64,000 nucleotides of DNA from Glandiceps talaboti. Its lineage: Eukaryota > Hemichordata > Enteropneusta > Spengelidae. The notes below the pieces were generated by a model, which was not told where the DNA came from, did not search any database, and saw only the letters and a list, made by a program, of their open reading frames with translations. The position numbers were made by a program, and so were the translations under genes. This document shows, one piece after another, positions 1-64,000 of the stretch. Numbering within the stretch: the first letter of the stretch is position 1; each line of letters starts with the position of its first letter. Where the stretch lies: NCBI RefSeq assembly GCF_964340395.1, contig NC_135566.1:16691001-16755000 (forward strand). The letters run 5' to 3'.

Positions 1-19
1 GAGTTTCATGAAGCACTAC

Positions 20-75
20 TGGAATGGTAGCACTGATGTGAGAACCTGAGACTGAAACATGGGCCTTTAAATACT
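20..75 (-). repeat. Fragment of a dispersed tRNA-like repeat
   Basis: The stretch reading roughly 'gagaacctgagactgaaacatgggcctttaaa' is a diverged copy of sequence also present near 20,560-20,665 and twice in tandem at 43,537-43,630. The least diverged copy (about 20,640) contains GGGATTCGAACC, the complement of a tRNA B box, so the family may be a tRNA-derived SINE in minus orientation. Only the end is present here. Low certainty. Confidence 0.35.
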
Positions 76-80
76 TGTTA

Positions 81-2043
81 TTTTTTTTGGAGTATGGTAC
101 TTTTTCTAGGAAGATATTTCCAAGTGAATGAACCCTGTGTGAAATACACAAGTGGAATGACATGGTGATTTTAATTAGTGATATAGTAAGGTTCATAGTA
201 TAAAGTTTATTGATTATTCCGATAACTACTATATAGTCTACATTATGGTATTTAGTTTGTCAGACAGACTGGAAAAAAGTCTCAAAATTGTGGTGAGTTT
301 TTGAGACACAAATATTAGCATAATTCTGTCAAATCCTCAAGGCTAAATGTGACAGGAGTTGTAGAGAGAACTTTGATCCTTCTATCACATGGTCTGTTGT
401 TGTAAACGTGCTCACTGCGTTAAGTATAATGGCTGCATGGTTTTTATTAGGATGGCTTTCTCTCCTATTGTATCCATGGTGCATGGCCAATAGTGAGCAG
501 ACCTTCATTGATATTCATGTCTCATTTAAGTACACTTTATGGGTGAAACAAATGATTCCCCGGGTGCCACTCTCAATCTCTTTCATGGACAAAAATTCAC
601 TTTCACCATCTCAGCCATGTGCTGTGTTACCTATAATATCAATCTCAGACTCCCATGTGGGAGGTCATGATAACCTTGTCGGATGACCTACAGTGAACTT
701 AAAATCATTGTACAACACAGCTAATAAACCAATCTCTTGACATTCTTATAATTTAATAAGGAACATTTCTAGGTTTGTGTTTAAACATTAGTATTGAAAA
801 ATAACGAGCACGGGGTAGAGGGTATATTACAGGAATCTCCTGGTGCCATGTCACTTTGGAGCTAAGTGAGGTGAGAAATACAGTTTACTATATATCACAT
901 GTGACAGTCAGATTTTAATTTACAGTCATGTGGGTTTATTTTTTAGTAATATTACTAATCTTCAGGATTTGCAATATGAATGAATCAAAATAGATGGTGT
1001 ATATACATCAGCGTACAAACTGACTGACTACAGAAAGTGATATATCAATGTATACTGTACATAAGTAATACGTGAAAATCACTGAGTACTACTGCCATGG
1101 GATTATGATTTTTAAGCTTATCATTTTCAGCCAGTGACGTCATACTCCACACTGTATCAATGATCTACTATATAATACTAAGAAAATTAAGCTGTTCATT
1201 GATTCACTAGCATATTACTATAAGGACAACATAAATGGACGTAAACTCCAGGGTACAGGTGCTAGGTGTCCTGGGGGTAATGTACCGTATGATGCAAGAA
1301 GTCAAAACTCCTCGTTTGGGTTTCATGTATGTAGCTGTATATGTATGTATGTTCCTCGTGGTCGTACATGATCGACACATTGTAAGCACACGTAATTAAC
1401 AATATTTGAGGGTTACTGACAATGCTAATATTTGTACTTTGGTATGATGTCCCTGTAGTGTGTCGGCATTTCCCTGACCTACTACTGATGACCTCGAGTT
1501 GCACCTTTATAAGTAGTCACCCATGCGATTCTTTAGTCTGTCGGTATAGGTCATTTGCTTGCAGGAGGCGATCAGATATGCACTCACAAAACCGTTGAAA
1601 CACGATATAGTCGTGTGGCAAGATATGCATCGTTGGTAAAACTGCCTTGAAATAATCGCTACTTATACAACTTCATCTAATCGCTAACTCAATTCCTACC
1701 AGTTACACAACATTACAATGTGAAATAAATTATTTAACATAGTTAAATCCGACCGGCAAATTATTGGCACGGTACCAATTTTCTCCTCACTGGCCTCGGA
1801 AATATAGAGTATAATTCACAAAATTCTCACAGAGACTGTGATGGCATCTAACATCGAAGCAAAATTACTTGTGATTTGCACCCCTACATATCGTATATTG
1901 CTATATCTTTTCAAATTTCGTCGAAGGTACATGTCCGGCTATGAACTTAGACTGTTACGATATATCGGTCAGCTGCCGCGTTGCGCAGTCAACTACATTT
2001 ATACGCTGGTTACATATCGTCTGTGAAGGTTTTCCAGACTTAC
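81..2043. other. Non-coding: downstream or intronic side of the minus-strand first exon
   Basis: No exon could be recognised. If the minus-strand first exon at 2,044-2,167 is real, this is its first intron, and no acceptor followed by an open frame of the required phase stands out. The open frames here (for example plus 408-686) have no family resemblance and no splice or codon signal that I can defend. No clear repeat was seen either. Confidence 0.4.
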
Positions 2044-2167
2044 CGTCTGAGTTTGAACTTCCTGCTTGTTCAGTGAGCTCTGGGGGTGTTCCCGGTTCGT
2101 CCGATTTACTCTCACTTTGAGACCGTTCTTCCGATTTCGAGTTTTCCATCTCAAAATTACCGGCCAT
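2044..2167 (-). CDS. First coding exon of an unidentified gene (Ser/Glu-rich N-terminus)
   Basis: On the minus strand an ATG at 2,167-2,165, in good context (AGGGATGG), opens a frame of 41 codons plus one base. It ends exactly at a strong splice donor (GACG|GTAAGT, intron starting at 2,043). The peptide begins MAGNFEMENSKSEE and is rich in Ser, Glu, Lys and Pro: hydrophilic and probably disordered, with no transmembrane segment and no domain I recognise. An upstream in-frame GTG at 2,206 would lengthen it, but the ATG context argues for the shorter start. A CArG box lies about 80 bp upstream. The following exons are not recognisable in 1-2,043 and may lie beyond the left edge. I cannot name the gene. 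The support is the start context, the donor and the charged low-complexity composition typical of N-terminal exons. Confidence 0.5.
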
Positions 2168-2245
2168 CCCTGTCGCTGTTTCGTCACTAGCTCGACTACA
2201 CAACACGTGTACAGGCTTTCGGCGATACGCAAGTGGCCTCTGGAG

Positions 2246-2255
2246 CCATATAAGG
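2246..2255. promoter_or_regulatory. Perfect CArG box (SRF site)
   Basis: CCATATAAGG matches CC(A/T)6GG exactly. It sits about 80 bp upstream of the minus-strand ATG at 2,167, within promoter distance. CArG boxes bind serum response factor. Function here is inferred from position only. Confidence 0.4.
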
Positions 2256-4596
<2,341 letters not shown>

Positions 4597-4961
4597 TACA
4601 ACTGCCGACATTAGACTGTAGACGAACAGAATCTGTTGCTAACAGAGAAAGTAAATAACTAAATTTGATTAATAACACTTGGCATTGAATGTCGGAAATA
4701 CAGAGACTTGTATTACATTCCATCATTTGATAAGAACAGTTTTATGCGATGGCCACTTGACATAATAGTTCACATTCACAAACAAATTTCCTGTTCCCCT
4801 GGTATTTCATATACGTACACATAAAGAGGTCATAAAACTGTTCTTATTAAACCATGAAAAGTAATACATCTGTTGTTCTAACATGCTGTGCCAATTCATT
4901 TGTTTACTTTCCCTGTTTGTAACTGGTTCCGTTTGTCCACGGTCTAATGTCAGCAGTTGTA
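4597..4961. mobile_element. MITE with long terminal inverted repeats, TA-flanked (Tc1/mariner-like)
   Basis: The left end CAACTGCCGACATTAGAC (from 4,599) is the inverse of the right end GTCTAATGTCAGCAGTTG (to 4,959). The inverted similarity continues inwards as imperfect arms of well over 100 bp, including 'gataagaacagttttatg' near 4,730 against its complement near 4,840. A TA dinucleotide flanks both ends, as for Tc1/mariner insertions. A second copy lies at 32,381-32,663. No transposase frame is present, so it is non-autonomous. Confidence 0.75.
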
Positions 4962-5283
4962 TGTTTCTATTTTTTCGGGAAAAGTTGGAAAATATTATTC
5001 CACAAATGAAATAGTGTAGAATTCGTATCTAAAGAAGAGTTCTTGATATTTAATTCCGATTCAAACGTCTTCATCGCAGTACTATAGAATCAAAGAAATT
5101 TTGATAATTTGCATGGTGCTGCGTGCTGCTGTACCATGCATCAATCCATGCACTATGCAAGTTTTTTTCTTTGATTTGATAGCATTGGTGAAGATTTTCT
5201 GAGATGTATATATGCGTACATTCAGTTACTTGTTTTTGTTCATTACGAAGTTTATCATATTTGCAGAGTAATTATAAGCGATT

Positions 5284-5333
5284 ATACATACATACATACA
5301 TACATACATACATACATACATACATACATACAT

Positions 5334-5368
<35 letters not shown>

Positions 5369-5497
5369 TACATACACACACACACACACATACATACATA
5401 CATACATACATACATACATACATACATACATACATACATACATACATACATACATACATACATACATACATACATACATACATACATACATACATAC
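5284..5497. repeat. (ACAT)n / (AC)n compound microsatellite
   Basis: About 214 bp of CATA tetranucleotide interrupted twice by CACA runs (near 5,350 and 5,375). The tool-length open frames over it (YIHTYIHT or MYVCMYVC) are repeat artefacts. Confidence 0.97.
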
Positions 5498-5837
5498 CGT
5501 TTACTTTGTCAATGTCTTTCCATTATTTATATCAATTAAGGTGATCAATGTTTGTTGATGGGTTAATTGGTTGTAAGAATAATAAATAATGAAATATTTC
5601 AAATGACAAGAACCCCCGATACAGGCGGCAAGATTTCATGGAATTTGAAGTATCACTCCATAAGACATTTGCTGACACATTCCTTACGAGGTCAACGTTA
5701 AGTACAACAAACATGGTCTATGCAATTTTAGACTCGCCGACTACGTCATCTCCACTATATTATGGCTGGTAGGCAATCAATCAAGTTAAAGAGCCTTCGA
5801 ATTAGTACATTGCCGTTTGTTGCTTGCTTGTTTGCCT

Positions 5838-5947
5838 GTTGGTTGGTTGGTTGGTTGGTTGGTTGGTTGGTTGGTTGGTTGGTCGGTTGGTTGGTTGGTC
5901 GGTCGGTCGGTCGGTCGGTCGGTCGGTTGGTCGGTCGGTCGGTCGTT
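5838..5947. repeat. (GGTT)n passing into (GGTC)n
   Basis: GGTT units from about 5,838 change to GGTC units from about 5,897, with mixed units between. This shows point-mutated units spreading within one array. The WLVGWLVG and RSVGRSVG frames are artefacts. Confidence 0.95.
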
Positions 5948-5969
5948 CGGTTGAATTGGTTGTTGGTTG

Positions 5970-6003
<34 letters not shown>
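5970..6003. repeat. (TTG)n microsatellite
   Basis: About ten GTT/TTG units directly follow the GGTT/GGTC array. Confidence 0.93.
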
Positions 6004-6537
6004 TCAACTCAAAGTTATGCTTTTGTTGAATTAGTTTCACGGATCTGTCATTTTCTTCGGCAAATAGAGGGGGGTCGGGGTCGCTGGATTGAAATATTAT
6101 TTGAAAAAGTTTCTGATATACTAGTGTCGTGTATGTAAACTCCGTTTTTGAAATAAGGAGTGGGTTACCCTGTTTTAAACACTTTAAATGAGAGGGGTGT
6201 CATTGTGTTCTTAAATTCTATCGAAGACCAATTCATTGCTACAATGTTATCATATGATCGTGTCTGAACCGTAGTATTTGTCTTGTCACCAAGTCTTACC
6301 CGAGTGTCTTCTATATTTCGCCTATATAAACGCTGCTTAACTACATATACATATAGAAATGATATACTAGTTACATCATATGTCATGTAAATACACGGTT
6401 ACATGTAGAATTTACCTTAAATTTATCTTTTCGAAGCTGTGAAATTATTACCTACAAGGCAATGGAAAACTTAAAGTACCTGAACAAGAATTACAACCCA
6501 AAAAACAACACCCAGAGCTCTTATAATTAGTGGGAAG

Positions 6538-6635
6538 ACCCCCCCCCCCCGACCCCCTCCCAGCCCCAGAAGGCAGATGAGTGTGAGGCATAATATTTTA
6601 GAAATAAGTGATGGGGGGGGGAGGGGGTCAACCAG
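6538..6635. other. Poly-C then poly-G tracts
   Basis: A run of C with CCCC interruptions at 6,540-6,565 is followed about 50 bp later by GGGGGGGGGAGGGGG at 6,613-6,627. The two runs are complementary, so the region could fold as a hairpin or as quadruplex/i-motif structures. Confidence 0.6.
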
Positions 6636-7689
6636 TTTTGGGTTTTACTGAGGGTGGGGTGAGATCTTTATCGTCCGATGGAGAAAACCTTCGATCCATC
6701 GAAAGCCCGGCGGAGAATATGACCAGTCCCTAGGCCCTTGTTCTGGCTTGAGTCTTCATAGAAATAGTGCCTGTATTGAATTTAAGTTGTTAATCAAAGT
6801 GTAACGTAATAACGATATAATGTGATGCATGTACAAATAAACGTACTACGTAATTTTGTTGTTTGTTGTTTTCAACTACTAGTATGTATTTACGTAAATA
6901 CCCACGAGTCGTTTTCTGAAGAGCGCCACCAACGACAATATTTTACAGAAATGCTCTTTTGTTTACATTGTACAGTATCAAAAAATACAAAACAACCAAC
7001 TGTTAAGTTTTCATGGACATTTGACTGAAAACTATACTTTGGCAAATTTCTTAATTACAGAGTACATGATACTATGCCTTTTTTTGGAGAATCTAACAGA
7101 AAAATGAAAACAATATTTTATAAAAAGAAAGACATTTGAAAGACCTACTACGAGAAAGACAGCATTAAGACCATGAAATTGAAAATCCCAAATTACTTTT
7201 ACAAGGTTTATTAATAATAATTAACTCACAAGTGACTGGTCGTTGGTAAAGACCAATATCATAGTCCTGTCATAGTGTTTGAAACTCTGTGCAAACTACA
7301 CAGAAATGACAAATAATTTGGTTCACAGTTTGTCATGAATGGCTAATGAACATATAAATGTAACAGCTAACACAAGCTGAGTTGATATGTTTCTGGGATG
7401 TAATTTTGTCTGCAAATTAAAAGGTACTCACAGTATTCTATTTACTGATATAATTTTACTGTACCTATGACTTGAAATTGACTATACCCAAACCTGGTAT
7501 TACGATCTGATGATGTCTGATGATGTAATTTATTACATATATCAAAAAATACCGCCAATGGCGTTGTAGCACAACTGTACAGTTTTTAAAGATGTTTATC
7601 CATATGCTAGTCCATGCTAACAATAGGTGTTCATTTGCTGAATAACTATCCAGTTGCCTATCCAACCATGTCGCTATCTTTACGATAAA

Positions 7690-8918
7690 TGCTATCATTT
7701 GGCTGTTGCTATGGGTGTGGTCATGTTGTTAGATATATTTGCATACATTTATGTAAGTTTTTGTTCACTTATGTATGAATTCCTGATATTGTCTTTGCAA
7801 TACACATGATCATTTGGCTGTTGCTATGGGCGTGGTCTTGTTGCTAGGGTATTTGCATACATTTTTTGAATGTTTATTCAATTGTCTATTAAACCTCATT
7901 GTTATCTTTGTGAAATACACCACCGTTTGGCTGTTGCTATGGGCGTGGTCATGGTTACTAGGGTATTTGCATACATTTTTTGAATGTTTATTCATTTGTC
8001 TTTCTATTCTTGTTATCTTTGCAATACATGTGATTATTTGGCTGTTGCTATGGGTGTGGTCTTGTTGCTATGCAAATTTACATACATTTTTTGAATATTT
8101 ATTCAATTGTCTATTAAACCCTGTTGTTATCTTTGTGAAAAACACCACCGTTTGGCTGTTGCTATGGGCGTGGTCATGGTTGCTAGGGTATTTGCATACA
8201 TTTTTTGAATGTTTACTCACTTGCCTACCAGATGATGTTATTTGACCAAAGTATACTACCATTTGGTTGTTTCTAAGGGTGTGGTCATGGTTGCTAGGGT
8301 CAATTTTGTCAAAAAAATTTGAAGAAAATCTGCAGAATACCACTTCCGGAACCATCTCACCAAGTTTCAGACTCATTGACCATGTACTTTTTGAGATATA
8401 AGTTTTTGACCAAAAATGAACATTCTTACACCTAATTTGCATATCACTCATGGAATTATTGTATGCTTAATATATCTTCATCCATACATCCCTAGATGCA
8501 TCCCCATCAAATTTCAGCCCAATCTGCTCAGTAGTTTTGGAATTATAGATTTTTAACCAAAAAGACACATTTTTAGCCCTAATTTGCATATCACTGATGG
8601 AATCATCATGTCATGAACAAATCTTACTTTACACTTCCTAAAGAATCTTCCCACCAAATTTCGCACCAATCTGCCCAGTAGTTTCTGAGTTTAAGTTTTT
8701 TGACCAAAAATCACATTTTTTGACCCAAATCACACACCTGTGATGCGATCATTTTGATTTGAACAATTTCCCAACTAGACACCCAAGGTAATGGACCCAC
8801 CAAATATCATGGCAATCGGTTCAGCAGTTTTTGACTTTAAGTTGTTTACACACACACACAGACAGACAGACGCCGGGCGATCCCTATAGCACTACTGAAC
8901 CTCAGTTCAGTTGTGCTA
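7690..8918 (+). mobile_element. Non-autonomous element with about six 115-bp internal repeats and a 3' hairpin
   Basis: The phrase TTTGGCTGTTGCTATGGG recurs with minor changes at about 7,698, 7,813, 7,926, 8,037, 8,151 and 8,262, so the unit is close to 115 bp. After the array comes unique sequence (8,300-8,850) with weak internal repetition ('caccaaatttc...caatctgccca'), an (AC)n/(AGAC)n tract, and a terminal hairpin at 8,887-8,918. The hairpin has arms TAGCACTACTGAAC and GTTCAGTTGTGCTA with loop CTCA, 13 of 14 pairs matching. A second copy with three repeat units and the same 3' hairpin is at 52,605-53,279. The 143-codon plus-strand frame inside is generated by the repeat and is not a gene. 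The 5' end and element class are undetermined. Confidence 0.75.
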
Positions 8919-8929
8919 AAAATGTACAA

Positions 8930-9060
8930 GAACTCCCTACTATGCAATCGACAGTTCTAACAGTGCCAGAAGACAAATTGTGATGTCATAGAAGGTATGC
9001 ATTGACATTATACTGGAATACATTTAGTTTTATCAAATGAGTTGGTAAGCATTTTGACAC
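8930..9060. repeat. Dispersed repeat family, copy 1
   Basis: The run 'ccctacta...ttctaacagtgccagaagacaaattgtgatgtcatagaaggtatgcat' recurs at 15,655-15,790 with the same flanking order, and in diverged form at 46,785-46,880 and 47,300-47,400. It follows a hairpin-ended element here. Class unknown. Confidence 0.6.
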
Positions 9061-9122
9061 AAGTGAAAAGCTTATCAATTCAGGTTGGGCTACTTTAATG
9101 TGAGGGGAGGCATGCAAATCCT

Positions 9123-9148
9123 GGGGGTGGGTTGGGGTGGGGGTGGGG
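9123..9148 (+). other. G-quadruplex-type G tract
   Basis: Five G runs (GGGGG, GGG, GGGG, GGGGG, GGGG) are separated by one or two T. This meets the usual G4 pattern with very short loops. It lies in intergenic DNA. Confidence 0.6.
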
Positions 9149-9231
9149 TACTTGTCCACTGGTTTAGTGGGGTGTGCCATCCTGGTGTTAAATATACCTA
9201 TGCTGGTTTTTGACTAGTAGTCACACACATG

Positions 9232-9288
9232 CACAGACACAGACACAGACACAGACACAGACACAGACACAGACACAGACACAGACAC
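9232..9288. repeat. (ACAGAC)n hexanucleotide array
   Basis: About nine ACAGAC units. It is followed by 'cactattgaagtacggttcagttctaaagcac', a degenerate version of the hairpin 3' end seen at 8,887-8,918, so this is probably another decayed end of that element family. Confidence 0.8.
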
Positions 9289-10790
9289 ACAATCACTATT
9301 GAAGTACGGTTCAGTTCTAAAGCACACATATCAAAAGACATAATGATATTTGAAAGCAATTTATACTTTAATGTCTTAATAAAGCAAACTTAAAGTATAA
9401 CATTACATAGAATTGAGTAAATAATAACAAATTTATTCTATACATATACATTGCTTTGCACTGTCAGCGAAATTACCACAAAATATCCCAAACGAAAAAA
9501 AAAAATTCATTGTATGGTAAAACCTATTATGGGGCAGTGTGCCCTCTAAGCCAATTTGAATTGTGACTGATGCACAAAATTTTGGGCTATGAAAACAATG
9601 TAAAGATAAACTACATCACTGTATATATCCTACCAATCAGTCCCTCATGTGACAAAGGGACTATTACGTTACTAAGTGATATTCAGTGTAGAATATTTAT
9701 CCCATAACCTCCGTAAATGACAAAATAACAGGAAACGTAAATGTTTTCAAAAAAAAAATGTGATAAAGAAACTAAGTGTGTTTTGTTAATTCAAATTTCA
9801 AATTATATATCATTGTATATTAACATGGGTTTCGTTTTTAGGTACAGGTCACTAAGAATCTATTTGTTTTTTGTACGTAAAGACAGAAAACATATTAGTG
9901 TGTACGGTTGGAGTGAGGGAACATTCATTTTGATTGTCAACCCATCCATGCATCAAAAAGTACTGGCCTCTTGAATACTGCAATTCAGTACGATTCCTGG
10001 GTTTTTATACTCTTAATTTAGACTAATCTAGATCTGATGGAAGGCATCTATCTGTGAGAAGTGTGCAGGCCAGAAAAAATATGGTTTAATTAAAACTTGT
10101 CTGAGGGTGATTAAAGACCACAGTCACTTGTGGGCTGGGATTGCAATAGTATATAGACATGTAACCTTCGAAAAGCTTGCTAGGGTGCAAAGCTAGTCAA
10201 AGATATATGTTGCTTTTGTGATACACTTACAACTGATATATCCAAAATTTAAGTTATTATAACTTTACATATCACTATGTACTAAGTATACTGAAGTCAG
10301 CCGACCATGAGTTAGAGAAATATACATAAATGCAATGATGAATGTTCAATTTTGGATGCACAAGTTTTTTAAGTTCAAGGACAAGTGAGTGAGTCTACGA
10401 TGATTTTTTAAAAGAAAAATAACTCCCTGCATCTGAATGTACAACTGTCTCAGCTTGAGATTACTGATGTCTCATTACTTGCAATCAATCAATCCATCCA
10501 TACTTATCTACCACATCAGTGTTTAACATTTGTCCATATCGTAGAAGCAGAGGAGAGGGTCTACTTGTAAGAAAGGCAGCTACAAAGAACACTTGTTGAT
10601 ACATTTATCAACTTTACACTTTATAATGAAAGTTTTTTTTTAGAAAAGGTTAATTTTGAGTTTATAGCTTAATGCACTTTTACAACAACAATTGGTTTCC
10701 TCGTGAAATAGAAAATGGTTTTAATTCACCATCAAAGGCCTACTTCCTGAGGTATGTGTAGGAAGTTGTTATAATGATAATGTTGTAAGT
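9289..10790. other. Intergenic, one hAT-like terminus, no gene seen
   Basis: At about 9,533 the sequence CAGTGTGCCCTCTAAGCC matches the terminal repeat of the short element at 56,022-56,191, so a decayed copy starts here. Otherwise no exon, RNA gene or repeat is recognisable. Confidence 0.4.
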
Positions 10791-11236
10791 TGTGATAGAC
10801 TGTTTATGTCACTGCATAAATTCATCATTGATTGGTTAATAACCAGGTGTGACTGTTTATGTCACTGCATAAATTCATCATTGATTGGTTTATAACCAGG
10901 TGTTGACTACCATGACCAACCAATACTGATGAGGTTGTCAAATACAAGCCAGTCACTGATTGGTTTGTAAACAAATAATGACTCCATTATTAACCAATCA
11001 ATACCTCTCACATTGTTGGACTGGTTGTCAGTCACTGATTTACTAATAAGCAGGTGTTAATGTCCTCAACTAATCAATATAGATCATGTGGTTGGACTGA
11101 TATAGCCAGTCACTGATTGGTTAATACACAGGTGTTGACATCATTAACCTATCAATACACATCACATTGTTGAAGTGCTAATCAGTCACTGATTGGATAA
11201 CAAACAGGTGTTAACTTCATTAACCAATCAGCAGAG
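10791..11236. repeat. CCAAT-rich minisatellite, about 55-bp then about 78-bp units
   Basis: Two near-identical copies of about 54 bp ('actgtttatgtcactgcata...gattggtt...accagg') lie at 10,798-10,906. Units of about 76-82 bp follow, with starts near 10,949, 11,026, 11,107 and 11,184, each opening with CAGTCACTGATT and carrying ATTGGTT plus AACCAATCA. Each unit therefore holds inverted CCAAT boxes. Confidence 0.8.
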
Positions 11237-13457
11237 ATTGATTCGTAGAATACCATACCTGTCATTGGCTGGCATTTTGAGGATTATGCTTATACAAACA
11301 AATTATTCTTTCTCAACCACACAAATTACAGTGGTTGTCATGACAACAAAGCGATCAAAGAAAGCTATCAAAATTCCACATACATAGACTTTTTTGTGAT
11401 AATAACCCAACTTTTATCTATTTACAATATGTAAAGATCCCCTATGTACAAAATTACCGTTCAAATAAAAGACAAAGATCTGGCATGTAGTACATTAATC
11501 ATATGGAATAAACTGAGGCTATATACCTGTATCCCTGGATTGTTAAGATAACCATATCGTATTGTGTACAGTGTAGTCATGTTTGACTGTTGTCATAAAT
11601 ACAATGGCCTATTTTTACAGCATCATCTGAAATGTATTGTCAATTAATTTCAGTTGTACCAGCAGAAAAATATGCTCTGGCTATAAACGAGAATGTGTAT
11701 CGGATGCTTGCACTGTTTTCATATATTTATGAAATTGGGATCTCAATAAAAGTGTGCTATATCATTGATCCATAGTGGTCTGGAATCCATACTTCAACTC
11801 AGGACAGTTTACAGCCCATTTCAAGTTACTGTTCAACTGTTTGGAGCAACACTGTATAGAAATCAACAAGAAACTGTCACACTTAAAGATAGCAAGATTG
11901 AATGAATACAGTTTCTTTTTGACATTTTGTCTTAACTGAAATGAACTAATGTGCCACCATACATGCAGACATCAAAACATTGGTGTCTGTGTGTCTGCAT
12001 CTAGTTGTAGTACATTTTAAATTGTTTACTTCATTCCGAATAAATGTAGCATGAAATTGTGAGTTTGCTGTCTTAGTGTACAATATGCAGTTTCTTATTG
12101 GTTTCTGTGTGGTTGTATCGAACAGAGTCGGTGAATGGGAACTTGAAAAAGGCTGTAGTAGCACAAGCAGGCGTTATAATGTTTTTTACTCCGGTGAAAA
12201 GACCACATATTGGAGCACTGATATAAACGTGGTGATGTTATCGTGTTCTCACAGACTTCAGGTTGAGTTTGGAGTATTAAAACTGAATGAAGTAATAACC
12301 AATTACAACCATTCGTCAATGCGTGATGAATTACTATTAGTACTAATGACATGCGCTGTTCACCCTTTCCCCAGCAGAAGATTTAGCTAGATTTTTTTTG
12401 GTAGAATTTGACTATACGTTAGATAGAGATTGTAGACAATGCACCTCCACATACAGTTTCTAGACTAGCAGACTACAACTTGAGGTAATTTGCAACTAGC
12501 AGCTTGTTACCTCAAAATGATATTTAAACTCAGCTTGTGCCCCTTTAATACACTGTACAACAGGATATCATGGATTCCAGGTTTTTGAATAATAGGTAAA
12601 TTGATCTCAGTATTACAAACCCATGTACTTGAATGTATACCTAATATACATTGTTAAAATTGGAATAAATTTTTATCAGAATTAATGAACTTTAAAATAA
12701 TGGCACTTGTAGTTCAGTTAAATTAACTTATCAATAACTATCTTCAGTTACTTTAATTTCCATGATTTGACAGTTGAAGGCGTCATTCTTTATATTGTAA
12801 GTTAACAAAGTTGTGTCCTCAACCGTGACTGTGAATACCATCTCCCACCTATTTACACACAATAGTCTACTATCAGGTGATTCCATTAGGTCACCTGACC
12901 AAACAGTATAGCATCATTATGCTGATGACGTCAGAGGGATTCAGATGAAAGCTTATAGTTGCTTCAAAAACTAGATTCCAATAAAGGAGACTTCACTACT
13001 ATATAAAATGGAGTCAAGTATCAATTTCTATTCTGCAAAGTTGTGTCTGGTTTTCTGACATTTCGTTATAATTCTGTGTACCCAGGAAATAGTTCCTCTA
13101 TCTTGATCTAGTCTTTAACCAAGGAGTAGGATCAGATATTAGACTCTTAGAGATTATATTATACAAGTTCTCTACCATTTACGACATCAGAAGGTATAGA
13201 GCTACCCAAATTACCTTTCTTGTTGCCACTTTGAACTTTACTCTTTGACATTTGACCTATCTCAGACTTTCCGAGTACTGTTGTTTCTCCATGGCATCAA
13301 GATTATAAATACAACTTTGTTTCTTACAATTAATGATAGAATTCGATAGATAAAATACTTTAAAATAATTGAAAATGGATTGTACTTGACATGTGATGGC
13401 TTGAAATGTCATCATACATTTTTCAAAATATGACAATGAGGGATTTTACATCTTTTT
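11237..13457. other. Intergenic, nothing recognised
   Basis: AT-rich sequence with isolated short open frames, the longest being 104 codons at 12,076-12,390 plus. None has recognisable domains, splice context or family resemblance. No repeat family was seen. Confidence 0.35.
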
Positions 13458-13651
13458 GCAGATCTCGTGAGATATGCAAATATGCCTAGCAACAACGGTT
13501 GTCAAACGTGATCATGGTCATGCTTTCATCGAGGCCATGTGTGATGATGTTGAGAACAATAGTGTTGCTAAGCATTTGACACTTTCATCTTGAACACCCT
13601 CACATGGTTGCTATGGATGCAATGGCTCACGCGGGATCTCGTGAGATCTGC
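13458..13651. mobile_element. Possible short MITE with GATCTCGTGAGAT ends
   Basis: The left end GCAGATCTCGTGAGAT (13,458-13,473) is an inverted, imperfect match of ATCTCGTGAGATCTGC at 13,636-13,651. The internal 'gcctagcaacaac' and 'gttgctaagc' are also inverted. The whole is under 200 bp and non-coding. No convincing target duplication was seen. Confidence 0.4.
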
Positions 13652-14299
13652 GGCGAGATGAAAAACGGCTTATTGGTGAACATTGTTAGAAGTAAACTCC
13701 CTATGGTACTGCATATACAACTAGTATGTTTATAACACACATGAATAAACTAAAAGTAACTGGTTCTCAAAAGTCAGTTCTGGATTATATACGACAGACA
13801 GATTGAGAGGATAACTTGTGGATTTGACCTTTGACCCCCATTTCTCTAAAACTGATACATTATAGATGTTCTCTACTTTGCATAATTATCAGCTGATATG
13901 TTAAAGTATGGAAAGGATTTAGTTGGACCATTTTAAAGCCCAATGTCTCAATCTCAGGTTCTCACATTAGTTTTATCTTGTTATTGGAGTCACTGGGATT
14001 AAACAGGCTCATTCTTTGATCAGGATAAACTTGTTTCTACAGCTTTGCTACACAACTGATCTTAATCCTAATCTGACTTTCAGAACTGTAATCCCATTAA
14101 TTTGTTGCGTCATATTGTTAATCTGAAGTAAATAAAACTGGTGACTTAGAATAAAATCAGTGGACCAGTAATAGTATACATAACATCATTCAGACTGAAA
14201 GATCAGCTGTTGGGGGCGCTCTTCTCATCCCTTTCCACATCATTGGGGAGAGACGATAAGGACACTCCCAGCGATGTTTTTTTATGTATACTTGGTTTT

Positions 14300-14313
14300 G
14301 TTGCCATAGCAAC
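14300..14313. promoter_or_regulatory. RFX X-box-like motif
   Basis: GTTGCCATAGCAAC fits the X-box consensus GTNRCC-N2-RGYAAC exactly. A one-mismatch relative, GTTGCTATGGTAAC, is at 14,988-15,001, six bases beyond the SMIM14 stop codon. Function is untested. Repeats elsewhere in the window carry half of this motif, so it may be transposon-derived. Confidence 0.3.
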
Positions 14314-14518
14314 TGTTGATCGCAGTGAGATTCTATACATTGTCAAGCACTGAAAGTTTGTTATGTGACAAGGGTGAGTAATTAGTTAGAAATGCTACTG
14401 GTAAATTACCAGTAATATCCTCTGAGTACTTTAAGATTTGAATGTTACAGAGAAAGCAGAACTTGTTGAGTTTGTTGACACTCATAAAAGATACATGTTT
14501 GAAAAGGTGTAAGAAATA

Positions 14519-14857
14519 GGCTGTCATGTATGAAATGTACACAGTCAATATTGGCTGGCATGTATGAAATGTACACAGTCAATATTGGCTGTCATGTATG
14601 AAATGTACACAGTCAATATTGGCTGTCATGTATGAAATGTACAGTCAATATTGGCTGTCCTGTATGAAATGTACACAGTCAATATTGGCTGTCATGTATG
14701 AAATGTACACAGTCAATATTGGCTGTCATGTATGAAATGTACACAGTCAATATTGGCTGTCATGTATGAAATGTACACAGTCAATATTGGCTGTCATGTA
14801 TGAAATATACAGAGTCAATATTGGCTGTCATGTATGAAATGTACACAGTCAATATTG
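14519..14857. repeat. 34-bp minisatellite, ten copies
   Basis: The unit (GGCTGTCATGTATGAAATGT plus ACACAGTCAATATT) is repeated ten times, nearly identical. One unit is 2 bp shorter and a few carry single substitutions. Near-identity means recent expansion. It lies about 150 bp beyond the SMIM14 stop codon, so it may fall in that gene's 3' UTR. Confidence 0.95.
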
Positions 14858-15006
14858 GTAGACACTTCAAGCCATACACAATACATTCATCTCCTGTGAT
14901 CACCTCCAAATACACACTATATACAAATACAGTCATATTTGGATTAGGTTGTTTCAGAATTGTCTTGGTATTCTCTGTCCTGTGTTTGTTGCTATGGTAA
15001 CTTGTC

Positions 15007-20472
<5,466 letters not shown>

Positions 20473-20559
20473 AATATAAAATAAAGAAATTGCCATGGTT
20501 AATTCTTCGACTCTACAGCGCTTCAAACCATTTGATGTTAAAAGTATGTTAGCATAGAT

Positions 20560-20665
20560 AAGGATTAAAATTTCGGTGTGAAAAACAGACGTCTGGAACG
20601 GAAGAATAATCCTGTAAAGATAACACTAATATGACAACATGGGATTCGAACCGAGGCCTTTAAAA
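20560..20665 (-). repeat. Dispersed tRNA-like repeat
   Basis: It contains GGGATTCGAACCGAGGCCTTTAA, the same end as the 43,537-43,630 repeats and the window's first 75 bases, plus a shared 'attaaaatttcggtgtgaaaaacag' block. GGGATTCGAACC is the complement of a tRNA T-arm/B box, so a tRNA-derived SINE on the minus strand is likely. Confidence 0.5.
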
Positions 20666-21139
20666 TAAATGACAGTATGACAAGATTTAATTTTTTTATA
20701 AAAATAAATACTTATTCAAAAAGCTTACTTACTTGGTAGTTATAGCAAACAGAAATTCATGTTGATTTATGCTTTGAAGTAAGCTTAAAATCACCCTATT
20801 GTAGTGATTCTGTACTGGCAGTCTTTTATGAATATATTATACCATGCGATTATTATATTATGAAAACTAATATCAATTTAGTACATTGCATAAAATGTGG
20901 ATATTGCTGCCATAGTGGACAATAATGTTGGTTATATAGTTTATATGGAACCAACTGCCAAACACTGTCCCTTCGACACCAAGTACAGAGACTTTATTAA
21001 GACTAAAGACACACACCTTTTTGAGGGAGTCTATTTATGACAACATCTTTTGCAAAGCATCAGTGAGCATCACTTGATGGACACTAGGTGCTATATAAAT
21101 CTATTTATTATTTATTTATATGGTTACAAATTAGTTTGA

Positions 21140-21352
21140 AAATTTCTTGGATACTTCAAACAAAGCATTCAAACACAAGAACCACTTTACAAATTGCAAT
21201 ACATTTGAAAACATCTATCTTGGATACCTCAAACAAACCATTCAGGGCAAAACCACTTTACAAATTTACAAATTGTAATACATTTGAAAATGTCTATCTT
21301 GGATACTTCAAACAAAGCATTCAAAGCAAGAACCACTTTACAAATTTATACA
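21140..21352. repeat. Tandem repeat, about 78-bp unit, nearly three copies
   Basis: The phrase 'cttggatacttcaaacaaagcattca..gcaagaaccactttacaaatt' recurs at about 21,147, 21,220 and 21,298. The frame over it is not a gene. Confidence 0.8.
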
Positions 21353-21933
21353 TGTAAATTGTAAGTGACTCTACTGTTTGTGAATTGTATCAGTATCAAT
21401 ATTTATTTGTGACAACATTGTACAAGAAACAGGATACATTTGATCAGACTTTTCACCATACAGTGTTCACTGTGAACATTCAATAGAATTCTAAAATATC
21501 AAGCTAACAACAAACAGCATAATAACACGACCTAGGTGTAGTGTGTAAACTTGCATTGTGTAAAATATATTCATTTTCTACAAAAACATTAACAACAATA
21601 CAGGCTCCATAGCTTTATATGTTAAATGTTCAAAAAAAAATTCCAATGAAGTGTGAAAAGTGCTTTATAACTAGAAGTGTGATTATTGCGTTAGACATGT
21701 AAATCCATGCTATTCACTCCATACAACAATAAATTATTCAGGGTTAGTATTGGGGTTATTCTGATCGAAGTCCTTTATGCAAATTTGCATGTAAACAGAA
21801 CCTTATCAGAACTACTGACCATTTCTCACTATTGTTTACTATACAGCTTTCCACATAAGTGTTATTTAATACTATAAATGTCTTAGTATTCATTAGAATT
21901 TCTTCATTTATCTAACTAAAAGGAGAATCATCT

Positions 21934-21960
21934 TGGGGGTGGGTGTGGGTAGGGGATGGG
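21934..21960 (+). other. G-quadruplex-type G tract
   Basis: GGGGG, GGG, GGG, GGGG and GGG runs with one- to three-base loops, in intergenic DNA. Confidence 0.5.
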
Positions 21961-22246
21961 AATATTTGTTCCCAAAAAACTATGAAAAACAGGTTTAACT
22001 TTTGTGCCTCACAACACAGGTGCTGGTGGAGTTGCTCTATCATAGATAATTACGTAAGGACAGCGAGGCCATTGGCAAACTAGTGAGCTTATGTATTACG
22101 TATAGTAGCTACGCAATACTAGTAGCTCGTTGTTCAGTAATGGCACCTGTGCCTTACAACCATTATACTAATACACTAAATAGCATGATGTATACCAGAG
22201 TATGATGAAACATTACATGACTGTACTATCATTATCGTTATCATTA

Positions 22247-22616
22247 GACCTAAAAGAAAAATTATGTGGTTCCGATTACATTCAATTTTAAAATAGGTGG
22301 GATAGGTAGATTTTTTATTTTATTTTATTATATATTTTTTTCATGTGTGAGTGTCTAGTTCAGATTTTCCATTGTTTTCCAAATGGTCTCTGTGTTGTTT
22401 ATTTCTTCAGATCTACAGCCATTACAGATTGGAAAAATAGTTTTATATTGTCTTTTTCAGTTGATGTCAGTTTCTGCACCCACTATTTCTTACCAGACAT
22501 CACAATTTTCATGATTTTATTATTTTTCTTGAATACGTAAAAAAAAAGTTTAGGGTTGGCGTGAAAAACTAAGTGGGGTCGGGTAACTGGAACCAAACAA
22601 CTTTTTATATTTGGCC
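22247..22616 (+). mobile_element. MITE of the GGCCTAAAAAA family, copy 1
   Basis: It starts GACCTAAAAGAAAAATTATGTGGTTCC and ends GGTAACTGGAACCAAACAAC...GGCC, an inverted version of the start. Near-identical blocks ('ttttccattgttttccaaatggtctctgtgtt') are shared with 32,995-33,348 and, in reverse, with 41,915-42,193 and 48,570-48,912. Non-coding. Confidence 0.75.
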
Positions 22617-22939
22617 TTATCAAAGACTTGCATCATTATCAAATGTTATCATTCATATTTCTCATCTACACTTTATTTACAGGTATTTATTAGTTACATT
22701 TAGCAACATTTACTTCATATCTTTCACAGCAAGAGTTTGTACAATGATTTATCAATGAGAAGAAATTATGGTACCATATTGGTAATCATATATATAATAA
22801 ATATCATATTATATATTACTACACTTATGTACCCAAATAGAATTGTTAATTTTGTTAACTATTGTTACTCTAAGTTTATATATTTACTCGTTTGTTTTAG
22901 CACCAAACACTTGTTGCAGAAAATCATATGAAGAAATGT

Positions 22940-23029
22940 AGTTTTCTTAACGGACACAATAAAGACTATTCTATTCTATTCTATTCTATTCTATTCTATT
23001 CTATTCTATTCTATTCTATTCTATTCTAT
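22940..23029 (+). mobile_element. Retroelement 3' tail ending in (ATTCT)n
   Basis: 'cacaataaagactattctattc' passes into about 13 units of ATTCT. An AATAAAGACT signal followed by a short tandem tail is typical of CR1/L2-type LINE or SINE 3' ends. The 5' extent is not recognisable. Confidence 0.6.
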
Positions 23030-23764
23030 GGTTGTAATTAATCTAATCTAATCTATATATCATCATATTCATGGTGATTGGTCTGCTCGATAAAAACCAA
23101 CTGTGATTATATGGTACAAAGCAGTAATGTTAATTACATAATTTTCAAAATAATGACCCATACATCTGATGTTCAAAACTGTAAAAGTTGCCCTGTTGCT
23201 ATCAATGTTATATTAATTAAATATGGATGTAAAACATCATTTTTGTCAATATCAAACGTATGAAAGTCAAAATCAAAATACATATAAAATACTACATTTC
23301 CTACCAATAAAATGACTCATTAATTTTTCTGAATGAGTTTTATGACTGTCTTTCCTTGACAGTCTGTTTAGATACTGATTGTCTTAGTGGTGTTTATTAA
23401 AATTTCAAAGTGATCTGCTGACGTTTTTTGCCAGTGTGACATATGGAACTGTGAAACATAACAAAGGAGTGTCCATCACGATAAAGTCTGCATCCTTTAC
23501 AATGACGACATCTAACTAGGAAACAAGATAAATATACTATCATATATACATTACCACAGCTACAACGTCACACTTTTGGACATGTACTCCAAAAATTGCA
23601 TTCAGAAATTCAAAGTTATTGTCACGGAAATGTAAACAAAATACGATATGAAAAATGTGTATGTTATATTACACAAATATGGCTTGGTGGGTGGGTTGCC
23701 CTGGATTTATATTAAGCCAATAGGGAAAAGCCAACTCAGCACTACTTTTGAACAGGATACAACA

Positions 23765-23778
23765 CTGCCCTCTAGTGG
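23765..23778 (-). promoter_or_regulatory. CTCF-like motif
   Basis: On the minus strand CCACTAGAGGGCAG fits the CTCF core CCASYAGRKGGCAG at every position. Similar sites lie at 36,579-36,592 (perfect) and 45,462-45,475 (one mismatch) in the opposite orientation. Binding is untested. Confidence 0.4.
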
Positions 23779-23954
23779 CACATGTGTGCTTGTAAACATT
23801 GATCTCTGTCTAATGAGCTGAGTAAATATGTTGAATAATCAATGGTGAAGATCTCATCATTATGTATATGGGACAGTGCTACTGTCCATTATTTGGATTT
23901 CATACATTCTCCTGATTTTTATGATCTACTGAATATTCAGAAGTTATACCTTTC

Positions 23955-24138
23955 CTACTACAGTGTGTCCTCTGATAGCCAAATTTTGTAGATGCGAGTC
24001 AAAATGTGAAAAACTGTCATTTTGTGAGTCACCACGTAGCAAGAGATTGGGGAACTCCAAATTTTGGTGCATCACTAGAAACTGTGTGCATCAGTGGCAC
24101 GTCAAATTGCCTAGTAAGAGGGGCACACATTTAAGAAT
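23955..24138. mobile_element. Decayed hAT-like MITE
   Basis: The left end 'cagtgtgtcctctgatagcc' and right end 'gtaagaggggcacaca' are imperfect inverses. The interior ('gagtcaaaatgtgaaaaactgtcattttgtgagtca') matches the element at 56,022-56,191 throughout. Confidence 0.65.
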
Positions 24139-25030
24139 CCAACCCCTAGCCTATATGATGTGAACAAATATTGCTTTATAATGAAGTGGTATATTGCTCT
24201 ATTTACTTTGATATGTAAAAGCATATATAGTTATTCCTAGGTATAATCAATGGTATGACAAGTGTAAATGAATATAATTTACTTTCAGAAATCAATATTT
24301 AATTTACTATCTTTCATTAATTATATAACACATAGATGACAAATGTACCAATATTACACTTATATCTATGATTCAAAGATGATGCAATACTACAGCATGA
24401 TGTGAGTTCTGTAGTGGTATAGTGCCAGTGTGGCCTACCTAAAATGGTTGTTCTCTGTAGGTTACTTTCGTAAGGGGGGAGTGTGTGTGTGACTGGTGAT
24501 ATTTACAATTATATTTCATTGAACTGAATTATTCATGTTTTCTTCATTCCCATGACATTATATATTATATTAAATTCTCGGTACCTGAAATAAAATATTA
24601 CTGTTGAGGTGCATCATGAAAATAATGAACAGTCAATTTCTTGGTAGACACCATAACTTCTGCTCCATGTGCTTCACATGCATTACTATATAGGTGTGCA
24701 TGAGGATAAGACTTCCTTGTTCTACTTTGACTCTCTAGCATGAGGTTGAGGTAAAAAGCTATTGCAGGTACCGAGAATCACTTAATTCTATTCATATTCA
24801 CATTGAATATCTACTTTTGGTAATTTGCTGTTAAGAGCGCAATCATTGGTAAAATCTTCAATATACTGAAAGTGGTTAGTCATGGAATCCACAGGTAAAC
24901 ATCAGTCATTAATATATGGTACAGGTAACAATGGGTGTGATGAGTAAGCAGTAGCAAAGATGTTAGTCATACAAGATGTTGTTAAATATGACCTTGTAGA
25001 ATAAGATAAGATGTACAAGAGTCAATAACT

Positions 25031-25400
25031 TACAGCTAAAATGATGTTGGTTTGGTGTTTCACCCATAGGACATTACATTTTTGACACAAAGAGTGACAT
25101 ATTTCAGATGACTAACAATAACAGAGACACAACAAACACAGCAGAATCCTTAACCCAATCACATTAATAAACATAGCTATTCTTTCACAGTATAGTAAAA
25201 ACTGGCTTCTAATGAAAACATTACCCATGGACTTGATGATTTTCATGGCTTCAATTGTTTATTTTCTAACTGAGTGATAATCAACATATCAACTTAACAA
25301 CTGTGTGCGGCACCCATGCAATTGTTTCTTTTGCATTAGAAGTTGTCTGAGTGTGTGAAAAAACTGCAAGTCCCATGAGTGAAACATCAAACCAATATTA
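25031..25400 (+). mobile_element. MITE of the TTACAGCTAAAATGATG family, copy 1
   Basis: It opens with TTACAGCTAAAATGATGTTG and shares nearly its whole length with the intact copy at 50,321-50,726. The right end is degraded ('gagtgaaacatcaaaccaatatt'). An isolated right-end-like terminus of the same family (GAAACACCAAGCCTAC..TTTTAGCT) is at 26,915-26,945. Confidence 0.7.
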
Positions 25401-25409
25401 TTTCTATTG

Positions 25410-26560
25410 TATTTCAACATTTCATCTTAGAATTTGATTCAGAACTTTGGAGTCTAAGAAAACAAAAAGATAAATACTAAAACTGGACCCTAGTTATTAA
25501 TTATAAACTACAAGTACCATCAGTACTACTTTGCAACACAAAATATATAGTGTTTTCAGTTATTTGGGGTTGTGGTAGATACCAGCATATTTTCAAATAG
25601 AGAGTATTACAATTCACTGGGGTTACGGGTAGAGAAACCTTTACCAAATAAAACAAGCCTTCAATCAAACACATAGTCCCCAACTTGCTATTTTTATGGC
25701 AAACTTATTGTGCAAATTTGAATGGTGTCTCTTGATACAAAACTTCATAATTTATTGACCAATTCGATATTTGAACTTGAATATGGAGATCAAGGCAAAG
25801 GTCAAGATATGGAAAGAAAGCTGATCTTCGGGTTATAGATTTAAATGGAGTATTTGCTTATTCAACTTCTTGAGTTAACATATGGAAAGAAAGTTTTTGG
25901 TTATCTCACTTTGAAAATGTTTGCCAAGGTTAAAGGTCAATGTGTCATTAGAAAGCTCATCATTGATAATGTGAGAGTAGACATTTGAATGGTGTCCATA
26001 TGTATCAAACGTTTGGTGATAGGCAAAATGTGTTTGTTTATCGTAAACATGACTGCCATTTTTGCTATTTAGGTCAATATCATGAAATTATGTCTCAGAT
26101 AGTATGAACCAAGACATGATTAAAATATCATCATCACTCAAAATATTAACCCAAAAGCTATGAAGATAATCAAAATTTGACTTCGACCTTGAAAAATATT
26201 TTCAAGTTCAAAAGTCAGAGTCTTCAAAGAAAGTTCATGTTTGATAATATGGATGTAGGCACTTGAATGGTGTCACTACGTATTATAGCTCAAAATAAGT
26301 TATGATGCATATTGTGAAATTTAACAACAAGTATAGCTGTCATTCGGCCATATTTGATTCGGTTGTAAAACAAAGTGGCGTGAAAATGTCTCACAAATTA
26401 GTATGTTACATTTATGCCTGGTTTGGTTGAAATCAGTTGGTGCATGCCAGGGATATGAGGGTGAATGCATGGATGGATGGACGGATGGACATTGGGATGG
26501 ACATTGCTAACGTATAAGTTGATCCCCTCTGGATGCCGCCCATTAAGGAAGTACAACTAC
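25410..26560. repeat. Intergenic, internally repetitive block
   Basis: Phrases such as 'tggaaagaaag', 'ttgaatggtgtc' and 'aaaggtcaa' recur through 25,720-26,300. A (GGAT/GGAC) tract follows at 26,465-26,505, and the block ends with 'gatcccctctggatgccgcccattaaggaagtacaac'. It looks like one non-autonomous element of unknown class. No gene. Confidence 0.4.
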
Positions 26561-26914
26561 CAAAGAGAATTTATTGTCTTTTTTGTGTGCAAGTATAATT
26601 TATGACATTGACATAGCTCTTACTGGATATGGGTAAATATCCCACTCAAAGTCCAGCACCCACTTGTCTGAAATTAGTAACAAAATGTTGAAGTCTATAC
26701 AAAGGCATCACTTCAGTTGGTATTGACTCAAAGACAGGAAGGGTGTCCCCCTCCTTGAAGTTGAGCTTTTAACAAATAATAATTATAATGTACCTTATAT
26801 TATATGAACACTGGTTTCCGGTGACTTCTTTGGATATCATATTGAGAAGAACGTAAGAGCTTTGAATTTTAAAGTTTAATTTTATCAAAAAGGTGCATGA
26901 ATCAAAAGACGAAA

Positions 26915-26945
26915 CACCAAGCCTACTTCATTTTAGCTATAACAC
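26915..26945. repeat. Isolated terminus of the TTACAGCTAAAATGATG family
   Basis: GAAACACCAAGCCTACTTCATTTTAGCT is the right terminal repeat of the family seen intact at 50,321-50,726, without a partner nearby. The element starting at 25,031 could once have extended to here and been split by the insertion between. Confidence 0.5.
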
Positions 26946-28570
26946 ATAACAAGACCAGAGAGAACATGAAATCTCTGTCAACATTTCACTTGTACATCCT
27001 ATCTACACAGTGTGGTATTGATATGTTTAAGAATATTTTGCTTGCTCCAAACATACTCTTGAAAGTAAATTGCTGCTGGTATATGCACTCAATAAAGCAA
27101 TAAATAAACTAACTGAATATAAAATGTTGATAAGATAAAAACTAAGCAGCGACTAAATTGTTCTTTTTTTTGTAGTCTTAGATGCTGCTACCCGTGGCTT
27201 CAAATCATCTCATTACTTTAAGAGAGATCTTGAGAGTCAATGCCATAGATAGAACTACACTATTTTTTTTTTAAATGAAGACTCAGTTTGAGAGAATTTC
27301 AAACAACACAGCAACCATGGCGCTTTCAGCACTGGTCTGCCAACAAAATGCATAACATAATGTATCACTATCAGACATCACCTAATCTGCCAAGAAGTGC
27401 TATTCATGGCAATGAACACTGTCTAGTACAATATCAGTCTTAACTCTGGATATCAATAACTTTTTTTCAGATCCATCTATCTAGTATCTGTGAAAATTGG
27501 TTTCAGTTATTTTATGACAATATTTGGCGATAAATTAACACCTTCCATGGTGATTAATATGGGATGGGGGGTTGGGGGTTACTGAGTACACCATAGTCTA
27601 ATGGTGGGAACACCCATAAACACCCTTCACTGTGTATGGTTGTAACAGCAACTCTTATAGTGATGTAATACAACAACAGTAATAACAACACATTACATGT
27701 GTGTGCTGTGAGAGCTAGAGAGGAGCTTTATATTTGTGAAGTTTTCGTCTGACACTTATTTTGACAATATTTCACCTACGAAATGACTGTGTTGAGAAGG
27801 CATAACTACATTATATACACCTATTTTCACCAATGAATAATAATTTATCAAATATATACTCTATATTTAGAAGGCACTTACGTGTAAACTACAACTTCAC
27901 TTTTTCCCAGGGAATTTTAGTTGGGTGCCCAGGGTGACGGTGGAACTTGGTAACCAACACGTCACGTCGTCAAACGTTTTAAAAAGATTAAATCTCGAGA
28001 TTTATGGGATCTTCGAGATTTAGAAGGTGGAAAAGCTGTTTGTTGTATGTTTGTGTGACGCTACTCGCCCCCAAATACCAACCGAACGGCAACGTTACAC
28101 AACCATATCATTATCAAGGCTGCGATACGACCAGGCAAACAGTGTACCACTATTTCACTACGTTACTAACTTTACCTGTTGTTAAGCTTCAAATTGATAT
28201 ATATCCTGGGTTCCTTGGTTGATTAAAACGCCACCTAACTCCGAGAGAAACCATACAATTTCTGAAAGACAGGCGCTTTATTAGGAACTTCGCAGGCGAG
28301 TACACCCAAAACAAAAGCCACGTCAGAGTTAGTATGCAGAAACTGCCAAACCCCGGATGTAGTAATTTATTACGTGACCTATCTATGTCCGTCCGTATTC
28401 CTCTCGTTGTCTTGTGTTCTCTTGGCGATAGTGTGTAGATGTCTGGTCAAAACAATTCCTTGCTAAACACAGACTTGTTCTGAAGAATAGTTCTGTGTGT
28501 ACCAGCAGCTATAAAATAAAATTTCGAAAAATTACTTCAAGAATTTGACCGCTGTTGACCTTTCATAGTC
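26946..28570. other. Intergenic, no repeat recognised; possible SMIM14 upstream exon
   Basis: Sequence from about 27,900 has more CG dinucleotides and fewer repeats than its surroundings. A minus-strand donor CAG|GTAAAG at 28,176/28,175 is preceded (higher coordinates) by unique sequence and could end a non-coding SMIM14 exon. No coding frame is supported. Confidence 0.35.
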
Positions 28571-29160
28571 AAATGTCACATGTTTGTCATATGATCAAAA
28601 TAAACAGCATGCGACGTCCGTGCATGGTGGCGGATGACGATTCGAGGTGGTGGTGGTAATGTGTGGGAATGTTCACCGGTTCACAGAGAGGACGTACGAC
28701 CAATGCAATGTAAGTGTTCTTTAAGAAAATATGTGTTAGCGATGCTAACACACATTTTTTCTCTGTAGTGTATTGTATGACTGACACTGTTTCGTTTCTT
28801 CGACAGACTGTCGATCGCTAATATAATGACATACATGTGACTTTCACTTTGATTTGGGGAGAGGAAGGGGCCAGGAAATGTAGATCACATACTCTATCAC
28901 TGTGTAGATTCTTGTCCGCATGACGATGTTTTTCTCCTCATACTTCAGTGTCTATCAGAAAAAGACCTAGTGTAATTCACACTTTCACTTTCATGTGTGT
29001 TTCAAAGAGAACATGTAATCTAGTCAGACTAGTCACGGAATTCCCCTAAACGGTTGCACAATTCTAGTGAACAGACCGTGAAAGAGACGTCAGTCACTTT
29101 GTCTCGTCAAGGACACTGTTGGATAAGGCCGCAGGACGCAGTGAGAGAGGTTTGCTCTGT
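28571..29160 (+). promoter_or_regulatory. Candidate GPR143 upstream regulatory region
   Basis: Three CATGTG-type E-boxes with the T/A flank preferred by MITF/TFE factors (TCACATG 28,576-28,582; CATGTGA 28,834-28,840; TCATGTG 28,991-28,997) lie within 430 bp, about 2 kb before the GPR143 start. Mammalian GPR143 is an MITF target. A GACGTCA CRE-like site is at about 29,086. The transcription start is not identifiable, so this is inference. Confidence 0.25.
28727..28757. other. Small perfect hairpin
   Basis: TGTGTTAGC and GCTAACACA flank a 3-base loop GAT, extended by A/T-rich arms. Too short to assign a class. Confidence 0.4.
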
Positions 29161-29969
29161 TTCTTTATAGTTCTTTTCGTATTCGTCAGGAACGTATGAA
29201 AAATTGTGTCATAATTGTTTCATTGGTCATATACAATTTACAGTTTTTCCATCAGTATTTCAATATCTTTTAAAGTATTTTTGATTCGCACAAATGTGTT
29301 TTCTTTGAGTTGTGTACTTACAGCGTTCATTGTTTCTATTCATATTTTCTGTGCAATGATTGATAGATAGACTTTTGCAATTAGGTCAAATATTCAACTT
29401 TGATGAATATTACATGTAAACTGTTCAAAAACTAGGAGAATAAAACCTGCAAATTTGAAGTATGTGTATATCACAGCCATAGACAATAGAGTCTGATCTA
29501 TTGTTTATGGTGTTACTATCAAATTGTAAGCTATTGTGTAAGCACATCTTCGACAATGAAATATTGTGGTATTGTTTGTTCAATTGTGTTGTCTGTCAGT
29601 GTTTTTGCTGAGGTGTGGGAATCCCAGTAACACACAAACAGATGGGTAAATTTGGTAAAACAGGCATAGTTCCCATACATTGTACTATTTGTAGTATAAT
29701 ATTCGTGGGATCCCCAGTGAAATGTCTGGAGAACTCAGGTAAGTTTTACCACCACCCTTAGAAAAAAACACTACTTTTTTAATATGTATTAATGTTTTGA
29801 TATTAAAATATAAATATGAAAATTAACAATTTTGAAACAATTTCAAGAACCTGTGTAACTCTTCCTATGTGATATGTCTTTTTCCACCTACCTCTTCATA
29901 TGGTAGTCACAAGATGATTCAGTCATGTATGGTCTTTATATGGAATATATACTGTGGTCATTCTACTTC

Positions 29970-30215
29970 ACGATAATGCACATCTATGTCACTGAATTCG
30001 GCTGTGTTCGAAATATTAATAGTACTTTTGCCTATTTGTCTTTGATATTACTTTCGCTGGTATAATTATGTTATTCTGCAATATTTTTCTTCATTCAGCC
30101 GGAAAATACTTGTGAGCTAAGGGTTGTCACTACCTGTCTAGCGACTTGTAGTGACAAGGGCCCCGTAGGTCACTCGTATTTTCCTTGGCTGAGCCAAGCA
30201 AAATATTGGGGAATA
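29970..30215. mobile_element. MITE of the ATGTTATTC family, copy 2
   Basis: A close relative of 16,590-16,850, including the outer part ('ggtcattctac...tctatgtcactg' and 'tttcgctggtataattatg'). Its right two-thirds are duplicated in the following tandem repeat. The inner inverted pair TTGTCACTAC/GTAGTGACAA is intact. Confidence 0.65.
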
Positions 30216-30618
30216 ACATCTAACTATGCAGTTTTTGTAATAATATCCACACATTTTTCTTCAGTGTTCTTACGTACTTGAATTGCGTTTCTCTCTTCCA
30301 GGAAAAGAACACACCTGTCAAGGAATTGAGTATTGAAGTTATAATTATGTTATTCTGCAATATTTTTCTTCATTCAGCCGGAAAATACTTGTGAGCTAAG
30401 GGTTGTCACTACCTGTCTAGCGACTTGTAGTGACAAGGGCCCCGTAGGTCACTCGTATTTTCCTTGGCTGAGCCAAGCAAAATATTGGGGAATAACATCT
30501 AACTATGCAGTTTTTGTAATAATATCCACACATTTTTCTTCAGTGTTCTTACGTACTTGAATTGCGTTTCTCTCTTCCAGGAAAAGAACACACCTGTCAA
30601 GGAATTGAGTATTGAAGT
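30061..30618. repeat. Exact 2 x 279 bp tandem duplication in the GPR143 leader region
   Basis: Bases 30,061-30,339 are repeated at 30,340-30,618, and I could find no difference by eye. Each unit carries most of a MITE plus about 110 bp of flanking sequence, including a splice-acceptor-like 'tttctctcttccag|gaaaag' (at 30,301 and 30,580). The second unit ends 160 bp before the GPR143 ATG. Either a very recent duplication or an assembly artefact. Confidence 0.92.
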
Positions 30619-30778
30619 TTTGATTTATGAAATGTGGATGAAATATTTAATGTAAGGAGATTGCAAGCAGGAGTGAATTTAAGAAAAGACAATTTAGGAG
30701 ACTTTGATGTAAGATTGCGGAATTTAAAGTGTGTACTCAGTCTTCAGACTTGGAGAACAACGATAAAGAGCATTAACC
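30581..30778 (+). promoter_or_regulatory. GPR143: Probable GPR143 5' UTR with a short upstream ORF
   Basis: The sequence after the acceptor-like site at 30,580 leads without interruption to the GPR143 ATG, so it is a plausible 5' UTR segment of the first coding exon. It contains an 8-codon upstream ORF (ATG at 30,632, TAA ending 30,655), which could dampen translation if transcribed. Confidence 0.35.
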
Positions 30779-33700
30779 ATGGCATCACCAAGATTGGAAT
30801 CAATGTGCTGTATTAATACAACCCAACATGGACAGTCAACACTACTCGGAACCAGAGTGTACAACATTACATGTATCGTAAGTGCATCGCTTAGCATTCT
30901 GGGAGCAGTCTACCTGTTACTCCCAAGGAAAATACCAGAGAATGCAAGGAGGAGGAAAAACCTTGGCTATGAGAGACAGATCAAGATAATCAATTGGTTG
31001 ACACTAGCAGATCTACTGGCATGCATAGGTAACGATAAGTAAATTTTAAGTCTCATGTATCATGAAGGTGTGACATCACACATTTTTGGAATATCAGATA
31101 TATATCGTCTAGTATCGAACTTAGACTGCACTGTCCAGTTCATTTATATTCGATACTAGATGATATTAGATTAACAAAATATCCTATAATTATCTGATAT
31201 TTATTGGTGATTTCGTTGTCTATCATCCATAAATATCCGATATCGTTAAAATGTGCAATGTCGCAGAGTCCTCGCCTGTATACTAGCTGAATCTGTGATG
31301 TTGTTTCATTCACTAATGAGCATACTGGAGTCACAGATTTAGCTAAACAGACACATCTTCTACATGGACCATAAAGTATTGTAGTGGTTGTTGTCACATA
31401 CAGTATCTGTGTGTACTGTGTAGTAAGCAGAAGTGATGACAACAAATTGAGTTTTTGACTGTAGAGGTAATCAAAGTTATCACACACACTATCAGTCACT
31501 TCTGTTGGGTGACTGTGTCATCATCGAAAAAAAATTAATCAGTTTAAAACCTTAATAAGTCACATGCTAGCCCAAAGACTGGCTATCCGATCTGACAATG
31601 CGCAACGTCATTCGCCAGGGTCAGATAGCTGAGTCTTTGGGCTAGATCAAGTCACATACACCAAAGATATTGAAGAGAAAATACCGGATAATTTTTGTAT
31701 TGAATTTCGAAATAATTCTTGAAATATTTTCTTGACAGTTTTGATCACAACAATTAAATATGTACATGTAAACTGTGACAGTGAAAGCTTCATTTTGTGA
31801 AATGAAACCCTCCATGTTATGAAGTTGTCATGTGATTTGTCACCATTGTTTGTGGCTGTAGATTTATTCCCCACAATAATATTTACAGAGTGTATGTAAG
31901 TACTTAAAATAGCTGCGACCTTTGACCCCATTTACCTACAATACAAATATTGCCCAATGTATTATAGAAATGCTTGGATAGACAAATGACAAGTAAGTTG
32001 TGTGATTGTTTACATAACATGTAGTTTTCCAACCATATAGTTGACTATTCAATGGAAACTTCTATTATCACTGCAGCTAATAAATAGAAAGGTACCCGTA
32101 TGTCATGATATGGGGGCATGATGTCATGTGAGAAATATGTCACCCATACCACAGTACAGGAAGATGAATTCATTGACTTCACCCAACTTCCATTGATAAC
32201 AAACCTTTAGGGAAATAGATACCTGGTACTTCCTTTCCATAAAATCAAGCATTTCTCATCTTTCTCAACTATTTCTGTTTAGTTACTTTTTTTTGTGTGA
32301 TGTAAATTGTTTTAATGAACATTTTTGACTGTTTGCCATATTGTGAGACAATCAATGAAAACAAAAAAATTACTTCTTTATACAACTGCCAACAGCAGAG
32401 ACTTGTATTACAGACCGTTGTGTAATAAGAACAGTATTATGGCCTCTTTATGTGTACATGAAATGCTAGGGGAAACTGGAAATTTATTTGTGAACGTGAA
32501 CTATTATGTAAAGTGGCCACAAAACTGTTCTTATCAAATGAGGGAATGTAATACAAGTCTCTGTATTTTCAACATGCTGTGCCAAGTGTTGTTAATCCAG
32601 TTCAGTTCATTACTTTCTCTGTAACATTTTCTGCTTGTACATTGTCTGATGTCAGCAGTTGTAATTCTCATAAAGGCATCCTTGAGTGACTGTCATTTTT
32701 ATTGAGAAATGCAAAATGGATTTATTGAATATGGTATGATATACACAAGAAAACAGTGTTGGTAATGATGATACCAACACACATAGTCTAGAGCCTATCC
32801 ATTGTGTTTGAATCTGAAGATCTCAGAAGAGGTCAAGGTAGCATTTTTTTACCATGTTTACTGACACTTCTATTGAAAAAAAAAATGCATCAAAACCAAT
32901 TAGTCACAAATTAATTGACTTATATTGTCAAATTGTATCAAACCCAAATTAAGCATAATGGCTCTGTAATATATTTATCCTCACTTTGTGGTCAGGCCTA
33001 AAAAAAATTGTGTGGTTCCAATTACATTCAATTTTAGAATAGGTGGGGTAAGTAGATTTTTAAAATTTTTTTTCATATGTGAGCGTCTAGTTCAGATAGT
33101 TATGTTTTCCGTTGTTTTCCACATGGTCTCTGTGTTATTGGTTTCTTCTCATCAGACTACAGATTGGAAGAACAGTTTTATATTGTCTTTAAGTTGATGC
33201 CATTTTCCACACCCACTATTTCTTGCGAGATGTCACAATTTTCGCAATTATATTTTATTTTTTCTCGGATATGTAAAAAAAAGTTTAGTGTCAGCAGTGA
33301 AAACTAGATGGGGTCGGGTAACCGGAACGAAACCATTTTTTTTAGGCCTCCTAAGTATTTAGACATAACTGTGTTAATCTATATGAAGTAATTAGAAGTA
33401 TTCTCAGTTTATACTGTCGTGATAAAATAAAAAATGTGTTAGTAAACTATACTGCAGCCTCGTTTTCCATGTTAATCTGATTATGTAATCTCATATTATC
33501 CTATAGGTATTCTAGTCCGATCAAGTACCTGGTTATCAATGTATGGAATATTTAAAAATATACCAACTCATAAAACTGGACATAAGAATGCCAGGATATT
33601 TTGTGCCATTTCTGGGGTAAGTTTCAACATCTTGTAACTGACCAAAAACATTCATCAGCTTAGTACATCAAATGATTTACAAAGGTTATAAGACAGAAAC

Positions 33701-36700
33701 AGTTCAAAGTTTTTAGCATTGAACTTTCAATCTGTCTTGGTTGACGATCCTCATCAGAAAGTGGTCAGCTGTAAGGCAAAAAAAAGAAAAAAAAAGAATT
33801 GTTTCTGGTCAGGACAGTGTGTCTAAAATGGTGTGCAACAACGTGATTTAATTTTTTTTTTTTATTCTCAACAAACCTGTCACTCAATCTACTATTTATG
33901 GCAGTTACTGTTCTTTTTATTTACTACTTCAGAGCAAGTGTGTATGTGGGGCAGATGTCATTTGCTTGTTCATGATTGGCTCTGCAGTTGTCTTCACTGA
34001 AGTAGGGAAGGTTATTTTTGTGTTTCCCCTCGGATCTGCAGACTGCATGGGCTGGATAAACACACACGAAAAAGACCAATGCGAGGGTATTTAAGTGATG
34101 CGCACGATGACCAAAAACAAATCTTTTTTTTTTGCCTAACTATGGAATTTGTCATTCAGATGAGGATCTTTGACCAAGACAGATCAAAAGCTCAGTGCTA
34201 AAAACTTTGAACCATTTTGTAAATCATCTTGTTATTGTTAGTGAGTTCATGGAAACTATTTTACATTTCTCTTTTTGTCATTATTTGATGTAGATATGTT
34301 TGAAGTGGTCAATATGGATGAGAAATGGAAATTTATTTGGATCTTAAATGAGTAAAACAATTTTGCTATGTTTGGAAAAAATGTGAACACAACATTAGTC
34401 TTAGACTAAGTGTGTGTTGTACCTCAAAAATTTGAAAAAATTTAAAAAATGTGTTAAAAAATTTGTTGTTGTAGTTCAGGACATGATTTGTAAACAAAGA
34501 GGGTAAACACGAGTCTGGGGTGAACAAATCCATTGGTCCTGGGTCCGGGACTAGCGATTGGGTGGACCACACAAATTTTACCTTGTCTAGTCCGTCGGAC
34601 CAGTACCTTACTGTTAATAACTATGTTAAAAAGTCGTCTGAATATACAGATTCATAGGTAAGATTTAATATCTCACATTAGCGGGACCTTGGACCACTAA
34701 TTCTTTCAGCAGGACCACTGGATTTTTTAAGGCTCTAGTCCGGGGACCACCAGTTCACAAAATGATTTGTTGACCCCTGCGAATAATTACTTCAAATCAT
34801 CATATTCAGCATACATGCATGTATGGCTTCCCAGTATAATGAAATGTCACCAAAATATAAAGAATGTGATTAATGTGTTTACTAGTGATTACAAGTGATT
34901 TCACTGGTACTACTGACATGTGGCTTCTTTTAAATTTGTTGTTGATTAAGGTTTTAATTTATTACTTTCCACGTGAATTCGTAAATGGTTACTACTTAAG
35001 ACAAAGTAAAAATTAGAGAATAAAATTAAGAATCACATTTTCTTTATTGGATAAAAAATTCTTTGAAAATAATTAATTCCTAGTAAAATCTATATCTTAC
35101 TAAGATACATCATGTCTTGCAACCCTATAAATCTTCTCTTGACATGCGGGCTGGCTGATACTTGTAGACATGTATGACGTATGGGTGCTGGCTGATAGGT
35201 ATGGCATAGTCTGGATGCCAACGTGGTTTCTGAGTAGAGCTGTAAATCATAAAGATACTGTATAGGAACTAGACTAGGTGTGGCATGACAGGTCAAATCT
35301 TACAGACTAATGTAGTGTTCTTATTACTTTCTAGGCATGGATTCAATATTTCTACATTACAACCTACTTTTGGACATTTAGTTTTGCTGTGGATATTTTT
35401 CTACTGATGAGAAATAGAACAAGGTATTTCAGCAAATTTCTTTTTTTAACCCCCCCCCCCCCCCTCCTCCCTTGACTCCTCCTCCTTCTCCCCCATAATT
35501 ACTCATATTATTTTATTCTTATTGTATTTTTTGGAAAATAATCAAAATTTTGATAAATATTAAAAAAATATTGCAACTTGAAAATTGTGTGAATGAAGTA
35601 TAAGCTCTTTAAACAGATTTACACCAAACTTTAACAAAATATTATGTCGCGCATGAGCCAAGTTTACCAAAAAATATGGTCGTTCTACAACCTGTGTCTA
35701 TATCATGACATCATTGGTTCTGCTGGTGTTTCTGATGTAGGTCCACAGCATGTTATTGTCAATTTGTTTTGTCTGTTAGCCATATACCATATTTCTAACG
35801 TTCACAGACATAAACAAACTGATAAAAGCACCCCATTACATCTACATATGAGGCACCCACTATATTGTTTTTTGTATCCTTGTACTTGTCAGTTTGATAA
35901 TGTTAGGAGAATTTAGCCAGTTCCAAATATCCATGGTGTTCTGATCAGCAGCATTTCGGAACAACTGTTACAAGGCTTGTATTACGACGCATATTTTTTT
36001 AACTAAGGAAGCTCTGATTCCCTTGTTCATGTATTTAATATTTTATAAATAAGATATTATGCACCACCATTTTTCTTAATTCAGCCAAGGAAAGAATGGG
36101 CCTTGTCACCACAAGTTGAAATTGAGAAGTGACAAAACCTTTTAGGGAGATCATGAGTATTTTCCAGCTGAATGAAGAAAGCTACGCAAGAAAAATATCA
36201 TTATACCTGGCAGTGTTTATAATATAAAGAAAATGGGAAAATAATAAATATTCTGAATATTTCGAGTATGGCAGAACCAGTGATGTAGACACATGTGGTT
36301 GTGACGGTATAAATTCAATATTTTCTGTTTGAATGGCTTTTGCAAAGTATAATTTGTAACATTGTTTAAAACTTCTGTTTATCATTTTGTTTACTAGTGA
36401 GATGTGGTTATACCATGTGTTATCTTGGATTATATCAGCTGTTCTATGTGTTGATGGTCTTATTACTCTCTACTTTCCATCACTGATAGAGTAAGTCAAC
36501 ATTTCTACGTTTCGTTGTAACAGTATTGTTATCTGTCAAGGTAATGATCACTTTCAGAATTACGAAGTTCCTACCTGACCACTAGGTGGCAGTATAATGT
36601 TTTTTTTGGAGTAGGGTTTGTGTAAAGGTGCTCATCATCATGGCTCGATCCATAGTTCCCTAGAAAAAACTGACCTCTAGGTGGCGATATAATTGGATGG

Positions 36701-37251
36701 TTGCAGATGATAAAAGACTGTATAAGGTCGGAAATTCTATAATGGGTAAATTCAATAATTCATGATTTTCGTATATCTAGTCTATTTTTGCTGGCATTTC
36801 ATGAAGTGTTGTGTTGCAATTTGAAATTGACCATAGTTGATGTAATTGCAGTTTTGGAATTGCTGTTACATAGATAGTGTGTCTGAGAAGATGTATCAAC
36901 TTCAAGTCATAAGTTTTTTAATGATTGAATTTTTGTTAGATGCGAACAGAGAGAGATAAACCTGCTACCTCACTACATGGCAACATTGATACCTATTCTA
37001 ATGGTGATGATATGTAATCCTATTCTCTACTTTATCTCTTCAAGAAAAGGTGGGTCTTATTTCTGATAGTAAAGCTGCACTAACTGCAACTGGAGCAATT
37101 TTTGAAACTGTTTTTTTTTTTCAATAAAATGACTTGCAAAGTATTGTACACCTTGAACAGTATTAAGTCACCTGTCGTTAAAAATATTTGTGTAGCAGTA
37201 CATATGGTATGGTGCAATATATTCATGAATCAATTTTTTAAAAAAAATTTT

Positions 37252-37290
<39 letters not shown>

Positions 37291-40200
37291 GGGGGGGGGT
37301 TCCACACCCAATGAATCTCTATTTCAACGTTTTTCTTTCCTACTTAAGCATAAAGCATTTAAGCATTTGATTGACATGTACAATTAAGTTTTAGGATACA
37401 TATTGTGATTTGTTGTAAAACTGTTCAACATTTATTTCAATGACTTTTGATGTGTCATTTTAGCCTCAATATCTTTGTCTAAGTTGAGGGCACTCTCCAC
37501 CAGAAAGGTATATTGTGAGTGCTAATCTAAGGCCAAATAAAAAAAACCTGACCGACTCTAGTTTAAGCTGCTGACCCTCAGCATTTTTTTATCTTTTTAT
37601 ATTTATAAACAAAAGGTAAAATGGTGAGAAGTTACTGCTATTTCTGTGTAAATCTTACCAAAGTAACTTTGGTCAATTCTTTTTTTAAAATCCAGAAATT
37701 GAGTCTATCAAAAATGCAAGTTAAATTTATACAATACAGTGACTGTGCATATTGTGTTCTTCTACTTTACATATCATTTGGCTTCACTTACACATTATCA
37801 AACTATCACAGAAGTAACGTGACCAACGAGTATCACGTTTTGGGTCTATAAGCAATTTCTCAAAAACTAAAAGTAAAATCTCGACCCACCTTCCCTATTT
37901 TCTGAAGTCATGTTTTCAAAAACAAACGTTGAAAAAAAATTTGCCTAAGACCTAAAAAAAAGTTGTGTGGTTCCCATTAACTGACCCCACCTAGTTTTTC
38001 ACTGCCAACCCTTAATGGTTTTTTAGCTCCGCTGTCAGCGAAAGCTGAAAGCGTAGCTTAAGGTATAGGTGGGTATTGAGGTATAGAGAGTAGAGTGAAT
38101 CATAGGTGTCCGTCAAACTTTTATATTTTCACTATCTACTCCGAAAGTGACAGTCGGAATTCTTCGATATTTGGTGTGCATGTTCCCTGGGGGGAGGCTA
38201 TTCAGATTTGTTCATGCCAAGTTGATCTGTGCCATTTTCAATTTTTTATGATTTTTTTTCCAAAAATGACATTTTCATCAACTCCTCATAAACTTTAAGT
38301 CAGATTGCTTTGATATCTGGTGTGTTGATGCACAGGGGGTAGCTTACTTAGATTTGTTAATTTCAAGTCAGCACGTCTTCTCTTCTATTTTTTATGATTT
38401 TTTTTTTGAAATTTGAAAAAAAAATGAATATGTTAATGAGCATAATGACCGACGCCATATTGGAAATCAGTCCGCGAGACTTTAGGCAAAGTGCAACTTT
38501 TCAAAAGACACTATTGACGTCAAACAAGCAATGTAATATGTGCTATAGTCTTAATTCTACGCATTGTGCGCCCAAATGACAAATATTTGTTCGAAAAAGG
38601 TTTGTAAACTTCAAATCCAATTCACACACCACCCCTCCTACAGAATGGTTCATTCCAGTATATGCACCTCATAGCTCATGATCATTGTGAGAAGTCTTCC
38701 ATGCCTGAACTGAAGTGTTTTTGACAGAGTCAGTCGTCAATAAAAACGATAATACTCTTTCTAAAATTACCACATTTTGAAAGGGAAAGTACTTTGTGGT
38801 TCATTTATGGAGTTTTGTTTTTGTACGATCAATATTGGTGGCAAAATTACAGCATCAAAATTGCCGATGTGGTAATGCACGTAAATCCCAAGTACCCGGA
38901 TGCACGAGGGACTAACCCAGAAGCAAGTCGTTGTCAGCCTAGCTGCAATAATTGTAGCGTCTTGTTGCGGTTCTGTGGGTTTTTTCGTCTGTTTTGGTGA
39001 CTTTTTAAGTTTTAGTGTTTAACCCGCACCTAACAAATTAAACACTAAAACTTAAAAAGTCACCAAAACAGACGAAAAAACCCACAAAACCGCAACAAGA
39101 CGCTACAATTATTGCAGCTATTGTCAGCCATACGTTACAGTGCAGTGGTAACATCGTCTGATAAATCGCTGCGTTCAGTGTCATTATTCACAGAATTGTT
39201 GTTTTCGAGTGAAACCCCGTCTTGAATTGTATAACTCTAACAAATGAAGACATGTCAAGTTATATTTTGAAAGTTGTATTGCTAGTTTGAGACGATTTTC
39301 TCACGTACTATCGGGGCTTACTTGGACTTGGACCTTACTCCAGTTCATCGGGAAGTTTAGCCAGCCCGATAATTCTTTCTGGTTTAGTTTACAACACTTT
39401 TGATCGCGCAGATTTTGTTGTTGTGATGAAAAGAAATTAAAAAAAAGATCACTTCAACCATTTCGTTGTGTTTTCTTTATGAAAGGTAATCGAACATGAA
39501 CGAGTGTTACCACTGTAACCAGGAGGGTCTATGCTGTAACGTATGGCAAGGGTTCGACATACACGCTGGTCCGCTATCCCGCGATCGCGAGTCTAGTAAC
39601 TTTCTGTAAGGACCATGTACCAGTAAAGGTTACTAAAATGCTTGTAGGTAGTCCGACGGGCCGCGGGATAGTGACTTTTCGATAGGTATATCAGGGAGCT
39701 CAGAATTCAAACCACCGGCTATATGATGAATTCACGGTCATAGTAAAATTCATTTGATTTTTAATTTGCTATTTTGACCAACTCCGGTTGTCTATTCGCG
39801 ATAAAATTACGATTAGTTTGGGAACGGGGTAGATTTTCTATGATTCCGTGTCATAAAAGCATGTGTTGTGTAGTTTTCGAAAAGCACACCCGGTGGGAAA
39901 GTCGCCCAACAGACGATCTCGCGCCATTGCTGTACTACGTGGCACTTTATTCTGGCGGGGTGTCTCTTGAAAACGGGAATAGCGAACGATGAGCCAATCA
40001 AGTGAGACCTTTCAAATGTAGCTAATATTATAGCCAATAAAATTAGTTGTACGATGATATGTGTATAATAAGTCCTCTACACTGTAACAAGTAAATAGTA
40101 AAGTTGAAATCTTTGTCGCATGAATTCGTATTTATGTACGGATGCGTAGTCTTTCTGAACAGTAATTCTTAGATCAGTTAGTATTTAAACTTCGTTTCTG

Positions 40201-43200
40201 AGTTAATTATTCGGTAGGTTATTGACGAGCTCCCTTTGTAAAAATGCTGTACAAATTGGATGTCGGCGTTCGCCCGGCCACGTTCAACGGAACTAGTGAA
40301 GCTCAATCATAACAATGGTGGCTGTCAAAATCGAAGACGCAATTTGACCGTGTTGTTATTTCAGTGAGTTTATTCAGCAAGAAAACAACGTGTTCTATGT
40401 TTTTGTACTTCCTACATGATGTGCTGATTGTTTTTTTTACCGGTACAACTTACAGCCTACAATGAAACTGCTAACTTAGTAACACTAGCCCCATCCTCAG
40501 GTAGGATTTTTAGTGCCGTGTAGACGATTCCGTGTTCCGTGTTCATGTTTTGGGGCACATTTCTAAATACGCGAAACCAGTTATTGAATGTGTAGTGGAT
40601 ATTGATATTCAGTTTGAAAAATTAAAATCCTGAACTTTATTTTGCGAACGGTTTTGTCATTTCTTAGTAATTATAGGGCCGACTGTATCACGTTTAACGT
40701 TTATGTCAACCCGGAAGTACATAGACACGAAAATAGACGAAGTGACTTGTACATGTAATTAGTAACAAAATTTTGCTGTAACTGCTGGTAACCTTCAAAT
40801 TTATTTATTTTTATGTTGTAAATACATTCTAATATGCACTAAGGACAACACTATAAAGACTTGCTCTATGGGAAGGTAATTTTTTGTCTTTTAAAAATGC
40901 AATAGTTAGATCAATGTGTACCAGAAATGTTATGTAGTATTTAAGCTAGAAATAAGACCACATAACATCTTATTACCCCCCCCCCCCCAATTAAGACAAA
41001 CTACTCACAGAAAGCAACAAAAAAAGAGAAGAAGCTCCAAAACATAAAAAAGAGAATAAAATTACAGTAAGGAGTTGATGATGCACAAACAACTACAACG
41101 AAATAGACAGTTCAATTACAACAGTGTTTGAAATAAATATGGGGTTTGGAAAAGTGAATTAGAAGTAGAGCAAAAACTAAGAGAGATGAAGAGCCTAAGT
41201 GAACAAGCGAAAGCACTTAAAGATAGGACCACCAAATTTTTTTGCAGGACTACTACGTTATCAATTTTACTAGTCCTGTGGGATAGTGACTTTTACTCCA
41301 GTGTCGAACCCTGTTGGCTGAGAATGACTCTCTTTCGGGTACTTGGGGATTGTCGCCGTACGGAAACTAAGATGGCGATTAATACATTTCTTCCCTATAT
41401 ATATATATCTACTACAACTAGTACAAGTTGAATGTTGTTGACTTGGTAAATTTGTTAGAAAATTGAAATTCAAATTGCCTCAAAATTATTTTAGATCCCT
41501 AGTTTATTTCATTCATCATTAAAATTTTCTAGGGTTAAAGCTGTAAGACACTGGAATTATTTATAGCCAACCTCAAAATCCTCTTTTTTTCTTCTTTTTC
41601 TTGTGTGCATTTCCCAGTCATTTTTTCCCTGAGATTTTGTGCAATTTTTCATAACAGTAGATTTTTGTTATAAAATGGTGACTATGGTATAAAAGTACAA
41701 TACATTACCAACTTCTGTGTAAAATGTGTTTTATAGTGAGACATCATATGAAACCACTAACCACTTTATTGCATCGCTAAAACAAAACTGCATAGTAAAG
41801 AGCTGAAGAACTGAACCACTTCTACATGTCACCAAAATAAAAAAAAAAAAAAAACAAAAAAAAACAGCGAAGCTATTCTGACCGATAGGTCGCTTGTTTA
41901 TGTATAAGAGAAAAAAATTATAAAATCGCAAAAATTGTGAAGTCTTGCGAGAAGTAGGGGGATGCTGAAACCGACATCAACTTAAAAAGACAATTTAAAA
42001 TGGTTCTTCCAATCTGGAATAGCTGTACATCTGATGGGGCGAAACCAATAACACAGAGACCATATGGAAACCAACAGAAAACATAACTACCTGAACTAGA
42101 CACTCTTGCATGAAAAAATAAAAAAATAAAAAATCTACCTACACCACCTATTCTAAAATTGAATGTAATCAGAACGACACAATTTTTTAGCGTCTAACTA
42201 ATCGTATTTTCAATCTGTTTGCAGTGTCCAAGTTTTTAGCATTGACATCTGGCAGGTACACAGACCAAGAGAGGCTTCTTGTCAAACAAGTAAAAGAAAA
42301 GTTTGCCATGATTTTGGCAGTTTTCTTTGTGTGGTAAGAAATATAGCTACTACGACAGATTTCTAGAAGTCTTAATACTTAAATGTTATACTGAGATGAT
42401 ATTCAGTGTTTGGTTAATAATATGAGAGAATGTAGTAAATTTGAAATTAGACATGATGATAACGAACTTTGTAATTCAATTTGTAATGACTTTCTTAGTT
42501 GTCAGAATTAATAAATGGTTACTGCACAGACACACAGACACACACACACACACATGCATACAAACCGGTACCTACATACATACATATATACACACATACA
42601 CACATACATATATACACACATACACATACATACATACATATATACACACAGACACCTATGTATGTATGTACATGCATACACACACACACACGTACATACA
42701 TGTACGTACGTACGTACATACGTACATACATGCATGCATACATACATTCAAACATACACACACACGTACATACACAAATGCACGCACACACACATACACA
42801 CATGTACACATACATACACACACACGCACACACACCCCCCCACCACACACGCACACACACATTACCTAAATTTGATGGAAAGAGAAAAAAGAAAGTGTCA
42901 CTTCCTGAATGACATTCTCATTTGTCACATTTTTTTTCAGCTGGCTACCTAATGTGGTGAATGGTTTTATCATTTTATGCCAACACAGCAAAGACAGCTA
43001 TAATGGTGGAGTTATAGCATTGGACGTAATGATGGTAAGTTTATGACATGTAAAAATAACTGACAGTCTAGTAAACTTGCAGTACTTGAGTCATTTCATG
43101 CACTGTTATGCTTTGTGAAGCATAACAAAGTGTTGTCCTCTGGTAGTGTGCACACTTGAAGTCAAGTCCAGTAGTCATTTATTATGTCCTGAAGTTAATG

Positions 43201-44101
43201 TAAATATTAGGATTACTGATTACTAATAATGACACCCAACTTGCTATGTATAGTGTAATTATACTGTTTGCATGCGAAGGCTATTTACATGTGACATTAC
43301 CATTGAATGAAGTTAATAAATATTACTGGGGTAAAAGTAGTGCAAGCATTTCAATACAGGAACAGAAAGCCATAGCAACCATGACCACACCAATAACAAC
43401 GGATAACAACAGGTGTTTAAGGCTAAAACTAGTATGCGTTATATTGGTATAAACTTGTCAAACATATATATAGCAACTACGAATAAGTGCAGTGCAACTG
43501 CAAATGACTTACTTTAGCATAGCTTAAAGGCCTGTCAGATTAAGAACCTGGGATTGAAACCCTGGCCTTTAAAGACCCAGTTGAGATTAAGAACCTGGGA
43601 TTGAAACCCTGGCCTTTAAAGACCCAGTTGAGATTAAGATTAAAATTTTGGTGTGAAAAACAGTTGTCTGGTAGAGTGATAGAAAAAGTTGGTCAAGAAC
43701 AAAGAAATGATTCTGTGTAATCCTTATGGATCCACTGATATGATTACACTAACGTGAAAACCTGGGATTGAAACATTGGCCTTTAAAGGAGAGTGGTGAT
43801 TGTGATACAGTTAAGTCATTTGTGCTACAATATGAGTTGTTCAGTCTTGTTACATTTTGTATCATTACAGGGTATTCTCAACCCTCTCCAAGCATTCTTC
43901 AATGCGTTGATCTACCGTGGGTGGGCAGGATGTTCTGAAATCAGACAGCCATTTGGTGGTCATTCCGTACAAGTCGGTGAACGCAGACCGTCTGTCAGGG
44001 CTGTACCAGTACCAAGTACAAACAGAAGAAAGGGTTCTGCACCGATAGAGAGGGATGAAGAAGAAGAAGTAACAGAAAACACGTCATTGTTGAGAGGATA
44101 A
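30779..44101 (+). CDS. GPR143: GPR143 / OA1 (ocular albinism type 1 receptor), eight coding exons
   Basis: Coding exons are 30,779-31,028, 33,507-33,616, 35,335-35,423, 36,398-36,490, 36,940-37,049, 42,225-42,333, 42,941-43,034 and 43,871-44,101. All introns are GT/AG and every phase joins, giving 361 residues (human 404). The start [11 protein letters not shown], in AACCATGG context, parallels human MASPRLGTFCC. Conserved landmarks are DLLACIG...STWL (exons 1-2), [13 protein letters not shown] and AVD (exon 3), LYHVLSW and LYFPS (exon 4), CE...PHYM and NPILY (exon 5), GRYTDQER (third cytoplasmic loop, about residues 227-234), CWLPNVVN (exon 7) and GILNPLQAF...YRGWAGC (exon 8). It is a seven-transmembrane receptor; the mammalian protein resides in melanosomes and late endosomes and binds L-DOPA. 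The tail is shorter than in human, ends with an acidic run, and carries ENTSLL (354-359), an acidic dileucine signal. Microsatellite fills much of intron 6. Confidence 0.96.
31557..31657. mobile_element. 83-bp foldback element with 9-bp direct repeats
   Basis: CTAGCCCAAAGACT (31,566-31,580 region) and AGTCTTTGGGCTAG are inverted, and the inversion continues with CTATC..GATCTGAC / GTCAGATAG. AAGTCACAT at 31,557-31,565 is repeated exactly at 31,649-31,657, consistent with a 9-bp target duplication. The ends are slightly asymmetric (G before, ATC after). It lies in GPR143 intron 1. Confidence 0.7.
32381..32663. mobile_element. Mariner-like MITE, copy 2
   Basis: TA-flanked ends CAACTGCC... and ...GATGTCAGCAGTTG match the element at 4,597-4,961, as does the centre ('aagaacagtattatggcc...aaaactgttctta'). 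The left arm is shortened. In GPR143 intron 1. Confidence 0.75.
32995..33348 (+). mobile_element. MITE of the GGCCTAAAAAA family, copy 2
   Basis: It begins GGCCTAAAAAAAATTGTGTG and ends with the inverse (ACCATTTTTTTTAGGCC), about 354 bp with terminal inverted repeats of about 25 bp. Interior shared with 22,247-22,616. The last 160 bp before the exon 2 acceptor of GPR143 are free of it. Confidence 0.8.
33672..34227. mobile_element. Element with long imperfect inverted ends
   Basis: 'atgatttacaaa...gttcaaagtttttagca..ga...ctgtcttggt..gatcctcatc' (33,672-33,765) is matched in inverse by 34,150-34,227. The arms are about 80 bp around a roughly 390-bp centre. In GPR143 intron 2. No clear target duplication seen. 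Confidence 0.65.
34500..34790. mobile_element. Degenerate inverted-repeat element, GGACTAG family
   Basis: 'aacaaatccattggtcctgggtccgggactag' on the left is an approximate inverse of 'ctagtccggggaccaccagttcac...ttgttgacccctg' on the right. Similar wording occurs at 39,548-39,690 and 41,222-41,320. Intron 2 of GPR143. Confidence 0.5.
35440..35495. other. C-rich tract next to exon 3 donor
   Basis: A run of about 18 C followed by CTCC repeats lies 25 bp downstream of the GPR143 exon 3 donor (35,424). The complementary strand is G-rich and quadruplex-capable, so it could affect splicing or polymerase passage. Confidence 0.6.
36030..36205. mobile_element. MITE of the ATGTTATTC family, diverged copy
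   Basis: 'agatattatgca..atttttcttaattcagccaaggaa' and 'tattttccagctgaatgaagaaagc...aatatcatt' are inverted ends around 'ccttgtcaccac..gtgacaa', as in the other copies. In GPR143 intron 3, ending about 190 bp before exon 4. Confidence 0.55.
36579..36592 (+). promoter_or_regulatory. CTCF-like motif in GPR143 intron 4
   Basis: CCACTAGGTGGCAG fits CCASYAGRKGGCAG at every position. A second related but imperfect site (CCTCTAGGTGGC) is at about 36,673, same orientation. Confidence 0.4.
37241..37302. repeat. Poly-T/poly-G tract
   Basis: About 32 T followed by ten G in GPR143 intron 5. It could be the tail of a minus-strand retroelement, but no body is recognisable. Confidence 0.7.
37945..38022 (-). 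mobile_element. Truncated GGCCTAAAAAA-family MITE
   Basis: 'gacctaaaaaaaagttgtgtggttccca' followed by 'ccccacctagtttttcactgccaacccttaa' joins the left end to the inverse of the right end, leaving only about 75 bp: an internally deleted copy. Confidence 0.55.
38023..38425. mobile_element. Dispersed repeat starting with an AGCTCCGCT hairpin
   Basis: It starts with AGCTCCGCTGTCAGC-GAA-AGCTGAAAGCGTAGCT, an imperfect hairpin of a type that recurs in invertebrate non-autonomous elements. It is followed by two related blocks of about 150 bp ('tcg/ttgatatttggtgtg..tg...gggg..agcttacttagatttgtt'). In GPR143 intron 5. Confidence 0.45.
38931..39129. mobile_element. 181-bp foldback element: 81-bp arms, 19-bp loop, 9-bp target duplication
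   Basis: The arms 38,940-39,020 and 39,040-39,120 are inverted copies with a single mismatch, separated by 19 bp. TTGTCAGCC flanks the element on both sides (38,931-38,939 and 39,121-39,129). It is non-coding, almost entirely palindromic, and would transcribe into an 81-bp hairpin RNA. It lies in GPR143 intron 5. A 9-bp duplication is characteristic of Mutator-like elements, among others. Arm identity says insertion was recent. Confidence 0.92.
39548..39690. mobile_element. Short inverted-repeat element, GGACTAG family
   Basis: 'aagggttcgacatacacgctggtccgctatcccgc' and 'gtccgacgggccgcgggatagtgac' are inverted, and an inner pair 'tctagtaactttctg' / 'aaggttactaaaa' also matches. CAGGGTTCGACA-like ends recur at 41,222-41,320 in reverse. 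GPR143 intron 5. Confidence 0.5.
41222..41320. mobile_element. GGACTAG-family relic
   Basis: 'aggaccaccaaattttt...ggactact...tactagtcctgtgggatagtgacttttactccagtgtcgaaccctg' shares its last 50 bp with the right half of 39,548-39,690. GPR143 intron 5. Confidence 0.5.
41915..42193 (-). mobile_element. GGCCTAAAAAA-family MITE, minus orientation
   Basis: The complement carries the same interior as 22,247-22,616 (for example the complement of 'gtctctgtgttattggtttc' near 42,045) and ends in 'gacacaattttttagc'. It ends only about 30 bp before the exon 6 acceptor of GPR143 (42,225), so it supplies part of the branch-point region. Confidence 0.65.
42525..42863. repeat. Compound (CA)n / (CATA)n / (CGTA)n microsatellite in GPR143 intron 6
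   Basis: About 340 bp of CA, CATA, TACG and CATG units, over half of the 607-bp intron between exons 6 and 7. It contains self-complementary TGTACGTACGTACGTACA (about 42,700). Six open frames over it are artefacts. Confidence 0.95.
43537..43630 (-). repeat. 47-bp direct duplication of a tRNA-like repeat
   Basis: 'agattaagaacctgggattg...aaagacccagttg' occurs at 43,537-43,583 and again at 43,584-43,630, followed by the 'ttaaaattttggtgtgaaaaacag' block shared with 20,560. A third partial copy is at 43,755-43,790. In GPR143 intron 7. Confidence 0.8.
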
Positions 44102-44114
44102 AGTATGGTTTGAG

Positions 44115-44520
44115 TTAATATGATAGAACCTCATGATGCGCGAAGTGTAAATGTGGCGTACTTGGGGTATTTGCATGAGTGATTACAGTGTTCTCTGTGG
44201 CAGAACATGCACGAGCATAGTGAGTGAAAGTGCAGCAGAAAACTCTGCAAGCACGAGTGCAACTACCCCTTAGTATCCACTTTTGCACTCGCGTGCCATG
44301 GGGTTATGTTATTATTACATATGTTTATCCAAAACAACAAATTTCCCTAAAAATTATACTATACGGTCACACGCTTTTATGTAAAATGAACAATCATGTC
44401 ATTTGCATATCATTTGCATGCAGGTATGCAACGTATGCAATAATGTTTCTAGTATTGCACTGGTGTGCAAATACCCTTGGTATGCGTGTGCACTGGTGCA
44501 AGTAATCTCTGGTACATATG
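44115..44520 (+). mobile_element. About 400-bp dispersed element immediately after the GPR143 stop
   Basis: It starts 'atagaacctcatgatgcg' 14 bp after the stop codon and ends '...gtgcaagtaatctctggtacatatg'. A full-length relative lies in reverse at 61,560-61,935 in a TRAFD1 intron, and its right half recurs at 47,405-47,635. It carries ATTTGCATATCATTTGCATG, two octamer-like motifs. If GPR143 transcription continues, the element is the start of its 3' UTR. Confidence 0.7.
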
Positions 44521-47300
44521 TAATAATATGCTGTCTGTAACAAATGATTTCATCTAGTCTTAGAAATGTAAGCAAGACAACATCTCAATCCCTAAAGTTG
44601 TTTTCAGAGAGAAAGCAAATATGGATAATACTATGTGATCTGTTACAAACAATTTCTGAGAGAATGTAAATGATGTCTTCAGCATCTCTATTCTTATAGT
44701 TGTTTGATAGCGAGAGCAAATATGGAAAATTGGATATTGGTGGTGGTGAAATGTTTTGTACTTGCCAGGCCAGGTTACGTAATAGTTTGAATGCCAAAGA
44801 ATGACAGCTAGATTTCAGACGACTTCATTGCCTTTCATATTTGTAAATGAATTAGTTCTTCTATAAAGAAATTCAGCTTGGTCTGGGTTGCAAATACACA
44901 AGTCTTTCACTGTGAAAAGTTACATCCACTGTGTTGGTCAGGACTGTATTTTAGAATTGGATGACATTTCACGGTGTAATATTTCATGTAACCACTCTTA
45001 CCACAAATAGGTGACATATCGTAAATACAATAATACATACATTCAACTGACTGTGTCACCACTCCTGTATGCCCTTTTGGAATGAAAGAATACTACATTC
45101 AGTGATTTATTGCTTTCCCCAACTTAAGTGGGATATAGTTTGTTTCTTATATCTACTTTGATTTGTAAAAGTTGTTAGTTGACACTATACAAATGTGCAT
45201 GTTAAGACATAGTCAATTTTAAATAATTTTTATCATCTGCTTAATATACTTCTTAACTTATTTTCTGTAATCTCATTACAGCTGTGTTACTTATTTATTT
45301 CAAAGACATATATTTTAACTAATCTGAGAATTCTTCGAACTTACCTTTTAAGAAAAATAAGGTAGCTGTTATTTCGCATTTATACATTTTTGTTTGGGGG
45401 GGGGGGGATTTTGGTATGTTGGTACTGAAAGTTTTGTATTTTTATTTAGGTTTGATTGCCACCACAAGAGGGCAGTATAACTTTACTGTCAAAATTTGTG
45501 GGTAATGTTGAAAATTATATAAAAAAAAGAAAGAAAGAAAAAGAAAAGCAGATGTTAATGTACAGGGAAGATTCCTTTTGACAAAATTGGTTGGTCTGGA
45601 AAAGTTTGTATGTAACAGAAAAAGTTTGAATCTGCCATTATGATTACAGAGGGTGCACATTTTGAAATGATCTGTTTAGTTTTTTTGCCAGCAATGATTA
45701 AGTATGGAATTACTTATGTTTGATAGGATTGGACACCATATCACCATTATTAGTAATATGTGGTGTTCTAAGGGATGTTCATTAATAAAAAGCTGTAATA
45801 CAGTATGTGGCTCTGCAAAGATATTTACACACGTGTAAAATTGTGTAGTAAAATGTGCCTCCTACCAGACTCCTTTCCATAAAGGCCCACGATCCATTGC
45901 AGTGTTTTGCATTAGTGCTTTCATGGATTGTTCATTTCAACTTGGCTGACTTCTTAACTGTCATATCCAGGTGTTGTTTCTTACTCAATTTGACCTTCTG
46001 AACACAGGCCTTATGTTTAACAACATACCATACTTTGAATGTAACGTAAAAGTTTGAAACAGTTCATGCCATTTTGATAATGTGCAACTTTCAAAATGTT
46101 TTTAGAGATAATTGTAGAAGAATATTATATCACAGCTTTGAGGATTGTACATGTTAAAAAGCACTCTAAGCTTTTCCTTACACTGTGTACGTACAAAATC
46201 CTATTGCTCAAATAACAGTGAATTGAAACAAAAAAAAACATTTATGCAGAAAAGTAGGTGTGAATAATGTCTTCCTGACAGCAATGTCTTCATAGCGGAA
46301 TTATGAGTGATATTTTACTAAAATGAAATGAAATTTTATATCAGATTGTGTGACTTTTTGATGTCTATTGGAATGTAGTTGTTTCAGTCTATATATATTT
46401 TGCTAATTAAATTAGATGCAGTTAGAGTATTACTAAAATAGAGGCTGTTAGAAAACCTTAAGCAAGATATTTTTAGTATGGCATTTTTACAATTATTGAC
46501 ATTTATTGGAGTGTATTTGTTTTTATTGAAATTTGCTAAATTTACTCATTTACTGTATAATGTAGCCGGTAAGGTACGCTGTGAGGGGGCAAGAGGAGGC
46601 TGGTGAGGGTGGAATGACACTACATATCTTGTCGTCTACTGTGTATGCTTATTGATATTTCGGAATGCTAGCTTTTCATATTTACAGAGGGAATCGAGTG
46701 GCTGTAAGGATGGCAGGTATAATGTGGTTATCTCCAACTTAACCCTCTGGTCACATAGGAGCAACACTATCCCCTGTGTGTTTGAGGAAATCCCTACTAC
46801 ACACTGAACTATTCTAATGATACCAGAAGGTGATCATACATGGGATTGACAGTGTTATGAAGTGCAGTATGTTACTAGAATTTTATAGAACTGCTTAATC
46901 CTCTTTCTACAGTGGGTTGGGGGTGGTGGCGGGGGTGGGGGTGTTTGGTATGTACACAAAAAACTATAAGTTAGGAAAAATAGGATTGAATACTAGTGTT
47001 ATCCGTAATGTTAAAGGAATTATCGGATATAAAACTTAACTTATTTCAATGAATATACTCCATTTAACCAATATACTTCATTATTTTCTAAACAAATTTT
47101 GAAGGGACACGAGCTCAGTTTATACATTTTGAGGTGTAACTTTTACTGCATATTCATAATGCCCTCACAGTATTCTACTTACTGAACCATGCTTAACTAT
47201 CACTTGAAATTGACTGAATTCAAACCTGCAGCAGGTATTTAGATTTAATGAATAAATAATATCTGATGACGTATGTAATTTATGATACGCATGATAAATT
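44521..47300. other. GPR143 downstream region, no gene seen
   Basis: No coding exon is recognisable. An AATAAA at 45,784-45,789 is a possible but unproven GPR143 polyadenylation signal. A CTCF-like CCACAAGAGGGCAG is at 45,462-45,475, a poly-G tract at 45,397, a quadruplex-capable G tract at 46,914-46,941, and a diverged '..ccctacta' family repeat at 46,785-46,880. Confidence 0.4.
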
Positions 47301-47635
47301 TTGAGGAAATCCCTACGATGCAGTCAACTGTTCTAAATGATGCCAGAAGGTGATCATAATGTTGTTGAAGGCATGCATCAACAGTAAGATAAAAAGCTTA
47401 TAAACACTGGAACGCATGCGTCATTGGGTTCTGTTATTATTAGATATGTTTATCTAAAACAGCAAATTTCCATAAAAATCTGCAATTGCGCGCTTTCATG
47501 TACATCGAATGATCGTGTCCTAATTTGCATATCATTTGCATGCAGGTATGATTTCGGTAGTGCACTGTAGTGTAAATACCACTAGTATGCATGCGTTACT
47601 AGTGCAAGTAATCTCTGGCACATATGTAAAATATA
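47300..47635 (+). repeat. Two repeat relics in tandem
   Basis: 47,300-47,400 belongs to the '..tctaa..atgccagaag' family. 47,405-47,635 is the right half of the element at 44,115-44,520 ('ctgttattattagatatgtttatctaaaacagcaaatttc' onward). They are adjacent, as if nested or inserted together. Confidence 0.6.
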
Positions 47636-48081
47636 ATAGTTAGTATGCTATCTAAATCTACTGTTGTACATTTACACAATGTCACATTTTTGAGCGTTTC
47701 GCGTGTGACATCTTAAAAATCTAGATATCTTTTATAGTGTAAGATTTGTTGGTAACATATTGCCATATTTGCAGGAATGGATATTTTATGAATGCTGTAG
47801 TCTAAGACTTTATAACATGGCTGATAATTATTTTTGATAGTTTTCTTTATATTTATTGCATTTACATATTTTTTATCAAATAAAAAAAACAGCTGTTTCT
47901 GATCAATGATTTGCCTTCCATGTGTTTCCTTTGTCATGTCACCTTTGTCTTGTGCTAAATGTTATGTCATAAAAAAAACAGTAAAACAATATACCATTTC
48001 ACATGACCTTTGTGTGACCCGAGACTTTACATCGAGGCTTTCCTGGCGGTGCACAAAAAAAAAAAGTTTCAGATTTAAAGG

Positions 48082-48500
48082 ATTTTTAAGGGACGACCGC
48101 ACAATATCACACAAGCTCAATAAACCAACTTCATTTGTTGGGGGGAGGGGGGTGTCTGATTGCTGAGCTTCATTTTTGCATGTCTAACCAAATTTTGAAA
48201 ACTTTCACACCTTCAATGATAACAGGTTCTGTATTTATTACTGGCAGATGTTGATAAATATGATTAAAATTTACTTCTAATGTGATACAGTGCTGGGTTT
48301 CTGCTTGTATTCTAATGCATTTTACCATCACGTTTTTACATTGCATTGATCGTCACGGTAGTGGTGTGACCGCTTCAATTTTCAGTATGGTTTATATAAA
48401 CATGTCAGTGTCGTATTTGTGAACATTCAATTGGCAGGAGAAGGTTTTCTCCTATTAAAATCAACAAAGTTTATTTATTGAACTTGTGAGACATTGTGCG
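48082..48500. mobile_element. MITE of the CACAATGTCACACAAGCTCAAT family, copy 1
   Basis: The left end 'taagggacgaccgcacaatatcacacaagctcaataaacc' and the right end 'caaagtttatttattgaacttgtgagacattgtg' are inverted repeats of about 40 bp. The interior is shared with 54,325-54,745 and 60,885-61,300. Two of the outer ends read TTAAGGGA, suggesting TTAA-type insertion (piggyBac or Kolobok), which is inference. Confidence 0.7.
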
Positions 48501-48569
48501 ATTGTCTGTAAAACTCTTCAATATCTTTTCTCACCTTGGAAGCCAAAGTCAATCTTTGTTTTTGGATGA

Positions 48570-48912
48570 GGCCTAAAAAAGATTGTTTGGTTCACATTAC
48601 CTCCCCCCCCCAGTTTTTCACTGCCAACCCTAAACTTCTTTTTTATGTATTCAAGAAAAAAAAATGAAATCGTGAAAATTGCAAAGTCTTGCGAGAAATA
48701 GTTGATGTGGGAACTGACATCAACTCACAAATAAAATACAAAACTGTTCTTCCTCCAATGGCTATACATCTGATGGGAAGAAACCAATAACACAGAGACC
48801 ATATGGAAAACAACGGAAAACATAACTACCTGAATTAGTCACACATGGAAAAAAAACGTACCTACCCCATTTATTCTAATATCAATATCTGAACCACACA
48901 ATTTTTGTTAGG
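48570..48912 (-). mobile_element. GGCCTAAAAAA-family MITE, minus orientation
   Basis: It starts GGCCTAAAAAAGATTGTTTGGTTC and ends 'ctgaaccacacaatttttgttaggg', inverted ends over about 340 bp. The interior is the complement of the 22,247 and 32,995 copies. Confidence 0.75.
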
Positions 48913-49004
48913 GACAAGTGATATTTTTTTCATCTACATGCCAAAGGAGTAATAATCCACCAAGCTGGTATCAAGTTTGTTTATTGATCAAAAATCTAAC
49001 TTAG

Positions 49005-49274
49005 CATTACACATAGACTGTCGACAGTAGTTCGTGCCCTTTTTTGCTACGTTTCATCTAAAACAATGTTGTTGCCTCGCTCCATAGCACTGAAAGCTAA
49101 CGCGTACTGATAGGAAACTGAGTGCCGTAGGCTCGTGCCTCTGGCATTCGCTGTTGCTAAATAATCAGTACGCGGTTATAGTATTGCTCCAGATCAGAGT
49201 GAGGCAACAACTTTAGTTTTAGATAAAATGAAGAAAAAAGGGCACGAACGACTGTCGACAGTCTACATTACACA
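49005..49274. mobile_element. 252-bp foldback element with 9-bp target duplication
   Basis: The ends TAGACTGTCGACAGT and ACTGTCGACAGTCTA (49,014-49,265) continue as about 70-bp imperfect arms (shared GTTCGTGCCCTTTTTT, ATCTAAAAC and GTTGTTGCCTC). The centre holds a second inverted pair (GCGTACTGAT / ATCAGTACGC). CATTACACA occurs exactly at both flanks, 49,005-49,013 and 49,266-49,274. Non-coding. Confidence 0.9.
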
Positions 49275-49470
49275 TATCGGATCACTTTATACAAGTTGAA
49301 CAACTGCCTGACTTGTACACACAAAAAGTAACTTACCTGTAGAGTACATACTATGGCAATAAGCCTAACTGTTTCTGCCTTTCAAGACTTTTGACTAAAA
49401 ACCACACATTTTTACCAATGTATATAATTAAGCCAATCACTTATAAACAATTACACAAAGTAGGCAAAAT

Positions 49471-49941
49471 ATGACATCCCCCACAATGCAATTATTGCAA
49501 GTAGTCCAGCAGCTCTTGACACAGTTATTTACATACCCACATATGTACACAGACACAGACATAGATTACACACACACCTCCCACTACTACCAAGACATAC
49601 AAACACACATCATATACCTAGTATCACTTCCAATGAAATTAAATGGAGAGCATTCGCATCAAACCCGGGCAATAATTTTCCCCATCATGCATGCCCCCGG
49701 CACACTTTGTCCAAATATGGCAAGTGGGGCATTCATCGATGTTCGTTCGCTCAGTGATTTGGCTTTGTTAATTTCTTTCTTCTTATGTGATTCACATGAT
49801 GTTTCCATGCCACTGTATAGAGTATATGATAAAAATCTTTACAGCCCAGATATGGGTTTTGAGGACCTCGGTAGTACAGCTTGCGTACCCTCCGAAAGTC
49901 AGGCCCTTCTGCTGCACAACCTTGGTCCACAAACCCCATAA
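49471..49941 (+). other. Longest non-repetitive open frame, 156 codons, unrecognised
   Basis: An ATG-to-TAA frame of 156 codons, unusually long for this AT-rich sequence. It has no domain I recognise, no clear signal peptide and no splice context, and lies between two MITEs. The first third is Tyr/His/Thr-rich, the rest mixed. The opposite strand is also open for 62 codons at 49,751-49,939. It could be a transposon relic or chance; not proposed as a gene. Confidence 0.2.
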
Positions 49942-50320
49942 AGATTACTACTGAGCACCCTTTAACCTTTCAGGCTACAAAAATAATCAAGTACATCATA
50001 CCATCATTTTTTTTCTCAAAACAATACATAATTTTTAATTCTATATTTCAATTCCATTACATTGACATCACACTACACACAATTTGAAATATGTTATTTG
50101 ACATTAAATTATTTCTTATAACTCTGAAAACATATTAAGTACATCAAAACAATTGATCCAATGAAATAATTCAGCACTGTTTAAGGATAAATGTACTCTA
50201 AACAATACATCAACAGCTCTTTCATATACTTGGTCATTTACAGACAATACAGTACTTTCACTGTCAGTTGAAAGATGGCTTATCACGTGTACAAATTTGA
50301 CTACTGGTAAATTGTTGGTT

Positions 50321-50726
50321 TTACAGCTAAAATGATGTAGGCTTGGTGTTTCACTCATGGGACATTACCTTTTTGACACAAAGATAAACATCTTTCGTCT
50401 CTAGACTAACAATAACCGAGACACAATAAACACAGCAGGATCCTTTGCCCAGTCACCTTGAACACTAATAAGCATTGCTATTCTTTCACAGTATAGTAAA
50501 AACAGGCTTCTAATGAAAACTTTACTCATGGACTTGATGATTTTCATGGCTTCAATTATTTATTTTCTAACTGATAATCAACATTTCAACTTGACTACTT
50601 CTACATCCCCATTGTGCATGGCACCTATGTAATTGTTTCTTTTGCATTAGAAGTTGTCTGAGTGTGTGTATTATAAATGTCACGTTGTGCGAGTGAAACA
50701 CCAAGCCTACATCATTTTAGCTGTAA
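50321..50726. mobile_element. Intact MITE of the TTACAGCTAAAATGATG family
   Basis: Terminal inverted repeats of about 36 bp: TTACAGCTAAAATGATGTAG GCTTGGTGTTTCACTC on the left and its exact inverse at 50,691-50,726. TA flanks both ends, so a Tc1/mariner-type TA target is possible. The 406-bp interior has no frame. Related to 25,031-25,400. Confidence 0.85.
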
Positions 50727-52604
50727 GACAGGCTATAGTGGCTACATGAGAGACATGTGCCATCTAGTTATAGGGTCGTCATGTTTTATACCTATCTGAG
50801 AATATTAGAATATTTAGAGTATGTATACTTGAACAAATATTTGTAAATTATGGCCCATCTTGCATTTGCTTTAAATATGGAATCACTGAAACAAGACTCT
50901 TTTAGGAGTTGAAATTAAATTTTGCTGAATGTCTAAAATAAAAAATGTCTATGAATTAACCTTATTTGTTAGTTGTATGTGTATAATGTCCTGTAGCTCT
51001 TTTGAAGGGATATGAATAAAAGTTGACTTTTGAAAAAAAAATGAAATAACTTTATCCATTGACTTCAAGTAACACATGTCTGATAAGTCACAACTATAAA
51101 ACTGATAGTGATAGCGCCCTCTGTTGTCTGCAAATGGTAAAATGATCACCTGACAGCAGCCATATTGAGATATTCATCATATTTGCATACATATATGTTG
51201 ATACAATGTAACTCTTAAAAATGCTTTCACACACTATCAACTTAACTCTCTTTGTAAGCACTGAATTAAAAATTAAGAGAGCCATTATTCGGTCCTCAAT
51301 GTTTTGGGAAATAAAAATTGGAGTACATATTTTGGGTCAAATTCATTCAAAAAACATTTAAAAGAGATGATGGACATATATCTTGCAAATAGTGATGTCA
51401 TGAGATCATTGTAGTTTTTACTTGGTTAAAACTTGTAAAACACTGACTGTAAATAACAACAACAACAACATATACATATGAATAATTAACAACTTTACAA
51501 TCAATATTACAAAATAGTGCGAAAGTTTTGGAGTCAGAGAGACAGTAATGAAAGGTTTAATAAATATTTTCAGAGAAGTTTGAAAGTCAGATTAGATGGA
51601 CAAATGAATTAGTCTAGAGGCTATTCGTGGCTTTGCATCCTTCAGGTCTCAGGAACACGGAGCTGAGATGAAACTTCAAATTCAAACAATTTGCCACTGA
51701 CTTAGTAATAGGCCATTCCAGACTGCACACAGGAAATAGAGAATACAGCGCCCTCACTCAAATTGGGGTATCGTCATCTCATTGTGTTGTTTTTTGAAGA
51801 GTTTTGTCTCTTAGTATTCTGTAGAAGTGTAAATCAGGGATGTTTTTTTGTATTGTTCAGACATCGCAGAAAGCAGCAGTGCTGTATGATTAACCAAGTA
51901 ACCTATACCCCCAAGGTACACACAGACAGGAAGTAGAGTGCCACCATGGCAAATTTTGGGAAGGCCTATTATAATTATAAACATCATGCTTTTATCAATA
52001 GCAGAATTCTGCCAATGATAAGGTCGTGTATTGTGGGCAGTTCAGCGTCCATATATATGGTACATTTGTCATATCAGGATGACACTTTTTATACGTCATA
52101 ATAACAGCTGAAGGTTTACTCATTAATGCATGAACAACTTTTGGTTCATGACTTCTGATTCCTCTAGACGTGGAGAAGGATTCAAAGCCACAGATAGCAT
52201 CTAGACTACAAATGAACACAAACTTTTAAAGTCTATCTCCACCTGATATATCAAATCTTTACTCTTGCTCAAAGTTGTATGTTTCATCAAATAATCTTTC
52301 GAACTCCACACTATTACACAGTCTAAAGTAACCACTGTATACACAATCTACAGTAACCATGGTAACAAAATGTCTGGCAATTCTTTTGACATTTAATCAA
52401 TTACATTACATCAAACAAGTCCATCCGAATCCAAAAATGAAATGAAAGTGCAAAGTGTTCCTTATCATATTATGTACACCCTCCTCCCTAAAAAAAATAA
52501 GAACACCACTCTGAAAAATTGTGCCATTGGCATTGTAGCACAACTGTAGAGTTTTTAAAATGGTATATACACCACAATTTTTATCATTTTATCTTCACAA
52601 TATG
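50727..52604. other. Intergenic, nothing recognised
   Basis: AT-rich DNA without a supportable exon or RNA gene. Short (AAC)n at 51,460. Two 'gcgccctc' sites (51,112 and 51,750) are partial CTCF-like matches only. Confidence 0.35.
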
Positions 52605-53152
52605 CATCATCATTTAGCTGTTGCTATGGGCATGGTCTTGTTGCTAGGCATATTTGCATACATTTTTTGAATGTTTTATTCACTTGCCTATTAACCTCTT
52701 GTTATCGTAATATACATAATCATATGGCTGTTGCTATGGGCGTGGTCTTGTTGCTAGGCATACTTGCATACACTTTTGAATGTTTATTCACTTACTTATT
52801 AATCACTGTTATTATTTTTTGCAATATACATCATTTGTCTGTTGCTAAGGGTGTGGTCATGGTTACCAGGGCCAGTTGTGTCAACAAGTTTTCAACAATA
52901 TCTGGAGATATTGAAATTTGCATTTCACTGATGGGATCATCATGTCAGGAATCATTCTTAATCTGCACACCCCTAAGAAAGTTCCCACCAAATTTCAGCC
53001 CAATCTGCCCAACACTTTTGAAGTTTATATTTTTTTACTAAAATTCACATCTCTGATGTGATCATTTTCAATTGAACAATATTCCATCTACACGTCCAAA
53101 GTAATATTCCCACCAAATACAAAGGCAATCAGTCTGGCGGTTTTTGACACAT

Positions 53153-53217
<65 letters not shown>

Positions 53218-53282
53218 TACATACAGACAGACATTTCACCATGCCTACAGCACTGCTGAACCTCAGTTCAGTTGTGCTAAAA
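52605..53282 (+). mobile_element. Second copy of the hairpin-ended element
   Basis: It has three internal units (starts near 52,614, 52,720 and 52,831) of the same 'GCTGTTGCTATGGGCGTGGTC' repeat found six times at 7,690-8,290. The same downstream body and terminal hairpin AGCACTGCTGAAC-CTCA-GTTCAGTTGTGCT (53,249-53,278) follow. An (AC)n tract of about 62 bp at 53,154-53,215 precedes the hairpin, as the AC/AGAC tract does in copy 1. Confidence 0.75.
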
Positions 53283-53804
53283 AGTCTTGAGAAAAGTGTC
53301 AACATACCATGCGTACCACACACCAGATACCTAACAATCATATACCTGAAACACGTAAACAACAGAGACTTTGCAAGAAATGTGAAAGTCATCAAATTGA
53401 GCAATGAAAAGGTTTACCACAAAGAAAGGATGGATTGCCAAAAAATATATTTGTATATTGTACAATTTAGAACCTTCTAAAGGTCGATGTACCTCATACC
53501 AGATACTTACAATTGTACCCCTAAAATACGTAAACAACAAAAATGTTGCAAGAAATCTGAAAGTTATAAAATTGAGCTTTTAAAAGGTTAAACATAAAAG
53601 GATGGATTTGTGTACATTGTATAATTTAGAACCTTCCACAGGTTATGTACCTCATAATGTCACATTGAAAATATTACAAGTTGTTGATACTTTATTTAGC
53701 AAAGGATCATGACTGATACAGTACGTAGTACTTGTTGTCATGGTCAAGGTGACGCTATAGGAACAATTAAATGATTGGTTTATTCAGCAGTGTTGCTACT
53801 TAAT

Positions 53805-54072
53805 TACCCTGATGTACCACCTGTGTCCTTCTAATATGTATTTCCTGTATTCATACAGGGAAGTCAGTCAACCATATAACCCTGATGTACCACAGGGTCC
53901 TGTGTCATTTTTTATTCATACTGGGAAGTCAGTCAACCATTGCCCTGATGCATCACAAGGTCCTGTGTCCCTTTTTATGTATAATTGCCTGTATTTATAC
54001 AGGGAAGTCAGTCCACTTAAATAATTACCCTGATGTACCACAGGGTCTTGAGTCAGGGCCCTGTGTTATTTA
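53805..54072. repeat. Minisatellite, four units of 63-85 bp
   Basis: Units beginning CCCTGATGTACCACAGGGTCC start near 53,807, 53,880, 53,943 and 54,028. Each contains CCTGTGT and, in three, GGGAAGTCAGTC. Confidence 0.8.
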
Positions 54073-54324
54073 TTATTATTATGATTATAATATTATATTA
54101 TGATAGTCTTAATCTTAAGATACAATGCACCTTGGCAACCAATTAAAGTACTCAAAGTCTCCAAACTTTGCCACAAGAAAGTTTGTTTCTCGTCGTTTTG
54201 TTGGTTTACCCTCTTGTTTTTAAGGAACTGTCTTTTTTATTTTCCCATAGAGTGATGTCTGGATTTTAATATCAGTTTGATCTCTATTTCAAAGATGTGT
54301 ACGCTGGATGACTCCTGGTTTTTT

Positions 54325-54745
54325 CTCTTCATTATCCCACAATGTCACCAAAGCTCAAGGCCAAAACCCCCTCCCCTCCCCCAAATGAATGTTCACAAGT
54401 GCGGCATCAAACGTTTATATATGATGCACACCATGATGAAAATTGTAGTGGTCATGCCACTATGATTGATGCAATGTAAAAACATGATTGTAAACATATT
54501 ATATTAATACAGGAAACCTGCACATCACATTAGAAGTAAATTTTAATCAACATATTAACATCTCAGTAGTAAATACAAAAGCTGTTATCATTGGAGGAGT
54601 TGAATTTTTCCGTCGAAATTTGTTTAGAAGTGGGAAAATGATGTTCAGCAATCACATTGACACCAGACCCCCTCCAATCCCACCTAAACTAACAAAGTTT
54701 GTTTATTGAGCTTGTGTGACATTGTGTGACATCATCCCTTAATGT
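54325..54745. mobile_element. MITE of the CACAATGTCACACAAGCTCAAT family, copy 2
   Basis: Left end 'cacaatgtcaccaaagctcaaggcc'; right end 'aacaaagtttgtttattgagcttgtgtgacattgtgtgacatcatcccttaa'. Interior as in the 60,885-61,300 copy ('ccccctcccc..aatgaatgttcacaagtg'). Confidence 0.7.
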
Positions 54746-54769
54746 GATGGAATATTACCCTTCTGGGAT

Positions 54770-54805
54770 CATAGACAGTGGAGGGGCTCCCCTCCACTGT
54801 CTATG
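54770..54805. other. Perfect 36-bp palindrome
   Basis: 17-bp arms CATAGACAGTGGAGGGG and CCCCTCCACTGTCTATG around CT. The TAGACAGT start resembles the TAGACTGT start of the foldback at 49,014, so it may be the smallest member of that group. CTGGG lies just outside both ends. Confidence 0.8.
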
Positions 54806-54914
54806 CTGGGGTGTACCCCAAGGACCATGAAAAGGGTACAACTTTTTAATTTGTGTTTGCCTTGCACAATCTGCTGCTCTTGTTATCTTTCCAATCATAA
54901 CTTTCCATATTACT

Positions 54915-54978
54915 TCACAGGGTGCAGTGAGCATATAATTGATTGATCAATCGATTGATTGCTTGCTGCACCCTGTGA
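54915..54978. other. 64-bp near-perfect palindrome
   Basis: The arms start TCACAGGGTGCAG and end CTGCACCCTGTGA. The centre is GATTGATCAATC. Only a few mismatched positions. No loop, so cruciform-prone. Probably a minimal foldback element. Confidence 0.8.
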
Positions 54979-55464
54979 TTATTTTCATGACAAGTATGCA
55001 GTGCATCTGTGAGGCATCCATCAGTGATGTACTGAACATCTAAAAGGGGGCAACAATGATTCTGGTTTTCAACATTTTACAGGGTTACTTTTGACAATTT
55101 CAACGGTTGTTTATTTCCTTTGCATTTCCCAAATATCACCTAATTTAACATACACTGGTAGATCTGTAACCATTTGGACATTTCCTACTTCATTCCGTAA
55201 CAGATGACAGTTGGTACTAAGCGACCAAATCATTGAGTCCATTGCAGATAAAGATATATGATAGACATGTCACCAAACAGAAAAGTACAACTCTGCAGCT
55301 GGATGAAACCAATTCAGTATTAACCCTATAGTTGAATAAAATAATATCTTATTTTTAAAATTCACCACATTAAGGAGACACTCATCTGCATAAATACTGT
55401 GCTAGTTTTGCATATAAAAATCTTCCAAACATGTAACATTGTATATATGGGGTATCTCACACTC

Positions 55465-58400
55465 CTACACATCATCACCAAATCTTCTACGGTTTGAAGG
55501 GGGTTTCTGAGAAAAGAAAATACGAAACAGAACTGTCAGTTGATTTTCTAGTTTTTTTTCCCAATTCTTACTTTTGCTTGGTATCATCCTTTATGTTGTG
55601 TAGGTTGACGTGGGCTATGACATTTTATGGACAGGGGGAGAGGGATGAAAATGATGGACAAAAGCTGGTATCTCAGAGAATTGATATTGGGATATACTAA
55701 TATCAATGGAGGGATGATGCAAGATAATGTAAATGTCTATTGAAGTGGGGTATAAAAACAGAGAACATTGAATTATTCAGTAAAGGACTGAAAACAACAA
55801 ACTATAGGATGGCAGTGAACAGGGTTGTTTGTGCAAAAAGGAATACATTAGTAGCCAGCCAATGAAATTCTTCTTTGTAGCTGAGCAGCCAACCAATGAA
55901 ATCCCAGAAGCTAAGCAGTCAATTGCTGAAAAACTGAAAGCTATCAATCAAACAGTATGACTGTACATGTTAGTACAGAGTACAGACAGATGACAACCAT
56001 CCAGTTAGTATCATGTACACACTGTGTGCCCTCTAATGATAGCCACATTTTGTTGTGTGAGTCAAAATGATAAAAACTGACATTTCTTGTGAGTCATCAC
56101 ATACTAAAAGATAGGAGAAAACCAAATTTTGGTGTGTCACTAGAAATTGTGTGCGTCAGTGGCACATCAAATTAGCTTAGAGGGCACACTGGTACACAGT
56201 CTCCTGCATGTTAGCCTGTTTACTGCACTGTCGAGATAGATCATTAGATGGTCGTACCTCCTAGCCCTTGCATTGTCCACTTGTGTTATGAAAAATTGTC
56301 AAACAATTCAGGTAGCCACATCCCCCGAAAGTCATTATCCAGCACCCGTACAGTTAAATTTACATATTAACCATATGTAAATAACATGTAAATTAACACT
56401 TGTCCACTTCAAGTTTTGCCTTAGTATAGCATAATGTGTGTATATTTACATACTGATTCATTTGAATAATGATAGTCAAACTAGTTGTCATGGTAGAAAG
56501 GAATGCACACTGACCAACCAGGCTATTGAAAGAAATATTCAATCCATTATTATTTTGATAATGTAATCACGACAAGCGGAGAAGACATGGGTTAGGAGGT
56601 ATCACCAACTAACAATGTATCTCGACAGGCTATAGGGCTACATGTAGGAGGTATGACCGGCTAATGACGTATCTTGACAGCGCAGTAAACAGACTACCTG
56701 CATGTACACAATATATGGTACTGTGTAGTACAGCTTGGAAATGGCAGTAGCTGCATGAAAAGTCACTTTGTAGCTAATACTTACTCTGGTTTGTTTAGGG
56801 ACAGCTCCTCTGACTCCACCTGGATGACTTGATCTACCAGTAGGCCTTGAACTTGGACTTGTACCAGTCACACCGAAGTCAACATCAACTGAAGATCCTT
56901 GTAAACTGGTGGATCTATTGAACAACACATTTCAATGGATGTTAGAAGAGTCGTCAAGTTGTCAGTGATTTGAGGCCATTGCCTTGTGTGATCAAAACAA
57001 TATGGTGGAATACACCATACCACATGATGTCTTCTGTGTATAGTACAAAAAGTGTTATTACATAGATGAGAAGTCTCTGTTAACCTTTGTAATTAGGAAG
57101 AGAACATTTGAACAGATCCGCAAAGATATTTTTTTTAAATGCAACCTACCCATCCTATTTTGAAATTGGGCGTTATCGGAACCACATAATTTTTTTGGCC
57201 ATATCACAGTGGTCTAGTTCTGTATTAAGTACTTACTTTGATTTTGGTGTCCTTGTATGAGGATGACTTCCTTTCCTAGACCTATTAGCTGGTCTGGGTA
57301 CTGCTGCTGCTGGTGGAGGTGGTGGGGAAAAACTAGCCTCATATCCCATCGGCATAGCATCTTCTTCATCGTCATGGTAAACTCTCCGGCTCTGGGGGTT
57401 ACCATAGCGACTATCTCTACTTTGATGGGATGGTAGGAAGATATCAAATTCATCTAGCGAGGGTTCTCCTACATCTTGTGGTAAGTCATATCTAGTAGGA
57501 TCTGTGTTGTGAAAAAATGACAGTGTTTTTGTTAATATTAATGTTATGTTATGTTACTGTTTATTAAGGTGTCCTATGTGGACTTATCAAATTACATAGT
57601 ACTTAAATAAAATTTACAAAAAAGAGCCACATTCAGCCCTCTGGATTATAGAACACAAAGAATATCAAATTAAACACATAAATAAATAAATATCACATAC
57701 ATCTCAGTTGTAAATACAGGTTTTCCTGTGGTTAAAGGCATCGTGTAAAATGTTTGCCAATGGGAATTTTTATTAAAGGTTATAGTTTATCGCATATGTT
57801 CATATGACTTAAGTTTGGCATTAAAGTTATTATTTTATCTAGTAATGCTTTCCTGAGGTCCACGTATAGATTACAATTTATCAAATAGTGTACTTCATCC
57901 AATTCCTCTTAGACTATTAAATCTTGGTAAAATTTTGGCTAATAATGAGTGACATGTCCACATAAACAGTTCCTCTGCCTTTATAAAATAGTTTTCCTTG
58001 AAAGTTGATGATTTTAAAATATTTTTTTTTGCAAGATCTCCTCTCTTCAAATCTTAATATGAGTGAACTTTAAAACTTAAAGCAGGTGTTGAAATATCAG
58101 TAGCAAATATTTTACATGATGGGAAGAAATTGAGTAGCTATCTTTGGAAAGCAAAGCTTTGAAGCAACTAATAATTATCTTTATCTATACTGGATAGTTT
58201 TTGAAGTCTTTATAACTTATCTCCAGGGAAGTCCAGGGAGCGTTGACCCTTTGCATTACCTTGTCCTTGTCGACCCCAACCATTATCAACTCTACTGTCG
58301 CTTTGATCTTCATCAAAATAACGACTAGAACTTCCCATGTGTTGAAGAATTTCATCTGTATCAATATTTCGATCTGCCAGCAGATCATCTAGAGTTTTCT

Positions 58401-61400
58401 TAGTCCTCTCAGCACTTTTTATACGTGGCTTTGCCATGGAATGAGATGTACCTATAAAAGGTAATGGATTTATAGCTCTTTTTATGTTGTCATAGTTACA
58501 TGTATATGCAGTGCTCAGTTTTAGTTTAGTGGAGTTTATAGTGTAGTGCAGTATATAGTTTTAGTGTGGCATGCTGTAGTGGGTGTGGTGTGGTTTGATG
58601 CGGTTTGATGTGGTGGGCGTGGTATGGTTTGATGTGGTTTGGTTTGTTGTTGCATGGTTTGATGTAGTTTACTGTGGTGTGATGTGATGTGGTGTGGTAT
58701 GGTTTGATGTGGCATGATATGGTCTGCTATGGTACGATGTGGCATACTGAAGTGTACTTTGGTGTATATATGTGGTGTAGTGTGGTATGATATCGCACAA
58801 TGTGGTGTGGTGTGGTGTGGTGTGGTGTGGTGTGGCGTGGCGTGGCATGGTGTGGTGTGGTGTGGTGTGGTGTGGTGTGGTGTGGTTTAGTATGGTATGG
58901 TCTGCTATGGTATGGTCTGCTATGGAATGATGTGGCATTATTTTACTGAAGTGTACTTTGGTGTATATATGTGGTGTAGTGTTGTATGATATCGTACAGT
59001 GTGGTGTGCTGTGCTGTGGTGTGGTGTGGTGTGGTGTGGTATAGTATGGTATGGTATGGTATGGTATGGTATGGTATGGTATGGTACGTGTTGTGTCCTT
59101 GAGTAACATTGCTAACAACTCAGATGATGCCTGCTTGATTACGAGTGACTGAAATCTATGGGTAGGCATTATATGGCATGGTATTGATGGAAGCTGACTT
59201 GATATCTACAGAAAAGCAAGCTTCCAAGTTTGTACTAGGTATAAATGTCAGCAGCAAAACTGAAAAAGTCAAAACCGACACAATTTGACAAATTCCTTAG
59301 TCTATTTGTTTGGTCGATATCTAGTGGATATTGAAGACTATAGCCTCACCTTTGCATGATGAGGCAAGGAGAATATAAAGAGTTATTACCTGTGGTTTTC
59401 TTTGGTCTAGATCTAATTGGCATGGAAGATCTGCCGCCATATGTTGACGCAGGGAGAGGATTCATTTTCTTGATTGGGACTGACCTGGGGTCATCAGCTG
59501 GCACATAATAAATTAAAATTTGAAACAAAATATGATTAAAAATCACAGAATTTCAATTTCATAGATGTTAAAAATATCATCAAATTTCATCAGTTAGTTC
59601 ACAGACCTTACACAAAACACAGACCCTACACATGTAGGTTAGTTAGCAATACTATATCATTGCCAAATTCAGATTTGTGTAATAAGATGTTATTCCCTGA
59701 TATTTTGCTTCTTTCTGCCAAGGCAAATACAAGTGAGCTAAGGGGCCTTTGTCACTACGAGTCAATAGACGAGAAGAATAATTATACCAATGCCAGTAAT
59801 ATCAAAGAAAAATCGAGGAAAGTAAAAGTAATTTTGAACGTTTTGACTCATATTTTGAACACAGCACAACAAGTGACATAGACATGCGATGTTGTCACAT
59901 ACATGTAGACATGTGTTGTCGTGACGTAGAATGGCCAGAGTATATATTCCATATTTTTTGTTCAACTTGGTTCGTACATGTTATAAAGACATGATATTGG
60001 CATCAATTATAATACATGGTGATGGTAGGAATGTATTAGCAGGGTTGAGTTGGTTTAACATGAAATCTAATAATTTACTACAGGTAACTTTATAACCTGG
60101 TATAGAAAATATTTGTACATTTAAAGTGGGAGAAAAATAATCTAACAGTGTTTTTGCTCACAGTGTGTGAAGTCTATAGCCCGAGTAGATTCTAAGGTCC
60201 CCTAGTAGTCATTTTACCTGGATTGTTCACCAAAACAGTTACTCTACAGTGTATGGACGGTTATGTTAATTTTACCATGATATTACCAGGGTTCCCATAT
60301 TTAGTTGTTTTTTTTTTCATGAAAAGTACTGACTTCTTTCTGAGCTAAATTCCCTTGACTTAGTTTCACAAAATAAGTGTCACACATATATCCAAATACT
60401 TTGATATTAAAATAAATAATCTGAAATTAGAGTAATTAATCTTTTTCTTTTGAAACAATATTGCTAGAGGTATAATATAAGATATGCAAGAATATGCTCA
60501 TTCAGAGTATAATATGTCTTCCTTATCAAATAAGATGAAACCCATTATTCAAATCAAAGATGTGACCTTAAATGACCTTTGACCCACCTCTCCTGAAATC
60601 AAAGCCAGGGTCACCCTGATGTCTAGTAGATCTAGTAGGATTACCATATCCAGCATTGGCTGGTGGTTTTCTTTGTTTAGGACGGGGTCTTGGTGCTGGT
60701 TGTCTGATGACTTCAGGTGAGGACATCGGGGATGGACTGTCATCATCTACAGCTACAGGCCATGGAGTTTTAGATCTGTCTGCCTCACACATAGCCTGTA
60801 AAGTGTAAGATGTACAGAGTTAATTACCGAGGTTAGCTTCAAGTGCCCATTGCTGATTTAGCTGTCTTTGAGACAATACCATGTTACTTAGGAATGATCA
60901 CACAATGTCACACAAGCTCAATAAACAAACTTCGTTCATTTAGGACAAAACCCCCTCCCCCTACATGAACGTTCACAAGTGTGACATCGACACATTTACA
61001 TTTGTATATGTGATGTAAACTATGATGACAACTGTAGCGGCCACACCACTACTATCGCAGATGCAGCGTAAACATACAGAAACACATTAAAATACTACCG
61101 GAAACCCAGCACTGTATAAAAGTAATTTAAATTTTAATCATCTTATCAACATCTCAGTAGTAAATACAGAACATGTAATTTTCTAAATTTGGTATGGAGT
61201 GCAAAAATGAAGTTCAGCAATCGCATTGATGCCAGACCCCCTCCACTTAATAATGAACGAAGTTTGTTTATTGAGCTTGTCTGACATTGTGTCCCTTAGT
61301 GAAATCCACTTTCCACTTTTTCTTGTAAATACTGTGATAGTTTTTGTGTTGTTTCTTTTCACTTAGAATAGCTTAATTAACTATGCAAGAACATAAAGTT

Positions 61401-64000
61401 GAAAAGAAGAAATTATTTCACTAACCTGGTGTTGGACCAAGGAATCTTCTGGTAGAAGTACTTCACAGAATTCACATGGTAGAAATATCAAACCATCTGT
61501 GTCTTCTTCAATATCTTGACTTGGAGGCTGATCTCTACAAACCATATATGAAACAAATTACATTATACCATGCACGAGTCAAGTTCAACAAATGGTAGTG
61601 GTATTTGCACTGCAGTGCAATACCAAAAACTTTATTGCATACCTGCATGCAAATTATATGCAAATGAGGATGTAAAAGCGTGTGATAGCATAGTGTCATT
61701 TTTACAGCACTTTGTTGTTTCGGATAAACATATCGTAATAATAACAGAGCTCCATGCTCCGTAAGTATTAGTGGGTACTCAGGGGTACTTGTGCTTGCAG
61801 TGTTTTCTGCTGCACATTCACTCACTACACTTGGGGAAAGTACTGCTGCAGACAACACTGCATGCACTTGTACAAATACCCTGAGTAAGCCACACTTGCA
61901 CCCACGCATCATGTGGTTCTGTTATAGTACCACTCCATTTAATTTGACTGTTTCAACTATATAAAAATGAAAATCTTTCTCGTGTATCAGTAACATTGAA
62001 ATAAAAAAGAAGAAGAAGAGAACTAGGTACTATATAATACTTATTGTCACTCAATTACTGATACAAAGAGTGTATCATCTACCTTGGAGGTGAGCTTCCA
62101 TAGCCAAGATTATCCACAATTTCTGGATGTAATGGTTGACTTCTGCTGCCAGGAAACATTGGTATACTATTGTTAGGTGGACTGTTTTCTATTGGTTCCA
62201 TTCCTGGTACAGACTCACAGGAAGACTGAATGCAAAAGATCAAATATGGATTCAATATTTCTGAAAACTGTTATACTTTTACATATGTTAAAGCTATACA
62301 AGTTGCAATTGGAATGTGTTTTTGGAAATGTTATGTTAGGTACAATAACTTATTTGTAATATCGTATAGCTTGAACAGTATTGCATCATCTGTGGGTAAA
62401 CATATTTTTTTTGCAACTATAGTATATAGTACACAATAAATCAAGTCCAATTGATTTTTTGGGTTTGCACCAAAAAATCAGCACCCTCAATGGCCATCAT
62501 GATTCCAACCTGTTTCTGTACTAATTATGGACAATGTTGACCATTAATTAACATGTACAATAATTTTTTGGCATTTTAATAATTTTCAGTGAATATATTG
62601 TGGTTTTTGTAATCGAAAAATGATACCCCAGTTACAACTTGTATATGAATTTTAACATAGCAACAGTTTCAAAACCTAGCTATCACTCAAGATTTCAACT
62701 TGTCACTATACCATCATTTACCACCAATTAACAGATACAATGTCTTTTTATGAGTAATTGACGAATTTTTAGTGAATATATCTTTGGCTATTTGATGAAA
62801 AAAATGTCCTAGTTGCAGCTAGTTCATGTTTAATGTTAAGTGTATACTTAACTGTTGTATTGTATTGTAGAGATGTATTCTGTGGGTTATGAAGTGAAAA
62901 CAAATGCAGGACTGGTAAGCTTTGAATATATGTGACAGATAACTATAATACATTGTAATTTGTATTACCGGTAGTCTGATTTCTGAGCAATAATGATTTT
63001 GTAACATGTTATGCAATTTTATTGGTAGTGGTACAATTATAGATATTTTGTGATTTCTTTATTTGTTGGTGTACAAGCTTGTATAAAATCTACAAAATAA
63101 ACCAACATGATAAATTGCTGAGCTTACCTGATGCATAGCCAGCATTTCTTGTGGGAATAAGTCACCACAAAACTCACACGGCAGTGGTGATTCAGGTTCT
63201 GAAATACAATGATAAAAATACTCCTGAAATGTTGGTCTATTAGAGCACCTGGTGAATAATGCATTGGTCAAAGAAAACTTGTTAAAGATATTGGTCTCAG
63301 AGCAACTAGTGAAATATTGCTCTTAGAACACCTGGTGGAAACATTGGTCTCAGTGAACCTGGTGAAAATGTTAGCCTCAGAACATCTGGTGAAAACTTTT
63401 GGGTAATACTGGTAGTGAGGTCAAGTTCATATGTTAAACTTTTGCAATGATTGGAGATCTCAAGTATAGTGTAAACTCTGAAACAAACCAGTGTCTCCTT
63501 TGACTCATTAATGAAGTAATGGTAGTAAATATGTTATAAAGTGAAACAGTAAGTAGGTAAATTTAGGCAACGGTACTGGGACATCACTTTAAGTCACTTA
63601 ATCTTATTGGTAGACAGGCTGCTTATATGCCGATAGACTGTAAGATATGTTGTGTCGTTCTGCCCTCACTGGCCTCCTCTCACCAACATGGGAGGGGTTG
63701 ACCGATGTTAGAGGGCACCCTGTCACGGCATACCTTACAGACTAATAGGCTTACTATTTACAGAATGACTGCAGAAGTGTCCCTTCATTTGAAACGACTA
63801 ACTTAAGTAACTTTATAGCCTGTCATCCTTTTCATATCTCTCAATTTGTGTGTAACAGTAGAGTCTTCATTTGTAAGCACACACAACATGACTTGAATGA
63901 GAAGTACATAGGTTGAGAAGTGTCTACAAGTGACAAAGCTTCCATTGGGGCACTGAACAACTTACCATCTCTGGATGGGGAAGGAGGCCCTCTAGAGTAA
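55465..64000 (-). CDS. TRAFD1: TRAFD1-like TRAF-type zinc finger protein, C-terminal ten exons (5' end outside window)
   Basis: Minus-strand coding exons are 64,000(+)-63,966, 63,198-63,128, 62,225-62,083, 61,534-61,426, 60,795-60,588, 59,497-59,390, 58,451-58,260, 57,501-57,237, 56,914-56,785 and 55,506-55,465 (TAG). Each has AG/GT borders and the phases (1,0,2,0,1,1,1,2,0) join throughout, giving about 434 codons in view. Two zinc knuckles of identical spacing, C-x2-C-x11-H-x3-C, read CEFCGDLFPQEMLAMHQSSC and CEFCEVLLPEDSLVQHQAMC. Pro/Ser/Arg-rich low-complexity regions follow (PPPPPAAAVPRPANRSRKG) and the end is RRRFGDDV. CEFC...HQ knuckles with a disordered tail match TRAFD1 (FLN29), a cytosolic feedback inhibitor of TLR/TRAF6 signalling in mammals. 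The N-terminal TRAF-type fingers would lie right of the window. XAF1-like proteins share the finger type but are shorter. The last small exon rests on its acceptor and phase. Confidence 0.75.
56015..56198. mobile_element. hAT-like MITE, about 170 bp
   Basis: Inverted ends: 'ctgtgtgccctctaatgatagcc' on the left and 'attagcttagagggcacactg' on the right. GTACACA at 56,015-56,021 recurs at 56,192-56,198, a 7-8 bp duplication as in hAT insertions. The CAGTGTGCC terminus also fits hAT. Located in the last intron of the TRAFD1-like gene. Confidence 0.7.
57135..57205 (-). mobile_element. Relic end of the GGCCTAAAAAA family
   Basis: 'tacccatcctattttgaaattgggcgttatcggaaccacataatttttttggcc' is the inverse of the family's left end. 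It ends about 35 bp before the 57,237 exon border, inside the intron. Confidence 0.55.
58560..59090. repeat. (GGTGT)n/(GGTAT)n pentanucleotide satellite with a higher-order repeat of about 190 bp
   Basis: Long stretches of TGGTG and TGGTA units. A non-satellite segment ('actgaagtgtactttggtgtatatatgtggtgtagtgt..tatgatatcg') occurs at about 58,747 and again at about 58,938. This means a composite unit of about 190 bp was duplicated. It lies in an intron of the TRAFD1-like gene. The long PHHTTPHH frames on the minus strand are artefacts. Confidence 0.93.
59690..59945 (-). mobile_element. MITE of the ATGTTATTC family, minus orientation
   Basis: 'aagatgttattccctgatattttgcttctttctgccaaggcaaata' and 'gagaagaataattataccaatgccagtaatatcaaag...cgttttgactc' reproduce, in reverse, the 16,590-16,850 copy including its outer part. 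TRAFD1 intron. Confidence 0.65.
60885..61300. mobile_element. MITE of the CACAATGTCACACAAGCTCAAT family, copy 3
   Basis: The ends CACAATGTCACACAAGCTCAATAAACAAACTTCGTTCATT and AATGAACGAAGTTTGTTTATTGAGCTTGTCTGACATTGTG are inverted over about 40 bp with one or two mismatches. About 400 bp in total, no frame. TRAFD1 intron. Confidence 0.82.
61560..61935 (-). mobile_element. Full-length relative of the element at 44,115-44,520
   Basis: The complement reads 'acagaaccacatgatgcgtg...ttactcagggtatttg...tgcagcagaaaacactgcaagcac...gttattattacgatatgtttatccgaaacaacaaa...tttgcatgcaggtatgcaata'. This aligns along the whole 44,115-44,520 element, although the two are in different genes. TRAFD1 intron. Confidence 0.7.

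What the first reader, a model, noticed from the sequence alone, without database searches (positions are those of the whole stretch)
38931..39129. Nearly perfect 81-bp foldback element with a 9-bp target duplication in a GPR143 intron
The arms differ at one base in 81, and TTGTCAGCC flanks the insertion exactly. A palindrome this clean decays quickly, so the insertion is recent and mobilising activity may still be present in the genome. If transcribed in the GPR143 intron it would give a long double-stranded RNA hairpin that could be diced into small RNAs. The 9-bp duplication with almost no unique interior fits a Mutator-type foldback, but that class assignment is inference.
Basis: partly seen in the sequence, partly recalled or inferred. 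Interest (0 to 1): 0.75.

Follow-up and report, generated by a model that had tools for sequence, protein, structure and literature searches.

The report
Palindromic mobile DNA with broken centres
A short hairpin-shaped piece of mobile DNA sits in what looks like a pigment-receptor gene intron; it is one of many copies in this animal's genome, and most copies examined carry their own small scar at the hairpin tip.

Summary
Window 38940-39120 is a 181-bp inverted repeat, 82 of 83 arm positions pairing, with TTGTCAGCC exactly duplicated outside. It is a mobile element: of the 40 best places in the 590-Mb genome, 39 gave two-ended copies with 9-10-bp target duplications, 38 exact; its 20-bp terminus occurs 616 times. 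The fullest form is a spacerless 190-bp palindrome (arms 95), apparently cut down from a ~690-bp fold-back element (L136).

Not in the finding: only 7 of 49 two-armed copies keep a symmetric centre; 42 carry about 33 kinds of central deletion or filler, as in laboratory 'center-break' palindrome revision. Arms of one copy share derived changes, so arm identity is a poor clock. At least eleven copies lack most or all of one arm; two of these keep the target duplication, one confirmed by a paralogous empty site.

A Mutator-type mobiliser is plausible, but no partner with these ends was found. Current activity and small RNAs are untested. New member of a known kind.

The parts
38931..38939 (.). 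left target-site duplication TTGTCAGCC
   Evidence: exact copy at 39121-39129; 9-10-bp duplications at 39 of the 40 best places
38940..38959 (+). 20-bp terminus TAGCTGCAATAATTGTAGCG, shared by the 190-bp, ~690-bp and ~460-bp related elements
   Evidence: 616 exact genome matches, 0 for the reversed control; shared by the longer forms
38940..39034 (+). left arm, the full 95 nt of the family arm up to the palindrome centre
   Evidence: comparison with the other copies
39035..39037 (.). AAA filler at the broken centre
   Evidence: decomposition against the 190-bp palindrome: reach 95 and 83, filler 3
39038..39120 (-). right arm, 83 nt, cut back by 12 nt from the centre
   Evidence: pairs at 82 of 83 positions with 38940-39022
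39121..39129 (.). right target-site duplication TTGTCAGCC

Best explanation
A non-autonomous fold-back DNA transposon (MITE-like), a spacerless 190-bp palindrome in its fullest form, moved in trans by an unidentified transposase that makes 9-10-bp staggered cuts (most likely Mutator/MULE-type: inference). It seems to have arisen from a ~690-bp fold-back relative by loss of the interior between CTAACG and CGTTAG (inferred from the shared arm). Because a spacerless palindrome can extrude a hairpin or cruciform, copies are cut at or near the tip and rejoined with small losses or filler; the window copy is one such scarred copy (left arm whole, AAA, right arm minus 12). Shown: palindrome, copies, target duplications, longer form with the same arm, copy-specific centres, linked arm variants, one-armed copies. 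Inferred: transposase class, tip breakage as the cause of the centres, order and timing of events.
For: Of the 40 best places 39 are two-ended with target duplications of 9 (32) or 10 (7) bp, 38 exact; 37 independent sites, all with different target sequences. The perfect 28-bp centre occurs at only 11 places, 3 of them apparently one insertion in a segmental duplication and one (L123) a half-element. 42 of 49 two-armed copies have altered centres, 33 classes by script. Three of six shared classes join copies of different arm subfamilies (L106 with L039/L054/L055; L020 with L030; L132 with L052/L053), which favours repeated independent origin. Arms of one copy differ at 38 of 3292 positions against 2.20% between copies; 0 of 2000 re-pairings as low. 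L136 parent form. Literature: small central deletions were 93% of 118 rearrangements of a transgenic palindrome and stabilised it about 25-fold (passages of PMC8701086 on Cunningham 2003).
Against: No autonomous element found: on C1, C2 and C4, where the listing of exact termini is complete, none lies within 10 kb of the 16 (of 31) PF10551 matches there, and only one lies near a PF20700 match, a truncated copy beside a decayed fragment. Deletion ends at the exact centre are only weakly above chance (12 of 20, expected 8.2, p = 0.047). The other three shared classes could be inherited, and centres may have changed before insertion. 37 of the 49 copies were fetched because they resemble the window copy. 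Some two-armed copies show no duplication (L127, L079) or a poor one (L132, 2 mismatches), and L020's lies in a simple repeat.
Confidence: 0.75

Rival explanations
1. The altered centres and one-armed copies come from abortive gap repair: after transposase excision the gap is refilled from the sister, synthesis stops at or near the palindrome tip, and the ends are joined. No tip cleavage is needed.
For: L128 (one arm, 96 bp) and L123 (an arm plus the inner 16 bp of the other) stop exactly at the target duplication, which a centre break with outward resection does not explain. L045 holds a further element of one arm plus the last 14 bp of the other end. Microhomology of 1-5 bp at 12 of 33 centre classes.
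Against: Nine other copies lacking most or all of one arm have no target duplication within 500 bp of the terminus, which needs extra loss of flank. Excision was not shown.
Confidence: 0.4
2. Altered centres are inherited: several scarred source elements each spread, so centres mark subfamilies and say little about breakage in each copy.
For: Six centre classes are shared by two to four copies at different sites; L010/L011, L013/L027 and L015/L018 have compatible arms.
Against: 27 of 33 classes are single-copy by script; three of six shared classes cross arm subfamilies, and by eye L046 (T75A) has the L010/L011 centre too.
Confidence: 0.15
3. The palindrome is an assembly fold or a local inverted duplication, not a transposon.
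For: None found; long reads could not be examined.
Against: Dozens of copies with distinct flanks and 9-10-bp duplications; a paralogous empty site for the half-element L123.
Confidence: 0.01
4. The element is kept because the intronic hairpin is transcribed and cut into small RNAs that act on GPR143 or on the family.
For: Predicted RNA fold of -138.1 kcal/mol; a palindrome folds on either strand.
Against: No Rfam match at gathering scores in the window; no expression data; constraint was not tested.
Confidence: 0.05

Closest known systems
Tm1 Mutator/Foldback family of root-knot nematodes (PMC3169594; passages seen)
   Same: fold-back ends, mostly 9-bp target duplications, MITE-like non-autonomous members
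   Different: Tm1 ends hold repeated ~14-bp motifs and a member with a MULE-like transposase is known; here no coding member was found
Galileo of Drosophila (PMC3573991; passages seen)
   Same: long terminal inverted repeats, 98-100% alike within a copy, many solo-TIR copies (64 of 170)
   Different: P superfamily by its transposase, repeats of at least 600 bp; no spacerless palindrome in the passages seen
Spectre, Phantom and other animal MULEs (PMC6446971; passages seen)
   Same: 8-10-bp duplications; the complete Spectre element has perfect 74-bp inverted repeats
   Different: they carry a transposase gene; similarity of the ends was not tested
Center-break revision of transgenic palindromes (PMC8701086; passages seen)
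   Same: small asymmetric deletions at the palindrome junction
   Different: transgenes in mouse and cultured cells, not a natural transposon family

Membership tests
Fold-back / MITE-type non-autonomous DNA transposon | inverted repeats making up most of a short element | tested here: met
Fold-back / MITE-type non-autonomous DNA transposon | many copies at different sites, each with its own target duplication | tested here: met
   39 of the 40 best places, 37 independent sites
Fold-back / MITE-type non-autonomous DNA transposon | empty site with a single target copy | tested here: inconclusive
   shown for one half-element, L123, against a paralogous repeat; not tested for the window copy or any full copy
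Mutator/MULE superfamily | 8-11-bp target duplication | tested here: met
   9-10 bp; range from passages of PMC6446971
Mutator/MULE superfamily | ends shared with an element coding a MULE transposase | tested here: inconclusive
   none found, but termini could be compared fully only on C1, C2 and C4 and only two MULE loci were read
Mutator/MULE superfamily | movement catalysed by a MULE transposase | not testable with these tools
   needs an assay
Drosophila FB-like element | arms made of short tandem repeats | not tested
   no tandem-repeat search was run on the element

The most novel reading that the evidence does not exclude
The family is a natural record of what an animal germline does to a fresh spacerless palindrome: nearly every copy carries its own centre-break scar, arms are homogenised within copies, and single arms can be left behind (or can insert) with a proper 9-bp target duplication, so one TIR end may be enough. 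Counting scars by age across individuals would measure palindrome breakage and repair in the wild.
Probability: 0.3. Interest if true: 0.6.

Novelty: new member of a known kind. Interest (0 to 1): 0.42.

Why it matters
Perfect palindromes are hard to keep and hard to study; the centre-break evidence seen here in print comes from transgenes. A transposon that planted one 190-bp palindrome at many sites gives many outcomes on one starting sequence, in one genome, readable from assemblies. It also warns that arm identity alone cannot date fold-back insertions.

Tried and rejected
Autonomous partner by PF10551: 31 matches; two loci read (L117, 6.5 kb, 778-aa frame; L118, 4.5 kb, 306-aa frame), whose best resemblance to the terminus has 8 and 7 mismatches of 20; ends outside those stretches were not seen. 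By PF20700: 57 matches, two long open frames not read for want of letters; the one adjacency (L088, C1:27299288) is a truncated ~460-bp-family copy abutting a decayed transposase fragment; its 288-bp left flank showed nothing transposase-like by eye and was not searched. Termini followed by a base other than T: 13 places, none near a listed transposase match. Viral contigs: 0 exact 19-mers; prokaryote genomes: 8 scattered exact 19-mers, flanks not read, taken as chance. Rfam: nothing at gathering scores. Preference for the exact centre: weak. Empty-site test of nine one-armed copies: only L123 answered, because all 40 scored places (of 4,539 candidates) came from its repeat family; the other eight remain untested. 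Nine paper searches (at most 20 papers listed each) showed no title or abstract describing this family; that is no proof that it is unpublished, and the host species is unknown to me. No paper was read whole.

Full report
What is there. The window holds TTGTCAGCC at 38931-38939 and 39121-39129 around a 181-bp inverted repeat whose 83-nt arms pair at 82 positions. As RNA it folds at -138.1 kcal/mol, shuffles at a mean of -38.1. It lies between a GPR143 (PF02101) match at 30779-31030 and a weak one near 43.9 kb on the same strand.

Copies. The genome (590 Mb, 47 contigs) was searched with the 199-bp stretch: 728 candidates, of which 40 were scored. Of these 40 places, 39 gave a two-ended element with a 9-bp (32) or 10-bp (7) target duplication, 38 exact and one (L014) with one mismatch; L048 gave no second end. 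The test accepted at most one mismatch for duplications of 8 bp or more, and L020's duplication lies in a simple repeat. L024-L026 share one target and look like a segmental duplication, so there are 37 independent sites, all with different target sequences. The 20-bp terminus occurs 316 times on + and 300 on -, never in the reversed control. The first 100 of these places (C1 to C5) were listed. Of 40 one-kilobase stretches taken around listed termini, 14 gave a second end with a duplication of at most 2 mismatches; the others were one-ended, decayed, longer than the stretch or, in L079, two-ended without a duplication.

Fullest form and parent. L019 is 190 bp with 95-nt arms and no spacer. 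In longer elements the same arm continues as CTAACGCTACAATTCC; L136 is 693 bp with arms of about 321 bp differing by one indel, a 50-bp loop and an exact 9-bp duplication. A related ~460-bp family shares the first 20 bp and a diverged arm. That the 190-bp form is the parent minus its interior, joined at CG, is inference from sequence.

Broken centres. The perfect 28-bp centre exists at 11 places; intact arm tips, parents included, number 111. I decomposed 49 two-armed copies (L025 and L026 dropped as duplicates, L063 and L107 as too irregular). Seven keep a symmetric full-length centre (L038 with a point change beside it); 42 do not. The script puts the 42 into 33 classes. For L046, L122 and L124 point changes misled it into long false fillers; by eye all three are asymmetric, and L046 has the L010/L011 centre, so 32-33 classes is fair. 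Six classes are shared, three of them by copies of different arm subfamilies. The window copy is arm 95 + AAA + arm 83. Of 20 distinct simple deletions, 12 have an end within 1 bp of the centre against 8.2 expected, p = 0.047: weak. The pattern resembles center-break revision, where small symmetry-breaking deletions dominate and stabilise a palindrome (passages of PMC8701086).

Linked arms. In 47 copies (L063, L107 and L108 dropped, L133 not included; positions 36-44 left out because a G/T tract there is unstable) the arms of one copy differ at 38 of 3292 positions, arms of different copies at 2.20%; none of 2000 random re-pairings was as low. Much of this rests on T75A, in both arms of 15 copies; T26C is in both arms of 4, and T74C, C22T, G70T and G57T each in both arms of one. 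Changes must have passed from arm to arm at some time, so arm identity is not a clean clock. Against strong conversion after insertion: duplications differ at 1 of 358 positions in the first 39 copies (a test that favours matches), fewer than the arms do.

One-armed copies. At least eleven arms of the 190-bp type stop near the centre and run into unrelated DNA (L066, L067, L101, L104, L109, L110, L112, L119, L123, L128, L135). L067 stops short of the centre, L109 and L123 run past it, and L119's own terminus is decayed. For L066 and L067 no second terminus (at most 5 mismatches) exists within about 9 kb; for the others under 1 kb was seen. I tested 21 loci where no second end with a duplication had been found, including types other than the 190-bp one: two have the duplication at the break, L128 (96 bp, exact) and L123 (111 bp, one mismatch); 1-mismatch hits in L127 lie inside the element. 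L123's joined flanks match all 40 scored places across the join, and the one read (C26) has a single target copy. L123 and L128 fit gap repair that stopped early, or insertion by one end; the others fit a break with loss of flank. I cannot choose.

Mobiliser. 9-10-bp duplications fit MULEs (8-11 bp, PMC6446971). PF10551 gives 31 and PF20700 57 matches, but no element with these ends and a transposase was found. The listing of termini was cut at 100 places, so only C1, C2 and C4 (and the small C3) were compared fully.

Verdict. A real fold-back, MITE-like family; its class is inferred; the new interest is in the copy-specific centres and the one-armed copies.

Noticed in passing
window 49005-49274: A second fold-back element: 49014-49265 with TAGACTGTCGACAG ends, 69-nt arms (78%), flanked by an exact 9-bp duplication CATTACACA.
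   Followed up: partly
L093:776-991: A second perfect palindrome (107-nt arms, 2 nt between) beside a ~690-bp-type element; it looks protein-coding by eye, perhaps helicase-like (recalled), perhaps a local fold-back duplication.
   Followed up: no
L088:289-1001: Truncated ~460-bp-family copy directly abutting a decayed PF20700 Mutator transposase fragment.
   Followed up: partly
L117 (G000:C7:2092500-2099000): 778-aa open frame with a MULE match; by eye (recalled) also Ulp1-like and PHD-like parts.
   Followed up: no
window 4709-4868 and 32396-32563: Two copies of another inverted repeat (GAGACTTGTATTACA...), also seen by eye in L066.
   Followed up: no
L045:60-864: Three related insertions piled into neighbouring CTGCAT-bearing targets, one of them an arm plus only the last 14 bp of the other end.
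   Followed up: partly
L007 and L008: Two Bartonella genomes hold an exact 19-bp match to the terminus; flanks not read, probably chance.
   Followed up: no
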